The notes under the pieces: generated by a model
What the model saw: only the letters and a program-made list of their open reading frames with translations
Told to the model about the DNA's origin: nothing
Database searches by the model: none
Translations under genes and position numbers: made by a program
Shown here: positions 1 through 64,000 of the stretch, piece after piece
How the letters are laid out: each line of letters starts with the position of its first letter
How positions within the stretch are numbered: position 1 is the first letter of the stretch
From: Glycomyces artemisiae
Lineage (GTDB): Bacteria; Actinomycetota; Actinomycetes; Mycobacteriales; Micromonosporaceae
Length of the DNA: 64,000 nt
Reading direction: 5' to 3'
Assembly (NCBI RefSeq): GCF_003002955.1
Contig: NZ_PVTJ01000001.1
Coordinates: 806,001-870,000, forward strand

Positions 1-1
1 G

Positions 2-528
<527 letters not shown>

Positions 529-532
<4 letters not shown>

Positions 533-891
533 GAGTCCTCCGGCGGGAGGTGGCGTTCGCTCCAGTGCGCCAACGGCTGAAGGAGGGAGATCAGCTCTTC
601 GGCGTCGGGTGTGAGCGTGTACTTGATCTGGACCGGCGTGCTGGGAATGACCGTGCGCTCGATGAGCCCGCGGGCCTGCAGCTGCTTGAGCCGCAACGCC
701 AACTGCGGATCCGAGATGCCCGGGGCCAAGGCGCGGTACTCCTTGAACCGGCGGGCGCCCCGGGCTCCGGCGAGCAGGATCGGTCCGGTCCAGCGCGTCC
801 CGATGATGTCGATCGCGCGCAGGATCCGGTGGCAGTGCTCCTCGTCGACGGGCGCGTCCGGCGGTCTCAGTGCTTCCCTAGAGCTGGTCAC
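529..891 (-). CDS. HxlR-family transcriptional regulator
   Basis: A 120-residue winged-helix protein of usual HxlR length. Visible features are the N-terminal Cys20 in 'EEHCHRILRAIDIIGTRW', the wing-helix segment 'RRFKEYRALAPGISDPQLALRLKQLQARGLIER' split over residues 47-79, and the C-terminal 'YTLTPDAEEL' strand. Several family members sense thiol-reactive or quinone compounds through a conserved N-terminal cysteine; whether Cys20 does so is inference. The start is GTG. The gene is divergent from a pirin and an NmrA-like reductase, the usual type of target of such regulators, with a small inverted repeat between them. Confidence 0.9.
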
Positions 892-904
892 TTCTCAAAA
901 GTAA

Positions 905-918
905 GTCGCTTTGGCGAC
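905..918. promoter_or_regulatory. Inverted repeat between hxlR-like gene and pirin
   Basis: GTCGC-tttg-GCGAC, a perfect 5-bp inverted repeat in the 88-bp divergent intergenic region. Its position suggests an operator for the adjacent HxlR regulator, but the short arms make this tentative. Confidence 0.35.
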
Positions 919-979
919 GTTTGCCAAGCCGGATCGGCGAGTGCGAGGCTTTCCCTGACCGACGAGAGGGGAGCACGCC

Positions 980-1870
980 ATGACCGCACCGACCGCGCCG
1001 GAGGCCCGGCGAGTGGACCGGGTGTCCGACAAGGTGGACCTCGGCCCGACCGCCATGTCCGCTCGCAGTTCGCTGATCATCCCGCCGGGCAGGGACTCCT
1101 GGACCGATCCGTTCCTGCTCATGGGGGAGGAACTGGTCAACCAGCCGGGCTTCGACTGGCACCCGCACCGCGGGATGGAGACCGTGACCCTCATCCTGGA
1201 CGGCGTCCTGGAGCACGGCGACAGCATGGGCAACGCCGGTGAGCTCGGGCCGGGGGACGTGCAGTGGATGACCGCAGGGCGGGGCGTCATCCACCGCGAG
1301 GTCGCCGCCCGCTCGGAGCACGCCCACGTGATCCAGATGTGGCTCAACCTTCCGTCGCACAAGAAGCTGGTGCCCACCGGCTACCAGGACCTGCGGGCCG
1401 GCCGGCACGCCGTGCACACCGAGCCGGGCGTGCTGGTCCAGGTGATCTCGGGAGCGACCGGGGCGGTGCGCGGTCCGGCGGTCAACCACTGGCCGATCCT
1501 GGGCATGGTGATCACGCTCGATCCGAAGGCCGAGTACCGCCAGATGCTCGACGGGAGCGAACGCACGTTCGCGTACGTGATCGCGGGCCGGCTGGCGGTC
1601 GGCGGCCGGACCGTGCGCGCCGGGCAGATCGCCTGGTCCGATCCCGTGTCCGGGCAGGGCGACCCGACCACGTTGGCCTTCGCCGCCGCCGACGCCGACG
1701 AACAGGCCGCGGTGCTGCTGTTCTCCGGCCGGCCCATCGGCGAGTCCGTCGTCGCCCACGGCCCGTTCGTGATGAACACCCGGGCCGAGATCGCACAGGC
1801 CTACCGCGACTTCCATTCCGGCGGGTTCGGCGGCATCCCGGGGCGCACGAGCCTGCCCGCCGGAGCCTGA
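980..1870 (+). CDS. Pirin family protein
   Basis: A 296-residue bicupin. The N-terminal cupin carries the pirin metal motif 'HPHRGMETVT' (about residues 54-63) with the downstream histidine of 'GVIHREV', and the pirin-typical 'PFLLMGEE' and 'MTAGRGVIH' segments. The C-terminal half has 'GPAVNHWPILGMVITLDPKA' and the pirin-C strands. Family members are iron-binding cupins, some with quercetin 2,3-dioxygenase activity and others acting in redox signalling. GAGGGGAG lies just upstream of the ATG. An NmrA-like NAD(P)-binding protein follows by 83 bp, and the divergent HxlR gene suggests redox or electrophile control. Confidence 0.93.
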   Translation: MTAPTAPEARRVDRVSDKVDLGPTAMSARSSLIIPPGRDSWTDPFLLMGEELVNQPGFDWHPHRGMETVTLILDGVLEHGDSMGNAGELGPGDVQWMTAGRGVIHREVAARSEHAHVIQMWLNLPSHKKLVPTGYQDLRAGRHAVHTEPGVLVQVISGATGAVRGPAVNHWPILGMVITLDPKAEYRQMLDGSERTFAYVIAGRLAVGGRTVRAGQIAWSDPVSGQGDPTTLAFAAADADEQAAVLLFSGRPIGESVVAHGPFVMNTRAEIAQAYRDFHSGGFGGIPGRTSLPAGA

Positions 1871-1953
1871 CCATCGAGGCCGCACCCCGCGTCTCGCGAA
1901 GACGCGCAAGGCGATCGGCCATCCCCGAGCAATCCGAGCAAGGAGAGACGGCA

Positions 1954-2892
1954 ATGACGACAGTGCTCGTGGCGGGCGCGACCGGCAGCCTCGGCGGCCA
2001 GATCGTGAAGCACCTGCTGGATCGGGGCGCCGACGTGCGCGCGCTGGTCCGGAAGTCCTCGGTGGACAAGCTGACGGCGCACCCGAATCTGACGGCGCAT
2101 GTCGGCGACCTGACGGACGGCGCGGACGCGCTGGCGCGTCACCTCGACGGCGTGGAGGTCGTCGTGTCCGCGGTCCAGGGCGGTCCCGAAGTGATCATCG
2201 ACGGGCAGCGGGAGCTGCTGCGGGCCGCGGAGCGGGCCGGCGTGCACCGGATGATCCCGTCGGACTTCTCGATCAACCTCTACGGATACGGCTACGGCGT
2301 CAACGTCCTGTCCGACCTCCGCCGCGTGTTCGCGGACTCGTTCGCCACATCGACGGTCGCGCGCACGTCGGTGGCGATCGGCGCGTTCCCGGAATACTTC
2401 CTCGGACCGGTCCACGAGGTGCTCGACCCGGCGGCCGGCACGTTCTCGGTGTGGGGCGACGGCACGCGCCCGATCGACATGACCACCATCGCCGACACCG
2501 CCGCGTTCACGGCCGCGATCGCGCTCGACCCGAGCACCGCGGGCCGCGACGTGCACGTGGTCGGCCAGCAGTTGTCCATGATGGAACTGCGAGACGAGGT
2601 CGAAGCGGCGTCCGGGCGGCAGTGGGAACTGGTGCGCAAGGGCACGCTCCAGGACCTCCGCGCGGAAGTGGTGCGCCGGCAGTTCAACGCGTCCAGCCTG
2701 GTCGAGTACGTGGCCCTGCAGGCCCAGGTGGCCATGTTCGACGGAACGGGCTCGCTGCGGGACGTGCGCAACGCGGACTACCCGGACGTGGTGCCGACTT
2801 CGCTGGCGGCATATCTGGCGGGCCGGGGCGCGGCGCACTTCACGCCGCCCGAAACGCCGCGGCGCCCGGGAGAGTGGCCGACGGCGGTCTGA
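1954..2892 (+). CDS. NmrA-like NAD(P)-binding oxidoreductase
   Basis: A 312-residue atypical SDR of the isoflavone-reductase/NmrA class. The dinucleotide-binding motif VAGATGSLGGQ starts at residue 6, followed by the 'RALVRKSS' arginine that usually favours NADP, and 'RMIPSDFSINLYGYG' near the active-site region. The ATG is chosen because AAGGAGAG lies 8 bp upstream; the frame is open further upstream but shows no such site. It is probably co-expressed with the pirin. The substrate cannot be read from sequence. Confidence 0.87.
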   Translation: MTTVLVAGATGSLGGQIVKHLLDRGADVRALVRKSSVDKLTAHPNLTAHVGDLTDGADALARHLDGVEVVVSAVQGGPEVIIDGQRELLRAAERAGVHRMIPSDFSINLYGYGYGVNVLSDLRRVFADSFATSTVARTSVAIGAFPEYFLGPVHEVLDPAAGTFSVWGDGTRPIDMTTIADTAAFTAAIALDPSTAGRDVHVVGQQLSMMELRDEVEAASGRQWELVRKGTLQDLRAEVVRRQFNASSLVEYVALQAQVAMFDGTGSLRDVRNADYPDVVPTSLAAYLAGRGAAHFTPPETPRRPGEWPTAV

Positions 2893-2980
2893 CCCGTAGC
2901 CGCTGGAAGGCGGTGGGGCGGGCCGGAACGCGCATCGCGCTCCGGTCCGCCCGGCTTCGGTGTGAGCCAGCTAACCGCAC

Positions 2981-3005
2981 TTCACTGACACGATCTGTCA
3001 GTGAA
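2981..3005. promoter_or_regulatory. Perfect 10-bp inverted repeat, likely repressor operator
   Basis: TTCACTGACA, spacer CGATC, TGTCAGTGAA: a perfect 25-bp palindrome whose end lies 20 bp before the ATG of the MFS transporter. Length and symmetry are those of a TetR-type efflux-pump operator. No T-run follows, and it sits 88 bp past the previous stop, so a terminator is less likely. No TetR gene adjoins it; the nearest regulator is the WYL gene at the far end of the pump gene. Confidence 0.6.
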
Positions 3006-3025
3006 CCTGCCGCATCCTCTTCACC

Positions 3026-4252
3026 ATGACGACCACCGCCCAGGCCGCCCGCCCCGTCGCGCTGCCGCCCCGCAACCGCGCCGAGCACCTCCTCCTGCCC
3101 GCCACGTTCATCACCAGCCTCGGCAACGGCGTGCAGCTCGTCGCCGCCGCCGTCCTCGTCTTCACCACCGGACAGAGCGCGCTCGCCGTCGGTTGGCTCT
3201 ACATCCTCGTCTCGATCCCGCCCGCGCTCCTGTCGCTGTGGTTCGGCTCGATCGCCGACCGCTTCGACCGGCGCACCCTCTGCCTCATCGCCGACCTCGC
3301 CAGCGCCGTCGCCGCCGCGTTCCTCCCGGTCTGGATCCTCGCAGGGGGCGATCCCGGGCCTGTCGCGTACGGGACCGCGTTCGCGCTGTCGCTCCTGTCG
3401 GCGATGTTCACGCCCGCGGGCGGCGCCCTCATCAAAGAGCGCGTCCACCCGGCGCGGACTGCGCTCTTCAGCGCCCACTACGAGATCGCGATGCAGCTGG
3501 GGCTGCTCCTGTCGGCGGCGCTCGGCGGCATCCTCATCCACTATGTCGGCACCACGCCCCTGTTCATGTTCAACGGCGTCACGTTCCTCGCCTCGGCGGT
3601 CGCCTTGTGGGCCATGCGCAAAGCCCCGGCCCGGACCGGCGCCGCCGCGCACGCGGCGGCGGACGGGGGAGTGCCGGGCGCGCCGCTGGTGCGGCTGGGC
3701 CTGCTGTACGCGTGCGGGCAGATGCTCATCATGGTCAGCAACACGACGCTGATCGTGCTCGTGTACGTCGCGTTCGACCGGGGCGCGGGCGTGTACGGGG
3801 TCGTGGACGCGCTTGCGGGGCTGGGCTTCTGCGTGGCGGCGGCGCTGTTCCCGCGGGTGGCCGCGCGGTTCGGGGAGTTCCGGGCGGCGGTCGTCGGCGG
3901 CGTCGGGTGCGCGCTGATGTCGTTCGTGCTGCCGCTGCACCTGGTGATGCTGCTCCTCGCGGTGCCCCCGGCGGCGTTCATGGTCGGGACGTCGCGGGTC
4001 GGCCTGCGCTCGATCCTGCTCCGCTCGGTGCCCGAGCGCCGCGCCGGGCGCCTGTTCGGCGCGGTGAACGCGGCGGGGCTGGGTCTGAGCGCGGCGATGA
4101 CGGTCCTGGTCGCGGCCGTCGCCGACGCCACCCACATCCGCTACGGCTTCTACCTGCTCGGCGCGGTCTGCGCGCTGGCGATGGCGGCCACGGCGTTCTC
4201 ATTGCGGGGCAAAGTGTCCGGCAGCAGCGGCGCGGTCAGTTGTGAAGGTTGA
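3026..4252 (+). CDS. MFS transporter
   Basis: A 408-residue polytopic protein of the MFS (MFS_1/MFS_3) type with about 12 hydrophobic helices. The loop 2-3 signature appears as 'GSIADRFDRRTL' near residue 73, after the helix 'AVGWLYILVSIPPALLSLWF'. The substrate is unknown; the fold and the upstream palindrome suggest a regulated drug or metabolite efflux pump. The start lies just after the palindrome with only a weak ribosome-binding site. The last 17 bp overlap the convergent WYL regulator. Confidence 0.88.
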   Translation: MTTTAQAARPVALPPRNRAEHLLLPATFITSLGNGVQLVAAAVLVFTTGQSALAVGWLYILVSIPPALLSLWFGSIADRFDRRTLCLIADLASAVAAAFLPVWILAGGDPGPVAYGTAFALSLLSAMFTPAGGALIKERVHPARTALFSAHYEIAMQLGLLLSAALGGILIHYVGTTPLFMFNGVTFLASAVALWAMRKAPARTGAAAHAAADGGVPGAPLVRLGLLYACGQMLIMVSNTTLIVLVYVAFDRGAGVYGVVDALAGLGFCVAAALFPRVAARFGEFRAAVVGGVGCALMSFVLPLHLVMLLLAVPPAAFMVGTSRVGLRSILLRSVPERRAGRLFGAVNAAGLGLSAAMTVLVAAVADATHIRYGFYLLGAVCALAMAATAFSLRGKVSGSSGAVSCEG

Positions 4253-5201
4253 GGACCGCCTGGGCGCGTTCGCGCATCATCGCCCGCAGGGAGGCGGGTT
4301 CGAGGACTTCGACGCCGGCGAGCTTCATGAGTTCGCCGGAGGCGACCCAGTCGGTCTCGACGGGGATGGTGGCGACGGCCCACCCGTCTCCGTCGCGGTC
4401 GGCTTTCGCTATGGCCTCCAAGGTGTCCGCGTCGAGCTGGTCCGAGGCGCGCTCGACCGCTTCGGGCGAGAACCGCACGACCGCGGTCCCCTTGTAGCGG
4501 CGGGCGTCGAAGGCGTCGAGGTTCTCGGCCCACCAGGCCGCCAGGTCGAAGCCCTCCGGTCGCTCGAACTCCTCACCGGTCTTCACCGCCGACAGCAGGT
4601 TCGCGACCTTGTACGGCAGCACCGGCCCCGTTCCCTGCGAAGCCGCCAGGTACCAGCGCCCGCCCTTGAGCACGAGTCCGAGCGGGCAGAGGTCGCGTTC
4701 GACCTCGCGCGGCTCCTTCCAGCGCCGGTACCGGACCCTGATCCGCTGCTGCTCCCACGCGGCGTTCGCCACCAGTGCCAGCAGCGGCACCGGCTCGGAC
4801 CGCTGGAACCAGGTGACCACGTCGAGGTGGAACAGCCGCCGCGCCCGCTCGGCGCGCTCCCGCTGCTGGGGCGAGAGCGCCGCGGAGAGCTTCAGCTCCA
4901 GGGCCGCCAGCTCGGTCTGGAGGCCCAGGTCGGTCGCGGCCTGCGGGACGCCGGTGAGCGCGAGGGCCTCCGCCTCGCCCGCGGTCACCCCGGTCAGCCG
5001 CGTCCGGTAGCCCTCGACAAGCCGGTAGCCGCCTTCGTGGCCGCTCTCCCCGTAGAGGGGGATGCCCGCGGCCGCGAGCGCCTCCGCGTCCCGGTACACG
5101 GTCCGCACGGACACGCCCAGCTCCGCCGCGAGCGCGTCGGCGGTCATCCGCCCGCGCTGTTGGAGCAGCAGGATCATCGACACCAGGCGGCCAGCACGCA
5201 T
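4236..5201 (-). CDS. HTH and WYL-domain transcriptional regulator (YafY-like)
   Basis: A 321-residue protein with an N-terminal DeoR-like winged helix (residues 1-60: 'LLLQQRGRMTADALAAELGVSVRTVYRD'), a central helical linker, and a WYL domain with 'VRYRRWKEPREVERDLCPLGLVLKGGRWYLAA' (split over about residues 150-185), followed by the C-terminal WCX-type extension. WYL proteins usually bind a nucleic-acid or small ligand and regulate neighbouring genes. The start is the Met of 'MRAGRLVSMI'; the frame is open further upstream but without family similarity. The inverted repeat just upstream is a candidate autoregulatory site. Confidence 0.9.
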   Translation of the reverse strand: MRAGRLVSMILLLQQRGRMTADALAAELGVSVRTVYRDAEALAAAGIPLYGESGHEGGYRLVEGYRTRLTGVTAGEAEALALTGVPQAATDLGLQTELAALELKLSAALSPQQRERAERARRLFHLDVVTWFQRSEPVPLLALVANAAWEQQRIRVRYRRWKEPREVERDLCPLGLVLKGGRWYLAASQGTGPVLPYKVANLLSAVKTGEEFERPEGFDLAAWWAENLDAFDARRYKGTAVVRFSPEAVERASDQLDADTLEAIAKADRDGDGWAVATIPVETDWVASGELMKLAGVEVLEPASLRAMMRERAQAVLNLHN

Positions 5202-5208
5202 ACGGCAA

Positions 5209-5234
5209 GTATCCGCGCCGGGCCGTCCGGATAC
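5209..5234. promoter_or_regulatory. Inverted repeat upstream of WYL regulator
   Basis: GTATCCG, 12-nt spacer, CGGATAC. The arms are perfect, and the repeat begins 8 bp before the start codon of the WYL regulator, a position suited to autorepression. It is also about 130 bp upstream of the divergent secreted-protein gene. Confidence 0.45.
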
Positions 5235-5363
5235 CGCGTCCGGTGCCGGTGCGGCGGGGTTTCGGCGAAAAGCCTTGGACGGCTGCGGGAGTGCATAGAG
5301 TCCGGTGCGGCAACGGCTCCGGTCCGCTGTGGACCGGGGTGCCCGACGACACCAGGGAGCGCC

Positions 5364-6029
5364 ATGCCGAACGCACGACCCGTCCGATCCTTCCGACTCC
5401 GCCATCCCGAGCGGCTGCGCCGCCTGGCGGCCGCTGCCGCCGCCGTGCCGGTGGCGGCGCTCATCGGGGCCGCTGGGGCCTCGGCGGCACCGCCGCAGCA
5501 GCTCGACGTCGTCCCGGACCTCGACGCCGCCAGGATCGACCTGTCCGGCCGGGCGTCGATCAGCCTCCTCGACACCGGCGACGAGCTGTACGGGACCGGG
5601 AAGCTCAAGGGCGACGCGGAACTCGCCGTCCCGAGCCCGGAGGGGTACTCGGAGATCCAGGACCTGTTCCTGCACCGCAAGCGGGGCTCGGGCGGCGACT
5701 TCGGCGACGTCGACGTCATGATCGGCCCCGACCGCGGCGAGAGCCTGCACTGCGACGACCCGGGGATCATCGACTTCGCGACGGGCCTGGCGTTCGACGT
5801 CCGGAAACTGCCGCGCGGCTTCGAGAGCGGCGGCGACCCGATCACGCTGGTCACCGACCCGTTCGTGCTCGAACCGGCGGTCCCGGCGGAGGGCTTCCCG
5901 CCGGTGAACCAGCAGTACACGCTGGAGGACTCGGTCGCCCTCTACCAGGAGACCGGTCCGGGCCAGTACGAGCAGATCGGCCTGCTCGAAGGGTTCGACG
6001 TCATCGTGAACCAGAGCGCGGCCCGCTAG
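5364..6029 (+). CDS. Secreted protein of unknown function
   Basis: A 221-residue protein with an N-terminal export signal: a basic stretch 'RSFRLRHPERLRR', a hydrophobic core 'LAAAAAAVPVAALIGAAG' and a likely cleavage after 'ASA' near residue 42. The mature part is acidic and contains one cysteine (in 'ESLHCDDPG') and no motif I recognise. The ATG follows CAGGGAG at a normal distance. It is divergent from the WYL regulator, which may control it. Confidence 0.75.
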   Translation: MPNARPVRSFRLRHPERLRRLAAAAAAVPVAALIGAAGASAAPPQQLDVVPDLDAARIDLSGRASISLLDTGDELYGTGKLKGDAELAVPSPEGYSEIQDLFLHRKRGSGGDFGDVDVMIGPDRGESLHCDDPGIIDFATGLAFDVRKLPRGFESGGDPITLVTDPFVLEPAVPAEGFPPVNQQYTLEDSVALYQETGPGQYEQIGLLEGFDVIVNQSAAR

Positions 6030-6154
6030 TCCGCGCCGGGGCCGCGGCGGTGCCGCGGCCCCGTTTCGGCCCCGTTTCAGCCCCGGATCTCCCTTGCCTC
6101 CCAGGCGTTCGCGCCCTAAGCTCACTCCCACGCACGACGACGGGAGACCCCGCG

Positions 6155-6931
6155 ATGACGCAGACCCGCAGCGCCGACTGGGACTACGGCGAACTCTCCG
6201 CCCGCGTCTACGAGCTCGACAAGCCGGTCGGGAAGTCCCTCAACGGGGACGTCGAGTTCTACTCGCGCCGCCTCGCCGGGACCGAGGGCGACATCCTCGA
6301 ACCGGCCGTGGGCACCGGCCGGATGCTCGTGCCGCTGGTCCGCCTGGGGCTCAACGTGACCGGCTACGACACGTCGGCGCACATGCTGAACATCTGCCGC
6401 CGCAACCTCGACGAGGCCGGGCTCGACGCCGACGTGTTCATCGGCGACATGACCTCCTACGTCAAACCCGGTGCGTACGAAGCGGTCCTGGTCCCGACCG
6501 GGTCGATCGTGCTCCTGCCCGACCGGTCCGCCGCGGTCGAGGCCCTGCGCCTCATGCACGCCAGCCTGCGCCCGGGCGGGCGCCTCTTCGTCGACCTGCC
6601 GCCCTCGCGGCACTTCACCGACCCCGGGGGCCTGCGGCACTGGCAGGACGGCGACGACGACCTGCTCACCTTGCAGACCATGCACGTCGACGTCGACCCG
6701 CTGGGCCTGCGGGTCGTCCGCTGGCTGCGCTACGAGCTGTGGCGCAAGGGCCGCCTGGTCGAGACGCAGCTCCAGAACAGCGGCCTGCTGTGCTTCGAGG
6801 TCGAGGAGTTCCTCCAGGTCCTCCACGAGGCCGGGTTCGCCGACGTGACCGTCTACGGCGACTACGACGAGGACGCCGAGGCGGGCGCGGACGCGTCGAT
6901 CTGGACGTTCGAGGCCGTCAGCACCGACTGA
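6155..6931 (+). CDS. Class I SAM-dependent methyltransferase
   Basis: A 258-residue protein. Motif I of the Rossmann-like fold is 'DILEPAVGTGRMLVPL' (about residues 47-62), followed by the acidic end of strand 2 in 'VTGYDTS' and the motif IV/post-IV segments 'YEAVLVPTGSIVLL' and 'LRPGGRLFVDLPP'. It belongs to the Methyltransf_25/UbiE-like group; the acceptor is unknown. GGGAGA precedes the ATG. The regulator gene ending 2 bp away is convergent, so this gene is probably transcribed alone. Confidence 0.9.
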   Translation: MTQTRSADWDYGELSARVYELDKPVGKSLNGDVEFYSRRLAGTEGDILEPAVGTGRMLVPLVRLGLNVTGYDTSAHMLNICRRNLDEAGLDADVFIGDMTSYVKPGAYEAVLVPTGSIVLLPDRSAAVEALRLMHASLRPGGRLFVDLPPSRHFTDPGGLRHWQDGDDDLLTLQTMHVDVDPLGLRVVRWLRYELWRKGRLVETQLQNSGLLCFEVEEFLQVLHEAGFADVTVYGDYDEDAEAGADASIWTFEAVSTD

Positions 6932-6932
6932 C

Positions 6933-7643
6933 CTACTCCAATGCCGCAGCGTCGAGGTCGAGCAGCCGCTCCAGGGCCTCGGCGCCCGGGCCGGTGAGGC
7001 GCACGGCCCGCGTCGATCCGATCCTTCGGATCCAGCCCGCTTCGAGGAACCGGGCGCAGACGGCCGCGCCCGCGAGTCCCGCGAGGTGGCTGCGGCGCTC
7101 CGTCCAGTCCAGGCACTCCTTCGCGGCGGGGCGGCGGCCCGTCGACCACGCCGCGGTGTCGACGCCCAGCTCAGCGGTCATCCAGTCGCGTCCCTTGTCG
7201 CTCAACGCGAACCCCGCGTCCCGGTCGATGAGCCCGCGGCCGGTCATCGCGTCGGTGACCGCGACGCCGAGCCGCCCGGCGAGGTGGTCGTAGCAGGTGC
7301 GGCCGCGCGCCAGCGCCGCCGACGCGGTGGACGCCCGCAGGCCCGTCGGCGCGGCGGCCGCGGGGAAGTGCCCGGCGAGCGACTCGATGAGCGCGGCGGT
7401 CTCGGGGTCGGCGAGCTGCACGTACCGGTGGCGGCCCTGCCTGCGCTCGGTGCACAGTCCGGAGTCGACGAGCCGGTGCAGGTGCCCGGTGGCCGTCGGC
7501 GCCGACACGCCCGCGACCCGCGCGAGTTCGCTTGCGGTCCAAGCGCGCCCGTCGAGGAGCGCGACGCAGAACGTGGCCCGCGTCGGGTCCGCGAGCACCG
7601 CCGCGACCTCCGCCAGCCTGGTTCCCTGCGCGCGATCGGTCAT
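6933..7643 (-). CDS. ArsR-type winged-helix transcriptional regulator
   Basis: A 236-residue protein. The N-terminal 80 residues form an ArsR-like winged helix ('EVAAVLADPTRATFCVALLDGR', 'ASELARVAGVSAPTATGHLHRLVDSGLC', 'RYVQLA'), followed by a long C-terminal part with 'ERRSHLAGLAGAAVC'. It is about twice the length of metal-sensing ArsR proteins and shows no Cys/His metal site, so a small-molecule ligand is likelier. ATG is preferred over an in-frame GTG eight codons upstream. It is divergent from the P450-like/PEP-mutase-like pair, with a perfect inverted repeat between. Confidence 0.85.
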   Translation of the reverse strand: MTDRAQGTRLAEVAAVLADPTRATFCVALLDGRAWTASELARVAGVSAPTATGHLHRLVDSGLCTERRQGRHRYVQLADPETAALIESLAGHFPAAAAPTGLRASTASAALARGRTCYDHLAGRLGVAVTDAMTGRGLIDRDAGFALSDKGRDWMTAELGVDTAAWSTGRRPAAKECLDWTERRSHLAGLAGAAVCARFLEAGWIRRIGSTRAVRLTGPGAEALERLLDLDAAALE

Positions 7644-7667
7644 GCCCCGATTGTGCCCCCGCGACAC

Positions 7668-7683
7668 TTCGGCGGTCGCCGAA
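7668..7683. promoter_or_regulatory. Candidate operator of the ArsR-type regulator
   Basis: TTCGGCG-gt-CGCCGAA, a perfect 16-bp palindrome in the 64-bp divergent region between the ArsR-type regulator and the P450-like gene, 24 bp upstream of the latter. Size and symmetry fit an ArsR-family dimer site. Confidence 0.55.
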
Positions 7684-7707
7684 CCGTCCCGGCCCTACCG
7701 TCGCCCC

Positions 7708-8532
7708 ATGATCTCGTTCGGCCCCGACCGCGCCCCCGAACTCCTCGCCCACCCGGGCCTCGTCCCGCCGCCCGCCGAGTCCGGCCCGCCTGGAACCCTC
7801 GGCTGGCTGCGCACCAGTGTCGCGCGCTTCGCGACCGGCGGCGACCACGCCCGGCGGCGCACCCAGGCCGCGGACCTGTTGGCGGCCATGGACCTCGACG
7901 TGCTGCGCCTGCGAGCGGAAGTCCTCGCCTGCATCGCCTTGGAGGACGCGCCCCTCGACGTCATGGACCGCATCGCCCGCGACGTGCCGGTCCGCACCCT
8001 CGCCGAAGCCCTCGGCGCGCCCGGCCTCGACCCCGCGGCCGTCCGCACGGTCGCCGCCGCCTACCTCACCGGCGACGCGGCCCCCGAGACCGACGCCGCC
8101 GTCGCGGCCCTGGTCGCGGCCTTCGGCGGGGTCCCCGACGAGCCAACGGCCGCCCGGATCGGCCTCCTCGTCCAAGCCTGCGAAGCGACCGCCGCGCTCA
8201 TCGGCAACACCCTCGCCGCCGGAGGCGGTCTCGATCCCGCCGACCTCGCCGCACAGCTCCGCGACGACCCGCCCGTCAAAGCCACGACCCGAACGGCCGC
8301 AACCGAAACCGAGGGCCTCCGACCCGGCGGTACGGCCCGCATCGAACTCGACGGCACCGCGCCCTTCGGCGCCGGCCCCCACGCCTGCCCCGGCCGCGAC
8401 CAGGCCCTCGCCATCGCGACCGGCGTCTGCGAAGCCCTCAAACGCGTAGCGCCGCCGACCGGGCCGATCGCGTACGAACCGCGCCCGAACCTCCGCATCC
8501 CCGCTTCGATCCACGTCAGGATGGACCCGTGA
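7708..8532 (+). CDS. Small cytochrome P450-like protein
   Basis: A 274-residue protein, against about 400 for bacterial P450s. The heme loop FGAGPHACPG is intact (residues 220-229, proximal ligand Cys227) and is followed by a normal L-helix 'DQALAIATGVCEALKRV'. An I-helix remnant appears as 'QACEATAALIGN' with the acid/threonine pair kept. The ExxR motif of the K helix, the long meander and the usual 'ANRDP' segment are missing: only about 40 residues separate I helix and heme loop. It may be a reduced heme protein with non-monooxygenase chemistry. The stop overlaps the next start (GTGA), so the two genes are translationally coupled. Confidence 0.75.
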   Translation: MISFGPDRAPELLAHPGLVPPPAESGPPGTLGWLRTSVARFATGGDHARRRTQAADLLAAMDLDVLRLRAEVLACIALEDAPLDVMDRIARDVPVRTLAEALGAPGLDPAAVRTVAAAYLTGDAAPETDAAVAALVAAFGGVPDEPTAARIGLLVQACEATAALIGNTLAAGGGLDPADLAAQLRDDPPVKATTRTAATETEGLRPGGTARIELDGTAPFGAGPHACPGRDQALAIATGVCEALKRVAPPTGPIAYEPRPNLRIPASIHVRMDP

Positions 8533-9314
8533 CCTACGCCGCCTTCGCCGCCGCCCACCGCGGCCCGCGCCCGCTCGTGCTCCCCAACGCCTGGGACCAC
8601 GCCTCCGCGGCCGCCCTCGCCGCCGCCGGATTCACCGCGATCGGCACCACCAGCCTCGGTGTCGCCGCAGCCCACGGCCTCCCCGACGGCGCCGGAGCCA
8701 CCCGCGACCACACCATCGCCCTCGCCCGCCGCCTCGCGCCGCTCCCGGTCCTCGTCACCGTCGACATCGAAGGCGGCTTCAGCGACGACCCCGCCGAGGT
8801 CGCCGCCCTCGCCGCGACCCTCGCCGGACTCGGCATCGTCGGCGTCAACCTCGAAGACGGCCGCTCCGACGGCACCCTCGCCGACCCTGATCTCCACGCC
8901 GCCCGCATTGCGGCCGTGAAGGACCGCTGCCCCGACCTGTTCGTGAACGCCCGCACCGACCCGTACTGGCTCGACACCGGCAGTCCACTGGAGACCGCGC
9001 TCGCCCGCGCCGCACGCTACACGGCCGCGGGCGCCGACGGCGTCTTCGTCCCGGGTGCCACCGCCGCCGGCGACATCCGCACCCTCGCCGCCCGCATCGA
9101 CGCCCCGCTCAACATCCTGTACACCCCGAGCGGTCCCACCGTCGACGACCTCGCCGCCCTCGGCGTCGCCCGAATCAGCACCGGCTCCCTCCTCTACCGC
9201 GCCGCCCTGACGGCGGCGGTCCGCACGGCGGCACTGATCGGCGAGGGGGAGCCGGTGGCGGGGGACCAGCTGACCTACGCGGAGGTCACAGCGTTGCAAG
9301 CTCCTCGGGAGTGA
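8529..9314 (+). CDS. Isocitrate lyase/PEP mutase family enzyme
   Basis: A 261-residue TIM-barrel protein of the ICL/PEP-mutase superfamily, starting with GTG. Visible are 'LVLPNAWDHASAAAL', 'AIGTTSLGVAAAHG', the metal-binding acids in 'VTVDIEGGFSDDP' (Asp79, Glu81), 'VGVNLEDG' (Glu109, Asp110) and 'LFVNARTDPYW'. The catalytic KKCGH-type loop of true isocitrate lyase is absent, so it is one of the small lyases or oxaloacetate/2-methylisocitrate-lyase-like members of unknown substrate. It is coupled to the P450-like gene upstream; its last 29 bp overlap the convergent VOC gene. Confidence 0.88.
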   Translation: MTYAAFAAAHRGPRPLVLPNAWDHASAAALAAAGFTAIGTTSLGVAAAHGLPDGAGATRDHTIALARRLAPLPVLVTVDIEGGFSDDPAEVAALAATLAGLGIVGVNLEDGRSDGTLADPDLHAARIAAVKDRCPDLFVNARTDPYWLDTGSPLETALARAARYTAAGADGVFVPGATAAGDIRTLAARIDAPLNILYTPSGPTVDDLAALGVARISTGSLLYRAALTAAVRTAALIGEGEPVAGDQLTYAEVTALQAPRE

Positions 9315-9675
9315 ACGCGCGCAGGATGCAGAACTCGTTCCCCGCGGGGTCGTTCATGACGATCCACGACGACGAATCGTCCTGCCCGACATCGGCCCGC
9401 TTGGCGCCCAACGCCTCCGCGCGGGCGACCTCGGCGGCCTGGTCATCGGGGCGCAGGTCGAGGTGGAGACGGTTCTTGACCGACTTCCCCTCGGGGACTT
9501 TGACGAACAGGATGTCGGGGGAGACGCCGTCCTGCGGGCTGCCCAGCGGCGGCTCCAGCACGACCTCCTTCTCAGAGGTGTGGGTGATGCGCCAGCCCAG
9601 CAGCTCGGCCCACCAGGGGCCCAGCTCCTGCGGGTCGGCGCAGTCGACGATGATGCACTGCCATTGCAAACTCAT
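9286..9675 (-). CDS. VOC family protein (glyoxalase/bleomycin-resistance fold)
   Basis: A 129-residue protein with the two beta-alpha-beta-beta-beta modules of the vicinal-oxygen-chelate superfamily: 'CIIVDCADPQELGPWWAELLGWRI' at the N-terminus and 'HLDLRPDD', 'DPAGNEFCIL' in the second half. The H/E pattern matches the glyoxalase_6-type actinobacterial VOC proteins. The substrate cannot be inferred. The ATG chosen gives the family N-terminus; the frame is open further upstream without similarity. Confidence 0.87.
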   Translation of the reverse strand: MSLQWQCIIVDCADPQELGPWWAELLGWRITHTSEKEVVLEPPLGSPQDGVSPDILFVKVPEGKSVKNRLHLDLRPDDQAAEVARAEALGAKRADVGQDDSSSWIVMNDPAGNEFCILRAFTPEELATL

Positions 9676-9722
9676 CGCGCAACAGTAATGCCCTCGCGTT
9701 CTCACGCCGCAGGGGACCGCGT

Positions 9723-10064
9723 TCAGGACTCTTCGATGAAGCTGAGCATCTTCTCGAACCGCGCCTTCGTGGCCGCGGCGGCCCGGAACTCGGCCTCGAC
9801 GCGGGCGTGCTCCTCGTAGATCACCGCCCGCTGCTCGGGCGTGACCTCGTCGGCGCTGCGGCAGCGCCGGAGCTTCGCGATCGCGCGGCTCGGCAGGCCG
9901 TTCGCGAACATGAGCTTGATCCACTGGACCTGGTCGACCGCGTCGGCCGGGTAGACGCGCTGGCCGCTCGCGGTGCGCTCGGGGTGCAGGAGGCCCTGCT
10001 CCTCGTAGTACCTGAGCGCGCGCACCGTCGCGCCCGTCGCCTCGGCCAGTTCTCCGATGCGCAT
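9723..10064 (-). CDS. MerR-family transcriptional regulator
   Basis: A 113-residue protein. The winged helix is canonical ('MRIGELAEATGATVRALRYYEEQGLL', 'GQRVYPADAVDQVQWIKLM'), then a dimerisation coiled coil and a short C-terminus ending 'FEKMLSFIEES' without an obvious metal-binding cysteine pair, which suggests an organic effector. The Met of MRIGEL is chosen because it is the family N-terminus; an in-frame ATG 69 bp upstream would lie inside the divergent promoter. The SDR gene transcribed away from it is the probable target. Confidence 0.88.
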   Translation of the reverse strand: MRIGELAEATGATVRALRYYEEQGLLHPERTASGQRVYPADAVDQVQWIKLMFANGLPSRAIAKLRRCRSADEVTPEQRAVIYEEHARVEAEFRAAAATKARFEKMLSFIEES

Positions 10065-10106
10065 CCGCGCCCTCCCGTTTCCCGCTGTGGTGTCCGCCAC
10101 CGTCGC

Positions 10107-10137
10107 TTGCCCCTCACGCTGACGTGAGGTCATAGCG
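10107..10137 (+). promoter_or_regulatory. MerR-type promoter/operator for the SDR gene
   Basis: TTGCCC, then the inverted repeat CCTCACG-ctga-CGTGAGG (10112-10129), then a weak -10 near CATAGC. The spacing of about 18-19 bp and a dyad between -35 and -10 are the hallmark of MerR-activated promoters; the half-site resembles the CCTCA...TGAGG pattern of SoxR-like boxes. The SDR start codon follows about 10 bp after the -10, so the transcript would be leaderless or nearly so. Confidence 0.65.
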
Positions 10138-10145
10138 TCGACCGC

Positions 10146-10862
10146 ATGGACATCAAAGGATCAATCGCATTCGTCACCGGCGCCAACCGCGGCATGGGCC
10201 GCCATTTCGCCCGGCAACTTCTGGAACGCGGCGCGGCCAAGGTCTATGCCGGGTCGCGCCGGATCGATTCGGTCGACCTGCTCGGCGTGGAGCCCGTGCA
10301 GCTCGACATCACCGACCCGGCGTCCGTCGCGGCGGCCGTCGCGACCGCGTCCGACACGACGATCCTCGTCAACAACGCGGGGATCGCGACGTTCGCGAAC
10401 CTCGTCGGCGGCCCCGAGGACGCGATCCGCCTGGAGATGGAGACGAACTTCTTCGGAACCCTGAACATGGTGCGGGCCTTCGCGCCCGTGCTCGGCGCGA
10501 ACGGCGGCGGCGCGATCCTCAACATCCTGTCGGTCCTGTCGTGGCGCTCGGCCGGGATGGGCCACGCGTACTCGGCGGCGAAGGCCGCGTCGTGGAGCCT
10601 CACGAACGGCGCGCGCCTCGAACTCGCCGCCCAGGGGACGCAGGTGACCGGGCTGCACGTCGCCGGGATCGACACCGACATGCTCAAGGGCATCCCCGCC
10701 GACAAGAGCGACCCGGCCGACATCGCCCGCGCCGGCCTCGACGGCATCGAGACCGGCGCGCTCGAAGTCCTCGCCGACCAGGTCACCGTCGACTTCAAGG
10801 CGGTCCTCAACGCCGACCCGGCCGCCCTCTACCCCGAACTCGCCGCGGCGCGCACGGTCTAG
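10146..10862 (+). CDS. SDR family oxidoreductase
   Basis: A 238-residue classical short-chain dehydrogenase/reductase. The cofactor motif TGANRGMG begins at residue 11, 'ILVNNAG' follows near residue 76, and the catalytic set is the Ser of 'ILSVLSW' plus 'YSAAKAA' (YxxxK). An Arg in 'AGSRR' after strand 2 suggests NADP preference. The substrate is unknown; control by the divergent MerR regulator suggests detoxification of an electrophile or carbonyl. It ends 4 bp inside the convergent NAD(P)H-binding protein gene. Confidence 0.92.
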   Translation: MDIKGSIAFVTGANRGMGRHFARQLLERGAAKVYAGSRRIDSVDLLGVEPVQLDITDPASVAAAVATASDTTILVNNAGIATFANLVGGPEDAIRLEMETNFFGTLNMVRAFAPVLGANGGGAILNILSVLSWRSAGMGHAYSAAKAASWSLTNGARLELAAQGTQVTGLHVAGIDTDMLKGIPADKSDPADIARAGLDGIETGALEVLADQVTVDFKAVLNADPAALYPELAAARTV

Positions 10863-11719
10863 GCGCCGGACCAGACGCCCGTCTTCGCGGTCTCGGCCGC
10901 CCAGTCCGCGAAGCGGATCGGGGCGCGGCCGAGGACGCGTTCGACGTCGCCGGTGGTCGCGGCCATGGCGCCGCCGCGCATGAACTCGTACATGAGGTTG
11001 AGGAACACGACGAGGTCCTCGGGGAGGCCCGCGGCGCGGAGGGCCGCGTCGTGCTCCTCCGGGGCCTCGGCGCGGAAGGCCACCGGCTTGCCGGAGGCGG
11101 CGGCGATGGCGGCCATCGCCGCGTCCATCGACAGCGACTCGGGGCCGCTGAGCTCGTAGACGCGCCCGTGGTGGCCGTCCCCGGTGAGGACCGCGGCGGC
11201 CACCGCGGCGATGTCGGCGACGGCGATCAGCGGCTCCGCGGTCCCCGCCAGCGGCAGCGCCAGCTCCCCGGCGAGCACCGCTGGGTAGTAGTCGCCTTCG
11301 CTGAAGTTCTCGTTGAAGTTGTTGGGCTGCAAGACGGTCCACTCGATCCCCGACGCCTGCACGGCCGTCTGGGCCGCGTACATGCCGATGGCCTCGGGGC
11401 CGACCCCGGCCGCCGCGGCCAGGTCCTGGACCCTGCGGCCCGACTGGGCGACGATGCGGCGCACGCCCGCCTTCTCCGCGGCGGCGACGAACGCGTCGGC
11501 GGGGAACGGGTGGTCCGGCGGCACGAGGTAGACGGCGGCAGCGCCTTCCAGGGCGGCGTCCCAAGTGGACTCATCGGTCCAGTCGAGGGGGATCGCGGTG
11601 CTGCGGGAGACCGCGCGCACGTCGTGCCCGCCGGCGCGGAGCAGTTCGGTGAGGCGGCGGCCGACCTTGCCGGTGGCGCCGGTGACGAGGATGGTTCGGG
11701 TGTGGGTGTGTTCGCTCAT
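10859..11719 (-). CDS. NAD(P)H-binding (NmrA/YtfG-like) protein
   Basis: A 286-residue atypical SDR with glycine motif 'TILVTGATGKVGRRL' near residue 10 and 'IEWTVLQPNNFNENF' in the region typical of quinone-oxidoreductase-2/NmrA-like proteins. Related enzymes reduce quinones or act as redox sensors. The ATG 'MSEHT' is preferred over an in-frame TTG four codons earlier. It is convergent with the SDR, and the next gene on the same strand ends over 1 kb away, so it is probably monocistronic. Confidence 0.85.
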   Translation of the reverse strand: MSEHTHTRTILVTGATGKVGRRLTELLRAGGHDVRAVSRSTAIPLDWTDESTWDAALEGAAAVYLVPPDHPFPADAFVAAAEKAGVRRIVAQSGRRVQDLAAAAGVGPEAIGMYAAQTAVQASGIEWTVLQPNNFNENFSEGDYYPAVLAGELALPLAGTAEPLIAVADIAAVAAAVLTGDGHHGRVYELSGPESLSMDAAMAAIAAASGKPVAFRAEAPEEHDAALRAAGLPEDLVVFLNLMYEFMRGGAMAATTGDVERVLGRAPIRFADWAAETAKTGVWSGA

Positions 11720-11789
11720 GGGACCAGTCAACCGTCGATTCGGTAGCGGATGAATGGCCGCAGAGCCACGTTCGATGCGTGATCGTCCA

Positions 11790-11816
11790 CGGGCCGGGGA
11801 CGCCGCCCCCGGCCCG
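11790..11816 (-). terminator. Terminator-like hairpin after the secreted-protein pair
   Basis: CGGGCCGGGG, 7-nt loop, CCCCGGCCCG: a perfect 10-bp GC stem lying 11 bp past the stop of the secreted-protein operon. There is no U-tract, as is usual in actinomycetes. Confidence 0.5.
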
Positions 11817-11826
11817 CGGACGCGGC

Positions 11827-12483
11827 TCAGCCCGCGGCGATGGCCTCGATCGCGGCGTTCGCCTGCTCGAACTCCTTCATCGCGGATTCGATCCAGGGAT
11901 GGGGCTGGGGCTCCAGCACCGCCTGCTGCATGTACGCGAGCCCGGCCTCCACCGAGGACCCGAATTCGAGGTTCGGCTGCGGATCGGGATCGTCGTACAC
12001 CTTGCCCGACTGCGGGTCGAACCAGCTGAAGCCCTTATAGGACACCGCGCCGCCCTTGTCGATGAGCTTCGCGGCCGAGTAGAACGCCGCCGCCGCTTCG
12101 GATCGCAGCTGCTCGGCGAGCTTCTCGTCCTTCGTCAGGTCCGCCTGCGCGAGGAGCGTCTGTCCCTGCCCGAGCTGCTCGTAGAACGAGACGCGTTCGG
12201 CCGGGTTGACCGCGTAGTCCTCGAAGTCGAAGAGCCCCAGGCACACCCAGCAGTCCTTCGGCCACCACTTGCGCGGCCCCTCGACGGGGATCTCCCACTC
12301 GGGGCAGACGCGTTCGACGGTGCCGGTCTCCTCGTCGATGACGAAGAAGCAGTACCTGAACGTGCCGCCGCCCGCCTGGGCCGGGGCCTGCACGAGCAGC
12401 GCGGTGGAGAGCGCGAGCGCCAGCGCGGCCGCTAGGCCCGCGGCGAGCCGGAGGGTCCGGCGCAGTGTCGTCCGGGCGCTCAT
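11827..12483 (-). CDS. Secreted protein, 'VEGPRKWW' family, copy 2
   Basis: A 218-residue exported protein. The signal peptide runs from 'RRTLRLAAGLAAALALALSTALL' to a cleavage after 'AQA' near residue 37. The mature part has four cysteines (about 45, 60, 78, 81) and the segment 'PVEGPRKWWPKDCWVCL' (66-82), shared with the gene directly upstream. Also shared are 'DEKLAEQLR.EA' and a 'GF.W.DP..G' segment. I know no characterised family with this motif. Start and upstream stop share one base (TGATG), so the pair is translationally coupled. Confidence 0.75.
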   Translation of the reverse strand: MSARTTLRRTLRLAAGLAAALALALSTALLVQAPAQAGGGTFRYCFFVIDEETGTVERVCPEWEIPVEGPRKWWPKDCWVCLGLFDFEDYAVNPAERVSFYEQLGQGQTLLAQADLTKDEKLAEQLRSEAAAAFYSAAKLIDKGGAVSYKGFSWFDPQSGKVYDDPDPQPNLEFGSSVEAGLAYMQQAVLEPQPHPWIESAMKEFEQANAAIEAIAAG

Positions 12484-13094
12484 CACGCGGCCGCCAGTTC
12501 GGACAGGCTCTCGTAGGCCGCGTCGAACTCCTTCAGGGCCCCTTCGATGTCGGGCTCTTTGCCGAGGGTGTTCTGGAGGATCCGGACGCCTTCGGCCATC
12601 GCGTACCCGGCCGCGATCCCGGGGTCGGGCTGCGGGTCGCCGAGGTACTCGCCGTTGACCGGGTCGGTCCAGGCGAAGCCGTCGAACCCGATCTCGTACT
12701 CGGAGACGATCTCGGCGGCGGCGAGGAACTGGCCGCCCGCTTCGGCGCGCAGCTGCTCGGCGAGCTTTTCGTCGTCGGTGAGGTGGGATTCGGCGAGGAG
12801 CCCGAGGCCCTTGCCGAAGCGCTCGTTGAAGTCGTAGCGGACGGCGGGGTCGACGTAGTCCCTCCAGAAGTCGAAGGACGGCAGGCAGACCCAGCACTCG
12901 GGCGGCCACCACTTGCGCGGCCCCTCGACGGGGACCTCAACCGGCACGCAGATGAGGTCGAAGGGGTCGTCGGTCCTGGTGTCGGGGAAGCAGACCTCGA
13001 TCCAGTAGCCGCCCGCCTGCGCGGGGGCCGGGATGAAGAAGACCGCGGAGACGGCGAGCGTCACCGCGATCATGAGGCGTCTGACGAGGCTCAT
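12483..13094 (-). CDS. Secreted protein, 'VEGPRKWW' family, copy 1
   Basis: A 203-residue exported protein, paralogous to the following gene. The signal peptide is 'RRLMIAVTLAVSAVFFI' with cleavage after 'AQA' near residue 27. The mature protein carries Cys35 and Cys49, then 'VPVEGPRKWWPPECWVCL' (54-71) with Cys67 and Cys70, so both copies have a conserved four-cysteine N-terminal module that could form disulfides or bind metal. The rest is helical and ends in 'EGALKEFDAAYESLSEL'. The ATG has a good AAGGAG site. The 200 bp upstream contains the promoter but no other gene I can support. Confidence 0.78.
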   Translation of the reverse strand: MSLVRRLMIAVTLAVSAVFFIPAPAQAGGYWIEVCFPDTRTDDPFDLICVPVEVPVEGPRKWWPPECWVCLPSFDFWRDYVDPAVRYDFNERFGKGLGLLAESHLTDDEKLAEQLRAEAGGQFLAAAEIVSEYEIGFDGFAWTDPVNGEYLGDPQPDPGIAAGYAMAEGVRILQNTLGKEPDIEGALKEFDAAYESLSELAAA

Positions 13095-13294
13095 GGCACT
13101 CCTTGGGGGAAGGGTGGATTGCCGCCTCAGTATGGAGTCGCCGCGCGCTGACCGTGGGTACACGCCGGTGTGCCCGACCGTAACTCAAGTGTCCGATGAG
13201 GACTAACGGCCGGTTCGGCCGCCTTTGCGGGGCCGGACCGGCCGGAAAGATGGCACGCGGTGTGCCAGAGGGCTTGCCCCGCGCGCGGCAGGTC

Positions 13295-14143
13295 TCAGGC
13301 GAGGCCTGCCAGGATCTCGGCGAAGCGCTCGGGGCGGACGAGGGCGCCGACGTGGCTCGTCTCGATGGTGTGGACGTCGAACACGTTGTCCGGGGTGAGT
13401 GCGTCGGCCTCCTTGATGAACAGGTCCTGGAGCTCGATCGGGATCGACGTGTCCTGCGTCAGCCGCACGTAGCTGCGCGGAATCCGGCCCCAGGTGGCGG
13501 CGTCGGCGCGGTCTTCAGGTCCGCCCGCGTCGAGGCTCTCGTCGGGGGTGAGCGTGGAGAGGAACACGCGGAACTCGTCGTCGGTGCCGTCGGCGAGCAT
13601 CGACTCCTTGAGCGCCCCGAGGAGCACGGGGTCGGCGGTGCGCCAGTTCATGCGGACCGCGCCGAGGCGGGCCGGGTTCGCCGCGGCCACGCCCATGGCC
13701 TGGTCGAGGACGCTCCCGGCGTTCTCGGGCCGGGCCACGTACTCGCGCGGGGTGTGGTCGACGCAGCACCACGCCGAGGCGTAGACGATCCGGTCGAGCA
13801 GGTCCGGGCGGCGGTTGGCGACCGCCGTGAGGGTCACGCCGCCGCGGCTGTGGGCCACGGCGATGACCGGCCCGTGCTCCCTCGCGCGCTCCAGGATCGC
13901 GGTGACGTGGTCGACGTTCGCCTGGAGGCCCACGCCGTCGAGCTTCGACGCCGCCACGGCCAGCTCCGCCGCGTCCTGGGTCTGGTACGCGGACGGCATG
14001 CCCGCCGCGAAGCCGTGGCCCGGCAGGTCCACCGCGAGGGAGCGGTGGCCGCGCAGGGCCAGCTCCCGCATGAGCGGGGCCCAGGAGAACGAGTTGGCGT
14101 TGGAACCGTGGATGAGGACGAACGTCGGTGTCATGGCGCTCAT
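13295..14143 (-). CDS. Alpha/beta hydrolase
   Basis: A 282-residue single-domain hydrolase of the Abhydrolase_6 type. The oxyanion motif is 'FVLIHGSNANSFSW' near residue 8, the nucleophile elbow is 'VAHSRGG' (about residues 95-101), and the catalytic histidine is in 'IETSHVGALVRPERF'. Similar actinobacterial proteins are esterases of unknown substrate. Two in-frame ATGs lie 9 bp apart; the first is used here, and neither has a strong ribosome-binding site. It lies downstream of the pectate lyase on the same strand but behind a hairpin. Confidence 0.87.
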   Translation of the reverse strand: MSAMTPTFVLIHGSNANSFSWAPLMRELALRGHRSLAVDLPGHGFAAGMPSAYQTQDAAELAVAASKLDGVGLQANVDHVTAILERAREHGPVIAVAHSRGGVTLTAVANRRPDLLDRIVYASAWCCVDHTPREYVARPENAGSVLDQAMGVAAANPARLGAVRMNWRTADPVLLGALKESMLADGTDDEFRVFLSTLTPDESLDAGGPEDRADAATWGRIPRSYVRLTQDTSIPIELQDLFIKEADALTPDNVFDVHTIETSHVGALVRPERFAEILAGLA

Positions 14144-14243
14144 GATTGCAAAGACGTCGATGCCGTGGTGGCCCCGGTGGGCGGCAGTGTGTGACGGGAC
14201 AGCGGGGCAGGTCGGCGGGGTGGGGGACCAGGGTGGAGGCGCC

Positions 14244-14271
14244 GGGCCGGGCCGCGTCCGCGGCCCGGCCC
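14244..14271 (-). terminator. Hairpin terminator after the pectate lyase gene
   Basis: GGGCCGGGCCGCG pairs with CGCGGCCCGGCCC across a very short loop, 7 bp after the lyase stop. The 13-bp GC stem probably terminates the lyase transcript before the hydrolase gene. Confidence 0.55.
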
Positions 14272-14278
14272 CCTGGGG

Positions 14279-15505
14279 CTAGGCGAACGTCGCGCCTAGG
14301 TTCGGGTAGTTCTTCGGGACGAGGAAGTTCGTCGAGGCGATCGAGCCGTCGGCGGCCCGCGCGCCGGTGACGACGGCGGCGCTGGTGTTCGCGAGGTCCG
14401 CGTCGACCCAGCTCGACTTGATGTTCCACGAGTTGCCCGAGCCGGTCGAGGAGCCGAGGGCCACCGGCGTCGCGTTGTTCACCGCGAGGTTCGCGGTGAG
14501 CGTCGAGGTCGAGGAGTCGAAGTCGAAGCCGGTCTTGCCGTTCTTCCACGCCGTGGAGCGGCTGATCTGGAGCGAGCCGGGGTTGCCGTTGTCGGTGAAG
14601 CCGTGCGCGGAGTTCTTCCACGCCATGGAGTTCACCACGACGTGGTTCGCGGGCGGGTCGACGTCGCCGCCGCCCAGCTTGAAGCCGTTGCCGTCGCCGG
14701 AGTAGTTCGGCAGGTTCCAGTAGTTGTAGCCGTTGCCCCAGGCGGCGGTGTCCTCGATGCGGATGGGCGAGAGGAACTCCCACGCGTCGAAGCCGTCGTC
14801 GGCGTTGTTCCACAGGCGCGCGCCGATCACCTTGTTGCCGGTGCCCGAGCCCTCCTTGATCGCGAGGCCGTCGGCGCTCTCGCCGTTCTTGCGCGGGTCG
14901 CGGTTGCCGTACGAGTCGAGGTTGAGGATCGTGTTGTTCGCCGAGGCGCCCTGGATGTGGAGGCCCGACTCGTAGTTGTCGCGGGTGACGAGGCGGTCGT
15001 AGACGTTGCCGCTGGCGTCGAGCGCGAAGATCGCGTACGGGCCGTGGACGATCTCCAGGCGCTCGAAGCGCCAGAAGTCGCCTTCGACGTGGAGCGCGCC
15101 GCGGTCGGCGCGGGGGATCGAGGAGTCGACGGCGCCGGGCGTGTACGGCATGTTCTCGCCGTCGATGACGACTTTCTCGGTGCCGTAGGCGCGCATGGTG
15201 ATCGGGGCACCGGCGGTGCCGTTGGAGTTGACCTGGATGTTGGTGCTCGGCGCGTAGGTGCCGCCGCGGATCTGGATGACGGTGCCGGGCACGGCCTTGT
15301 CGACCGCGGCCTGGATGGTCTTGAGCGGCGCGGCGACGGTGCCCGCGTTGGCGTCGTTCCCGTTGACGGCCACGGTGATCGTGGTGGTCTGGGCGGAGGC
15401 GGCGGAGGTCGAAGCGAACGCGGAGGCGGTGCCGGCCGCGACGGCGACGACCGCTGCGATGGCGAACACCGCCTTCCGGAGTCGGCCCGAATGCTGGTGG
15501 GTCAT
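14279..15505 (-). CDS. Pectate lyase-type parallel beta-helix protein (PL9-like)
   Basis: A 408-residue secreted protein with a signal peptide 'AVFAIAAVVAVAAGTASAFA'. The mature N-terminus 'VAVNGNDANAGT..APLKTIQAAVDKAVPGTVIQIRGGTY' is typical of right-handed beta-helix lyases. Further on, 'NNADDGFDAWEF', 'IEDTAAWGNGYN' and 'GDGNGFKLGGG' resemble the catalytic Lys region of family PL9. It would cleave polygalacturonate by beta-elimination outside the cell. The promoter carries an inverted repeat. Together with PL11 downstream it indicates pectin use. PL9 is my reading from the GFKLGG neighbourhood; a related beta-helix lyase family is the alternative. Confidence 0.82.
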   Translation of the reverse strand: MTHQHSGRLRKAVFAIAAVVAVAAGTASAFASTSAASAQTTTITVAVNGNDANAGTVAAPLKTIQAAVDKAVPGTVIQIRGGTYAPSTNIQVNSNGTAGAPITMRAYGTEKVVIDGENMPYTPGAVDSSIPRADRGALHVEGDFWRFERLEIVHGPYAIFALDASGNVYDRLVTRDNYESGLHIQGASANNTILNLDSYGNRDPRKNGESADGLAIKEGSGTGNKVIGARLWNNADDGFDAWEFLSPIRIEDTAAWGNGYNYWNLPNYSGDGNGFKLGGGDVDPPANHVVVNSMAWKNSAHGFTDNGNPGSLQISRSTAWKNGKTGFDFDSSTSTLTANLAVNNATPVALGSSTGSGNSWNIKSSWVDADLANTSAAVVTGARAADGSIASTNFLVPKNYPNLGATFA

Positions 15506-15570
15506 GTGAGGGTGACTTTCTCGCTGGTGCCGGGTACGAGATCGGGAAGGCGCTTGCCGTCCCGAATGCC

Positions 15571-15600
15571 ACGGTAACCACTTTCATCGAAGAAAGTCAA
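15571..15600 (-). promoter_or_regulatory. Promoter of the pectate lyase with embedded operator
   Basis: On the minus strand TTGACT and TACCGT are 18 bp apart. The inverted repeat ACTTTC-atcgaa-GAAAGT (15580-15597) covers part of the -35 and most of the spacer, a classic repressor position. The regulator is not identifiable here; pectin-lyase genes are usually induced by oligogalacturonide products. Confidence 0.5.
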
Positions 15601-15608
15601 TATATGGG

Positions 15609-17123
15609 TCAGGGTCGGGAGTGCCTTTCGAGGAACTGGTAGACCTCGGTCTCGTCGACGCCTGGGAAGGAGCCCAGGGGCATCGCCGCGAGTTGGGAGC
15701 TGGCGGCGCGGGCGGTGGGCCAGACCTGGCCGGCCCAGGTCTTGGCGAGGTTGCGGGGCGGGTTGCGGCAGCAGTCGGGGTCGGGGCAGCGGGAGACCGA
15801 GCGGGCCTTGGTCTCCTTGCCGCGGAACCACTTCGCCGACTCGTAGGGGACGCCGATCGACAGCGAGAACAGCCCGTCGGCGCTGCGCTCGGTCCGGGCC
15901 GTGCACCAGTAGGTGCCCGTCGCCGTGTCCGTGTACTGGTTGAAGGCGTTGAACTTGTCGGGCACGTCGAACACCTGGCGGCTCGTCCAGTACCGGCAGA
16001 TCGGCTGGCCCTCGATCGCGCCGGTCGGGTCCGCCGGGAACGCCACGTCGTCGTTCTCGTACGCCTTGAAGATGATCCCCGACTTGTGGACCTTCTGGAA
16101 GTGCGTGCGAATGCCCAGATGGTGCGTGGCGAGGTTGGTGAACCGGTGCGCCGCCGCCTCGTACGAGACCGCGAAGTTGTCGCGCAGGTCCTCGACCGCG
16201 ACCTCCTTGTCCGCCATGGCGCTCCGCAGGAACGCCACCGCGCTCGACTCCGGGATCAGCAGCGCCGCGGCCAGGTAGTTCGTGGACACGCGCTGGCCCA
16301 GGAACTCCAGGTACGTGCGCGGCACCTCGTGCTCCAGGACGTAGCTCGCGAGGGCCTGGAGCAGGACCGTGCGCGGGTCGTGCGAGCCGGTCCCGACCTG
16401 CGTCAGGTAGATCCGCCGGTGCTTGAGGTCGGTGACCGACCGCGTCGAATGCGGCAGGTCGTCCACGTGGTGGAGCGTGAACCGCAGGTGCGCCGCGAGG
16501 TCGGCGATCTGGTGCTGCGACAGCGGGCCGCCCGCGTAGTCGACCTTGCCGAGCAGCGTGCGCGCCTCGGCCTCGATGTCGGCGAAGTAGTTGTCCTTGT
16601 CGCGCATCCGCCGCCGCAGCTCCGTGTTCGCGCGCCGGGCCTCCTCCGGCGTGGCCGTGTGCAGGTTGACCTGGCGGTCCACTTCCCGGTGCAGGCCCAC
16701 GAGGGCTTCGAGTGCCTCGGTGGGAATGCGGCTCGACGGCTTCACCGACGGCAGCCCCAGCGACCGGTACTGACTGCTGCGCTGGGCCCGCTCCAGCTCG
16801 ATCTCCAGCGCCACGCGCCGGTTCGGGGGCTCCGCGCCGAGCAGCTCGTCGGAAGAAACGCCGAACGCCTTCGCGAGCGCCCGCAGCATCGACAGCTTCG
16901 GCTCCTTCTTGCCGTTCTCGATGAGCGAGAGCTGCGAGGGCGCGGCGCCGACGGCCGCGCCGAGGTCGTCGAGGCTCATCTCGCGCTGTTTGCGCAGGTG
17001 CCGGATCTGCTTGCCGAGGCTGATGAGGTCGACCGAGACGTCGTCGGCGGCCAGTTCGGCGGCCTCGGCGGCGCCCCACGGGCGGTGCGGGGCCTCGGAG
17101 GGGCGCGGCGGCAGGTTCGTCAT
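15609..17123 (-). CDS. ramB: RamB-like XRE regulator of acetate metabolism
   Basis: A 504-residue protein: an XRE helix-turn-helix (about residues 33-90, '[29 protein letters not shown]'), a helical middle, an ImmA/IrrE-like domain whose '[15 protein letters not shown]' replaces a true HExxH, and a C-terminal cysteine-bearing domain with '[12 protein letters not shown]'. This layout is that of RamB/short-chain-fatty-acid regulators; RamB controls acetate and glyoxylate-shunt genes in Corynebacterium. It is divergent from aceA-aceB, which supports the assignment strongly. The frame remains open upstream of the chosen Met, but family similarity starts here. Confidence 0.88.
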
Positions 17124-17134
17124 TTCCCCAGTAT

Positions 17135-17212
17135 CGCGAAGAAACGCGAATCTTTCTACCGGGAACCTCTGATGCGTCGTCCCGATCGATGAAAGATTGC
17201 TGTTACCTGCAA
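17135..17212. promoter_or_regulatory. ramB/aceA divergent control region
   Basis: The 129-bp divergent region holds a direct repeat of CGCGAA exactly 10 bp apart (17135-17140, 17145-17150), an inverted pair ATCTTTC (17150-17156) and GAAAGAT (17191-17197), and TTGC-N8-GCAA (17197-17212), which recalls the TTTGC/GCAAA halves reported for RamB. Helically phased repeats next to ramB suggest its own binding sites; which element is bound is not decidable by eye. Confidence 0.45.
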
Positions 17213-17252
17213 GTAATGACCGCTGCGGCGGTCCCGACTCTCGGAGCCGACG

Positions 17253-18566
<1,314 letters not shown>

Positions 18567-18634
18567 CCGTCCGGCGACCAGTCCGTTCGGGCGGGGCCGG
18601 AGCCGGTCCCGCCCAACCACATGAGGAGTTACCA

Positions 18635-20251
<1,617 letters not shown>

Positions 20252-20264
20252 GGGCCGACTCCCT

Positions 20265-20300
20265 CGGCCGACCCCGCATGCTGGCGCGCGGGGTCGGCCG
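20265..20300 (+). terminator. Terminator of the aceA-aceB transcript
   Basis: CGGCCGACCCCGC, 10-nt loop, GCGGGGTCGGCCG: a perfect 13-bp stem 13 bp after the malate synthase stop. Confidence 0.7.
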
Positions 20301-20354
20301 CCCCCCGGGGATCACAAGATATATGTCGGAATCGATGTAAGCGGCCTTCCCGAA

Positions 20355-20384
20355 TTGACAAGTGGGCAACCGCCCACTCATAAT
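20355..20384 (+). promoter_or_regulatory. Promoter with operator filling the spacer
   Basis: A near-consensus promoter: TTGACA and CATAAT separated by 18 bp. The spacer is exactly the inverted repeat AGTGGGC-aacc-GCCCACT (20361-20378). A second, weaker dyad TAATG...CATTA (20381-20400) follows. This is the expected architecture of a TetR-repressed promoter, and the TetR gene lies last in the operon it drives. Confidence 0.8.
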
Positions 20385-20424
20385 GGGCACACGGTCATTA
20401 TCGGCTGCGAGGAGGGAAGTGCCC

Positions 20425-21936
20425 ATGGAGGATGCAACGGCGACCAAGGTCGTCATCGTCGGCGCCGGACCGGTCGGGCTCACGCTCGCGTGCGACCTCG
20501 CCCGCCGCGGAGTGGGAGTGCGGATCATCGACCGCGCCGAGCAGTTCCAGGTCGGGACCAGGGCGCGGGGCGTCCGCGGACGCACCCAGGAGGTCTTCGA
20601 GGACCTCGGCGTCCTCGACGAGCTGCGCAAGCACGCGGAAGCGCCGGGCACCTCGCGCTTCTACGACGAGGACGGCAATGTGGTGCGCGACGTCGTCATG
20701 TACGATGCCCCGCCCGTCCCCGGCGCGCCCTACCCCGGGAGCCTCATGGCCGGGCAGCAGTTCACCGAAGCCGTACTGCGCGAACGCCTTGCGTCCCACG
20801 GGGTCGCAGTGGAGCTCGGCGGCGAGTTCACCGGCTTCAGGCAAGACGGCGACGGCGTCACCGCGGACGTCCGGTTCGCCGGGCGCCGCGAGGAGATCCG
20901 GGCCCGGTACCTCGTCGGCTGCGACGGCGCCGGGAGCACCGTGCGCAAGCAGGCCGGGATCAGCTTCCTCGGCGAGACGTGGGAGCGGCAGCGGATGCTG
21001 TTCGGGAACCTCACCGTCGACGGGCTCGACGACTCGGTCGCGCACCTGTGGGCCGCGGGCCCCGGCGGGATGCTCAGCCTCGCCCCGATGCCCAAGAGCG
21101 GCACGTGGTTCTTCACCGCGCCGCTCCCCTCCGAGGGCGGCGGCGAACCGGTCTCGGTGGAGGCCTTCGCCGGCATCTTCGCCGAACGGGTCGGCCTGCC
21201 CGGCGTCAGCTTCCGCGACCCCGTCTACCTCTCGGTCTACCAGGTGAACATCCGCATGGTCGACCGCTACCGCTCCGGCCGCGTGCTCCTCGCCGGGGAC
21301 GCCGCCCACGTCCACCCGCCCGCCGGAGGCCAGGGCATGAACACCGGTGTCCAGGACGCCTACAACCTCGGCTGGAAGCTCGCCCGCGTCCTGCGCGGCG
21401 CCCCCGAGTCCCTCCTCGACACCTACGAGGAAGAACGGATGCCCGTGGCCCGCCACGTGCTCGACACGACCGTCGCCCGCGGCCGCCACTGGGCCGCCGC
21501 CGGGGCCGCGCAGGTCGCCGACCGCATGCGCGGCACCTTCGAGGGCAAGGACCCGTTCAGCGACGTCAGCGGCCTCAGCCTCCACTACCGCGGCTCCAGC
21601 CTCGCCCGGCAGCTCGACGACGGCATCGGCGTCCGCGCGGGCGACCGCGCCCCCGACGCGCACGGCACCGACACCGGGACCGGCGAGCGGGTGCGGCTCT
21701 TCGACCTGTTCCGCGGCACGCACTTCACCCTGCTGCTCTTCGGGTCCCGGCCCGCACCGGTCGCGGGGGAGGACGTCCGCGTCCACCGGATCGCCGGGGA
21801 CGAGGCGTTCGAGCGCTACGGCGTCAAGGACGGCGGCCTCGTGCTCGTCCGCCCCGACGGCTACATCGCGCTGGCGGGAGGCGCCTGGGACGACCGGTCC
21901 GTCGCCGACTACCTTGCACCCCTGGCGGTAGAGTGA
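20425..21936 (+). CDS. FAD-dependent monooxygenase (PheA/TetX-like)
   Basis: A 503-residue group A flavoprotein hydroxylase. The FAD motif 'VVIVGAGPVGLTLACDLARRG' (GxGxxG near residue 13, split over residues 9-29), the 'YLVGCDGAGSTVRK' DG motif, and 'GRVLLAGDAAHVHPPAGGQGMNTG' GD motif are all present; the C-terminus has the thioredoxin-like tail of phenol-hydroxylase relatives. It would hydroxylate an aromatic or antibiotic substrate with NAD(P)H and oxygen. GGAGGGAAG precedes the ATG. The TetR gene 19 bp downstream is co-transcribed and probably autorepresses the operon. Confidence 0.93.
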   Translation: MEDATATKVVIVGAGPVGLTLACDLARRGVGVRIIDRAEQFQVGTRARGVRGRTQEVFEDLGVLDELRKHAEAPGTSRFYDEDGNVVRDVVMYDAPPVPGAPYPGSLMAGQQFTEAVLRERLASHGVAVELGGEFTGFRQDGDGVTADVRFAGRREEIRARYLVGCDGAGSTVRKQAGISFLGETWERQRMLFGNLTVDGLDDSVAHLWAAGPGGMLSLAPMPKSGTWFFTAPLPSEGGGEPVSVEAFAGIFAERVGLPGVSFRDPVYLSVYQVNIRMVDRYRSGRVLLAGDAAHVHPPAGGQGMNTGVQDAYNLGWKLARVLRGAPESLLDTYEEERMPVARHVLDTTVARGRHWAAAGAAQVADRMRGTFEGKDPFSDVSGLSLHYRGSSLARQLDDGIGVRAGDRAPDAHGTDTGTGERVRLFDLFRGTHFTLLLFGSRPAPVAGEDVRVHRIAGDEAFERYGVKDGGLVLVRPDGYIALAGGAWDDRSVADYLAPLAVE

Positions 21937-21955
21937 GCCGCCTGGAGGAGGACCC

Positions 21956-22534
21956 ATGCCGACCGGTATCGCCATGCACGACGCGCGGGAGCGGCTGCTC
22001 GCCGCCGCCGAACGGGTCCTGCTGCGCGACGGCCAGAACGCGCTGACCAGCCGCTCCGTCACGGAGGAGGCCGGAGTTTCGAAAGGTGTGCTGCACCGGC
22101 ACTTCGCGGACTTCGACGACTTCCTGGCCGAGCTCGTGCGCACCCGCATCGCCTTGGCCGAGAACGAGATCGGCTCGCTCCAGGGCTCGGAACCGCTCGT
22201 GGAGAACCTGGCCCAGGCGCTTACTTCCGTGTTCACGCCCGTGAACCTGGGCCTGGTGAAGGCCGTGATCGCCCGCGACGGGCTGCGCTCGCGCCTGCGC
22301 GAGACGACCCCGCAAGGGCTCCCGATCCTCAACGAGGCCAGCGCGTCCCTCGCGGCCTACCTCGACGCCGAGCGCCGCGTGGGGCGCCTCAAGCCGGACG
22401 CCGATCCGCGCACGCTCGCGATGACCCTCGTCGGGACCGGGCACCTGCTGTTCGCGGGGGAGCTGGGCGGCCTGCCCGACGAGTCCGCGGTGCGGGAGGT
22501 CGTCGAGTCGGTCGTCGTGAGCGCCGTCTCCTAA
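21956..22534 (+). CDS. TetR/AcrR-family repressor
   Basis: A 192-residue protein with the TetR DNA-binding helices 'ARERLLAAAERVLLRDG' and 'SRSVTEEAGVSKGVLHRHFADFDDFLAEL' (about residues 10-60) and a divergent ligand-binding C-terminus. GGAGGAGG precedes the ATG. It is the second gene of the monooxygenase operon and is the natural candidate to bind the AGTGGGC palindrome in the operon promoter. Confidence 0.92.
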   Translation: MPTGIAMHDARERLLAAAERVLLRDGQNALTSRSVTEEAGVSKGVLHRHFADFDDFLAELVRTRIALAENEIGSLQGSEPLVENLAQALTSVFTPVNLGLVKAVIARDGLRSRLRETTPQGLPILNEASASLAAYLDAERRVGRLKPDADPRTLAMTLVGTGHLLFAGELGGLPDESAVREVVESVVVSAVS

Positions 22535-22539
22535 GCGGC

Positions 22540-23634
22540 TCATTCGTCGTCGCGCAGTAATGCGCGCGCCGCCTCGACCGCGAGTTCCGCCTCGGCCGTG
22601 GCGGCCGCGTAGTGGAGGCGCCGCATCGAGCGGATCGCCGAGCGGATCTCCTGGAGGTAGCCGCTCGCGCTGTGCGCCTTGCGGAAGTGCGGTTCGGGGA
22701 GCACGGCGGGGTCGAGGCCGACGGTGTCGATCGCGACGCCGTACGGCAGTCCCATGTGGGCGATGGCGTCGCAGTGCTGGAACGCCGTGTACGGCGCGGA
22801 GGTCACCACCAGGACGCTGTCGCCGGGGGTGAGGTCGGCGATCTCGTCGGCCCAGAAGCGGCAGGTGTCGACGGTGTCGGCGCGGCGTCGGTCGGGGACG
22901 GACGAGGGGGCGGCGACGGCGCGGACGGTCATCCGGCCGGTCTCGTAGGTCGCGACCTTCCACGACCGGCCGGGTTCGCGGTGCGGGTCGCCGCCTTCGG
23001 CGATGTGCGGGCGGCCGTCGATGCCGAAGGCGCGCTTGAGGGACGCTTCGATGGCGTCGACTTCGAAGGCGCCGCAGTGGAGTCCGCTGAGGCGCGCGGC
23101 CTCCAGGTCGGCGGGGCCGAGCGGCCGGAAGCCGCCGACGCCGGTGACGTGGTCGGCGCGGGTCCCGGCGGCGAGGATCTCGGCGGCGAACCGGGTGCGG
23201 AACAGGCAGGAGGCGACGAGGCCGCCGAGGACCAGCACGTGCGTGTAGTGGTCCAGGCGCGGCTTGAGCTCGGCGCCGAGGCCGAGGGCCAGCGCGGCTT
23301 CGGTGACGGCGAGCTCCTGCTCGGGGTCGAGCGGCTGCGGCGCGGTCTCGTGGCGTTCGCGTCCGGCCCGGAAGTCCCAGTGGACGGCGGAGAACGCTTC
23401 GAGGTAGGCGAGGTCGGTCGCGGTGCCGGTGCCCGGGAGCGCGCCGCCGAAGCGGTGCAGGAGGGCGGCCATGGGCGCGGATTCGACCCAGGCGGCGACG
23501 TCGTCGAGGAGCGAGCGGGGGCCGGGGCCCCGGCCGTCGTAGTGCGGCAATCGCACGGGTGCGAACTCGGGCATGGCTAGTCCGATCTGCGGTGGAGTCG
23601 CGGCCTTGTGAGCCGTGGTGTCTTTGGGGCTCAT
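22540..23634 (-). CDS. Uncharacterised protein, possible Rossmann-like fold
   Basis: A 364-residue cytosolic protein without signal or membrane segments. Strand-like stretches 'HVLVLGGLVASCLFRTRFAAEIL', split as 'HVLVLGGLVASC' and 'RFAAEIL', 'GVGGFRPLGPADLE' and 'DSVLVVTSAPYTAFQHCDA' recall the DUF218/YdcF topology, but I cannot claim membership. It starts 2 bp after the gluconate-type regulator stop on the same strand and so is probably co-transcribed with it. An in-frame ATG 60 bp further in is an alternative start. Confidence 0.6.
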   Translation of the reverse strand: MSPKDTTAHKAATPPQIGLAMPEFAPVRLPHYDGRGPGPRSLLDDVAAWVESAPMAALLHRFGGALPGTGTATDLAYLEAFSAVHWDFRAGRERHETAPQPLDPEQELAVTEAALALGLGAELKPRLDHYTHVLVLGGLVASCLFRTRFAAEILAAGTRADHVTGVGGFRPLGPADLEAARLSGLHCGAFEVDAIEASLKRAFGIDGRPHIAEGGDPHREPGRSWKVATYETGRMTVRAVAAPSSVPDRRRADTVDTCRFWADEIADLTPGDSVLVVTSAPYTAFQHCDAIAHMGLPYGVAIDTVGLDPAVLPEPHFRKAHSASGYLQEIRSAIRSMRRLHYAAATAEAELAVEAARALLRDDE

Positions 23635-23635
23635 G

Positions 23636-24574
23636 CTAATCGGTTACTGCGTGTACTTCTCTGTTCAGACCAGGCGAAACGCCGTGTCGCGGCCCAAACA
23701 CGCCGGTGCCGTCAGCGGAGTGGTGCGCGCGCGGCGTGGGGTTGCCGACCGCGCGTGTGGTGGTCCTGGTGTGCGGTGGGCGAACACGGGTGCGCCCCTG
23801 TCGCTTGGAAGGCGCTGTCAGGCCTCCCGGGGGTTGCCTCGGGCTCGCTCTGGGTGGAGGCCGGTCGCGTCGTAAGCGGGGGAGCATGGCGGTGCGGACT
23901 TCCGCGAGGAGTTCGCGCATGGCGTTCTCGGCGTCCTCGGAGCGGCCGGAGGCGACGGCGGCGGCCACGGCGTCGTGGAGGTCGAGGGCCTCGGGGACGG
24001 GCTTGTGGGGCATGAGGCCGAGCTGGGTGCGGCCGCGGAGGACGGCGGCGACGGGGTCGGCGAGGGCGCCGAACATCTCGTTGCCGCTGGCGCGCAGGAG
24101 GAGGTCGTGGAATTCGACGTCGCGCTCCATGAACTCGGTGAGCTCGGCGGCCTCGCCGAGGTCGCGGAGGGCCGCGGCGAGTTCGACGACGCGGGCGCGC
24201 TGGGGTGCGGTGGCGGCGCGGGCGGCGGCGCCGGCGGCGAGGGGCTCGACGGCGATGCGCATCTCGGTGAGGGTGCGCAGCTGGGCGTTGCGGCCGGGCC
24301 CGGCCAGGCGCCACCAGATGACCTTGGGGTCGAAGACGTTCCATTCGGCGATGGGGCGCACGGTGATGCCGACGCGCCGGCGGGAGCGGACCATGCCCAT
24401 GTTCTCCAGGACCCGCATGGCCTCGCGGGCGACGGTGCGGGAGACGCCGAAGCGCTCCTGGATCCAGTCGAGGGTGAGCACGCGGCCGTCGGGGAGCTCG
24501 CCGGAGGCGATCTCCAGCCCGAGCTTGTCGAGCACGGGATCGTGGAGGCCCAGGGGGTTTCGCGTGTCGCCCAT
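23636..24574 (-). CDS. GntR/FadR-family regulator, probable gluconate repressor
   Basis: A 312-residue protein. The winged helix (residues 14-75: 'KLGLEIASGELPDG', 'RFGVSRTVAREAMRVLENMGMVRSRRRVG' in two parts) and the FadR-type helical domain ('LTEMRIAVEPLAAGAAARAA', 'FMERDVEFHDLLLRASGN') are normal and end near residue 235. The remaining 75 or so residues are an Arg/Pro-rich tail with A/T-ending codons unlike the rest, suggesting loss of the native stop. It is divergent from gntK-gntP, with repeats in the shared promoter, which supports control of gluconate uptake and phosphorylation. Confidence 0.85.
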   Translation of the reverse strand: MGDTRNPLGLHDPVLDKLGLEIASGELPDGRVLTLDWIQERFGVSRTVAREAMRVLENMGMVRSRRRVGITVRPIAEWNVFDPKVIWWRLAGPGRNAQLRTLTEMRIAVEPLAAGAAARAATAPQRARVVELAAALRDLGEAAELTEFMERDVEFHDLLLRASGNEMFGALADPVAAVLRGRTQLGLMPHKPVPEALDLHDAVAAAVASGRSEDAENAMRELLAEVRTAMLPRLRRDRPPPRASPRQPPGGLTAPSKRQGRTRVRPPHTRTTTRAVGNPTPRAHHSADGTGVFGPRHGVSPGLNREVHAVTD

Positions 24575-24620
24575 GCCGGAATCCTATCCGGGGCCGGGTT
24601 GCGCCGCGGTACGAATGGTG

Positions 24621-24651
24621 TTACCTTTCCGTCTGAAAAGTATTACCTTTC
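24621..24651. promoter_or_regulatory. Candidate operator of the gluconate regulator
   Basis: TTACCTTTC occurs twice, 22 bp apart (24621-24629 and 24643-24651). The first copy also forms an inverted repeat TACCTTTC-cgtct-GAAAAGTA with one mismatch. The second abuts the gntK ribosome-binding site, so occupancy would block gntK expression. Confidence 0.6.
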
Positions 24652-24666
24652 AAGGAGGAGGGGTCC

Positions 24667-25170
24667 ATGTCCGCGACCTGCCTGGTCGTCATGGGGGTGT
24701 CGGGCTCGGGGAAGAGCACCGTCGCCGAGCTGCTCGCCGACCGGCTCGGCTGGCCCTTCACCGAGGGCGACGAGCTCCACCCCGCGGCCAACATCGCGAA
24801 AATGAGCGCCGGGATCCCCCTGACGGACGCGGACCGCGAGCCGTGGCTGCGGATCATCCGCGACCGCATCAGCGCCGCAGCCTCCCAGGGCCGCTCGACC
24901 GTCGTCACCTGCTCCGCCCTACGCCGCGCCTACCGCGACATCCTCCGCGAGGCCGACGCCCGCGTCCGCTTCGTCCACCTCGACGGCTCCCGCGAGCTCA
25001 TCGGCGAGCGCCTCGCCCACCGCGGCGGCCACTTCATGCCCCCGAGCCTCCTCGACTCCCAGTTCGCCGCGCTCGAACCGCTCGGCCCCGGCGAGGACGG
25101 CCTCGTCGTGAACGTCGCCGACACCCCGGCCGACATCGCCGACCAGGTCCTCGCCTTCCTCGAACACTGA
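24667..25170 (+). CDS. gntK: Gluconokinase
   Basis: A 167-residue P-loop kinase that phosphorylates D-gluconate to 6-phosphogluconate. The Walker A motif is GVSGSGKST (residues 10-18), followed by the gluconokinase segments 'EGDELHPAANIAKMSAGIPLTD', split as 'EGDELHPAANIAKMSAG' and 'PLTDADREPWL', 'VVTCSALRRAYRDILR' and 'HFMPPSLLDSQFAALE'. The ATG follows AAGGAGGAG. It is transcribed with gntP and away from the GntR/FadR regulator, the standard gluconate-utilisation arrangement. Confidence 0.95.
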   Translation: MSATCLVVMGVSGSGKSTVAELLADRLGWPFTEGDELHPAANIAKMSAGIPLTDADREPWLRIIRDRISAAASQGRSTVVTCSALRRAYRDILREADARVRFVHLDGSRELIGERLAHRGGHFMPPSLLDSQFAALEPLGPGEDGLVVNVADTPADIADQVLAFLEH

Positions 25171-25258
25171 CCCGGCCCCTCCGACCCCGGTCCCCTCGAC
25201 CCCCGTCCCCTCCCCTTTTCCTCCCGATTCCCCCGCAATGCAAAGGAGCTTGCACCCC

Positions 25259-26653
25259 ATGGAAATGGACTGGACCCAGACCCTCGGAGCGGGACCGCTC
25301 CTGGGGATAGCCGCAGGGGCCGTGGCCCTGCTGCTCGTCCTCATCATCTGGCTGCGCGTACACGCGTTCCTCGCCCTGGTCACCGTCTCGGTGCTCACCG
25401 CGTTCGCCACCGGCATCCCCGCCGATCAGCTCATCCCCGTGATCTCCTCGGGCTTCGGCACCACGCTCGCGAGCGTGGCGCTCCTGGTCGGCCTCGGCGC
25501 GATGCTCGGGCGCCTCGTCGAGGTCTCCGGCGGCGCGAAAGCCCTGACCGACATGCTCATCGCGAAGTTCGGAGAGGACCGCGCGCCGCTCGCCCTGGGC
25601 GTCGCGTCGCTGATCTTCGGCTTCCCGATCTTCTTCGACGCCGGGCTCGTCGTCATGCTGCCCATCATCTTCGCGGTCGCGCGCCGCCTCGGCGGCGGCG
25701 TCCTCAAGTACGCCCTCCCCGCCGCGGGCGCGTTCTCCGTGATGCACATCTACGTGCCGCCGCACCCCGGCCCGGTCGCCGCCTCGTCGCTGCTCGGCGC
25801 CGACGTCGGCCTCGTCGTGGCGCTCGGCCTGCTCGTCGCGATCCCCACCTGGTACCTGACGAGCTACCTGTACGGCCTGTGGGTCGGCAGGCGGATCGAG
25901 CTGCCCGTGCCCGACGTGCTCTCCGGCGGCCCGCAGGTCGAGGACGCCGAGAACCCGCCGCGCGCCCGCACCGTGATCCTCCTGCTGCTGCTCCCGCTGG
26001 TGATGATCTTCTTCGACACCGGCCTGAACACCGCCGGGTCCGCGGGCTGGGTCGACTCGGAGGCCTCCTGGTTCAGCATCGCCCGCGCGCTCGGCTCCAC
26101 GCCGATCGCCCTGCTCGTCACCGTGTTCGTCGCGTCCTACGTCCTCGGCGAGCGCCGCGGCCGCACCCGCGCCTGGGTCGAGGACCTCCTCAACAACGCC
26201 CTCGGCCCGGTCTGCGCGATCATCCTCATCACCGGCGCGGGCGGCATGTTCGGCGGCGTGCTGCGCACCAGCGGCATCGGCGACGCGCTCTCCGACGCGC
26301 TCTCGGGGATCGGCCTGCCGGTCATCGTGGCGGGCTTCGTGATCGCCACCGCCCTGCGCATCGCCCAAGGGTCGGCGACCGTGGCCCTGACGGCCGCGGC
26401 CGGGCTCGTCCAGCCCGTCGTCGGCGCGGGGGACTACAACGCCGTGCAGCTCGCCGCGATCGTCCTCGCGCTCGCCGCGGGCTCGGTCATGGCCAGCCAC
26501 GTCAACGACTCCGGGTTCTGGCTCGTCGGCCGGTTCCTCGGCATGGACGTCAAGACCACCCTGAAGACCTGGACGGTCATGGAGACCACGATCGGCCTCC
26601 TGGGCTTCGGCCTCGCGTGCGCGGTCTACGGGATCGCCACGCTCGCAGGCTGA
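25259..26653 (+). CDS. gntP: Gluconate:H+ symporter, GntP family
   Basis: A 464-residue membrane protein with about 12-14 hydrophobic segments. Family signatures are 'GFGTTLASVALLVGLGAMLGRLVE', split as 'GFGTTLASVALLVGLGAM' and 'LGRLVEVSGGA', 'FDAGLVVMLPIIFAVAR', 'MHIYVPPHPGPVAAS' and the C-terminal 'HVNDSGFWLVGRFLGMD'. It imports gluconate or a related sugar acid. The start at MEMDWT is preferred to an ATG 21 bp upstream because AAAGGAG lies between them at the correct distance. The 65-bp spacer after gntK is a C-rich, pyrimidine-rich tract. Confidence 0.95.
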   Translation: MEMDWTQTLGAGPLLGIAAGAVALLLVLIIWLRVHAFLALVTVSVLTAFATGIPADQLIPVISSGFGTTLASVALLVGLGAMLGRLVEVSGGAKALTDMLIAKFGEDRAPLALGVASLIFGFPIFFDAGLVVMLPIIFAVARRLGGGVLKYALPAAGAFSVMHIYVPPHPGPVAASSLLGADVGLVVALGLLVAIPTWYLTSYLYGLWVGRRIELPVPDVLSGGPQVEDAENPPRARTVILLLLLPLVMIFFDTGLNTAGSAGWVDSEASWFSIARALGSTPIALLVTVFVASYVLGERRGRTRAWVEDLLNNALGPVCAIILITGAGGMFGGVLRTSGIGDALSDALSGIGLPVIVAGFVIATALRIAQGSATVALTAAAGLVQPVVGAGDYNAVQLAAIVLALAAGSVMASHVNDSGFWLVGRFLGMDVKTTLKTWTVMETTIGLLGFGLACAVYGIATLAG

Positions 26654-26682
26654 CAGCTCGCAAGCTGATTCACTGAGGGAGC

Positions 26683-26714
26683 GAGGGGAGGCGGGCCGCG
26701 GCCCGCCTCCCCTC
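26683..26714. terminator. Bidirectional terminator between gntP and the M20 gene
   Basis: A perfect 14-bp stem (arms 26683-26696 and 26701-26714, GC-rich, core GGGGAGGCGGGC) with a CGCG loop, between the convergent gntP and M20 genes. Confidence 0.8.
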
Positions 26715-26725
26715 CATTTCGTCTT

Positions 26726-27916
26726 CTAACCGCGGTTCATGCGGCGCACGGCCAGCTCCGCGAGGAGCGCCGCGCCGTCGGCCAGCACCGAGTCGTCGAA
26801 CGCCGCGCGCGGCGAGTGGTTCGACGCCGCGTCCGCCGGGTCCTCCTTCACGGTGGCGCCGTAGAACATGTAGCTCCCCGGCACCGCCTCCAGCACGCGC
26901 GAGAAGTCCTCCGAGCCCATGACCGGGTCGGGCATCTCCACGTACCGGTCCTCGCCGAACAGGTCCTTCGCGGTCTCGGCGACGAACGCCGCCTCGTCCG
27001 CGTCGTTGACCGTCGCCGGGTACTCGCGCTCGAACCGCACGTCGGCGGTGAGCCCGTGCGCGGTCGCGATGTCCTCGGCGAGCTTCACCGACTCCTTCTC
27101 GACCTGCGCGAGCGCCTCCTCCGAGAACGTGCGCACCGTCGCCGCGAACTTCGCGTTGTCGGGGATGATGTTGTGCCGGGTCCCGGCGTTGAACGTCCCC
27201 ACGGTGATCACGATCGGGTCCCACACGTTGAACCGGCGCGTCACCAGCGCCTGGAGCGCCGTGATGATCTCGGCGGCCACCGGGATCGGGTCGAGCGTCG
27301 TGTTCGGGCGCGACCCGTGCCCGCCCTTGCCGATCACGTTCACGAACAGCCCCGAGGACGCGGCCATCATCGGCCCCGGCTTCGTGGTGAACACCCCGCG
27401 CGGCACCGTGTCGGAGATGACGTGCAGCCCGTACGCCGCGTCGACCTTCCGGCCCGCCGCCTCCAGCACGCCCTCGGCGATCATGTGCCCGGCGCCGTCC
27501 CAGCCCTCCTCGCCCGGCTGGAACATGAACACCACGTCCCCGGCCAGCTCGGCCTGGTGCGCGGACAAGAGCTTCGCGGCGCCCACGAGCCCGGCCGTGT
27601 GCAGGTCGTGCCCGCACGCGTGCATGGTCCCGACGTGCTTCGACACCCATTCGGCGGGGTTCTCCTCGGTCACCGGCAGCGCGTCCATGTCGCCGCGCAG
27701 CAGCACCGCCGGGCCCGGCTTCCCGCCGCGCAGCACCGCGGTCACCGCGGTCGACGACTCGCCGAGCGTGATTTCGAGGGGCAGGCCCTCCAGGGCGGCG
27801 AGCACGGCCGCCTGCGTCTTGGGCAGGTCGAGTCCGATCTCGGGGATCTGGTGGAGTTCGCGCCGCAGCGCGATCAGCTCGCCCTCGATGGCGGCGGCCT
27901 CTTCCCGGAAGTCCAT
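26726..27916 (-). CDS. M20D-family amidohydrolase/peptidase
   Basis: A 396-residue dinuclear zinc hydrolase. Metal-site motifs are 'LLRGDMDALPV' (residues 72-82), 'MHACGHDLHTA' (98-108; Cys101 and His103), 'FQPGEEG' and the C-terminal 'DPVMGSEDFSRVL'. The Cys in CGHD marks the M20D group (hippuricase, N-acyl-amino-acid and IAA-conjugate hydrolases). A dimerisation domain with 'GKGGHGSRPN' lies in the middle. It would hydrolyse an N-acyl amino acid in the cytosol. It is on the same strand as the nucleotidase upstream but behind a terminator. Confidence 0.93.
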   Translation of the reverse strand: MDFREEAAAIEGELIALRRELHQIPEIGLDLPKTQAAVLAALEGLPLEITLGESSTAVTAVLRGGKPGPAVLLRGDMDALPVTEENPAEWVSKHVGTMHACGHDLHTAGLVGAAKLLSAHQAELAGDVVFMFQPGEEGWDGAGHMIAEGVLEAAGRKVDAAYGLHVISDTVPRGVFTTKPGPMMAASSGLFVNVIGKGGHGSRPNTTLDPIPVAAEIITALQALVTRRFNVWDPIVITVGTFNAGTRHNIIPDNAKFAATVRTFSEEALAQVEKESVKLAEDIATAHGLTADVRFEREYPATVNDADEAAFVAETAKDLFGEDRYVEMPDPVMGSEDFSRVLEAVPGSYMFYGATVKEDPADAASNHSPRAAFDDSVLADGAALLAELAVRRMNRG

Positions 27917-28007
27917 GTGCGCTCCTGGCGTATTGGGTTCTCGTCTGCTAGCCGGGCGGTCAGTTCGCCTGGTGGACGCAATACTGCCACGTCCGCCCCG
28001 AACGTGA

Positions 28008-28040
28008 AAGGGCGCCGCGGCAATCGGCCGCGGCGCCCTT
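28008..28040 (-). terminator. Terminator of the 5'-nucleotidase gene
   Basis: AAGGGCGCCGCGG, 7-nt loop, CCGCGGCGCCCTT: a perfect 13-bp stem with A/T pairs at its base, 33 bp past the nucleotidase stop. Confidence 0.75.
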
Positions 28041-28043
28041 AAT

Positions 28044-28065
28044 CCTATAGGATATATCCTATAGG
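28044..28065. repeat. 22-bp AT-rich palindrome of two CCTATAGG boxes
   Basis: CCTATAGG-ATATAT-CCTATAGG: each box is a palindrome and the whole is a perfect 22-bp palindrome. It lies between the nucleotidase stop (8 bp away) and the terminator stem. Such A/T-rich symmetric sequence is very unusual in this GC-rich window; it looks like a double operator, though the start codon of the M20 gene is about 130 bp away. Confidence 0.75.
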
Positions 28066-28073
28066 GTCGGTGC

Positions 28074-29855
28074 TCAGAAGACCGGGGCCCCGTCGCGGGT
28101 CAGCACCCAGTCCACCGACGCGAACTCGGCCGGGTCCAGGGCGCCCTTGGCGGTCACCCACTCGATGATCCGGGTGCGGATCTCGATCGACTCGCTCCAG
28201 ATCTCCTCGGCCGCGGCCACGTGCGGGAAGTTCCCGCCGCCGTTCGCCCGGTAGTTGTTCACCGCGAACACGAACTGCTGCGCGTCGTCCACCTCCGCGC
28301 CCGCGTGCTTCAGGTTCGCGATCCGCGACCCCGCTGGCTTGGCGATGTCGATCTCGTAGGTGAAGCCCGAGACGTAGTCGTAGTTGTAGTCGGGCCGGTT
28401 GTCCGCGTTCGTGATCGCATCCGGGTCCACGGCCCCGCCCGCGGCGGTCTGCACGTAGTACTGCGCGGAGTACTCCAGGTAGTCCCGGATCTCGGCGCCC
28501 GTCAGCAGCTTCGCCACCAGCGTGTTGTCGTAGATGTACAGGCTCGACAGGTCCTTGATCTTCACGTCGCCCTGCGGGATCAGCGAGGTCCGCGAGAACG
28601 GCGACGCCTGCGACACCACCGGCAGGTCCGCGTGCTCGGTCCCCGCCAGCGCGCCCTTGACGACGTCCTCCTGGACCTTCGTGATGAGGTCGATGATCGG
28701 CTCGTCCTTGTAGCGGGCCTCGGCCGTGTCGAGGTCGATCGAGGCCTGGCCGACGACCTGGTTGACGTAGGCGACGACCTCGTCGTGCTCGGCGGTGAGG
28801 ATCTCGGTGATCGCCGGGTGCTCCTCGGCCGTGTTCGAGTTGAGGACCGTCGCGCCCGCGGCCTCCACCTTCCAGGATCCCTTGTCCCACACCAGGTCGA
28901 AGTCGAAGCGGGTGAGGCGCTGGCCGTAGCAGAGCGGCTCGGAGAGGATCACCTCGCGCCCGTCGGGGCCGGCCACGCGGGTCTCGGCGATCTCGACGTG
29001 GGCGTGGCCCACCAGGATCGCGTCGATGCCGGGGACGGTCTCGGCGACGATCTTCGAGGCGTTCTCGATGCCCAGGCCGGTGGAGGTGTCGTACGCGGAG
29101 GTCCCGGAGGTGCCCGAGTGCGCGGAGACGATGACGACGTCGACGCACTGCTCTTCGCGCAGGTGCTTGACCCAGTAGGCGGCCTCGGTCTCCAGGCTCG
29201 GGAATTCGAGGACGCCTTCGACGATGGCCTTGTCCCAGATGGTCACGCCGGGGGTGCACAGGCCGAGGATCGCGACCTTGACGTCGCGGCCGCGGGGCGT
29301 GCGCAGGCGCACGATGTGGTACGGCGGGAACGCGGGGCGGCCGGTCTCGGTGTCGATCACGTTGGCGCCCAGGAGCGGGAAGTCGAGCTGCGACTCGAAC
29401 TTGCGGAGCGTGTCGAGGCCGTAGTTGAACTCGTGGTTGCCGAGCGCGGCGGCGTCGTAGTCGACGGCGTTCATGGCCTGGGCCATGGGGTGGACGGGCC
29501 CGCCGTCGGCGGCGATCGGGTCGACGCGCGCGTAGTAGTACGCGAGGGGCGTGCCTTGGATGGTGTCGCCCGCGTCGATGAGGATCGTGTTCTGCTTCCC
29601 GACCTCCTCGCGGATCTCCTCGACGAGGGTCGCGACGCGGGCGAGGCCGCGGGTGTTCCCGGCGGCGTCGGTGTACGCGGCGTCCTTGAAGTAGTCCCAG
29701 TTGAAGACGTTCCCGTGGAGGTCGGTGGTGCCCATGACCGTGAACGAGTAGCGCTTCGTGGAGGACTTCGCGGCCGCGGGCGAGGCGGCGGCGACGGCGG
29801 CCGCGGCCCCGGCGGCCGACGCGCCGAGGAGGGTTCTGCGGTTGACTGCTGGCAT
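28074..29855 (-). CDS. Tat-exported 5'-nucleotidase/cyclic phosphodiesterase
   Basis: A 593-residue metallophosphoesterase of the UshA/CpdB family. It begins with a twin-arginine signal 'VNRRTLLGASAAGAAAAV' and AxA cleavage near residue 30. The catalytic domain has 'GTTDLHGNV', 'DAGDTIQGT', 'ALGNHEFNYG', 'SAHSG' and 'VGHAHVE'; the C-terminal nucleotide-binding domain has 'SLYIYDNTLVAKLLTGAEIRDYLE' (in two parts) and 'NNYRANGGGNFP'. It would release phosphate from extracellular 2',3'-cyclic or 5'-nucleotides. The start after AAGGAGCG is preferred to an upstream in-frame Met. Confidence 0.93.
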   Translation of the reverse strand: MPAVNRRTLLGASAAGAAAAVAAASPAAAKSSTKRYSFTVMGTTDLHGNVFNWDYFKDAAYTDAAGNTRGLARVATLVEEIREEVGKQNTILIDAGDTIQGTPLAYYYARVDPIAADGGPVHPMAQAMNAVDYDAAALGNHEFNYGLDTLRKFESQLDFPLLGANVIDTETGRPAFPPYHIVRLRTPRGRDVKVAILGLCTPGVTIWDKAIVEGVLEFPSLETEAAYWVKHLREEQCVDVVIVSAHSGTSGTSAYDTSTGLGIENASKIVAETVPGIDAILVGHAHVEIAETRVAGPDGREVILSEPLCYGQRLTRFDFDLVWDKGSWKVEAAGATVLNSNTAEEHPAITEILTAEHDEVVAYVNQVVGQASIDLDTAEARYKDEPIIDLITKVQEDVVKGALAGTEHADLPVVSQASPFSRTSLIPQGDVKIKDLSSLYIYDNTLVAKLLTGAEIRDYLEYSAQYYVQTAAGGAVDPDAITNADNRPDYNYDYVSGFTYEIDIAKPAGSRIANLKHAGAEVDDAQQFVFAVNNYRANGGGNFPHVAAAEEIWSESIEIRTRIIEWVTAKGALDPAEFASVDWVLTRDGAPVF

Positions 29856-30002
29856 TCGGGGTCGCTCCTTGTTCAGCACCTGACTTGCGGGGATGCCTGG
29901 AGTATGGCACCCGGAGATTCCACTCCTCGCGGGGTGTCATCCCATGACCCCATCTTGAACGGCGGATGTCGAACGCGGGTCGAAACGGTGCATGAGCCCC
30001 GC

Positions 30003-30482
30003 TTACAGGAACGGCAGGTCCGGTTGGGGGAGCAGCGGGGCGAGCGCCCTGCTGATGAGGATCGTGGCGGGCAGGACCAGGAACGCGGCGCCGATCGCGA
30101 CGACGAGGACCGCCGTCCACCTGGGCGTCGACTCGCGCAGGCGCCGCAGCCGCACCGTGAACAGCATCCCGGCCACGATCAGGGGCGGCCCGACGGCGAC
30201 GACCCACGCGGGGACCGGCCCGAGCGTGACCGGCGACTGCTGGACCCCGGCGACCGCCACGATCCCGGCGGCGAGGGCCAGGCTGAAGTCGATGAAGTAC
30301 AGCAGCGACTCGGGGACCTCGACCTCGTTGAGGTAGGTCGACCGGAACGCGAAGCACAGCATCAGGAACACCACGGTCATGGCGATGAGCGCGAGCCGCA
30401 CCATCCCGGCCTGGTCCGAGGGCGGCAGGTCCATCGCGGCGCGGACGGCGGCGATGACCCCGGCGACGATCGAGAACAGCAC
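30003..30482 (-). CDS. Integral membrane protein (downstream part of a TAG-split frame)
   Basis: A 159-residue protein from a GTG, with four to five hydrophobic helices ('MVRLALIAMTVVFLMLCFAF', 'FIDFSLALAAGIVAVAGV', 'VVAVGPPLIVAGMLFTV', 'VLVVAIGAAFLVLPATILI'). Coding-like sequence continues upstream of the GTG: the 15 codons back to the TAG of the preceding gene are in the same frame, all end in G or C, and encode the first half of a membrane helix (WLLLDVLLI). The native start is therefore uncertain, and the gene may be the continuation of its neighbour. No known family recognised. Confidence 0.6.
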   Translation of the reverse strand: MLFSIVAGVIAAVRAAMDLPPSDQAGMVRLALIAMTVVFLMLCFAFRSTYLNEVEVPESLLYFIDFSLALAAGIVAVAGVQQSPVTLGPVPAWVVAVGPPLIVAGMLFTVRLRRLRESTPRWTAVLVVAIGAAFLVLPATILISRALAPLLPQPDLPFL

Positions 30483-30527
30483 GATCAGCAGGACGTCGAG
30501 CAGCAGCCAGACGCCGAGCGCCGCGGG

Positions 30528-31154
30528 CTAGGAGCGGCGCGTGCGCGGGCTCGCCTGGGCGAGTCCGATGAGGACGAGGTTGATCGCCGCGAACGCCGCG
30601 AGCCACCCCCACGACTCGGCGTACCGCCCGTCGCGCAGCGCCGCGACCCACAGCGTGTAGCACAGCACCTCGGCGGCGATCACGACCGTGCCGATGAGGA
30701 CGTCGCCGATCGGCTTGGCGAGCTTCAGGAACGGCACGCCCATGACGAGGCCCAGCAGCAGCCAGAACAGCAGCAGCAGGAGCCACTGCGCGGTGATCGC
30801 GAGCGGCATGAACGCGAGGACCTGCCCGCGCACGGTGTCGCCGAGCGCCTGCCCGAGCGGCCGGGACTGGTCGGCGCCGTAGAAGCCGTACGCCACCGCG
30901 AACAGCAGCACGCCGATGATCAGCCGCAGCTTGCCGGGGTCGCGCCAGAACTTCTGGTCCACCTGGACTTTCGCGAACCGGCCGACCGCGACCCCCGCGT
31001 CGACGGCCCACCGGATCGCCCGGTACGCCCAGTACGCGGCGAAGATCCCGGCCAGGAGCCAGAACAGGGACCGCAGCACCGGCAGCTCGACGTCGGCGCC
31101 GAGATCGGACAGGATCGATTGCACGCCTTCAAGGACGGCGTCGAGCCACGCCAT
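30528..31154 (-). CDS. Integral membrane protein (upstream part of a TAG-split frame)
   Basis: A 208-residue protein with about five membrane helices ('LFWLLAGIFAAYWAYRAI', 'LIIGVLLFAVAYGFYG', 'WLLLLLFWLLLGLVMGVPF', 'VLIGTVVIAAEVLCYTLWV', 'LAAFAAINLVLIGLA') and a basic tail 'SPRTRRS' before TAG. The next open frame continues in the same phase. It is divergent from the ketopantoate-reductase homologue. I recognise no family. Confidence 0.65.
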   Translation of the reverse strand: MAWLDAVLEGVQSILSDLGADVELPVLRSLFWLLAGIFAAYWAYRAIRWAVDAGVAVGRFAKVQVDQKFWRDPGKLRLIIGVLLFAVAYGFYGADQSRPLGQALGDTVRGQVLAFMPLAITAQWLLLLLFWLLLGLVMGVPFLKLAKPIGDVLIGTVVIAAEVLCYTLWVAALRDGRYAESWGWLAAFAAINLVLIGLAQASPRTRRS

Positions 31155-31256
31155 GGGGGCTCCCGAGGGGCGAAGAGGGGACGGGCCAGTCCACTGTATG
31201 CCTCCCGGGCTCCGGCCGCCTCCTCAATAACCGCCCGGCGCCGATAGCATCCGGGG

Positions 31257-32255
31257 ATGATCTGCGTCTACGGGGCCGGGAGCATCGGGTGCTACGTCGG
31301 CGGGCGGCTCGCCGCCGCCGGGGCGGACGTCGTGTTCGTCGGGCGCGAGCGCATCGCCGCCGAGGTCCGCGCCCACGGCCTGCGCCTCACCGACCTCGAC
31401 GGGGCCGACGAACGAGTCCCCGCCCCCCGCTACGAGACCGACCCGGCCGCCGCCGCGGACGCCGACCTCGTGCTGGTCGCCGTCAAGTCCGCCGCCACCG
31501 CCGACGCCGCCGCCCAGCTCGCGCCGCTCCTGCGGCCCGGCACGCCCGTCGTGTCCTTCCAGAACGGCCTGCGCAACGCCGCGACCCTCCGCAGTGGACT
31601 CCCCGAGGCGGTCGTCATCCCGGGCATGGTCGCCTTCAACGTGGTCCACCGCGGCGACGGCGCCTTCCACCGCGGCACCGGCGGCGGCCTCGAAGCCCAG
31701 GCCCACCCCGCCCTCGCGCCCCACCTCGACGCCTTCGCCAGGGCCGCAATGCCCCTCGCCCTCCACGACGACCTCCTCGGCGTCCAGGCCGCGAAGCTCC
31801 TCCTCAACCTCAACAACGCCGTCAACGCCCTCTCGGGACTGCCGCTGCGCACCGAGCTGTCCCAGCGGCCCTACCGGCGCGTCCTCGCCCGCGCCCAGCG
31901 CGAGGCCCTCGCCGCCTACAAGGCCGCCGGGATCAGGCCCGCGAAGACCGCCGGGGCCGATCCGCGCCTCGTCCCCCACGTCCTCGGCCTGCCCGACGCC
32001 CTGTTCACGCGCATCGCCGCCCGGATGCTCGCCGTCGACCCCCACGCCCGCTCCTCCACCGCCGACGACCTCGCCGCGGGCCGCCCCACCGAGGTCGACT
32101 ACCTCAACGGCGAGATCGCCGCGCTCGCCGCCGAGCACGGCGCCGCCGCGCCCGTCAACGAACGCCTCACCGCGCTCGTCCACGCCGCCGAGGCCGGGGG
32201 CCGCCGCGACTTCACCGGCCCCGAACTCCTTGCGGCCGTGGTGCGCCCTGACTGA
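31257..32255 (+). CDS. Ketopantoate reductase family (ApbA/PanE-like) protein
   Basis: A 332-residue protein with the N-terminal dinucleotide site 'ICVYGAGSIGCYVGGRL' (residues 2-18), 'LVLVAVKSAAT', the Asn-containing 'VVSFQNGLRN' and the C-terminal helical domain 'KLLLNLNNAVNALSGLPLR' and 'ARSSTADDLAAGRPTEVDYLNGEI', split after 'GRPTE'. These are PanE hallmarks (NADPH-dependent reduction of 2-dehydropantoate). The family has paralogues acting on other 2-oxo acids, and no pantothenate gene is nearby, so the symbol is left blank. Confidence 0.9.
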   Translation: MICVYGAGSIGCYVGGRLAAAGADVVFVGRERIAAEVRAHGLRLTDLDGADERVPAPRYETDPAAAADADLVLVAVKSAATADAAAQLAPLLRPGTPVVSFQNGLRNAATLRSGLPEAVVIPGMVAFNVVHRGDGAFHRGTGGGLEAQAHPALAPHLDAFARAAMPLALHDDLLGVQAAKLLLNLNNAVNALSGLPLRTELSQRPYRRVLARAQREALAAYKAAGIRPAKTAGADPRLVPHVLGLPDALFTRIAARMLAVDPHARSSTADDLAAGRPTEVDYLNGEIAALAAEHGAAAPVNERLTALVHAAEAGGRRDFTGPELLAAVVRPD

Positions 32256-32345
32256 GCGCACCCGTTCAGCACGGGGCCACCTCCGGTTCACTCTCGTTGG
32301 CTAGCTTGACATCCGCCCCAACGGCACAACGAGGAAGGAGGACGA

Positions 32346-32699
32346 ATGCGAACGCCAGAAGAGATCATGCAGGAGCTGGAGTCCCGCGTCGCCGTCATCC
32401 AGGAGCAGGCCGGGCGCGCCGAATCGCTCCTCGCCGAATCCGAGACCACCGCGGCCGACGAGGACGAGATCGTCACCGTCACCGTGAACGCGGGCGGCAC
32501 CCTCACCGGCCTGCGCTTCTCGCCCCAGGCGCGCGGCCTCTCCGGCACCGGCCTCGCCGACCTCGTCCTGGAGGTCTACGGCCAGGCCCTCGAAGCGTCC
32601 GGCCGCAAGACCGCGGAGATCATGTCCGGCCTCCTCGGCGGCGACTCCGAGGCCATGAGCGTCATCACCGGCTTCACCCAGCCCCGGACGGAGTCCTAG
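32346..32699 (+). CDS. YbaB/EbfC-family protein of a type VII substrate cassette
   Basis: A 117-residue protein with the YbaB pattern: an N-terminal coiled coil ('PEEIMQELESRVAVIQEQ'), a central beta-hairpin 'EIVTVTVNAGGTLTGLRFS' and a second helix 'LADLVLEVYGQALEAS'. Stand-alone YbaB binds DNA, but in actinomycetes diverged YbaB-like genes often precede WXG100-type secreted proteins, as here. AAGGAGGA precedes the ATG. Its stop directly abuts the next start, so the three genes form one operon. Confidence 0.8.
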   Translation: MRTPEEIMQELESRVAVIQEQAGRAESLLAESETTAADEDEIVTVTVNAGGTLTGLRFSPQARGLSGTGLADLVLEVYGQALEASGRKTAEIMSGLLGGDSEAMSVITGFTQPRTES

Positions 32700-33020
32700 A
32701 TGGTCCACGTCGACCCCCAGATGCTGCGCGACCACGCGTCGCGGCTCGTCAACGGCCCCATGCCCCTCGTAGTGCAGGCCGCCGACGCCGCCAAGACCGT
32801 GCGCCTCGGCGACGAGAACGCCTACGGCATCGTCTTCGCCCAGCTCATCCCGCCCGCCCTGGACCTGTTCCTCGACGACGGGTCCGAGACCCTCGACTCC
32901 ATCGACGACCTCGGCACCGGCTTCACCACGGCCCTCCAGGCCACCGCCCAGCAGTACCAGACCGTCGACGACGAGGTCGCCGCGGTCTTCGACGCCCTCC
33001 AGAAGGAGCTCGACCGGTGA
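32700..33020 (+). CDS. WXG100/EspC-like type VII secretion substrate
   Basis: A 106-residue all-helical protein of WXG100/ESX-target size. It begins 'VHVDPQMLRDHASRLVNG' and has a second amphipathic helix 'FTTALQATAQQYQTVDDEVAAVF', resembling the EspC-like (DUF2580) group rather than classical EsxA. There is no Trp-x-Gly in the turn. It is likely a helical-hairpin partner of the next protein. Confidence 0.7.
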   Translation: MVHVDPQMLRDHASRLVNGPMPLVVQAADAAKTVRLGDENAYGIVFAQLIPPALDLFLDDGSETLDSIDDLGTGFTTALQATAQQYQTVDDEVAAVFDALQKELDR

Positions 33021-34042
33021 ACGCCGCGAACCCCCTCATCGAGGGCGAGACCCCCACCTCGATGCCGCAGAGCTCCAAGATCTTCTACGGCGTCTACAAA
33101 GCCGGGCAGGCGTACGGCAACGCCATCACCCAGGGCCAGGTCGACGTCGGCGACATCGCCTCCTCGACGTTCTCCCTCGGCCTCGACGCGCTCTCGTTCA
33201 TCTCCAACCCCTTCAAGCACCTCGTGCAGGCCGGCGTCTCCTGGCTGTTCGAGCACATCTCGTTCCTGCGCGAACCCCTCGACTGGCTGGCGGGCAACCC
33301 CAACGCCATCGAGGGCCTGGCGATGACCTGGAACAACATCTCCATGGCCCTCCACGACGCCTCCGAAGCCTGGAACGCCGAGCTCCAGTCCACCGCCGAC
33401 TGGGACGGCCAGGACGCCGACGCGTACCGCCAGAGCGCCGCCGCCTTCGGCTCTGTCATCGCCGGGACCGCCGACGGTGCGAAGTGGACGGCGAACCTCA
33501 TCACCGGCGCGGGCGTCCTCGTCGCGATCTTCCGCACCATGTTCCTGGAGATCATCTCCAACTTCATCGCCGAGGCGATCCTGTGGATCCTCTCCGCGCT
33601 CGCCACCGCCGGGTTCACCTTCGGCGCCACGGCGGCCGCCGCCGTCGCCCGCGTCGTCTCCAAGGCCGTGTCGGTCTTCGCGAACCTCGTCGGCAAGCTC
33701 GGCCAGCTCATGTCGAAGCTCGGCCGCTGGGTCGCCTCGCTCCGCAAGTTCGGCACTCAGTCCACCGGCCTGAAGAAGGCCCTCGACGGCGCCACCGACA
33801 CGATGCTCAAGGGCACCTCCACGGGCCTCATGCGCGGCGGCAGCAGGGTCATGGACGGCGCGCAGAACCTGCGGGGCCTCTCCAACACCCCGCTCGCGAA
33901 GTCCCTGGACCCGCTGAAGAACAGCTGGAAGAACCCCATCGACAAGATGAAGACCGTGAAGTACACCGCGAACTCCACGGCCGCGGGCGAGAACCAGATC
34001 TCCAACATGGAGAAGGAGCGCGAGGCCAACGGCGGTCCCTAA
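33017..34042 (+). CDS. Long WXG100-like protein, putative type VII-secreted effector
   Basis: A 341-residue protein starting at a GTG that overlaps the previous stop. Residues about 95-145 form a WXG100-like hairpin: 'MTWNNISMALHDASEAWNAEL', split, with 'ADWDGQDADAYRQSAAAF' giving the W-x-G turn. A hydrophobic segment 'FIAEAILWILSALATAGFTFGATAAAAV' (in parts) follows, then a basic Lys/Ser-rich C-terminus with no recognised toxin domain. Similar proteins pair a type VII targeting hairpin with a membrane-active or unknown C-terminus. Its TAA stop is antisense to the point where the neighbouring kinase domain ends. Confidence 0.7.
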   Translation: MNAANPLIEGETPTSMPQSSKIFYGVYKAGQAYGNAITQGQVDVGDIASSTFSLGLDALSFISNPFKHLVQAGVSWLFEHISFLREPLDWLAGNPNAIEGLAMTWNNISMALHDASEAWNAELQSTADWDGQDADAYRQSAAAFGSVIAGTADGAKWTANLITGAGVLVAIFRTMFLEIISNFIAEAILWILSALATAGFTFGATAAAAVARVVSKAVSVFANLVGKLGQLMSKLGRWVASLRKFGTQSTGLKKALDGATDTMLKGTSTGLMRGGSRVMDGAQNLRGLSNTPLAKSLDPLKNSWKNPIDKMKTVKYTANSTAAGENQISNMEKEREANGGP

Positions 34043-35074
34043 CGGCCGCACCCCGGGCCCGCGCGGCAGCGTCAGCCGGAACCGGCATCCTTCAGTGCTG
34101 TCGAGAAGCGCGACGTCCCCGCCGTGCGCCTGCGCGATCTGGCGCGCGATCGGCAGGCCGAGCCCCGTCCCCGGGGCCCGGCCGCCGCGCCAGAACCGCT
34201 CGAACACGCGCTCCCGGTCCGCCGCCGCGATCCCCGGGCCCTCATCGACCACGGTGAGCGCCACCGCGTCCAGGCCCGCCTCGACCTCGATCCGCACCGC
34301 GGTCCCTTCAGGAGCGTGGCGGACGGCGTTCCCGACGAGGTTCGCCACCGCGCGGCGCACGCTCGGGCCGTCCACCGCGGCCTCCGCACTCGCCGCCTTG
34401 GTCACCTCGACCGGCCGCGCGAATTCCGCCGCGACCTCCCGCGCGAGCGCGGCCAGGTCCACCGGCCGCCGGTCGATCACCCGGGCCCGCCCGCGGGCGT
34501 CCACCAGCAGCTCGCCCACGACGTCGCGCAGCCGCAGCGCCGCGTTCCGGCTGCGCTCCAAGCCCTCCCGGTACAGGTCGGGGTCCGGATCGGGATGCGC
34601 CAGGACCACGTCGGCGCCGGTGATGAGCACCGCGAGCGGCGTCCGCAGTTCGTGGCTGGCCTCCTCGACGAGCTTGCGCTGCACCAGGGCCGACTGCTCC
34701 AGCCGGTCGAGCATCGCGTCGAACGCGGCCGCGAGCGCCCGCGCCTCGGCCGTCCCCTGCGCGCTCCCCACGCGCAGCGCGAGGTCCGAGGCCCCGATCC
34801 GCTCGGCCGCGGCCCGCACCCGCTCGAACGGGCGCACCGCCCGGCCCGACCACCACCACGCGAGCGCGGCGGTCACCGGCAGCAGTAGCGCCACGGTGAG
34901 CACCGCCCACGCCGTGGGGTCGACGCCGGTGCGCATGATGGTGCGCGCCACGCCGTCGGCGCCGGTCTCGGTCACCTCCTCCTGGTTGATCGAGGTGACC
35001 GCGAAGACCAGGACCACCGGGAGGTAGATCGCGAGGAACCCGGTGAGCGCCAAGCGGACCCGCAGCGAGTTCAC
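34043..35074 (-). CDS. Two-component sensor histidine kinase (no native stop)
   Basis: The supported kinase covers about 344 codons from a GTG overlapping the regulator stop. It has two membrane helices (residues 8-28, 55-75), a HAMP segment, the H-box 'EEASHELRTPLAVL' (His141), N box 'VANLVGNAVRHAP', 'DEGPGIAAADRERVFERFWRG' and 'GTGLGLPIARQIAQAHGG', ending 'FRLTLPR'. No stop follows: the frame stays open to 32822, antisense to all of the effector gene and part of its neighbour. The domain itself is complete, so the extension is probably an artefact of a lost 3' end. Confidence 0.82.
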
Positions 35075-35739
35075 CGCGCCTCCAGGCGGTAGCCCGCGCC
35101 GGTGACCGTGCTGATCGGACCCGGCTCGCCGAGCTTGCGTCGCAGGCGGCTGAGGATCACCCGCACGGAGGCGGTGAACGGGTCGGCCTGCGCGTCCCAC
35201 ACGTGCTCAAGCAGGTCCTCAGTGGACAGCACTTCGCCGGGGTGGTGCATGAAGTACCGCAGCATCGAGAACTCCCTCGCGGTCAGTTCGAGTTCGGCGT
35301 CGCCGCGCCAGGCCCGGTGGGCGGCGGCGTCGAGCCGCAGGTCCCCGACTTCGAGGACCGCGTCCCTGACGTCGGCGCGGCGCGACAGGGCCCGCAGCCG
35401 CGCCGCCAGCTCCGCGAACTCGAACGGCTTGACCAGGTAGTCGTCCGCGCCCGCGTCGAGCCCGGCCACCCGGTCCTCCACGGCGTCGCGGGCGGTGAGT
35501 GCGATCAGGCGCCGCGGGCGGCGCAGGTGCGCCTCCGACCCGAGCCGCCGCAGCAGCGCCAGCCCGTCGCCGTCCGGCAGCCCCAGGTCGAGGCAGGCCA
35601 CGTCGAAGTCGTTGGCGCACAGCAGCTCCTCGGCCGCGGCGACCGTGGCCGCGAGGTCCACGGCGTACGCCTCGTTCCGCAGGCCCAGTGCGAGCACCGG
35701 GCCCAGGTCCGGGTCGTCCTCCACCAGCAGGATGCGCAC
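35071..35739 (-). CDS. OmpR-family response regulator
   Basis: A 222-residue protein: receiver domain with 'MRILLVEDD' acidic pair, phospho-acceptor Asp51 in 'CLDLGLPDGDG', the switch Thr in 'IALTARD' and Lys in 'DYLVKPFEF', then a winged-helix effector ('LELTAREFSMLRYFMHHPG', 'ASVRVILSRLRRKLG', 'TVTGAGYRLE'). The GTG start is set by AGAGGAG 6 bp upstream and gives the standard N-terminus; an alternative GTG five codons earlier overlaps the upstream stop as GTGA. It pairs with the adjacent kinase. Confidence 0.92.
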   Translation of the reverse strand: MRILLVEDDPDLGPVLALGLRNEAYAVDLAATVAAAEELLCANDFDVACLDLGLPDGDGLALLRRLGSEAHLRRPRRLIALTARDAVEDRVAGLDAGADDYLVKPFEFAELAARLRALSRRADVRDAVLEVGDLRLDAAAHRAWRGDAELELTAREFSMLRYFMHHPGEVLSTEDLLEHVWDAQADPFTASVRVILSRLRRKLGEPGPISTVTGAGYRLEAR

Positions 35740-35750
35740 GCCCGCTCCTC

Positions 35751-37400
35751 TCACTCGCGCCGGGCCGCGGCGGTCCCGGCCGGGCCGGTCACCGTCATCG
35801 CGTCGCCGTCGAAGACGACCCGCACGCCGTCGCCGACCCCGGCGAGTTCGCGGCGGTACTCGCCTTCACCGGTCGGCACCAGCGTAAACACCGGCCGCTC
35901 GGCCCCGAGCCAGACGCCGCCGATCCCGCCGCGCTCGTCGAGCGCGTACCAGCCGAGCACGGTCTGCTCGGCCGTCACGAGTTCCACGTAGGTGCGCAGC
36001 TCGTCCTGCTCGACCGCCGTGCCGGCGAGGCGGACCTCCTCGATCGCGCCGATGTCGCCCTCGACGGCCTCCAGCTCCTCGCGTCCGGCCTCGGTCTCGC
36101 CGCCCAGCAGCGCTTCCACCAGGGCCTCATGGGCCGCGACGTCCTCGGCGGTGAAGTCCGCGGAGGCGAACATCGCCGCCACCGCGTCGGCGCCCGTCGC
36201 GGCCGCCTCCAGGCCGTCCTCGCCCGCCGTCACCGTGTACGACCCGCCCGAGTCGAGCACGTAGGTGCCCTCCCTTGCTTGCAGCTCTTCGGGATCGACT
36301 TCGGCGTGCCCCTCCGGCAGCGGGATCGGCTCACCGGCTGCGAGTGCGGGCCCGATCGCGTCGACCAGGTCCCCGGCGGTGACGTCCTCGCCGTTCGACG
36401 CCACCGCGATGCTCACTTCCTGCTCGGGCAGCCAGGCGGCGACCGCGTTGTGCCCGGTGTCGCCGCCGCCCCCGGACGCGGTGATCACGGGCGTGCCGAG
36501 CAGCTCGGGCCCCACGGACACCCACCCGGGGATCTCGGCGGTGCCGTCCCCGTTGTCGAACGTCGTGTCCAGCAGCGCCTGCACCGCTTCGGGATCGATC
36601 ACCTCGCCCTCGAACAGGGCCCGCGTCCAGTCCGCGAGTTCCCCGGCGGTCATGGCGAGGTCGCCGTTGCCCTCCATGGCCCAGAACGGCCCCGCGAAGT
36701 CCCCGTTCGCGGTCGACGGCGCCCCGTCGACCCGCCCGACCGCGCGCGGCCCGGGCGCGGCGGGCTCGCCGTCCCAGAACCCGCCGAACCGCTCCCCGCC
36801 GAGCACGAGCATGTTGTCCGCCATGTGGTCCCGGTAGTTCCCGGTCGCCTCGTCGACGATGAGCGCGAGCAGCGAGTACCCGGCGTTCGAGTACAGGAAG
36901 TCGCTCCCCGGCTCGAACGCCGACGCGAGGCCGCTGATCGCCGCGACCGCCGCGTCCCGGTCGAGCGGCTCGTGGTCGCGGCCGTGCTCGCCTTCGAGGC
37001 CGCTCGTGTGCAGCAGCAGCTGCTCCACGGTGACCTCGGCGGCCGGGCCCGACAGGCCCGGCAGCAGCGACCCGGCCGTGTCGTCGAGCGACAGGAGCCC
37101 GTCGTGCGCGAGGCCGAGGACCGCGGCGGCCGTGAACGCCTTGCTCACCGACCCGATCGCGAACACCGTCTCATCGGTGACCGGCGCCGTCCCGTCGGCG
37201 GTCCCGAACGCGGCCCTGCACTCCACACCCTCCCCGGTGATCGCCACGGTCCCGCTGAACCCGGCGTCGGCCCACCGCCCCAGCCCGCTCACCAGCGCCG
37301 GGTCGCAGCCGCCGGCCTCCTCGGTCGTGTCCGGGTCGTCCTCGATCGTGCAACCGGCGGCCAGCACGGCCGCCGCGAGCATCGCCGCAATTCGTCTCAT
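35751..37400 (-). CDS. Beta-lactamase-fold serine hydrolase lipoprotein
   Basis: A 549-residue protein with a lipoprotein signal (lipobox LAAGC, lipidated Cys17). The class C beta-lactamase/DD-peptidase-like domain shows SVSK (Ser84-Lys87) as SxxK, 'YSNAGYSLLALIV' as the YxN motif and 'GGGGDTGHN' near the HxG position. About 180 further residues form an acidic C-terminal domain. It is probably a surface esterase or peptidase rather than an antibiotic-resistance enzyme. It lies directly upstream of the two-component genes, separated by at most 11 bp, so the three are probably one operon. Confidence 0.88.
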   Translation of the reverse strand: MRRIAAMLAAAVLAAGCTIEDDPDTTEEAGGCDPALVSGLGRWADAGFSGTVAITGEGVECRAAFGTADGTAPVTDETVFAIGSVSKAFTAAAVLGLAHDGLLSLDDTAGSLLPGLSGPAAEVTVEQLLLHTSGLEGEHGRDHEPLDRDAAVAAISGLASAFEPGSDFLYSNAGYSLLALIVDEATGNYRDHMADNMLVLGGERFGGFWDGEPAAPGPRAVGRVDGAPSTANGDFAGPFWAMEGNGDLAMTAGELADWTRALFEGEVIDPEAVQALLDTTFDNGDGTAEIPGWVSVGPELLGTPVITASGGGGDTGHNAVAAWLPEQEVSIAVASNGEDVTAGDLVDAIGPALAAGEPIPLPEGHAEVDPEELQAREGTYVLDSGGSYTVTAGEDGLEAAATGADAVAAMFASADFTAEDVAAHEALVEALLGGETEAGREELEAVEGDIGAIEEVRLAGTAVEQDELRTYVELVTAEQTVLGWYALDERGGIGGVWLGAERPVFTLVPTGEGEYRRELAGVGDGVRVVFDGDAMTVTGPAGTAAARRE

Positions 37401-37470
37401 GCCCGGACCGTACGGGCGGGCGTGTAAACCGGGCTTGAACGAGCCCGCCGCCCCAAGAAATTCACGAACT

Positions 37471-37552
37471 TCGATTCACTCCATTGCCTTTGAAAGCGGA
37501 TTCCGACTATACTTCCCGAAGGCATTGAATCGATTCACTTCAATGCGTGAAT
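37471..37552 (+). promoter_or_regulatory. Promoter and repeat-rich control region of the PL11 gene
   Basis: TTGCCT (37484-37489) and TATACT (37508-37513) are 18 bp apart. TCGATTCACT occurs at 37471-37480 and again at 37530-37539. Around the expected transcript start lie the palindrome TGAATCGATTCA (37526-37537) and the inverted repeat CATTGAA-N9-TTCAATG (37523-37545), with another GTGAATC just beyond. The clustered repeats flanking the promoter suggest a looping repressor or activator. Confidence 0.6.
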
Positions 37553-37638
37553 CTAAGCGCACCGTGTCGACCCGGCATGCCCATGGTGCGCCGCTCCGCC
37601 GCACCCCGGTGGACTCCTCTCTCACACACGGAGCAACC

Positions 37639-39882
37639 ATGCGTACAACCCGAAACCGGCGGCTGCGCAGCCTGTCGGTCCTGACGGCGGCGGCCCTCGC
37701 GGCCGCGACCGCCACGGCGGTCTGGGGCGTCGCCGACGCCGCCACGGTCCGCTATGAAGCAGAGACCTCTCCCGCGACGTGCGACGGGACGATCGACTCC
37801 AACAACGCCGGATTCTCCGGCAGCGGATTCTGCAACACCAGCAACGCCGTCGGCGCCGCGGCCCAGTTCACCGTCAACGCCCCGAGCGCGGGCACCGTGT
37901 CCCTCGCGATCCGGTACGCCCACGGCGCCACCGACACCCGCTCGGCCGACATCGCCGTCAACGGCGCCACGATCCAGGCCGCGAGCGCCTTCCCCGCCAC
38001 CGGCTCCTGGACCACCTGGTCCACCAAGACCGTGTCCATCCCCGTGAACGCGGGCAACAACACCGTGCGCCTGGCGGCCACCACCGCCGCCGGGCTCGCG
38101 AACATCGACTACGTCGAGGTCACCGACGGCGGCACCCCGCCGCAGCAGAACGGCAAGTACGAGGTCGAGGAGCTGACGCGCGGCGTCACCGTCGTGCCCT
38201 CCGGCTCGGGCGGGCTCGTGTCGTGGCGCCTGCTCGGCACCGATCCGTCCAATGTGGCGTTCAACGTCTACCGCGACGGCGCCAAGCTCAACTCCTCGCC
38301 GCTTACGGGCGCGACGAACTACCTCGACAGCAGCACCTCCGGCACGTACACCGTGCGCCCGGTCGTCAACGGCGTCGAGGGCGCGGCCTCCAGCGCCGAG
38401 GCCACCTTCAACTCCTCGGGCTACCTCGACCTCCCGCTCCAGCGGCCCAGCGGCGGCACCACGCCCTCCGGCGAGGCGTTCACCTACGAGGCCAACGACT
38501 TGAGCGTCGGCGACCTCGACGGCGACGGCCAGTACGAGTACGTCGTCAAGTGGTACCCCTCGAACGCCAAGGACAACTCGCAGTCCGGGTACACCGGCAA
38601 CACGATCATCGACGCCTACGAGCTCAACGGCACCCGGCTGTGGCGCATCGACCTGGGCCGCAACATCCGCTCCGGCGCGCACTACACGCAGTTCCAGGTG
38701 TACGACTACAACTCGGACGGCCGCGCCGAGATCGCGATGAAGACCGCCGACGCCACCGTCTCCGGCACCGGCCAGGTCATCGGCTCCTCCGGCGCGGACT
38801 ACCGGAACTCCTCCGGGTACGTCCTCTCAGGACCGGAGTACCTGACGATCTTCAACGGCCAGACCGGCGCCGCGATGGACACCATCGACTACAACCCGCC
38901 GCGCGGCACCGTCTCCTCCTGGGGCGACAGCTACGGCAACCGCGTGGACCGCTTCCTCGCGGGGACCGCGTACCTCGACGGCTCCACGCCCTCGATGATC
39001 TTCGCCCGCGGCTACTACACGCGCAGCGTGATCTGGGCCGTGGACTGGAACGGCACCGACCTGACCACCCGCTGGACCTTCGACTCGAACTCCGCGGGCA
39101 GCCAGTACACCGGCCAAGGGGCGCACAGCCTCTCGATCGCCGACCTGAACGGCGACGGCAACCAGGACGTGGTCTACGGCGCCATGGCGGTCGGCTCCAA
39201 CGGGCAGGCCCTGTGGCGCACCGGCTTCGGCCACGGCGACGCGCTCCACGTCTCCGACTTCGTGCCCAGCCGCGCCGGACAGGAGGTGTTCATGCCCCAC
39301 GAGAGCACGAGCCAGCCGTCCTCCAGCCTGAACGGGAGCAACGGGGCCATCCTGTTCCAGACCCCGGCGTGCTGCGACAACGGCCGCGGCGTGGCCGCGA
39401 ACGTGCTCGCCTCGAACGCGGGCGCCGAGTACTGGTCGTCGGCCGTCGACGGCCTGCTCAACGCCTCGGGCCAGAACATCGGGTCCAAGCCCGGCTCGAT
39501 CAACTTCCTGTCCTGGTGGGACGGCGACGGCGAGCGCGAGCTGCTCGACGGCACCTCGATCACCAACTACCCGTCCGGGACGCTGCTCTCGGGCTCGGGC
39601 GTGGCCTCGAACAACGGCACGAAGGCCACGCCGGGCCTGTCGGCCGACCTGTTCGGCGACTGGCGCGAAGAGGTCGTGTGGCGCACCAGCGACAACACCA
39701 AGCTGCGGATCTACGCCACGCCGTACCAGACGGACCTGCGGATCGCCACGCTCATGCACGACGTGCAGTACCGCGTCGCCATCGCCTGGCAGAACACCGC
39801 CTACAACCAGCCGCCGCACCCGAGCTTCTACATCGGCTCCGATGTGACGACCTACCCGTGGCCCGACGTCCACACCCCGTAG
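37639..39882 (+). CDS. Rhamnogalacturonan lyase (PL11) with N-terminal CBM
   Basis: A 747-residue secreted enzyme. After a signal peptide ending near 'GVADAA', residues 36-145 form a CBM35/CBM6-like module ('VRYEAETSPATCDG', 'GLANIDYVEVTDGG'). The catalytic part is the eight-bladed propeller of YesW/YesX-type lyases: 'EELTRGVTVVPSGSGGLVSWRLLGTDP' (split), calcium-binding 'DLDGDGQYEYVVKW', 'NSDGRAEIAMKTAD', 'DLNGDGNQDVVYG' and 'ADLFGDWREEVVWRT'. It cleaves the rhamnogalacturonan I backbone outside the cell. GGAG precedes the ATG. Confidence 0.95.
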   Translation: MRTTRNRRLRSLSVLTAAALAAATATAVWGVADAATVRYEAETSPATCDGTIDSNNAGFSGSGFCNTSNAVGAAAQFTVNAPSAGTVSLAIRYAHGATDTRSADIAVNGATIQAASAFPATGSWTTWSTKTVSIPVNAGNNTVRLAATTAAGLANIDYVEVTDGGTPPQQNGKYEVEELTRGVTVVPSGSGGLVSWRLLGTDPSNVAFNVYRDGAKLNSSPLTGATNYLDSSTSGTYTVRPVVNGVEGAASSAEATFNSSGYLDLPLQRPSGGTTPSGEAFTYEANDLSVGDLDGDGQYEYVVKWYPSNAKDNSQSGYTGNTIIDAYELNGTRLWRIDLGRNIRSGAHYTQFQVYDYNSDGRAEIAMKTADATVSGTGQVIGSSGADYRNSSGYVLSGPEYLTIFNGQTGAAMDTIDYNPPRGTVSSWGDSYGNRVDRFLAGTAYLDGSTPSMIFARGYYTRSVIWAVDWNGTDLTTRWTFDSNSAGSQYTGQGAHSLSIADLNGDGNQDVVYGAMAVGSNGQALWRTGFGHGDALHVSDFVPSRAGQEVFMPHESTSQPSSSLNGSNGAILFQTPACCDNGRGVAANVLASNAGAEYWSSAVDGLLNASGQNIGSKPGSINFLSWWDGDGERELLDGTSITNYPSGTLLSGSGVASNNGTKATPGLSADLFGDWREEVVWRTSDNTKLRIYATPYQTDLRIATLMHDVQYRVAIAWQNTAYNQPPHPSFYIGSDVTTYPWPDVHTP

Positions 39883-39943
39883 GGGAGTGAGCAGGCCCGA
39901 GGCCCCGGCGCTCTTTCCGGGGCCTCGGGAGCCCAAGCGCCGC

Positions 39944-41242
39944 TTAGCTGCTCCGCGGGAGGTCGCGCAGGACGATCTCGCAGTCGTAGTGCTGCGAGGC
40001 GGTCATCGTGCCGCGGAACCACAGCAGCGGCGTGCGGGACGGGTCGCCGGGGGCGACGATCGGACGCAGGTTGTCCACTTCGGAGTCCTCGGTGACCGGC
40101 GTCCAGGTCCACGTCGCGCCGCCGTCCGCGGTGCGGGCGTGGAAGATCTCGTGGAACGCCAGCGCCGACCCGTCCCGCGGGTCCACGGTGGTCGAGACGT
40201 ACACCGAGTCGAGGTCGTACGGGTCGATCGCGGCCAGGCCCGTGTAGTCCTCCTCGTGCGGCATGAGCCCGGCCCCGGCCTTCGCGAACTCGTTCACGGT
40301 CCACTCGCCGCCGGGCGCCATGCGCGCGTAGAAGAACCGCAGGTCCGGGTGGGCCCGGTGGCGGTCCAGGTGCTCCTCCTCGCCCGCGCGGGCGGTGAGC
40401 ACCGCGGCGACCGAGCCGTCGTCGCCGCGCCGGATGTCGGTGGTCCAGCAGTGCGACATCCGCACCCCGCCCCACCGCGACCCGGCCGCGAGGATCTTAG
40501 TCAGTTCCACTTGCGACGGCGCCTCACCGGAGACGGCCTCGGCGTCGACGACCGTGCCGTCGCTGCGGTGCAGGGCCCCGTTCTCCAAGTAGCCGTGGTA
40601 GATCGAGTTGTCGTAGTCCCGGGGGTGGTGGTCGGTGGTGACCAGGTCGATGCGCTTCCCGTCGCCGGCGTACCGGGTGTAGCCGTTGACGTAGCCGACC
40701 TTCGGCCGCGTGAACAGCTTGCCCGCGTAGGCCCAGGTGTCGCCGTCGTCGTCGGAGACCAGCGCGCACTGGTCGTCGTTGACGGCCCGCGCGAAGCAGT
40801 ACAGGCGCCCGCCCATCGACCGCAGGTTCGAGTACGTGACGCCCGCGCCGCCCGTGTAAGCGCTCCAGTCGAACTCGCGCTCGGGCCCCCAGCGGGTCGG
40901 GTCGCCCGGTTCGCTGACGCGCCAGCGGGTGCGGTCGTCGGTCTTGTGCTTGGTGTAGACGGCGAGCCAGCGGCCGTCGGCGCGGCGCCACAGCGCGGGC
41001 ACGTCGTGGTCGTCGGTCTCGAAGACCTCGTGGAGCACCACGACCTCGCTCGTCCCGGCCCGCAGGTCGACCACCGCGAGCTCGACGTTCCCGGACCGGC
41101 CCGCGCCGCCGGGGCCCTCGGCCGCGGCGATCGAGCCGACCACGAGGGTCTGCGCCTGCGGGTCGACGAGCGCGCGCTCGTCCTGGAACCAGCACCAGGC
41201 TCCGTTGTCGTTGACCGTGAGGATCGGGGAGTGGGCATTCAC
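39944..41242 (-). CDS. BNR_4-type propeller protein, putative glycan-active enzyme
   Basis: A 432-residue protein starting at GTG ('VNAHSPILTVNDNGAWCWFQDERALVD', in two parts). The pattern matches the BNR_4 group of putative sialidase-fold proteins (related to some polysaccharide lyases): 'VYTKHKTDDRTRWRVS', 'GVTYSNLRSMGGRLYCFARA', 'CALVSDDDGDTWAYAG', 'VGYVNGYTRYAGDGKRID', 'HHPRDYDNSIYHGYLENG'. No signal peptide is visible, so it may act on imported oligosaccharides. It is convergent with the rhamnogalacturonan lyase, and a LacI-type operator lies 48 bp upstream. Confidence 0.82.
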   Translation of the reverse strand: MNAHSPILTVNDNGAWCWFQDERALVDPQAQTLVVGSIAAAEGPGGAGRSGNVELAVVDLRAGTSEVVVLHEVFETDDHDVPALWRRADGRWLAVYTKHKTDDRTRWRVSEPGDPTRWGPEREFDWSAYTGGAGVTYSNLRSMGGRLYCFARAVNDDQCALVSDDDGDTWAYAGKLFTRPKVGYVNGYTRYAGDGKRIDLVTTDHHPRDYDNSIYHGYLENGALHRSDGTVVDAEAVSGEAPSQVELTKILAAGSRWGGVRMSHCWTTDIRRGDDGSVAAVLTARAGEEEHLDRHRAHPDLRFFYARMAPGGEWTVNEFAKAGAGLMPHEEDYTGLAAIDPYDLDSVYVSTTVDPRDGSALAFHEIFHARTADGGATWTWTPVTEDSEVDNLRPIVAPGDPSRTPLLWFRGTMTASQHYDCEIVLRDLPRSS

Positions 41243-41289
41243 GGAAGGGGTCCCTTCGTCGGCGTCCTTGCCTTTCCGCCCCACCCTAC

Positions 41290-41305
41290 TGGAAAGCGTT
41301 ATCCA
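41290..41305. promoter_or_regulatory. LacI-family-type operator
   Basis: TGGAAAGCGTTATCCA: outer TGGA/TCCA arms around a central CG, the pattern bound by LacI/GalR-family repressors (compare catabolite cre sites). It lies 48 bp upstream of the BNR_4 gene. Confidence 0.5.
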
Positions 41306-41409
41306 TCGCCAGTCCCACGTTCGTCCTGCCACCAAAGGCGCAGTCCCCGAACCGAAGATCGATCCCGCGGCCGACGCCCCGGCCCCCTTGCGCTCCATAC
41401 GCTCGCACC

Positions 41410-42150
41410 ATGGACCTCGCCATGGCCGCGTCACTCGCCGCCCTCGCCCTCATCGACTCGACGAGCTTCGGGACGCTGCTCATCCCGATCTGGCTGCTCC
41501 TCGCGCCCGGCCGCGTGAAAGCGGGCCGGATGCTCGTCTACCTGGGGACGATCGCGGTGTTCTACTTCGCGGTCGGCATGGCGATCGTGCTCGGCGCGAC
41601 GACCTTCATCGACGACCTCGGCGCGCTCCTGGACACCCGGCCCGCCATGTGGGTCCAGCTCGCGGTCGGCGTGGGCCTGGTCGTCCTCAGCTTCCGCTTC
41701 GACTCCAAGAAGTCGAAGGAGGGCGGCGGCCGCATGACCCGCTGGCGCGAGCGCGCCCTCGGCATCGAGTCCGAGCCCGGCGCGGTGAAGACCCGCACCG
41801 GCGCGCTCCCGCTCGTCGGCCTCGCCATCGGCGCCGCCACCCTCGAAGTCGCCACGATGCTCCCGTACCTCGCGGCCATCGGCATCGTCACCACCGCCGG
41901 CATCGGCGGCGCGGCCACCACTGCGACGATGGCCGGGTACTGCCTCGTCATGATCGCCCCGGCCCTGGTCCTCATGACGGCCCGCCTCGTCGCCCGCAAC
42001 GCCGTCGAACCGCTCCTCGTCAAGATCAACGACTGGATGACGAAGAACGCCGCCTCCACCACCGGCTGGATCGTCGGCATCGTGGGCTTCCTGGTGGCCC
42101 GAGACGCCGCCTGGCGCCTCGGCCTCCTGGAGCAGCTGCTCAACCGCTGA
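41410..42150 (+). CDS. GAP/Sap-family integral membrane protein
   Basis: A 246-residue protein with six hydrophobic segments and the family opening 'LAALALIDSTSFGTLLIPIWLLL', split as 'LAALALIDSTSFGTL' and 'LIPIWLLLAPGR'. A charged loop 'FDSKKSKEGGGRMTRWRERAL' separates two three-helix halves. Such proteins are LysE-like and include the mycobacterial Sap (sulfolipid-addressing) and Gap (glycolipid) proteins, thought to help export lipids. The partner substrate is unknown. No strong ribosome-binding site precedes the ATG. Confidence 0.78.
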   Translation: MDLAMAASLAALALIDSTSFGTLLIPIWLLLAPGRVKAGRMLVYLGTIAVFYFAVGMAIVLGATTFIDDLGALLDTRPAMWVQLAVGVGLVVLSFRFDSKKSKEGGGRMTRWRERALGIESEPGAVKTRTGALPLVGLAIGAATLEVATMLPYLAAIGIVTTAGIGGAATTATMAGYCLVMIAPALVLMTARLVARNAVEPLLVKINDWMTKNAASTTGWIVGIVGFLVARDAAWRLGLLEQLLNR

Positions 42151-42243
42151 GCCGTTCCCGCCGGTGTCCCGCCTGCGTCTTGCCCACCACGGAAGAGGAT
42201 CGCGACTACCGTCGAATTCGATGCCCCCACATCGAAAAGGCAG

Positions 42244-43245
42244 GTGACGACCTTGACCCCGGGCGTACTCCTCAAGGCCTACCGCGAGCGCGGCGGCCTC
42301 ACGCAGCGCGAGCTCGCCGACCGGTCCGGCGTGAGCCTGGCCGCGATCCGCGACCTCGAACAGGGCCGCAGCCGCCGCCCCCGCCGCGACTCGGTCCACG
42401 CGCTCGCGCGCGCCCTCGACCTCACCGGCCCCGAGGAGCGGCGGCTCCGCGCCGGCGCGCACACCCCGCCCGTGCTCGCCCCCGTGCCCGCGGCCCCGGC
42501 CGCACCGGCCGTCGCGCTCGGGGTCCTCGGGCCGCTGACGGTCTGGCACGGCGGCGTCCCGGCGCCGCTGAACGCCGCCAAGCCGCGGGTCCTCCTGCTG
42601 CGCCTCGCCCTCACCGCCGGTGAGGCGGTCGGCCGCGAGGAACTTGCGGACCTCCTGTGGGGCGAGCGGCGGCCCGACTCCGCCGCGAACCTGCTCTCCA
42701 CCTACATCGGACGGCTGCGGCGACTCCTCGAACCCGGCCCCGACGCCCCGCTCATGCTCTCCGGCACCCTGGGCGGCTACCGGCTCACCGCCGGGCCGGC
42801 CGTGCTCGACCTCGCGCAGCTGCGCGCGCTCGCCTCCCGCGCCGCGGCCGAACCGGACCCGAAGCGGGCCTTCCACCTCCTCGCCGCGGCCGCCCGGCTC
42901 TGGCGCGGCGAGACCGACGTGGACGAGCTGCGCCACGGCCCGCTCATGGCCGCCCTCATCGAGGAGTACGCCACCCTCCTGTGCGCTCTCTCAAGGGCGG
43001 CAAGGCGGCTCGGCGAGTGCGAACCCGTCCTCCCGCCACTGCGCGCCCTCGCCTCGCGCCTCGAACTCCACGAGCCGCTGCACGCCGAACTCGTCGCGGC
43101 GCTCGCCGCCGCCGGACGCCGGACCGAGGCCCTCGCCGCCTACGAGCGCATCCGCGGCGCTCTCGCCGACCAGCTCGGCATCGACCCCGGCGGGCTGTTG
43201 CGCGAGGCCCGTCGCGCCGTCCTGCGGCCCGTCGCCGCACGCTGA
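42244..43245 (+). CDS. XRE-BTAD (SARP-like) transcriptional regulator
   Basis: A 333-residue protein fusing an N-terminal XRE helix-turn-helix (residues 5-70, 'TQRELADRSGVSLAAIRDLEQGR') to a SARP-type winged helix ('VALGVLGPLTVWHGG', 'KPRVLLLRLAL', 'LLSTYIGRLRRLLEPG', 'GGYRLTAG') and a complete bacterial transcriptional activator domain ('LELHEPLHAELVAALAAAGRRTEALAAYERIR', in parts). It has no ATPase or TPR extension. SARPs often activate secondary metabolism, but no biosynthetic genes adjoin. The start is GTG. Confidence 0.88.
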   Translation: MTTLTPGVLLKAYRERGGLTQRELADRSGVSLAAIRDLEQGRSRRPRRDSVHALARALDLTGPEERRLRAGAHTPPVLAPVPAAPAAPAVALGVLGPLTVWHGGVPAPLNAAKPRVLLLRLALTAGEAVGREELADLLWGERRPDSAANLLSTYIGRLRRLLEPGPDAPLMLSGTLGGYRLTAGPAVLDLAQLRALASRAAAEPDPKRAFHLLAAAARLWRGETDVDELRHGPLMAALIEEYATLLCALSRAARRLGECEPVLPPLRALASRLELHEPLHAELVAALAAAGRRTEALAAYERIRGALADQLGIDPGGLLREARRAVLRPVAAR

Positions 43246-43246
43246 C

Positions 43247-43283
43247 GCGGCCGGACCGGCGCCCAGGGCCCCGGTCCGGCCGC
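43247..43283. terminator. Bidirectional terminator
   Basis: GCGGCCGGACCGG, 11-nt loop, CCGGTCCGGCCGC: a perfect 13-bp stem between the convergent BTAD regulator and NlpC/P60-like genes. Confidence 0.7.
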
Positions 43284-43291
43284 CGTCGGGG

Positions 43292-43843
43292 TCAGCCAGC
43301 GACGATCTTGTGGTACTGGCGCGGCACGTAGCCGTTGCTGCGCAGCCAGTCGATCGTGTACGTGTGGGCCCGCATCCCCATGCCGACGGTCGTCAGTTCG
43401 TACGCCCGGATGGCGTCGGGGATCTCGGCGTGCCACTTCTCGAAGAGCATGCAGTGGCCGTTCGGGTAGGCCGCGGCCTTGTTGAGGATGTCGCCCTGCT
43501 TGAGGTTGTCCCAGGGCTTCTCGCGGGAGATGTCGGGGAGGGTCCGGGTCGAGTGGCCGGGCGTGGGGGAGTGCCACGCCATCGACACGAAGCCGGAGCA
43601 GTCCTGGCGGTAGGTGTGGCTGCCCTCGTAGTCGCTGGCGCGGCTGTCGCCGTTGTACGGGATGTCACGGTTGTACCAGTTGCGAGCCCGCAGCATCACA
43701 TTGGAGCGCGTGATCTCGCCGTTGTAGGCGGCCTCGGCGGGGCTGGCGACGACGATCGCGGGGATCGTCACGGCGGGCACGAGCGCCGCGGCCCGCAGGA
43801 GCCTGCGCCGGGACAGGTTGGTCTGGTCGTCTCGATCGGCCAT
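43292..43843 (-). CDS. Tat-exported NlpC/P60-like protein
   Basis: A 183-residue protein with a twin-arginine signal 'LSRRRLLRAAALVPAVTIPAI' (split after 'VPAV') and cleavage after 'AEA' near residue 38. The mature part has the papain-like features 'YRQDCSGFVSMAWH' (nucleophile Cys) and 'GHCMLFEKW' (His), as in NlpC/P60 peptidases that cut peptidoglycan stem peptides. The domain is short, and a third catalytic residue is not obvious. It is probably a cell-wall hydrolase or a related amidase. Confidence 0.8.
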   Translation of the reverse strand: MADRDDQTNLSRRRLLRAAALVPAVTIPAIVVASPAEAAYNGEITRSNVMLRARNWYNRDIPYNGDSRASDYEGSHTYRQDCSGFVSMAWHSPTPGHSTRTLPDISREKPWDNLKQGDILNKAAAYPNGHCMLFEKWHAEIPDAIRAYELTTVGMGMRAHTYTIDWLRSNGYVPRQYHKIVAG

Positions 43844-43999
43844 GCGCGTCTCTTCCTCTCAAGGGGGCCCGGTCCCGGGGCGGCCCGCCCGCGCGGTGCG
43901 CCGCCCCGGCTCCGGGGATGAACTGCCCTTGAGGTTACGAATCCCGCATCGACCCCGAATGACACCGAAACCCGTACTCCACCCGTACTCCGGTGCGCC

Positions 44000-44548
44000 T
44001 CAAGCGGACCTGAGCGCCCGGTGCAGGCGGATCGCCGAGGCGAGGAAGAACAGGCCGCCGACCGTGGCGTACCCGGCGACGCCGGTCAGGGCCGCGGCGT
44101 CGCCGCCGGACATGATGATGAAGCCGGTGCCGGCGACCGTGGAGATGGCGCCGCTGAGGATCTGCGGCCACTGGCCGCCGAGCCCGCGGCGGCGGATCGC
44201 GACGACGAGCTGCACGACTCCGGCGGTGATCGCCCAGACGCCCCACACGCGGAGCACGGCCGGGAGGCCGGAGGCGGCGGCGAAGCCGAGACCGATCGCG
44301 GCGAGGAGGCTCAGGCCCATGTTGAAGTACAGCAGGACGCGGTTCTCGGTCGAGGACCGGAAGTCGACGACGGCCGCGGCCACGTCGAACAGCGGGTAGA
44401 GGACGAGCAGCGCGGCGCCCAGCGCCCCGATCTCGGCGCCGCTGGCGACGAGGAGCCCGGCCCAGACGGCGGCGAAGGCGAAGCGGACGTAGTACAGGTT
44501 GCGCAGCGACGCGGCGTGCTGCGGTCGGGATTCGAGATCGGCGGTCAT
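44000..44548 (-). CDS. DUF308-like integral membrane protein
   Basis: A 182-residue protein with six hydrophobic helices, including 'VRFAFAAVWAGLLVAS', 'AALLVLYPLFDVAAAVVDF' and 'GVWAITAGVVQLVVAIRRR', the pattern of HdeD/DUF308 proteins. The function is unknown; HdeD relates to acid stress in enterobacteria. The start is set by AGGAGGAC upstream; an open extension of 50 codons further upstream runs across the operator and is unlikely. It is divergent from the TetR gene that probably represses it. Confidence 0.82.
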   Translation of the reverse strand: MTADLESRPQHAASLRNLYYVRFAFAAVWAGLLVASGAEIGALGAALLVLYPLFDVAAAVVDFRSSTENRVLLYFNMGLSLLAAIGLGFAAASGLPAVLRVWGVWAITAGVVQLVVAIRRRGLGGQWPQILSGAISTVAGTGFIIMSGGDAAALTGVAGYATVGGLFFLASAIRLHRALRSA

Positions 44549-44568
44549 GGCGTCCTCCTGGTGAGTTG

Positions 44569-44594
44569 AAGTAGAATGACTAGTCACTCTACTT
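44569..44594. promoter_or_regulatory. TetR-type operator in the divergent promoter
   Basis: A 26-bp palindrome with one mismatched pair: arms AAGTAGA and TCTACTT around the core TGACTAGTCA. It lies 20 bp upstream of the membrane-protein start and 51 bp upstream of the TetR start. Confidence 0.8.
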
Positions 44595-44645
44595 GAAGGA
44601 TCATACGCACGGCGCAGCCCGGCGTGCAAGAGGGGAAGGACACGT

Positions 44646-45224
44646 ATGATCGCGACCGTGAAGACCTCGATGCGCGAACGCCTGATTGAGGCCGCCATGC
44701 AGCTGTTCTACGCCTCCGGCCTGCGGGCGGTGAGCGTCGACAAGGTCATCGAGGCCGCCGCGACCACGAAGGTCACGTTCTACCGGCACTTCAAGGGCAA
44801 GGACGACCTCGTCGTCGCCTACCTGGAGCGCCGCGCCGCCATCGAGCGCGACGGCATCGGCGCCGCCGTCGCCCACGGCAAGGGCGACCCCGAGGCCGTC
44901 ATGCGCCTCGTCTCCGAGGCCCTCGCCGTCATCACCTGCGAGCCCGGCTTCCGCGGCTGCCCGTTCATCAACGCCGCCGCCGAGTACCCCGACCCCGACA
45001 GCGCCGTCCGCAAGACCGTCGACGAGCACCGCCGCTGGTGCAAGAACACGTTCGCCGAACTCGTCGCGCCCCTGAACCCCGCCGACGCGGGAGCGGCGGC
45101 CGACGACCTCATGCTCCTGCGCGACGGCGCCATGGTCGCCGGATACCTCGACCGGCCCGAAGCCGTCGCCGCCTCCTTCCTGCGCAGCGCCACCGCAGTC
45201 CTCAACGGCCACAAACGGGCCTGA
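44646..45224 (+). CDS. TetR/AcrR-family regulator
   Basis: A 192-residue protein with N-terminal helices 'MRERLIEAAMQLFYASGL' and 'VDKVIEAAATTKVTFYRHFKGKDDLVVAYL' (two parts). The C-terminus contains 'EPGFRGCPFINAAAEYPDPDS' (split), the GCPF signature of one TetR subgroup that controls oxidoreductase or transporter genes. AGGGGAAGG precedes the ATG. It is divergent from the DUF308-like membrane protein across a strong palindrome. Confidence 0.92.
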   Translation: MIATVKTSMRERLIEAAMQLFYASGLRAVSVDKVIEAAATTKVTFYRHFKGKDDLVVAYLERRAAIERDGIGAAVAHGKGDPEAVMRLVSEALAVITCEPGFRGCPFINAAAEYPDPDSAVRKTVDEHRRWCKNTFAELVAPLNPADAGAAADDLMLLRDGAMVAGYLDRPEAVAASFLRSATAVLNGHKRA

Positions 45225-45257
45225 CGGACCGCGCCGCCGGACGTGGGCGGGGACACC

Positions 45258-45286
45258 TTGCGCCTTAAGTTAGGTTTGCCTAATAT
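45258..45286 (+). promoter_or_regulatory. Iron-regulated promoter with IdeR/DtxR box
   Basis: TTGCGC and TAATAT are 17 bp apart. The 19-bp segment from 45265 to 45283 (TTAAGTTAGG then TTTGCCTAA) matches the IdeR/DtxR consensus TTAGGTTAGGCTAACCTAA at 15 of 19 positions and covers the spacer and the start of the -10. Fe2+-IdeR should repress the ABC genes when iron is plentiful. Confidence 0.82.
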
Positions 45287-45320
45287 TCCGGTGAACCCCC
45301 GCGTCCCCAGACAGGAACTC

Positions 45321-47009
45321 ATGAGGCTGCCCGTCCTGCTCCAGGCCCCCGCCGACCCGATCCCGGTGCGGCCCATCCGCATCGACGCCGCCACCACCCC
45401 CAGGCGGCTGACGCTGCGGGCCATCGCCGCCGCACCCAGGCAGATGGTCCCCGCCGCGATGCTGCTCGTCATGCACCAGGTCGGCGAGTCCCTCGTCCCC
45501 GTCATCATGGGCTTCGCGATCGACCAGGCCGTCGCCACCGGCGACCCCGTGCGCCTCGCGCTGTGCGTCGCGCTCCTCGGCGCCGACTTCGCGCTGCTGA
45601 GCTTCAGCTACCGCTTCGGGTCCCGCCTCGGGCTCCTCGGGATCGAGGCCGTCCAGCACCGCATGCGCACCCTCGTCGCCGACCGGCTCCTGGACCCCAA
45701 GGGCGTCAAGGGACGCGCCGGACTCCCCGGCGTCTCCCTCTCGATCGCCGCCACCGACGTCAACAACCTCGCCCGCGCCGTCTCGATCGCCGCCTGGCCC
45801 GTCGGCGAGATCGCCGCCGTCCTCCTCACCGGCACCGTGCTCATGGTCCTGTCCTGGGAGCTCGGCCTCATCGTCCTCATCGGCGTCCCCCTGCTGCTCC
45901 TCATCATGGACCGCGCGGGCGGCCCCCTGCGCCGCCGCAGCCACGACCAGTCCGCGCTGGCCGCCGAAGCCTCCGGCAAGGCCGCCGACCTCCTCGCCGG
46001 GTACCGGGTCCTCTCCGGCCTCGGCGCCCAGGGCGCCGCCGCCGACCGGTACCGCAAGGCCAGCCGCGACGCCCTCGCCGGGAGCCTCCGCGCCGCGGGC
46101 TCCCAGGGCGTCTACACCGGCTCGATGAACCTCGCCTCCGGCCTGTTCGTCGCCGGGCTCGCGGTCGTCGCCGGGCTCCGCGCCCTCAACGGCGACCTCA
46201 CCGTCGGCCAGCTCATCACCATCGTCGGCCTCACCCAGTTCATCATCGGCCCCCTCAGCGGCCTCGCCACGAACGCCGGGGCGATCTGGGCCGCCGCCCT
46301 CGCCTCCGCCGAGCGCGTCCTCTCCATCCTCCAACTGCCGCACCACGACGCGGCCCACGGCGACGCCCGCCCCGAACCCGGCGACGGCAAGCTCAGCCTC
46401 ACCGGCGTCCGCACCGCCAACCTCGACGGCCTCGACCTCGACATCGCCCCCGGCGAATGCGTCGGCCTGCGCGCGACCCCCGCGGCCGCCGCCGACCTCG
46501 CCGCGCTCCTCTCCGGCGGCGCCGAACCCGATGCGGGCGCCGTCGCCTGGCAGGGCCGCCCCTTCGCCGAATACGACCTCGAAGCGCTCCGCGCCGCCGT
46601 CCTCGTCGTCCCGCACCACGCGGCCCTCTTCGACGGCTCGATCCTCGACAACGTCGGCCTCCTCACCGCCGACCGCGAAGCCGTGGACGCCGCCCTCGAC
46701 GCCGCCGACTGCGCCGAGATCATCGACGCCGCCCCCAACGGCCTCGACACCGAGGTCGGCGAGGACGGCCTGCGCCTCTCCGGCGGCCAACGCCAGCGCA
46801 TCGCCCTCGCCCGCGCGCTCGCACAACGCCCGCCGCTCCTGGTCCTCCAGGACCCGACCACCGCCGTCGACTCGGTCACCGAGTCCCGCATCGCCGAGCG
46901 CCTCCGCGCCGCCCGCGGCAACGGCTCGACCCTCCTCGTCACCGACGCGCCCGCGCTCCTCGCCGTGTGCGACCGCGTCGTGGACCTGAACGCGAAGGCC
47001 ACCGCATGA
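45321..47009 (+). CDS. ABC transporter half, degenerate Walker A/B (siderophore-type)
   Basis: A 562-residue fusion of a six-helix ABC exporter-fold domain and an ATPase domain. The signature LSGGQRQRIALARAL is intact, but Walker A is replaced by 'GLRATPAAAADLAALL' with no GKS/T, and Walker B reads 'LLVLQDPTTAVD' instead of LLDEPT. It therefore cannot form a normal ATP site alone. It overlaps the next gene by 4 bp. The iron box implies iron-siderophore import (IrtAB/YbtPQ-like) or export. The start is uncertain: GTG at 45291 would give a leaderless form ten codons longer. Confidence 0.9.
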   Translation: MRLPVLLQAPADPIPVRPIRIDAATTPRRLTLRAIAAAPRQMVPAAMLLVMHQVGESLVPVIMGFAIDQAVATGDPVRLALCVALLGADFALLSFSYRFGSRLGLLGIEAVQHRMRTLVADRLLDPKGVKGRAGLPGVSLSIAATDVNNLARAVSIAAWPVGEIAAVLLTGTVLMVLSWELGLIVLIGVPLLLLIMDRAGGPLRRRSHDQSALAAEASGKAADLLAGYRVLSGLGAQGAAADRYRKASRDALAGSLRAAGSQGVYTGSMNLASGLFVAGLAVVAGLRALNGDLTVGQLITIVGLTQFIIGPLSGLATNAGAIWAAALASAERVLSILQLPHHDAAHGDARPEPGDGKLSLTGVRTANLDGLDLDIAPGECVGLRATPAAAADLAALLSGGAEPDAGAVAWQGRPFAEYDLEALRAAVLVVPHHAALFDGSILDNVGLLTADREAVDAALDAADCAEIIDAAPNGLDTEVGEDGLRLSGGQRQRIALARALAQRPPLLVLQDPTTAVDSVTESRIAERLRAARGNGSTLLVTDAPALLAVCDRVVDLNAKATA

Positions 47010-48718
47010 GCGACGACACCCGCGAGACCCTCCCGCTCGCCACCGCCGCCCAGGTCCGCTCCGAGGTCCGCCTCGCCCTCAAGGGCGGCACGGGCAAGGT
47101 CGTCGGCGTCGTCGCCCTCCTCACCCTCGGCGCCGCCGCCGGGCTCGCCACCCCCTGGGCCCTCGGCGCCCTCGTCGACGCCGTCGCCGAATCCCAAGGC
47201 GCCGAACGCATCTGGCTCCTCGCCGCGACCATCGCCGCCGGAGCCCTCTTCGCGGCCCTCTTCGACGGCCTCGGCCAGGTCGGCGCCACCCGCCTCGTGG
47301 AGCGCGTCCTCGCCTCCACCCGCGAGCGCATGGTCGCCCGCGGCCTCGCCCTCCCGCGCGCCGCCCTCGAACGCGCGGGCGCCGGCGACCTCGTCTCCCG
47401 CGCCGGCGACGACGTCGCCGTCATCGCCGAGGCCGCGCCGATGGTCGTCCCGGCCGTCACCGGCTCCGCGTTCACCATCGCCACCACCGTCGTCGGCATC
47501 GCCGTCCTCGACTGGCGCTTCGCCGTCTGCGCCCTGGTCCTGGTCATCCCCGTCTATGTGACGACCCTCCGCTGGCACCGCCGCAACGCCCCGCAGATCT
47601 ACGAGGCCGAGCGCGCCGCCATGGCGACCCGCGCGCAGCACCTGCTCGCGTCGCTGCGCGGCATCGAGACCGTCCACGCGTTCAACCTCTCAGGGATACA
47701 CGGCAAGCGGATCCTCCTCGCCTCCTGGGCCGTGAGCATCTGGTCCGTGCGCGCCCGCACGGTCGTCAACGGGTTCTTCGCGCGCATCAACCTCGCCGAG
47801 TTCCTCGGCATGAGCTCGATCCTCGTCGTCGGCTTCCTGCTGGTGCGCGAAGGCCAGGGAACCGTCGGCGCGGCCACGACCGCGATGCTGTTCTTCCTGC
47901 GGCTCTTCGGGCCCATCAACGAGCTCATGTTCGTCGTCGACGAGCTCCAGTCCGCGCTGGCCTCGATGCGCCGCATCGTCGGCGTCATCCACGCCGACGA
48001 GTTCAAGGCCGCGGAGCGCGCCGAGCCCGTCGACGCGGCGGCCGACGCCTCCGGCATCCGCTTCGAATACGTTGCGGGCCATCCGGTCCTGGACGACGTG
48101 TCGCTGCGCATCGGCGCGCAGGAGACGGTCGCGCTGGTCGGCTCCTCGGGCGCGGGGAAGTCCACGCTGGCGGCGATCATCGCGGGCGTGCTCGACACGG
48201 CGGGCGGGACCGTCTCCGGCACAGCCGCCCTGGTGACGCAGGAGGTCCACGTCTTCGACGGCACCCTGCGGGAGAACCTGGATCTGGTCCGGCCGGGTGC
48301 GAGCGACGACGAACTCCTGGCGGCCCTCCGCAGTGTGGGCGCCGAGTCCCTGCTCAACCTCCCTGAGGGCCTCGACACCGGCATCGGCGACCGAGGCACC
48401 GAACTCACCCCGGCCCAAGCCCAGTCGCTCGCCTTGGCGCGCATCGTGCTCCTCGATCCGCCGCTCGCAGTCCTCGACGAGGCCACCTCCGAGGCCGGGA
48501 GCGCCGACTCTGCGGCCCTCGACCACGCCTCCGCGGCGGCCCTCGACGGCCGCGCCGGGCTCCTCGTGGCGCACCGCCTCGATCAGGCCGCCCGCGCCGA
48601 CCGCATCGTGGTCATGGAGAAGGGCCGCATCGTGGAGGAGGGCACCCACGAGGATCTGGCGAATGCCGACGGCCCGTACGCCCGAGCCTGGAGCCTCTGG
48701 ACGCGGGGCCGCTCCTAG
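47006..48718 (+). CDS. ABC transporter half with intact Walker A/B (siderophore-type)
   Basis: A 570-residue partner of the preceding protein. Exporter-fold membrane domain, then Walker A 'LVGSSGAGKSTLAAIIAG', Q-loop 'LVTQEVHVFDGT' and Walker B 'LAVLDEATSEAG' with its catalytic Glu, and the H-loop 'LLVAHRL'. Its signature is degenerate (LTPAQAQSLALAR). The pair would thus have one composite working ATP site (this Walker A/B plus the partner LSGGQ) and one dead site. It is in the iron-regulated operon. Confidence 0.92.
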   Translation: MSDDTRETLPLATAAQVRSEVRLALKGGTGKVVGVVALLTLGAAAGLATPWALGALVDAVAESQGAERIWLLAATIAAGALFAALFDGLGQVGATRLVERVLASTRERMVARGLALPRAALERAGAGDLVSRAGDDVAVIAEAAPMVVPAVTGSAFTIATTVVGIAVLDWRFAVCALVLVIPVYVTTLRWHRRNAPQIYEAERAAMATRAQHLLASLRGIETVHAFNLSGIHGKRILLASWAVSIWSVRARTVVNGFFARINLAEFLGMSSILVVGFLLVREGQGTVGAATTAMLFFLRLFGPINELMFVVDELQSALASMRRIVGVIHADEFKAAERAEPVDAAADASGIRFEYVAGHPVLDDVSLRIGAQETVALVGSSGAGKSTLAAIIAGVLDTAGGTVSGTAALVTQEVHVFDGTLRENLDLVRPGASDDELLAALRSVGAESLLNLPEGLDTGIGDRGTELTPAQAQSLALARIVLLDPPLAVLDEATSEAGSADSAALDHASAAALDGRAGLLVAHRLDQAARADRIVVMEKGRIVEEGTHEDLANADGPYARAWSLWTRGRS

Positions 48719-48741
48719 CGGGCGAGAGCCATACTGCGGTC

Positions 48742-49356
48742 ATGCGCCCCTCGATCGCCATCGCCCTGACCGCGCTCGCCTTGTCCGGCTGCACCGCTGA
48801 GGAATCCGAGCCGGGTTGGGAGGCGACGGTCTACTACACCGCCGTGGAGTCCTTCCACGACGGCGCTCCGGTCGAGGTCACCGGCTGCCCGACCATCGAA
48901 TGCGACGGCGGTGACGACCCGCTCGGCGCCTACCCGGAGGACTTCGTCCAGGCCGTCGAGGACGAGGGCACCGGCCGCATCACCAGCGGCGACCATGCGG
49001 GCGAGTACCTGAACTGGTCTTACGACGTGGGCTACTGGCTCGACACCGCCCCGCGCAACTCGCACGGGGACCCCTTGCGCCCCTTCGCCTCCGCGGCGGC
49101 CGACCCGGATGTCCTCGCGGAGGGGACCCAGGTGCGGATCGCCGACTGCGGCGATGCGGAGGATGTCGATCCGGAGGTCTGCGAGCGTCTCCGATCCGCC
49201 GACTGGACCGTCGAGGACGAGTTCACCCCCGGCCTCGGCGGCGACCACCACATCGACCTCTACCTGGGCGAGGAAACCGGCCCCGACTTCACCGAAAGCG
49301 CCTGGTACACCACCTTGACCAACGCGCGCCTGGAAACGCAGAACGGCCCCCGGTGA
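48742..49356 (+). CDS. Lipoprotein with 3D/double-psi-barrel-like domain
   Basis: A 204-residue lipoprotein (lipobox LALSGC, Cys17). Residues about 90-175 read 'YDVGYWLDTAPRNSHGDPLR', 'FASAAADPDVLAEGTQVRI' and 'HHIDLYLGEE', which resembles the 3D (Asp-Asp-Asp) domain of RpfB/MltA-type wall enzymes, in which a final Asp next to 'IDLY' is conserved. Four cysteines lie in the mature region. It may be a peptidoglycan-active surface protein. The assignment is by eye and tentative. The stop codon lies in the loop of a terminator hairpin. Confidence 0.7.
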   Translation: MRPSIAIALTALALSGCTAEESEPGWEATVYYTAVESFHDGAPVEVTGCPTIECDGGDDPLGAYPEDFVQAVEDEGTGRITSGDHAGEYLNWSYDVGYWLDTAPRNSHGDPLRPFASAAADPDVLAEGTQVRIADCGDAEDVDPEVCERLRSADWTVEDEFTPGLGGDHHIDLYLGEETGPDFTESAWYTTLTNARLETQNGPR

Positions 49357-49369
49357 CGCGGGGGCCGTT
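49342..49369 (+). terminator. Terminator overlapping the lipoprotein stop
   Basis: AACGGCCCCCG, 6-nt loop containing the TGA stop, CGGGGGCCGTT: a perfect 11-bp stem. Confidence 0.65.
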
Positions 49370-49384
49370 GGTCCTGCCGTTGCG

Positions 49385-49618
49385 CTAGCGCTTCAGACCG
49401 CCAAGGATGGCGGCCCAGTCAGCGGCGGAGGCACCGAGGATCGGAGAAGACTCCCCGAGCTTGGTGTCCCGCACCTGCACGACGCCTTCGTGGGCACGGG
49501 CCTCGACGCAGGCCCCACCCTGGTTGCCGCTGCGTGAGGACTTCTTCCACCTTGCCTCCAGGCACTGACCGCCTTGGCTGTTGCTTCGGGAGGATTTCTT
49601 CCAGTTTGTTGTCAGCAT
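49385..49618 (-). CDS. DUF397 protein with duplicated N-terminal motif
   Basis: A 77-residue protein. DUF397 proteins (about 60 residues) normally have one 'W.KSS.S..gg.CVEV' motif, then 'VAVRDSK' and a C-terminal Trp. Here the motif occurs twice in tandem, 18 residues each: WKKSSRSNSQGGQCLEAR and WKKSSRSGNQGGACVEAR, at 49550-49603 and 49496-49549, a 54-bp tandem duplication. 'VQVRDTKLGESSP' and 'SAADWAAIL' follow. It lies 13 bp after the XRE gene; such XRE/DUF397 pairs are common in actinomycetes (whiJ-like) and may act like antitoxin/toxin or developmental regulators. Confidence 0.88.
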   Translation of the reverse strand: MLTTNWKKSSRSNSQGGQCLEARWKKSSRSGNQGGACVEARAHEGVVQVRDTKLGESSPILGASAADWAAILGGLKR

Positions 49619-49631
49619 TGCTGGTCTCCAC

Positions 49632-50432
49632 TCATGTCAGCCGCTCGGACACTGCGAGCGTGTCTGAGAATAGGCCACGCATCCGGTCGATTTCCTTCTT
49701 GGTCGCCTCGTAGTGCGCACCGAACGGCCCTTCGTGATAGCCGACATCATGCTGGTGATCTCCTCCGAAACCCAGGAGTGTGTACGGCCCATCGGTAGAA
49801 GGGTGGAAACCTCGTGTCGGCAGGATGTAGACCTCGACCCCGGGACGCTCGTTGTCCTCAATTAGTCGCTGGAGCTGCTCTTCGTAAAGCTCGCTTCCTG
49901 AGATCAGATCGAGGGAGTACTGCGTCTGAATCACGCGCAGTTTGGCCGGGTTGGTGTTCTCCAAAACAGCCTTCCGGCGGCTCTCCCGGAGATCGAGCGA
50001 AGCTTCAATCTGTTTGTGCGTCAAGAGGCCGCTCGCCTCCATGCTCGCCCGGCCGTAAGCGCGGGTCTGCAATAGACCCGTGATGTAGGTGTCTTCGAAG
50101 ATGTCGATCGAGGTAGCCAGCGGCTCAAGCTGTCTCAGCCGCTCGAACCATCGAGGGCCGCTATCCCGCCATGTGTTCGGTGAGCCTTGCCGGATCTGCT
50201 TGGCCTTCGCCTCGGCTTCGGCGATCACATACTCAGGCGCTCCGTACTTCCCGAGGAGCCAGCCCACCGTCATCGGCTCCATGTACTGGAGCTTTCCGGA
50301 CTCGTAGGACCCGATGATGTCCTTGGTGGTCCCGAACTCGTAGGCGGCCGCCTCCCGGCTTGAGAAGCCGGCCCGGATTCGCCAGCGGGTCAACAGATCA
50401 CTGAGATCGCGTTGCAAGAATCCTGCGCTCAT
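49632..50432 (-). CDS. XRE regulator with DUF5753 domain (WhiJ/Scr1-like)
   Basis: A 266-residue protein: an N-terminal XRE helix-turn-helix (residues 8-65, 'LLTRWRIRAGFSSREAAAYEF'; the recognition segment 'TTKDIIGSYESGKL') and a C-terminal DUF5753 domain ('FEDTYITGLLQTRAYGRA', 'ESRRKAVLENTNPAKLRVI' split, 'VEVYILPTRGFHPSTDGPYTLL' split). This is the actinomycete regulator type that accompanies DUF397 proteins. The ATG at the GAAGG site is preferred to an in-frame GTG two codons upstream. The lower-GC codon usage compared with neighbours is notable. Confidence 0.92.
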   Translation of the reverse strand: MSAGFLQRDLSDLLTRWRIRAGFSSREAAAYEFGTTKDIIGSYESGKLQYMEPMTVGWLLGKYGAPEYVIAEAEAKAKQIRQGSPNTWRDSGPRWFERLRQLEPLATSIDIFEDTYITGLLQTRAYGRASMEASGLLTHKQIEASLDLRESRRKAVLENTNPAKLRVIQTQYSLDLISGSELYEEQLQRLIEDNERPGVEVYILPTRGFHPSTDGPYTLLGFGGDHQHDVGYHEGPFGAHYEATKKEIDRMRGLFSDTLAVSERLT

Positions 50433-50600
50433 GCGCACATCCTTCCAGTTCGTGACTCTGTGCTGTCAAGCGTCAACTCTCGCGGAATTTCCACTTGAAT
50501 TCCCACCCGGCATGGTCGCCCGGACATTTGCCACTGGAAGTCGGCGCTGACCTGCACCTATGTTGGTCTTCACTGGTGTGGGAGTGAGAGGAGAGTTCCC

Positions 50601-50876
50601 ATGGCTGACACCACTGAAGTGCAACGGGGGTCCTTCGACAAGGACGGGACCCGGTTCGACGTATGCGCCTCAAGCGCGATGGCTCCCGAGGCGATGCGCG
50701 TGTACCAGGCGGGCGACCGGAGCGTGATCGCGCTCGTCGTCTCCGGGCTCAATTCCGGTGAGCTGAAAGCGAGTTGGGGTTCCGGGTGGGGCGCCTACCC
50801 GGAGGAGTGGCGCGACGACTTCGAGGAGCGCGCCTATCGCGCGTACGTCTCCCGAGTGCGATTCTGCAATGGCTAG
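50601..50876 (+). CDS. Small protein of unknown function
   Basis: A 91-residue acidic protein without signal or membrane segments; 'GDRSVIALVVSGLNSGEL' is the only hydrophobic stretch. I recognise no family. GAGAGGAGAG precedes the ATG. It overlaps the next gene by 8 bp, so the two are co-translated, and it is divergent from the XRE/DUF397 pair. Confidence 0.6.
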   Translation: MADTTEVQRGSFDKDGTRFDVCASSAMAPEAMRVYQAGDRSVIALVVSGLNSGELKASWGSGWGAYPEEWRDDFEERAYRAYVSRVRFCNG

Positions 50877-51189
50877 ACTCGCCGCGGCCGATGAAGGGCC
50901 GTACAACCTCCGCTCCGACGGCAAGCCCGGGATCGACGGCTACCTGGGCGACTTCCACCGCGGCCCAGCGGTGTTCACGCTCTACTCCCTCGGCTCGCAT
51001 CCGGCCGATCCCGCGCGCATCACCGAGTACCTGCTCGACGTCGAAGACGGCGCGGGCCCGCGTGAGTGCTGCCGCTTCACCGACGACACGGACTCCGTCC
51101 CCGAGTGGAGCCGCACTTGGCAGAACGACCCCTGGTGCCCGGCGATCATGTTGCGCTGCCAAGAACTCATCGACCATCCGAGCGACTAG
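50869..51189 (+). CDS. Small protein of unknown function
   Basis: A 106-residue protein with four cysteines ('ECCRF', 'PWCPAIMLRCQEL') and no recognised domain. It overlaps the preceding small gene by 8 bp. Codon third positions are GC-rich throughout, supporting it as a real gene. Two hairpins follow its stop. Confidence 0.6.
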   Translation: MARLAAADEGPYNLRSDGKPGIDGYLGDFHRGPAVFTLYSLGSHPADPARITEYLLDVEDGAGPRECCRFTDDTDSVPEWSRTWQNDPWCPAIMLRCQELIDHPSD

Positions 51190-51232
51190 ACCAGTCGGGG
51201 CGAGTCTCCCCAGGACCGCGCCCCGACTTCCC

Positions 51233-51293
51233 GCCGAGCCATGGGTGGATGGCTCGGCAAGGTCCCGCCGCCTCCTTCCGGCCTTGCGGGACC
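51233..51293. terminator. Two tandem hairpins between convergent genes
   Basis: GCCGAGCCAT-N6-ATGGCTCGGC (51233-51258) and GGTCCCGC-N17-GCGGGACC (51261-51293), both perfect, in the 169-bp gap between the small-protein pair and the secreted-protein gene. They probably terminate transcripts from both sides. Confidence 0.6.
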
Positions 51294-51358
51294 CGGGGCC
51301 GTGGCCTGCTGTGACGAGCGGGCCGCGGCCCTGCCAAGGCGATGAAGTCCTCACGCGC

Positions 51359-51877
51359 CTAGATGCAGGAGTCGAACCAGTAGGCCGGCTCCCAGTTGAT
51401 GTCTTTCCAGCCGCCGCCGGGGTTCGCGTTGGGCGAGAGCCACACGTTGTCCTGATCGAAGCGCGCGAGGGCCGCCCCGCCGGTCTGGTTGTTGTTGACC
51501 CAGCCGCGCCCGCGCCACTCGTAGAGGTAGTACGACCCGCAGATGTAGATCTTCCACACCCGCCATTTGTTCACGTGATCGTCCTGGTACTCCAGGACGG
51601 CAACACAGACGTACCTCCACTCGCAGGAGGGCAGGTAGCTCGGGGCGTACACGCCGCGGGCGCCTTCGTAGACGTTGGAGCCGGGCACCCTCGACCCGCC
51701 GAGCCACGGATCCGGGTCGAAGACGTCGGCGGCGGCGACGTCAGGCGACGCGGGCGGCGCGGGCTCGCTTGCCGCCCCCTGCGGGACCGCCACCAGGGCG
51801 GCCATGACCAGGGACGCGACCAGGGCGAGCACAAGCCGCCCGGTTCGCCGCCTGAGCCGTTGTACGAGTTCGTTCAT
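51359..51877 (-). CDS. Secreted protein, possible I36-type inhibitor-like fold
   Basis: A 172-residue exported protein with signal 'RTGRLVLALVASLVMAALVA' and cleavage near 'GAA-SEP'. The mature C-terminal half is rich in aromatic residues and has three cysteines plus a C-terminal Cys-Ile: 'CEWRYVCVAVLEYQ', 'IYICGSYYLYEWRGRGWVNN', 'NQTGGAALARF'. The NNQTGG segment recalls peptidase-inhibitor family I36/gamma-crystallin-like proteins of Streptomyces, but this is weak. The ATG is set by CAGGAG; a longer in-frame start lacks such a site. Confidence 0.7.
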   Translation of the reverse strand: MNELVQRLRRRTGRLVLALVASLVMAALVAVPQGAASEPAPPASPDVAAADVFDPDPWLGGSRVPGSNVYEGARGVYAPSYLPSCEWRYVCVAVLEYQDDHVNKWRVWKIYICGSYYLYEWRGRGWVNNNQTGGAALARFDQDNVWLSPNANPGGGWKDINWEPAYWFDSCI

Positions 51878-52049
51878 GATGGTGCTCCTGTTCGGGAGAC
51901 TGACTGTTCCGCTCCCATTGAGCACATCGGACACCACCGGTTCCAAGCCGTCGTTGGAATCGGTTGGAACTGCCGCCCCGCCGGGACCGCCGCCGCGCCG
52001 AAGACCGTCGTGACGGGCGGCCGCGGCCCTGTTCGCGTTGGGCCGCAGG

Positions 52050-52391
52050 TCAGGAGCGGCCTCGGCCCCGGATCTTCACGTCCTCAAGGCAGACCAGACT
52101 CACGCCGGTGATGCGGCCCTGGAATCCGCGGGCGCGGATGGCGGTCGCTGCCGCCTCCTCGGCTTCCATGCGGGTGGCGATGTCGGCGTCCTCCGGGCTC
52201 TCCTCATCGATGGTGAGGAGGTAGCGGAACTCGTATCCGATGAGTTCAGGCGCGTAGAGGAAGGTGCCTTCCGGGGTGAACTTCGCCGCGAACATGCCGT
52301 GGGCGTCCTGGTCGTCGCGCAGGCGCTGGCGCTGGTCGTCGGTGAGGTCTTCGAAGCGGCCGCGGACCGTGGCGCGGTAGGTGCGGCTCAT
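52050..52391 (-). CDS. DUF6204 family protein
   Basis: A 113-residue cytosolic protein beginning 'SRTYRATVRGRFEDLTDDQR' with 'FLYAPELIGYEFRYLL', the opening pattern of the actinobacterial DUF6204 family. The function is unknown. Its start overlaps the stop of the TetR gene by 4 bp, so it belongs to the same autoregulated operon. Confidence 0.78.
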   Translation of the reverse strand: MSRTYRATVRGRFEDLTDDQRQRLRDDQDAHGMFAAKFTPEGTFLYAPELIGYEFRYLLTIDEESPEDADIATRMEAEEAAATAIRARGFQGRITGVSLVCLEDVKIRGRGRS

Positions 52392-53011
52392 GCCGTGACC
52401 TCCTTTCGGGTGGCGGCGATGAACATGGCCGCGATCTCGTCCGCCAGTTCGGCGGCGCCCGCCTGGTCCGCGGTGAGGCGCAGGGCGGCGCCGTCGAGGA
52501 CCGTGCGGACCGCGAAGGCCATGGTGCGCGTGTCGAAGACGCGCATTTCGCCGGTCTCCTGCCCCTCCTCGAAGAGTGCGACCAGGTCGCCGATCGAGGC
52601 GGCCGCGCGGTCGCTGTAGTACCGGGGCTGCTGCCGTCCCGCGTGCTCGACCACCGCGATCAGCGCGGCGGCGGCCTCGGGCTGCTGCGCGCAGTACTCC
52701 AGGAAGGTCCTGATGTAGGCCGCGAGCCGGTCCCCGGCGGGCTCGGGTGCCGAGAGCACCCGTTGCAGCTCGGGCGCGAGCGCGCCGGTGACCGATTCGG
52801 TGACGGCGGCGGCGAGTTCGTCCTTGCCCGAGAAGTTCCCGTGGACGGCGCCCCTGCTGAACCCCGCGTGCTCGGCGACGGCGTTGAGTGAGGTCGCGGC
52901 GACGCCGTCGCGGGCGAAGAGCTCGATCGCGGAGCCGATGAGGCGCTGGCGGGTCGCGGCTTGGCTCTCCTTGCGCGTCAGCCTGGCTGCGGGTGCGGTT
53001 CCCTGATTCAC
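52388..53011 (-). CDS. TetR/AcrR-family regulator
   Basis: A 207-residue protein starting at GTG. DNA-binding helices are 'TRQRLIGSAIELFARDGV' and 'LNAVAEHAGFSRGAVHGNFSGKDELAAAV' (two parts), followed by a TetR_C-type domain ('RLAAYIRTFLEYCAQQP'). A near-consensus promoter ends at the start codon, so the transcript is likely leaderless, and a perfect inverted repeat spans the start. It probably represses itself and the DUF6204 gene. Confidence 0.92.
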   Translation of the reverse strand: MNQGTAPAARLTRKESQAATRQRLIGSAIELFARDGVAATSLNAVAEHAGFSRGAVHGNFSGKDELAAAVTESVTGALAPELQRVLSAPEPAGDRLAAYIRTFLEYCAQQPEAAAALIAVVEHAGRQQPRYYSDRAAASIGDLVALFEEGQETGEMRVFDTRTMAFAVRTVLDGAALRLTADQAGAAELADEIAAMFIAATRKEVTA

Positions 53012-53046
53012 GCGAATCAGGATACAGGGGTGTATTCGAATGTCAA
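53002..53046 (-). promoter_or_regulatory. Leaderless promoter and operator of the TetR gene
   Basis: On the minus strand TTGACA (53046-53041) and TATCCT (53024-53019) are 16 bp apart; the GTG start begins about 8 nt after the -10. The inverted repeat CCTGATTC-acgc-GAATCAGG (53002-53021) spans the expected +1. A second dyad ATACA-gggg-TGTAT (53022-53035) overlaps the -10. Confidence 0.72.
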
Positions 53047-53068
53047 CTTGTATCTGAAACCGGTCGGG

Positions 53069-53791
53069 CTACGGGCGGCGTCGGCCGGGACGGACGGCGG
53101 TGAGCTGGACCGTGTCGTCAGGGGCCGCGGGGCGGGGGAGGTGGAGGATCATCGTCGCGTCGGCGGCGAGGGCGGGCTTGTTGCGGCGGGCGCGGATCGC
53201 CTCGATCACCATGGGGATCACCGAGACGAGCACGATGAGGATGAAGATCGACTCGATGTGCTCGCCGATCGCCGGGATGTTGCCGAGGGCGGCGCCGAGG
53301 AGGATGATCCCGGCGGCCCAGGCCACGCCGCCGATCGTGGAGTGCAGGAAGAACTTCCGCGGGTCCATGCGGCCGATCCCGGCGATCCAGGTGATGAAGG
53401 TCCGCACGAACGGCACGAAGCGCGCCAAGATGATCGCCTTCGGGCCGTGCTTCTCAAGGAACGCGTGAGTCTTCTCGACGTGCTCGCGCTTGAAGAACCG
53501 CGAATCCGGCCGCCGGAACAGCGCCGGACCCGCCTTGAAGCCGATGAAGTACCCCACGACGTTCCCGACCACGGCCGCCGCGGTCGCCAGGACGCACACG
53601 ATCCACAGCGGCGCGGCGATGGCCCCCTGCGTCACGAACAGGCCTGCGGTGAACAGGAGCGAGTCGCCCGGCAGCACCGGGAAGACCGAGCTCTCCGCGA
53701 AGATGACCAGGCACAGCCCGACCACGACGTACGGCCCGAAGGCGGTGAGCAGATGCTCGGGATCGAGCCAGGCGGGAAGCATGCGCGCCAT
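53069..53791 (-). CDS. DedA-family membrane protein
   Basis: A 240-residue protein of the DedA (SNARE-associated/VTT) family. Diagnostic segments are 'ESSVFPVLPGDSLLFTAGLF' (the E...F..P.PGD..L loop), 'GNVVGYFIGFKAG' and 'RFVPFVRTFITWIAGIGRM'. DedA proteins act in lipid flipping and membrane homeostasis. It has four to five helices and a soluble C-terminus. It lies on the same strand as, and upstream of, the TetR gene. Confidence 0.93.
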   Translation of the reverse strand: MARMLPAWLDPEHLLTAFGPYVVVGLCLVIFAESSVFPVLPGDSLLFTAGLFVTQGAIAAPLWIVCVLATAAAVVGNVVGYFIGFKAGPALFRRPDSRFFKREHVEKTHAFLEKHGPKAIILARFVPFVRTFITWIAGIGRMDPRKFFLHSTIGGVAWAAGIILLGAALGNIPAIGEHIESIFILIVLVSVIPMVIEAIRARRNKPALAADATMILHLPRPAAPDDTVQLTAVRPGRRRP

Positions 53792-53932
53792 GCTACCGAC
53801 CGAAGCTCAGACCGGCGTCAGCGTGTTTCAGCGCGTTTCGTCACGTCGGCGGGGCGGTCGGCGATGACGGATCGATGACGCCTGCTCCTACCGTTCGGCT
53901 TCCAGTCGAAGGCAAGGTATGAGGAGGCGGAC

Positions 53933-54373
53933 ATGGTGATGAAATGGGCCGTGGGCGAGATCGCGCCGCGCGTGGACGGGGTGCCCGGGTTCGTGATCGA
54001 CGTCGAGGACCATCTGTACGACACGCAGGCCGCGGCACGGGAGTACCTGCAGCAGGCACTGGACTTCGGCCACGAGGCCAGCACCGAGGCGCAGGCCGCG
54101 AAGCTGCTGCGGACGATGACGGCATCGAGCCAGGCGCTGCTGGTCGTGTGCCCGCCGATCCGGGGCTGGGTCGTCTTCCCGGTGCGGGACGGGTTCTCGC
54201 CGACGCAGGAGGGCCTGTTCTACCTCGACGACCACCGCGACGACTTGGTGCGGCGCTTCACCGCCCGCACCAACACCGCGACCGGAGGCGGCTGCGCGGT
54301 GGTCGCCCTCGCCGCCGTCGGCGGGCTCGTCGCGGGCGTGGCCGCGCTGGCGCAGATCCCTTGGAGCGCTTAG
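53933..54373 (+). CDS. Uncharacterised protein with C-terminal membrane helix
   Basis: A 146-residue protein. The N-terminal 100 residues are soluble ('PGFVIDVEDHLYDTQAAAREYLQQAL' in parts) and the C-terminus is a single hydrophobic helix 'GCAVVALAAVGGLVAGVAAL', a possible tail anchor. No known domain recognised. AGGAGGCGG precedes the start. It is convergent with the apionate operon across a hairpin. Confidence 0.62.
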   Translation: MVMKWAVGEIAPRVDGVPGFVIDVEDHLYDTQAAAREYLQQALDFGHEASTEAQAAKLLRTMTASSQALLVVCPPIRGWVVFPVRDGFSPTQEGLFYLDDHRDDLVRRFTARTNTATGGGCAVVALAAVGGLVAGVAALAQIPWSA

Positions 54374-54387
54374 GTTTTCCGGGCAGG

Positions 54388-54442
54388 CGAAAGGTCCCGG
54401 GCGCCGCACACGTCTTGACCTTTCGGCGGCCGGGACCTTTCG
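54388..54442. terminator. Bidirectional terminator at the end of the apionate operon
   Basis: CGAAAGGTCCCGG and CCGGGACCTTTCG form a 13-bp perfect stem. GACCTTTCGG is repeated at 54418-54427 and 54434-54443, so an alternative pairing is possible. It lies between two convergent genes. Confidence 0.65.
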
Positions 54443-54448
54443 GGTCTT

Positions 54449-55306
54449 CTAGCGCTCGATCTTGTCGAGGTGGAGCATGCGGGCGAGGTTCTTGTCGAGC
54501 TCGTCGTCCCGGAAGATCTTCTTCCAGTCCTCCTTGATGATCGACTCGCGGCCGTAGTCCATGGCGATGAGGCACGCCTCGCTGAACGGGTTGTCGCCGC
54601 GGAGGCCGTTCGCCAGGGCGACCTGGGTGTGGCCCAAGAGGATCGAGCGGGCGGCGGCCTCGGGGACGCCCATCGTGTTGACGGCCTCGTCGAGGGACTC
54701 CTTCAGGAGCGCGCCGACCATGCACGCGATGGTCTCGACCAGGGTCGGCTCCAGCTGCGCGAGCTGCTTCACCGTCACCCAGTGGACGTCGATCACCGGC
54801 GCGTAGATCGCGCGCACGGTCGCCTCCACGAGGGCCTTCGCGGCCGGGTCGTCGGACTCGACCGCGGCGATGGCGTCCTGGGGGGCCGCGATGCCGCCGA
54901 AGGTGTCCGCGTACTCCTCGGGCGTGGTGCGCTGCAAGAAGATCGACGGGTGGCACGGGTGGGCCACGGCCTGCACGACGTCGTCGCGCTTGGTAAGCAG
55001 CCCCGCGTAGGCGGCGGCCGGGTCCAGGGTCAGGGCGATCGCGCCGGACTTCATGAGCGGCACCGCCTCGGCCGTGACCGACTGGAGTGCCAGGTCAGGG
55101 ACGGCGAGGACCACGATGTCGGCGTCGGCCACGGCCGCGGCCAGGTCGGTCAGCTCGCGGCCCGCGTCGGTCGTGCGCTGGCGTCCAGCGGGGGAGTTCT
55201 CCACGTAGGCGACGGTGTGCGCGGTCTTCACCAGGTTGTCGGAGACGCGCATGCCCATCTTGCCGCCCGCCCCGATCACGGCGATGTTGTAGGTCTCGGT
55301 GCTCAT
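54449..55306 (-). CDS. apnO: D-apionate oxidoisomerase-like enzyme (PGDH_C family)
   Basis: A 285-residue NAD-dependent enzyme: Rossmann motif 'IAVIGAGGKMGMRVSDNL' (GAGGKMG at 12-18) and an all-helical C-terminus of the phosphogluconate-dehydrogenase-C type with 'VAHPCHPSIF' (His115, Cys117, His118). This family includes ApnO, which converts D-apionate to 3-oxo-isoapionate. The function follows from family and from the four matching pathway enzymes in the same operon. It overlaps the preceding gene by 4 bp (ATGA) and has TTGAGGAG before its ATG. A different 3-hydroxy-acid substrate cannot be excluded. Confidence 0.8.
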   Translation of the reverse strand: MSTETYNIAVIGAGGKMGMRVSDNLVKTAHTVAYVENSPAGRQRTTDAGRELTDLAAAVADADIVVLAVPDLALQSVTAEAVPLMKSGAIALTLDPAAAYAGLLTKRDDVVQAVAHPCHPSIFLQRTTPEEYADTFGGIAAPQDAIAAVESDDPAAKALVEATVRAIYAPVIDVHWVTVKQLAQLEPTLVETIACMVGALLKESLDEAVNTMGVPEAAARSILLGHTQVALANGLRGDNPFSEACLIAMDYGRESIIKEDWKKIFRDDELDKNLARMLHLDKIER

Positions 55307-56097
55307 CGGATGCTCCTCAAATAGTCCACTGTGGTTCGTGTCCAGGCCTGCTCGGCGCGGACGGTCGCTTCGGCGCCGCCCTGCCACGGCAGCCAGTGCT
55401 CGACGATCTCGTTGACGCCCCGCTCGCGCGGGCGCACCTCCCGCAGCAGGTGCGGGTAGTCGTGCAGGCCGGTCCCCATCGCCGCGCCCGAGTAGGTGAA
55501 CCCCACCCAGCCGTCCTGCCTGGCGAACGCGAAGTCCTTGGCGTGCACGTTGACCGTGACGGGCGCCGCGAGCTCCACGACCTCCGTCGGCCGCTCCAGC
55601 CTCGCGACCACGTTGGCCGGGTCGAGGCAGACGCCGATGTTGGGGCTGCCGGTCGCGGCTACCAATTCGACTAGGTCCTTGGTCGATACCTGCTCGTACG
55701 TTTCGAGGGCGAGCGTGACGCCCTGGGATTCGTAGGCCGGGAGCGCTTCGGTCAGCCAGGCGAGCGCCTGCGGGAGGGTCGGCGCCGAGTCCGGGCCGGT
55801 GACCATGCTCCGCACCAGCTTCGCTTCAAAGATTTCGGCGAGGGCCAGGAAGCGGGACAGGTGCTCGGGCTCGATTCCCTTGGTGCCCAGCTCGATCTGG
55901 AGGCCCAGGTCGCGGGCCGCACCCGCGGCGTCCTTCAGTTCCCGGTCGGTCATGCCTTCGAGCGGCGCGTAGTCGCAGATCTGGAAGAGGTCCACGTCGA
56001 GTTCGCGGGTCGCCTCGAACTCGTCAATCAAGGACAGCGGGCGCTCGACCCGGTCCGAGTGCTGCCAGAAGAAGGCGTAGCTCCCCAGCCCGATCAT
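55303..56097 (-). CDS. oiaC: 3-oxo-isoapionate decarboxylase-like TIM-barrel protein
   Basis: A 264-residue member of the AP-endonuclease-2/sugar-phosphate isomerase-epimerase fold. Metal ligands are apparent as Glu132 ('LALETYE'), Asp159 ('VCLDPAN'), His185 ('NVHAKD') and Glu230 or Glu233 ('VNEIVEHW'). OiaC of this fold decarboxylates 3-oxo-isoapionate to L-erythrulose, the step between ApnO and the kinase next door. By sequence alone it could be an isomerase; context gives the assignment. It overlaps its neighbours on both sides by 4 bp. Confidence 0.75.
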   Translation of the reverse strand: MIGLGSYAFFWQHSDRVERPLSLIDEFEATRELDVDLFQICDYAPLEGMTDRELKDAAGAARDLGLQIELGTKGIEPEHLSRFLALAEIFEAKLVRSMVTGPDSAPTLPQALAWLTEALPAYESQGVTLALETYEQVSTKDLVELVAATGSPNIGVCLDPANVVARLERPTEVVELAAPVTVNVHAKDFAFARQDGWVGFTYSGAAMGTGLHDYPHLLREVRPRERGVNEIVEHWLPWQGGAEATVRAEQAWTRTTVDYLRSIR

Positions 56098-56864
56098 GAC
56101 GCCACCCTGGTTTCAGCGAGTGCCGTCGCCTCGTCGAGCACCGCCGCCAGGTTCTCCGGGTCGTGCGCGAACCGGCCCAGGAACAGGCCGTCGACCGACC
56201 GCCCCAGCTCGGTCAGCAGGCCCGGACCCGCCGAACCGCCGTAGATCACCGAGGAGCCCGCGCGGTCGGGCGCGATGTCCAGCGCCATACGCAAGGCCGT
56301 CGTCACCGCCGCGATGTGCTCCACCGGAGCGGGCTCGGACGCGCCGATCGCCCACACAGGCTCGTACGCGACCACGACCGGCCCGGCCGGTGCGCCCGAC
56401 AGGCTCCGACGCAGCTGCGCCACCGTCGCGGCCGCGGCGGCCTTGGGGCCCAAGCGTTCCGCTTCGCCGACGCACACCAGCGGCGTCACGCCGCCGCGCA
56501 GCGAAGCCGCAGCCTTCGCCGCCACCGCGTCGTCGGTCTCGCCGAACAGGCGGCGGCGCTCGGCGTGCCCGATCTCCGCAATGGACACCCCGACCTCCGC
56601 GAGCTCGGCCGCGCTCACTTCGCCGGTGAACGGGCCCGAGTCCGCGACGGCCACGTCCTGCGCGCCGATCCGGACCGGCGACCCTGCGAACGCGTCGCGC
56701 GCGGGAAGGATCTGGAGGTAGGTCGGGATCACGAACAGCTCGACCGCGCCCGAGGCCAGGCCCGGGTGCGAGCGCACGCGGTCGGCGACGCGCGCGAACC
56801 AGTCCTTCGCTGCGGCGTGCCCGAAGTACATCTTCAGGCTCACCCCGACCACCACCGGCGCCAT
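56094..56864 (-). CDS. lerI: Triose-phosphate-isomerase-like L-erythrulose-1-phosphate isomerase
   Basis: A 256-residue TIM homologue with the catalytic set Lys11, His100 ('AEIGHAERR') and Glu168 ('VAYEPVWAIG') and the phosphate-binding 'YGGSAGPG'. The usual Asn-x-Lys of glycolytic TIM is Ser-x-Lys here ('VSLKMY'), which argues for a different substrate. LerI isomerises L-erythrulose 1-phosphate to D-erythrulose 4-phosphate. The start overlaps the RpiB stop by one base (TGATG), which also fixes it against a longer in-frame extension. Confidence 0.8.
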   Translation of the reverse strand: MAPVVVGVSLKMYFGHAAAKDWFARVADRVRSHPGLASGAVELFVIPTYLQILPARDAFAGSPVRIGAQDVAVADSGPFTGEVSAAELAEVGVSIAEIGHAERRRLFGETDDAVAAKAAASLRGGVTPLVCVGEAERLGPKAAAAATVAQLRRSLSGAPAGPVVVAYEPVWAIGASEPAPVEHIAAVTTALRMALDIAPDRAGSSVIYGGSAGPGLLTELGRSVDGLFLGRFAHDPENLAAVLDEATALAETRVAS

Positions 56865-57349
56865 CAGCAGGACCCGGTCGTCTCGAACTCGCCGATGACC
56901 GCGACCTTCTCGGCCGAGGCGCTCTGCGGGTCGAAGCGGTAGTCGAGCCACTCGCGGACCAGGCGCCGCGCCAGCTCGACGCCGATCACGCGCTGGCCCA
57001 TGGTGAGGACCTGGGCGTCGTTGGAGAGGACGCTCCGCTCGACGGAGAAGCTGTCGTGGGCCGTGGCGGCCCGGATGCCGGGGACCTTGTTGGCGGCGAT
57101 GGCGACCCCGAGGCCGGTGCCGCAGATGAGGAGGGCCCGGTCGGCCTCGCCGTCGGCGACGCGCTGGGCCGCCTCGATGGCGACCTTCGGGTACGGGGTG
57201 TGGCCCTCGGCGTCCACGCCGACGTCCACTACGGACGCGACACCGGCGTGGCCTTCGAGGTCCCGCTTGAGGATCTCCTTGTAGTCGAAGCCGGCGTCGT
57301 CGCTGCCGACGACGATGCGCAGCGGCGCAGTACGCAGGGGCTCAGGCAT
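56864..57349 (-). CDS. derI: RpiB-family D-erythrulose-4-phosphate isomerase
   Basis: A 161-residue RpiB/LacAB-fold isomerase: '[12 protein letters not shown]' at residues 13-24, the catalytic Cys76 in '[16 protein letters not shown]' and '[20 protein letters not shown]' (split). RpiB homologues in tetrose-alcohol and apionate operons (DerI/EryI) convert D-erythrulose 4-phosphate to D-erythrose 4-phosphate, which enters the pentose phosphate pathway. A role as ribose-5-phosphate isomerase B is the alternative. It overlaps the kinase gene by 8 bp. Confidence 0.82.
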
Positions 57350-59069
57350 GGTGGTTCCTTCCTTCGAACAGTTCGCCGATCGCGGTGGCGATCAGCGCGA
57401 GGGAGTGCGCGCCCGGGTCGGGGGTGCCGAGGCTCTTCTCGGCGTGCGGGCGGGCGCGGCCCATGCGGGGCAGGAGCTCCGCGGTGGCTTTCGCGGCGCG
57501 CGAGGCGTCCTCGGCGGCGGCTTTCCACGCGGTGGGGAGATCCGCTCCGGCGTCTGCGTTGCGCTGCAAGGCTTCGGCGAACGGCACGAGCGCGTCCACA
57601 AGGGTCTTGTCGCCGACCTCGGCCTTGCCGTAGTCCATGACGCCCTTGGCGCCGTCGGCCACTCCGGCGGCGACGTCGGCTGCCGTGGGCTTCCCGTGGT
57701 CGCCCAGGCGTTCGGCGACGCCGGTGAGGATCACGCCCCACAGCGCGCCGGAGGTGCCCCCGGCCTTGTCGGCCCACGCCGCGGCGGCACGGGCCAGGGT
57801 GGTGCCCGCGCCGGCCCCGCTTGCGGCTGAACCAGCGGCGAGCGCGGCCTTCGCGCCGCGCTGCATGCCGATCCCGTGGTCGCCGTCTCCGGCGACGGCG
57901 TCGATGCGGCCGAGTTCGTCCACATTGGCGTCGACGGTGGCGGCGATGACCTCCAGGGCGGCGCGGACCGTGCCCGCGGCCTCCCGGGACGCCTCGTCGG
58001 ATTCGGGGACGGCGTCCGCATCCGCGGCACCGTTCCCGTTGGCGGCCTTGAGCTGTGCAGGCGTGACGGACCCGCGGCGGTAGGCCGGGGCGTCAACGGG
58101 GGTCTCCCACAGCGCTTCGAGTTCGTCGTCGAGCCAGAACAGGGTGAGCGAGGTCCCGGCCATGTCGAAGCTCGTGCAGTACTCGCCCACGTGCGGGTCC
58201 ACGATGACGAGTCCCGCCGCCTCAAGCAGCTGGGCGACCCGCCGGTAGACGACGAACAGCTCCTCGTATTTCAGTGAGCCGAGCCCGTTGAGGATCGGCA
58301 CGACCCGCGCGCCCGCGGCGGCGATCCCCTCGGGGACCTCCTCCAGGAGCTTGGCGACGAGCAGTTCCGCGAGGCCGTCGGCGGTCGGAATGTCAGTCTC
58401 GTCGATGCCGGGCTCGCCGTGGATGCCGAGCCCGACCGCCATGCGGCCCTCGGGGACCGAGAACAGCGGCTCCTCGGCGCCGGGGAGCGTGCAGCCGGAG
58501 AACGCGACGCCGATCGAACGGGTGCGCTCGTTGGCGAGCCGCGCGAGGCGCTCGACCCCGGCGAGGTCGTTCCCGGCCTCGGCAGCGGCGGCGGCGATGC
58601 GGAAGACCGCGAGGTCCCCGGCGATGCCGCGCCGCTTGTGGCGTTCTTCCGGTGCGGCGCTGAAGATGTCGTCGGTGACGGCCACCGTCGCGCACGGGAT
58701 GCCTTCGGCGCGCAGGCGCTCCTGGGCCGCGTCGAAGTTGAGCACGTCCCCGGCGTAGTTCCCGTAGGTGAACAGGACGCCGCCGCCGTTGTCGGCGGCC
58801 TTCGCGACCGCCTGGATCTGCTGCGCCGAAGGCGAGGCGAACAGGTTGCCCATGGCCGCGCCGTGCGCGAGGCCCTGGCCGACGAGGCCGCCGAACGCCG
58901 GGTAGTGCCCGGACCCGCCGCCGACCACGACGGCGACCTGGCCGCGCGGCGACTCGGTGGAGCGGACGACGCCGCCGGTCACGCGCTGCACGTGACGGCC
59001 GTTCGCGGCCGCGAAGCCGTCGGTCATCTCGTCGGCGAAGTCGGCGGGGTCGTTCCAGATCCGGGTCAT
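57342..59069 (-). CDS. lerK: DAK-family L-erythrulose kinase (DhaK-DhaL fusion)
   Basis: A 575-residue ATP-dependent kinase. The DhaK domain has '[15 protein letters not shown]' (48-62) and His217 in 'GLGIHGEPG', which forms the hemiaminal with the substrate carbonyl. The DhaL domain has the Mg-ATP acids '[13 protein letters not shown]' (390-402) and 'GGTSGALWG'. Such single-chain kinases act on dihydroxyacetone or, in LerK/DerK types, on erythrulose. The TIM and RpiB homologues beside it favour L-erythrulose. It overlaps both neighbours. Confidence 0.87.
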
Positions 59070-60451
59070 CGCGCGCCCGCCTCCTCAAGGTCCGGTGCGG
59101 TCGCGGACTTCCCGCGGCGCGCGAGCGCCACCATGAGCACCGCCGACAGGAGCATGAACCCGCCGACCACGGCCATCGCGGTCTCGTACCCGCCGGTCCA
59201 GTCGTGGATCGCGCCGGTGACGTACGGGGCGCTGAACCCGGCGAGGTTGCCGACCGTGTTGATGAGCGCGACGCCCGCCGCGGCGGCGGCGCCGGTCAGG
59301 AACCGGGTCGGGAGCGTCCAGAAGTTCGGGAGCGCCGCGAAGATCGCGCAGGCCGTCACGGTGATGACCGCGATGGTCGCCGCGGGGGAGTCCACGAGCA
59401 GCGCCAGCGGGATCGAGGCCGCGCCGAGCATGGCCGGGACGGCGATGTGCCAGGTCTTGAGGCCGCGCTTCGAGGCGTCCTTGGACCAGAAGTACATGAC
59501 CACGGCCGCGGGCAGGTACGGGATCGCGGTGATGAGGCCCTTCTCGAACACGTCGAACTCGGTGCCGGCCGCGGCCTGGAACCCGTCGATGATCGTGGGC
59601 AGGAAGAACGCGAGGGCGTACAGGCCGTAGATGAAGCCGAAGTAGATGAAGGACAGCGTCCAGACGCGTCCGCTCTTGAAGGCGTGCCGCACGGACGGGT
59701 GCTTTTCGCTCGCCTCGGTGGTCTCGCGCTCGGCTTCGAGGGCGCCGGTGAGCCAGGTCTGCTCCTCGGGGGTGAGCCACTTGGCGTCGGCGGGCTTGTC
59801 CTTGAGGTAGAACCAGGCGATGATCCCGACGACGATCGCGGGGATCGCCACGCCCATGAACATGAAGCGCCAGCCTTCGAGGCCGAAGAACACGCCGTGC
59901 TGCTGGATGAGGGCGCCCGCCAGGGGCGCGCCGATCACCGTCGTCAGGGGCTGGGCCAGGTAGAACAGCATGAGGATGCGGCCGCGGTACTGCGAGGGCA
60001 CCCACAGGCTCAGGAACAGGATCGCGCCGGGGAAGAAGCCGGCCTCGGCGACGCCGAGGAGGAAGCGGAGGGCCACGAGCTGCTCGAAGTTCTGCACCCA
60101 CGTGAACAGGAGCGCGACGACGCCCCAGCTGATCATGATGCGGGCGAGCCAGCGGCGGGCGCCGAACTTGTGGAGCGCCAGGTTGGACGGCACTTCCAGG
60201 ATGATGTAGCCGATGAAGAACACGCCGGACGCGAAGCCGAACTGGGCGGCGGAGAGCGCCAGGTCCCCGTTCATGCCGTTCGGTGCGGCGAACCCGATCG
60301 CGGTGCGGTCGAGGTAGTTGATGAAGAACATCAAGGCGACGAACGGCACGAGGCGGATCGAGACCTTGCGGATGGCGCTGCGGGCTACGGGCGGCGCTTC
60401 GGGGGCTGCTGACCGGTTCACGGTGTCTCCTGACATCGGCTCTGATGACAC
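59066..60451 (-). CDS. MFS transporter, ACS (anion:cation symporter) type
   Basis: A 461-residue 12-helix protein with the signature 'FFINYLDRTAIGFAAP' in the first helix, 'GFFIGYIILEVPSNLALHKFGARRW' (split) and 'GVAEAGFFPGAILFLSLWVPSQYRGR' (split), typical of the ACS family that imports sugar acids and other organic anions, consistent with apionate uptake. GTG is chosen as start because GGAG lies 9 bp upstream; an ATG five codons later is the alternative. It is the first gene of the six-gene operon. Confidence 0.88.
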   Translation of the reverse strand: MSSEPMSGDTVNRSAAPEAPPVARSAIRKVSIRLVPFVALMFFINYLDRTAIGFAAPNGMNGDLALSAAQFGFASGVFFIGYIILEVPSNLALHKFGARRWLARIMISWGVVALLFTWVQNFEQLVALRFLLGVAEAGFFPGAILFLSLWVPSQYRGRILMLFYLAQPLTTVIGAPLAGALIQQHGVFFGLEGWRFMFMGVAIPAIVVGIIAWFYLKDKPADAKWLTPEEQTWLTGALEAERETTEASEKHPSVRHAFKSGRVWTLSFIYFGFIYGLYALAFFLPTIIDGFQAAAGTEFDVFEKGLITAIPYLPAAVVMYFWSKDASKRGLKTWHIAVPAMLGAASIPLALLVDSPAATIAVITVTACAIFAALPNFWTLPTRFLTGAAAAAGVALINTVGNLAGFSAPYVTGAIHDWTGGYETAMAVVGGFMLLSAVLMVALARRGKSATAPDLEEAGAR

Positions 60452-60465
60452 TGGGGGCGTCTCCC

Positions 60466-60494
60466 ATATTGGCGAACCGGTTGACCAATTGCAA
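60466..60494 (-). promoter_or_regulatory. Promoter and GntR operator of the apionate operon
   Basis: On the minus strand TTGCAA and CAATAT are 17 bp apart. The spacer is filled by a 22-bp dyad (60468-60489): outer ATTGG and CCAAT arms around AACCGGTT, 9 of 11 pairs matching. The site lies 17 bp before the transporter start and next to the divergent FadR-type regulator. Confidence 0.72.
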
Positions 60495-60657
60495 CACGGA
60501 GTCCCACATGTTGATCATTCTGTAATGTTCCGGCAGCTCGCAGCCGTTGCCGGGAATCCCCCGACCGGCCCCTGACCGCCTGGACCGCAACTAGACCGGC
60601 GTCGCACTCGGGGCGGAAGGGTGGTTTCGCCGCGCAAAAGGACGGTAAGTTTCATCC

Positions 60658-61398
60658 ATGCCCGCCTACCCAGGAGACCGCGCCGCCGACATCGCCGCCT
60701 CGCTCGGCGCCCTGCCGAGCAGCAGCCCGGTCTCGGAGGTCGCGCGCCAGCTCCTCGACCTGTTCACCAGCGGATCCATCGAGCCCGGGACGCGCCTGCC
60801 CGCCGAGCGCCAGCTCGCCACCACCCTCGGCGTCGGCCGCTCCGCCGTGCGCGAGGCCCTCGCCGCGCTCGAACTCCTCGGCATCGTCGACGTGCGCCCA
60901 GGCTCGGGCACCTACCTGCGCGGCACCGCCTCCGAACTGCTCCCGCAGACCCTGCGCTGGGGCCTGCTCATCGGCCGCCGCAAGACTGACGAACTCCTCG
61001 AACTGCGCTCGGGCCTGGAGATCTACGTGGCCCGCCTCGCCGCCTCGAACGCCACCGAGGACGACCTCGCCGCGCTCGCCGGGCACGTGGCGCGCATGCG
61101 CGAATCCGAGGACCTGGCCGCCTTCGCCGAGGCCGACCGCGACTTCCACAACGGGCTCGCCCGCGCCGCGGGCAACGAGGTCCTCATCGACCTCCTCGAC
61201 GTGGTGCGCTCCCTCCTCCAGGTCTACGCCGACCGCGCCGTCTCCGGCGACGAGGAGGCCCGCACCGCCCTCGACGAGCACGACGCGATCCTGCGCGCCG
61301 TGACCTCCCGCGACCACGACGCCGCCGCCTCCGCGATGGCCGTCCACATGGCCACCGCCTCGATCCGCCTCGCGGCAGAGCAGGCGGGCCGACCATGA
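60658..61398 (+). CDS. FadR-subfamily GntR regulator of the apionate operon
   Basis: A 246-residue protein: winged helix 'VSEVARQLLDLFTSGSIEPGTRLPAERQLATTLGVGRSAVREALAAL' (residues 24-70, quoted ends 'EPGTRLPAERQLATTLGVG') and FadR-C domain with 'ELRSGLEIYVARLAA', 'FAEADRDFHNGLARAAGN' and 'DEHDAILRAV', keeping the Asp/His metal-type ligands of this domain. It should release the divergent operon on binding a sugar acid. Its stop overlaps the SUKH-like gene by 4 bp. Confidence 0.92.
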   Translation: MPAYPGDRAADIAASLGALPSSSPVSEVARQLLDLFTSGSIEPGTRLPAERQLATTLGVGRSAVREALAALELLGIVDVRPGSGTYLRGTASELLPQTLRWGLLIGRRKTDELLELRSGLEIYVARLAASNATEDDLAALAGHVARMRESEDLAAFAEADRDFHNGLARAAGNEVLIDLLDVVRSLLQVYADRAVSGDEEARTALDEHDAILRAVTSRDHDAAASAMAVHMATASIRLAAEQAGRP

Positions 61399-61931
61399 CC
61401 GCCGCGCCGCCCTCCGACAAGACCGCGTTCGTCTGGGGCCCAGACGACCTCATGGAACTCCCGCGCGCCGGGCTCCTCGAACTCGGCGTCCCGGCCGCCG
61501 GACTCCCCGAGGACGACTGGGTGCCCCGGCTCGTGCCCGGCGTGTACGACGCCGACGGCGCGCCCGAGCCGCTGCAGCCGTTCGCGGTGATCGAGCTCCA
61601 GGCCGGCGACGTCACCGTCGACATGCGGCTGATCCTCCTCGGCACGGTCCCCGGCTCCGCGAACCTGCTGTACGTCCTCGACCCGGCCTCGGGCGAGGTC
61701 CTCCAGTTCGACCGGCGCAGCCGCGGCGTACGCGGCGTGAACTCCTCCTACCGCTGGTTCGTGGAGTTCCTGTGGCAGATCGAGGCCGCGAAGAAGCACC
61801 GCGGCGCCGCCGATCTCGCAGGCGTCCTCAACCCGGGCCTGCGCGCGACGCTCCGGTCCGTCGACCCGTTCGCGTTCCAGGCCGAGCAGTGGTGGCCCGC
61901 GGTGTGGAAGGAACTCGCTCCTTCTGGGTAA
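61395..61931 (+). CDS. SUKH-4-like immunity-family protein
   Basis: A 178-residue protein with the SUKH pattern: 'DDLMELPRAGLLELGVPAAG', 'PFAVIELQAG', 'LLYVLDPASGEVLQFD' and 'GVNSSYRWFVEFLWQIE', the last being the typical SUKH-4 end segment with NsS and aromatic residues. SUKH proteins often act as immunity proteins for secreted toxins, but no toxin adjoins; it is translationally coupled to the GntR regulator. The assignment by eye is moderate. Confidence 0.68.
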   Translation: MTAAPPSDKTAFVWGPDDLMELPRAGLLELGVPAAGLPEDDWVPRLVPGVYDADGAPEPLQPFAVIELQAGDVTVDMRLILLGTVPGSANLLYVLDPASGEVLQFDRRSRGVRGVNSSYRWFVEFLWQIEAAKKHRGAADLAGVLNPGLRATLRSVDPFAFQAEQWWPAVWKELAPSG

Positions 61932-61991
61932 CCCCTCCGGGGAACCGAACTAGGGTGGTCCGCAGGACGCCCGAGACGCGAAGGAGCGCTC

Positions 61992-62294
61992 ATGACCGTG
62001 GTAGTCACCGATGCCCCCGACCAGCAGCGCTGGGAGGCCCGCATCGACGGGGAACTGGTCGGGTTCGCGCAGTACAAGCGCCACGACGGCGCGATCACGT
62101 TCTTCCACACCGAAGTCGAGCGCGAGGGCGCCGGGATCGGGACGGCCCTGGTCCGCACCTCCCTCGACGCCGCGCGCACCGCGGGGGCGCGGGTCCACCC
62201 CGTGTGCCCGTTCTACGCCGGGTGGATCGAGCGCCACCCCGACTACGGCGACCTCGTCCACGAGAAGGCGCCGCACCTCGGCGAAGAGGACTGA
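61992..62294 (+). CDS. Small GNAT-fold N-acetyltransferase (YidJ/GTT1-like)
   Basis: A 100-residue protein of the short GNAT class (PF14542 type): '[20 protein letters not shown]', '[20 protein letters not shown]' with the acetyl-CoA-binding EGAGIG turn, and '[22 protein letters not shown]' (split). The family acetylates small or protein amines; the substrate is unknown. AAGGAGCG precedes the ATG. Confidence 0.88.
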
Positions 62295-62421
62295 CCGGGC
62301 CGCACGGCCGCGGCCGGTGACGAGGGTCATGCCGGAAACGGACCCCGGTCCGGGATTGCCGGGGCCCCGGGGAGCGTTGCCCGAAGGGCGAACCCGAACT
62401 TCCTCCGAAAGGCGGCCGTCC

Positions 62422-63414
62422 ATGCCCGTAGCCCTGTCGATCCTCGACCTCGCGCCGATCGCGCCCGGACGGACCGCACGCGACAGCTTCGCCGCGAGCG
62501 TCGAACTCGCGCGCGCCGCCGAGCGCACCGGCTACGAGCGCGTCTGGTACGCCGAGCACCACTCCATGCCGACCATCGCGTCGAGCGCCACCAGCCTCGT
62601 CATCGGCCACGTCGCCGAGCACACCGAGACCATCCGCCTCGGCGCGGGCGGCATCATGCTGCCCAACCACTCCCCGCTCGTCATCGCCGAGCAGTTCGGC
62701 ACCCTCGAATCCCTCTTCCCCGGCCGCATCGACCTCGGCCTGGGCCGCGCCCCCGGCACCGACCGGCAGACCATGCGCGCCATCCGCCGCGACGCCACCT
62801 CCTCCGACACGTTCCCGCAAGACGTCCTCGAACTCCAGGGCTACCTGCGCGGCAAGTCCCTCATCGAGGGCGTCCAGGCCGTGCCCACCGCCGAGACCGA
62901 AGTGCCCCTGTACCTCCTGGGCTCCTCGCTGTTCGGCGCGCAGCTCGCCGCGAGCCTCGGCCTGCCGTACGCGTTCGCCTCGCACTTCGCGCCCGACGCG
63001 CTCCACGAGGCGATCGCGGTCTACCGCGAGCAGTTCCGGCCCTCCGAGCAGGTCCCCGAGCCGTACGTCATCGCGGGCGTCAACGTGTTCGCCGCCGAGG
63101 ACCCCGCGGACGCGGAAGCCCAGCGCCGCATCGCCTTCCGCAACCGCGCCCGCGCGTTCATCGCCCGCGGCCCGGTCGGGCGCGAGTACACCGACGACGA
63201 GATCGACGAGTTCCTGGCCTCGCCCGCGGGTGACCAGCTCAACTCGATGGCCCGCTACACCGCGGTCGGCGGCCCCGAGGACGTGCGCGCGTTCCTGGAG
63301 TCCTTCGCCGCCGCCACCGGCGCCGACGAGCTCATCACCGTCCACTACACCGAGGAGGTGCCCGACCGGATCGCCTCGGTCGAGCTCACCGCCAAGGCCA
63401 TGGGCATCGGCTAG
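62422..63414 (+). CDS. LLM-class flavin-dependent oxidoreductase
   Basis: A 330-residue luciferase-like TIM-barrel protein. It begins '[19 protein letters not shown]' and has '[20 protein letters not shown]', '[26 protein letters not shown]' (split), '[14 protein letters not shown]', '[17 protein letters not shown]' and '[10 protein letters not shown]'-like segment '[13 protein letters not shown]'. This is the group 1, MsnO8-like subfamily common in actinomycetes; it would use FMNH2 or F420, substrate unknown. AAAGGCGG precedes the ATG. Confidence 0.93.
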
Positions 63415-63436
63415 CGAGTCACACGCGCCCCACTGG

Positions 63437-63460
63437 AGGCCCGCCGTTCGCGGCGGGCCT
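63437..63460 (+). terminator. Terminator with TTCG tetraloop
   Basis: AGGCCCGCCG-ttcg-CGGCGGGCCT followed by CTTAC: a perfect 10-bp stem 22 bp after the flavin oxidoreductase stop. Confidence 0.75.
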
Positions 63461-63505
63461 CTTACGCTGTCCTCCGGATTCCACCCTTCACGAGAGGCCA
63501 GGGCA

Positions 63506-64000
63506 TTGGGACAGCTGACGGACACCACCGCGCTCATCACCGGAGCGTCGCGCGGCATCGGCGCGGCCACCGCGCGCCTCCTCGCCGCCGAGGGCGCGCA
63601 CGTCCTGGTCAACTACCGCGACAAGGCGAAGCGCGCGAACGCCGTCGTCGACGCCATCACCGGGGCGGGCGGCTCCGCGGCCGCCGTGCAGGCCGACATC
63701 ACCGCCGCCGCCGACCTCGACCGCCTCTTCGCCGGGATCGAGCGCCTCGACGTGCTCGTCCTCAACGCCTCCGGCGGCCTGGAGAAGGACGTCGACCCCG
63801 ACTACGCGCTGCGCCTGAACCGCGACGCCCAAGTGGACCTCGCCGCCCGGGCACTCCCCTTGCTGCCCAAGGGCGGCCGCATCGTCTACGTCACCAGCCA
63901 CCAGGCCCACTTCGCGGCCACCGAGGAGCTCGCGGTCTACGCGCCCGTCGCCCGCTCCAAGCGCGCGGGCGAGGACGCCCTGCTCGCGATGCTCCCCGAG
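63506..64000 (+). CDS. SDR family oxidoreductase, N-terminal part
   Basis: The gene runs off the right edge after 165 codons. The start appears to be TTG with AGAGGCC upstream ('LGQLTDTTALITGASRGIGAATA', split). Present are the cofactor motif TGASRGIG, 'LVNYRDKAKR' (Arg favouring NADP), 'LDVLVLNASGG' in place of NNAG, the Ser of 'IVYVTSHQA' and 'VYAPVARSKRAGE', where the expected YxxxK reads Y-A-P-V-A with Lys further on, so the catalytic Lys is shifted or absent. It may be a divergent SDR. Confidence 0.85.
   Translation, partial: MGQLTDTTALITGASRGIGAATARLLAAEGAHVLVNYRDKAKRANAVVDAITGAGGSAAAVQADITAAADLDRLFAGIERLDVLVLNASGGLEKDVDPDYALRLNRDAQVDLAARALPLLPKGGRIVYVTSHQAHFAATEELAVYAPVARSKRAGEDALLAMLPE

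Follow-up and report, generated by a model that had tools for sequence, protein, structure and literature searches.

The sugar D-apiose occurs in pectin (rhamnogalacturonan II) and in numerous plant glycosides, D-apionate is the acid of this branched plant cell-wall sugar, and the usual D-apiose 1-dehydrogenases belong to the Gfo/Idh/MocA family. The degradation of D-apionate by ApnO, OiaC, LerK, LerI and DerI was reportedly described by Carter et al. 2018 (Nat Chem Biol 14:696-705; cited in PMC13001218). Here, we analysed a window, i.e., a stretch of 64,000 nucleotides from the genome of Glycomyces artemisiae, in which the five enzyme families of that route are encoded by one gene each within a single operon (Table 1). 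Judging from the sequence comparisons, this operon very likely represents the lower half of an oxidative D-apiose route, the upper half of which would be provided by an SDR protein and an ApnL-like lactonase that are encoded on the unlinked contig C3 and placed under the same regulator.

As the preliminary description had stated, six open minus-strand genes encode MFS, DAK, RpiB, TIM, AP_endonuc_2 and PGDH_C proteins and overlap their neighbours (1-8 nt at each of the five junctions), while a GntR gene of the FCD (FadR) type lies divergently across a 22-bp dyad; all seven proteins scored above the Pfam gathering scores of the families that had been named. The GTG at 60421 is the more likely start of the MFS gene than the GTG at 60451, with AGGAG read by eye at 60431-60427; the other possible starts are 60436 and 60451. 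The kinase has both of its domains (Dak1 371 bits and Dak2 165 bits in Pfam), and the RpiB protein scored 156 bits against the DerI model NF051858, which is under the cut-off of 240. The whole genome contains one copy each of PGDH_C and Dak1, two of TIM and three of RpiB. PGDH_C is not a common gene, because it was present in 10 of the 397 genomes of the order and in 8 of the 396 of the phylum, with the own genome included in these counts.

Table 1. Features of the putative D-apionate operon and its regulator in the window
Feature	Position	Strand	Support
MFS transporter, ACS type, probable D-apionate importer	59066..60421	-	PF07690 (MFS_1) 163 bits
Single-chain DAK kinase, probable L-erythrulose 1-kinase (LerK type)	57342..59069	-	NF011049 747 bits, over cut-off
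RpiB	56864..57349	-	LacAB_rpiB 157 bits (Pfam); TIGR02133 203 bits, over cut-off
TIM	56094..56864	-	PF00121 174 bits
Xylose-isomerase-like TIM barrel, probable 3-oxo-isoapionate decarboxylase (OiaC type)	55303..56097	-	PF01261 (AP_endonuc_2) 65.5 bits
NAD-binding PGDH_C protein, probable D-apionate oxidoisomerase (ApnO type)	54449..55306	-	PF16896 189.5 bits
FadR-type GntR regulator, GntR and FCD domains	60658..61398	+	PF00392 63 bits, PF07729 96 bits
22-bp dyad ATTGGCGAACCGGTTGACCAAT, predicted operator	60468..60489		9/11 positions symmetric

In the scheme that we infer, D-apionate would be imported by the MFS protein, the PGDH_C protein would oxidise and rearrange it to 3-oxo-isoapionate (the ApnO step), and the OiaC-type TIM-barrel protein would decarboxylate the latter to L-erythrulose. 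D-apiose would be converted to D-apionate by the SDR dehydrogenase and the ApnL-like lactonase of contig C3, under the same regulator, and the GntR protein on the dyad may act as a repressor until it is released by a pathway compound. OiaC is presumably a member of the xylose-isomerase-like TIM-barrel family, and in the AP_endonuc_2 protein the residues E132, D159, H185 and E233 were invariant across 23 aligned sequences. The PGDH_C protein is related to PDB 5t57 (E 3e-59), and the printed sequence of that entry agrees at 100% with the PGDH_C gene of Cupriavidus necator N-1. The window protein is 40-47% identical to PGDH_C proteins that are encoded with OiaX-type genes. Its clade is separate from that of the OiaX-context PGDH_C proteins, which counts against the D-apionate reading. 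Neither key enzyme was named ApnO or OiaC in a search of NCBIfam, which may hold no such models, and the Pfam search of the six operon proteins found neither the RuBisCO-like OiaX nor the kinase OiaK. The TIM protein had been said to carry Ser for Asn directly before the catalytic Lys; the substitution itself was found, but two residues ahead of the Lys, in the motif G-V-S-L-K. This Ser was seen in all 38 copies that were read, including that of the window, as well as in a copy from Rhizobium, and the second TIM of the genome, on contig C5, is canonical.

The conservation of the operon was analysed in 42 core loci, i.e., the window itself, 30 loci that a single scan with the OiaC protein had returned and 11 of the 16 other genomes with PGDH_C; L029, whose contig is shared with L063, and L031, L032, L033 and L036, which have a distant PGDH_C and no operon, were left out. 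Several of these 42 loci come from one species or genus. The neighbouring genes were called with our own simple codon-usage scorer, which gives approximate starts and misses some genes; therefore, the seven window proteins were re-placed by tblastn. An apparent second copy of PGDH_C in Agreia was rejected as a siderophore-interacting-type protein (by eye) that had been clustered through a run-on frame. The DAK-RpiB-TIM-OiaC-ApnO block was found in one order, on one strand and within 6.5 kb in 36 of the 42 loci, mostly from Microbacteriaceae; in L058, the contig ends within the DAK gene. Of the 41 other loci, 39 have a relative of the GntR protein (49-90% identity). An ApnL-like gene lies inside the locus, together with an SDR gene, in 23 of the 42 (21 by BLAST label, L058 through L117, the opposite end of its contig region, and L062 through a family search). 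ApnL was present in 12 of the 13 loci without the MFS gene versus 11 of the 29 with it (Fisher p 0.002), the loci being related and L058 and L062 assigned by hand. The former was moved to the loci with both MFS and ApnL since L117 is the GntR-MFS-DAK contig end of the same genome with SDR-ApnL, and the latter was moved to those with ApnL; before these assignments the proportions were 11/14 and 10/28 (p 0.02). The association was dropped as a proof because of this relatedness and the two manual assignments.

The preliminary description had also stated that the dehydrogenase and lactonase supplying D-apionate are not here, which is true for the window; the genome, however, has candidates for both, an SDR-ApnL pair on contig C3 that is unlinked to the operon, and thus the view that the genome has no upper half was rejected. 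The sole NCBIfam match of the C3 ApnL-like gene is NF049900 (ApnL; E 1.7e-51, 175 of 750 bits and hence under the cut-off), best over residues 8-214, and ApnL is also the sole NCBIfam match of the 582-aa gene (E 1e-63 for L048). In none of the 45 genome entries did an ApnL-like protein reach the curated cut-off of NF049900. ApnL was absent from 14 of these entries (Glycomyces harbinensis being counted twice), of which G490, G564 and G626 have only distant PGDH_C genes, whereas the remaining 11 carry either the operon or a reduced version of it. Among 17 entries chosen by hand from the 45, the SDR (E <= 1e-60) was found in six of seven with ApnL versus none of nine distinct genomes without it. 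G. dulcitolivorans has ApnL, no SDR match and no motif beside ApnL. No match to the apiosidase family PF13204 was found in the genome of G. artemisiae.

The link between both halves is a common motif. In its symmetrised form, and with up to three mismatches allowed, the dyad had a single occurrence in the window versus none in 100 shuffles. The claim that it fills a promoter spacer was not confirmed, since no candidate passed a sigma-70-like promoter scan of 60300-60700. An operator matrix was built from 31 sites at gntR, taken from 40 upstream regions after nine had been dropped as weak matches, with the sites at the SDR genes kept outside the training set. The motif scored at least 15.5 bits in 39 of the 42 loci and lay within 255 bp of the start of the operon or gntR in 38, both counts being partly circular as the matrix was trained on gntR regions of such loci; in L026 and L030, the operon is present and the matrix scan gave no site of 15.5 bits. 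On the 19.5-kb stretch of contig C3, the highest score, 17.9 bits, fell 57 bp upstream of the SDR start; none of 350,451 control positions reached 15.5 bits, and one reached 11.9 bits. Moreover, the 12-mer AACCGGTTGACC has three copies in 5.79 Mb. One is found at the operon and one at the SDR gene, while the third lies within a called gene of contig C12 and was ruled out as a third operator (6.3 bits). A site of at least 11.9 bits lay 45-70 bp upstream of the SDR gene in eight of the nine SDR-ApnL pairs that are apart from the enzyme block, including that of the window genome; in the matrix scan, the pair of L110 was without the motif.

Additional evidence was provided by the transporter. The MFS protein is 64-68% identical to proteins from Cupriavidus, Caballeronia and Paraburkholderia that are encoded beside PGDH_C, OiaK and usually OiaX. 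Among 12 plasmid records with an MFS relative of at least 60% identity, six share one cluster with PGDH_C, and in the other six the pathway genes are not alongside. Because the PGDH_C-OiaK routes and this route share only apionate and 3-oxo-isoapionate before phosphorylation, the protein probably imports apionate, with both substrate and direction deduced from these contexts. There is about an even chance that a fuller proposal holds as a whole, in which a single GntR protein, with an operator near ATTGGYNAACCGGTTGACCAAT, controls both halves, the SDR beside ApnL is a D-apiose 1-dehydrogenase outside the Gfo/Idh/MocA family, D-apionate uptake is the dedicated task of the MFS protein, and strains with the operon and the MFS that lack ApnL live on D-apionate freed by other microbes.

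The operon might also act on another sugar acid, e.g., a linear C5 aldonate with a suitable C4 centre, from which the PGDH_C protein would form a 3-oxo acid and the TIM barrel erythrulose, the remainder acting as proposed. Decarboxylation of a 3-oxo-pentonate likewise yields erythrulose by general chemistry, and the OiaC-like family reaches beyond apionate because its distant members in Paracoccus and Pararhizobium (29-31% identity) are encoded next to genes for an SDR, a DAK-type protein and a split transketolase in stretches where no PGDH_C is annotated. The 11 entries, one genome being counted twice, that combine the operon or its reduced form with no ApnL match fit this explanation as well. 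We nevertheless consider it unlikely, given the ApnL-like genes joined to orthologous operons, the apiosidase-family genes near some of them, the operator common to the operon and the unlinked SDR-ApnL pair of the same genome, and the MFS common to the PGDH_C-OiaK clusters. These observations, together with the occurrence of the same PGDH_C, TIM and RpiB families in Rhizobium beside OiaX, a four-carbon acid sugar kinase and ApnL, support the D-apionate reading that had been put forward initially.

It is far less probable, indeed highly improbable, that this is an L-erythrulose or tetritol operon of LerK, LerI and DerI with two accessory genes unconnected with apionate. The DAK, TIM and RpiB genes are compatible with these enzymes, which PMC10733421 names as enzymes of tetritol breakdown. 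However, GntR-OiaC-ApnO is retained in L027, L028 and L069, in two cases together with the MFS, while DAK, RpiB and TIM are not alongside; therefore, the two supposedly accessory genes are the core. The genomes of all three have a DAK homologue elsewhere (in G051, the match runs across one stop), and in two of them there are also relatives of TIM and RpiB within about 8 kb. Furthermore, none of the six operon proteins matched a polyol dehydrogenase family in the Pfam search. If the D-apionate reading is right, the OiaC branch would be a recurring, apparently horizontally spread trait in Microbacteriaceae and Glycomyces, its dehydrogenase, importer and regulator would have named candidates, and the 22-bp motif could serve to find further apiose genes in genomes.

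Several known systems share parts of this locus. Rhizobium anhuiense T24 (L123), with the OiaX route, has a PGDH_C protein of 42% identity, a TIM with the same Ser, an RpiB over the DerI cut-off and an ApnL over its cut-off; in contrast, an annotated OiaX and a four-carbon acid sugar kinase replace OiaC, DhaK and DhaL are separate genes, and a Gfo/Idh/MocA dehydrogenase and an ABC importer replace the SDR and MFS. In the MFS-PGDH_C-OiaX-OiaK cluster on pBB1 of Cupriavidus necator N-1 (L170), the MFS and PGDH_C proteins are 66.9% and 40.5% identical, respectively, OiaK is over its curated cut-off and the OiaX-like protein is under its own. There, OiaK and the RuBisCO-like protein carry the route onward, and no relative of OiaC or DAK was found within 10 kb at E 1e-6. 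The plasmids of Pantoea At-9b and Erwinia E602 encode MFS-DAK-TIM-OiaC-PGDH_C in the same order (48-71% identity), but their RpiB is divergent (47-49%) and the annotated regulator is a sugar-binding one, with no GntR relative found in these stretches. The metagenome-assembled locus L118 has OiaX-like, OiaK-like and ApnL-like genes, each under its cut-off, a PGDH_C protein of 47% identity and an SDR that is 60% identical to that of the window genome; it lacks the motif (best score 1.9 bits). A literature search found no paper that links Glycomyces with apiose, or Microbacterium with apiose and catabolism. The D-apionate route itself is already published; the GntR regulator, its predicted operator and the unlinked SDR-ApnL pair of the present system are not known to be part of the work of Carter et al. 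2018. The predicted regulon and the assignments proposed for the transporter and for the SDR, the latter as a probable apiose dehydrogenase, are new.

The preliminary description's reading of the six overlapping genes as a D-apionate operon stands, and is supported by ApnL-like genes within 23 of the 42 loci (a count that includes L058, added via the L117 contig region, and L062, added from the family search), by an operator shared with an SDR-ApnL gene pair and by relatives of the MFS transporter in PGDH_C-OiaK clusters. The genome carrying the window is 5.79 Mb long, and overlaps of 1-8 nt join the operon genes on contig C1. An order of DAK-RpiB-TIM-OiaC-ApnO on one strand, within at most 6.5 kb, was found in 36 of the 42 loci (window included), with one to three block genes absent from the remaining six, and the MFS gene occurred in 28 loci, or 29 when L117 was counted. 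Of these loci, 30 came from scanning genome contigs with the TIM-barrel (OiaC-type) protein and were nearly all from Microbacterium, Agromyces, Agreia, Leifsonia, Agrococcus and Glycomyces, with one labelled Planococcus; PGDH_C searches contributed further loci, giving 42 with the window. In the midpoint-rooted PGDH_C tree, the nearest named relatives were Glycomyces dulcitolivorans and G. harbinensis, and the three Glycomyces proteins nested with good support among those of the Microbacteriaceae, a placement that points to horizontal transfer.

Locations of the features discussed (window numbering unless a contig or locus is named)
Feature	Location	Strand	Remarks
MFS, DAK, RpiB, TIM, AP_endonuc_2, PGDH_C	60421 to 54449	minus	six genes in this order
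GntR gene with FCD domain	start 60658	opposite to operon	
Dyad ATTGGCGAACCGGTTGACCAAT	60468-60489		between operon and GntR gene
SUKH-4 immunity-type gene	61395-61931		PF14435, 58 bits; starts 4 nt inside GntR gene end
ApnL-like gene	C3:124060-125736		window's genome; 48% identical to L048 counterpart
SDR gene	C3:125738-126493		just upstream of C3 ApnL-like gene; 73% identical to L048 counterpart
LacI regulator, sugar-binding protein, two permease-size genes, alpha-L-rhamnosidase	L039 344-7383 (C1:870344-877383)		right of window
Operator-like dyad ATTGGTTGACCGGTCGACCAAT	L144 7860-7881		genome G115; 25.5 bits; at GntR gene 44% identical, near ApnL-like gene
PGDH_C-like gene and neighbours	L125 4195-8837		Haloarcula sp. 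JP-L23 plasmid; 41% identical
Distant OiaC-like proteins	L168 4180-9568; L169 4207-9602		Paracoccus, Pararhizobium

In Microbacterium, the operon often extends into two further genes, an SDR gene and one of about 580 aa, the latter having the D-apionate lactonase ApnL as its sole NCBIfam match (at locus L048, E 1.2e-63, below the curated cut-off). Two protein clusters each occur in 14 of the 42 loci; going by the one member of each that was scanned, the first belongs to the apiosidase family PF13204 and the second is alpha-L-rhamnosidase. In whole genomes, ApnL was present in 31 of 45 genome entries (Glycomyces harbinensis being entered twice) and PF13204 in 24, 23 of them above its cut-off. 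Among 397 genomes of the order, PGDH_C was found in 10 and ApnL in eight (two weak), and they co-occurred in three compared with 0.2 expected (Fisher p 0.0006, assuming that both draws were the same 397). The alpha-L-rhamnosidase to the right of the window is 57% identical to one near a Microbacterium apionate operon; the matrix found no GntR operator in that stretch (best 7.3 bits).

The apiose dehydrogenase and lactonase, previously described as missing, are indeed absent from the window, but candidates for both lie on contig C3 of the same genome. A matrix whose training set consisted solely of sites at gntR gave its best score in the 19.5-kb C3 stretch, 17.9 bits, at a site that precedes the SDR start by 57 bp; across 350,451 control positions, a single one reached 11.9 bits and none 15.5. 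The 12-mer core of the dyad has three copies in the genome, one each at the operon and the C3 SDR gene and a third within a called gene on C12. Eight of nine SDR-ApnL pairs apart from the enzyme block had a site of 11.9-28.4 bits upstream of the SDR gene, at a distance of 45-70 bp; at L117, this was the second site of the locus. The matrix scan found none upstream of the L110 SDR gene, and G. dulcitolivorans has ApnL with neither an SDR match nor a site. Six Microbacteriaceae-type loci have an additional site at putative sugar-binding protein genes (named by eye), in five of them between that gene and gntR. We infer that the SDR is a D-apiose dehydrogenase. A MAG locus has an SDR 60% identical to that of the window's genome, together with a sugar ABC importer and PGDH_C, OiaX-like, OiaK-like and ApnL-like genes; of its 18 called genes, 14 were scanned and none of these was named as Gfo/Idh/MocA. 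Genome G115, which carries the operator-like dyad of the table, had no PGDH_C match in the search of the order's genomes.

Relatives of the MFS protein at least 60% identical were found in 12 plasmid records; another 457 fell below 60%, the next eight among the matches listed being 41-45% identical. In six of the 12, the MFS gene lies in one cluster with PGDH_C; four of these clusters continue with OiaK and three of the four also with OiaX (Cupriavidus necator N-1 and two Caballeronia), while OiaX was not found within 6 kb in the Paraburkholderia sprentiae MFS-PGDH_C-OiaK cluster. Two of the six carry DAK, TIM and OiaC-like genes (Pantoea, Erwinia). The other six relatives, all Rhizobium from about four distinct strains, had no tested pathway gene within 6 kb, and their scanned neighbours look unrelated. 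Because the OiaX/OiaK and OiaC routes share only apionate and 3-oxo-isoapionate before phosphorylation (steps upstream of apionate aside), the predicted MFS substrate is likely apionate. This fits with the presence of ApnL in 12 of the 13 MFS-less loci (two assignments corrected by hand; the loci are related). The Haloarcula gene lies near annotated ribulose 1,5-bisphosphate carboxylase and four-carbon acid sugar kinase genes, possibly an archaeal apionate cluster. L168 and L169 represent a different pathway; the genes beside the OiaC-like ones there encode a split transketolase, an SDR and a TRAP transporter, along with one that is annotated dhaL and has the size of a kinase gene.

Dak1 and PGDH_C are single genes in the genome, and there are three RpiB genes, the operon copy sharing about 35% identity with the remaining two. 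The second TIM gene, on C5, has an ordinary GNWKM start and follows genes of 332 and 399 aa in an order resembling gap-pgk-tpi (the names gap and pgk being based solely on gene size and order). In the operon, the copy reads GVSLKM and retains the TIM-site His and Glu; the reported Ser for Asn is present, but two residues ahead of the Lys rather than directly before it. This Ser, at the position of TIM Asn11, was found in all 38 copies read (window counted) and in the TIM of a Rhizobium OiaX cluster. Among solved structures, the best matches to the TIM and RpiB proteins are PDB 3s6d ("putative TIM") and 3qd5 ("putative RpiB"), presumably both from Coccidioides; this origin, if true, would raise the possibility of an erythrulose route in fungi.

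The published D-apionate route reportedly originates from Carter et al. 2018. PMC13001218 and PMC6302742 cite and mention that study, and PMC11747546 describes growth on D-apiose of a strain whose annotation lists genes for D-apionolactonase, apiose dehydrogenase, ApnO, OiaK and OiaX. This kind of pathway is already known; what is new here are the predictions on specific proteins, the transporter, the SDR and the regulon.
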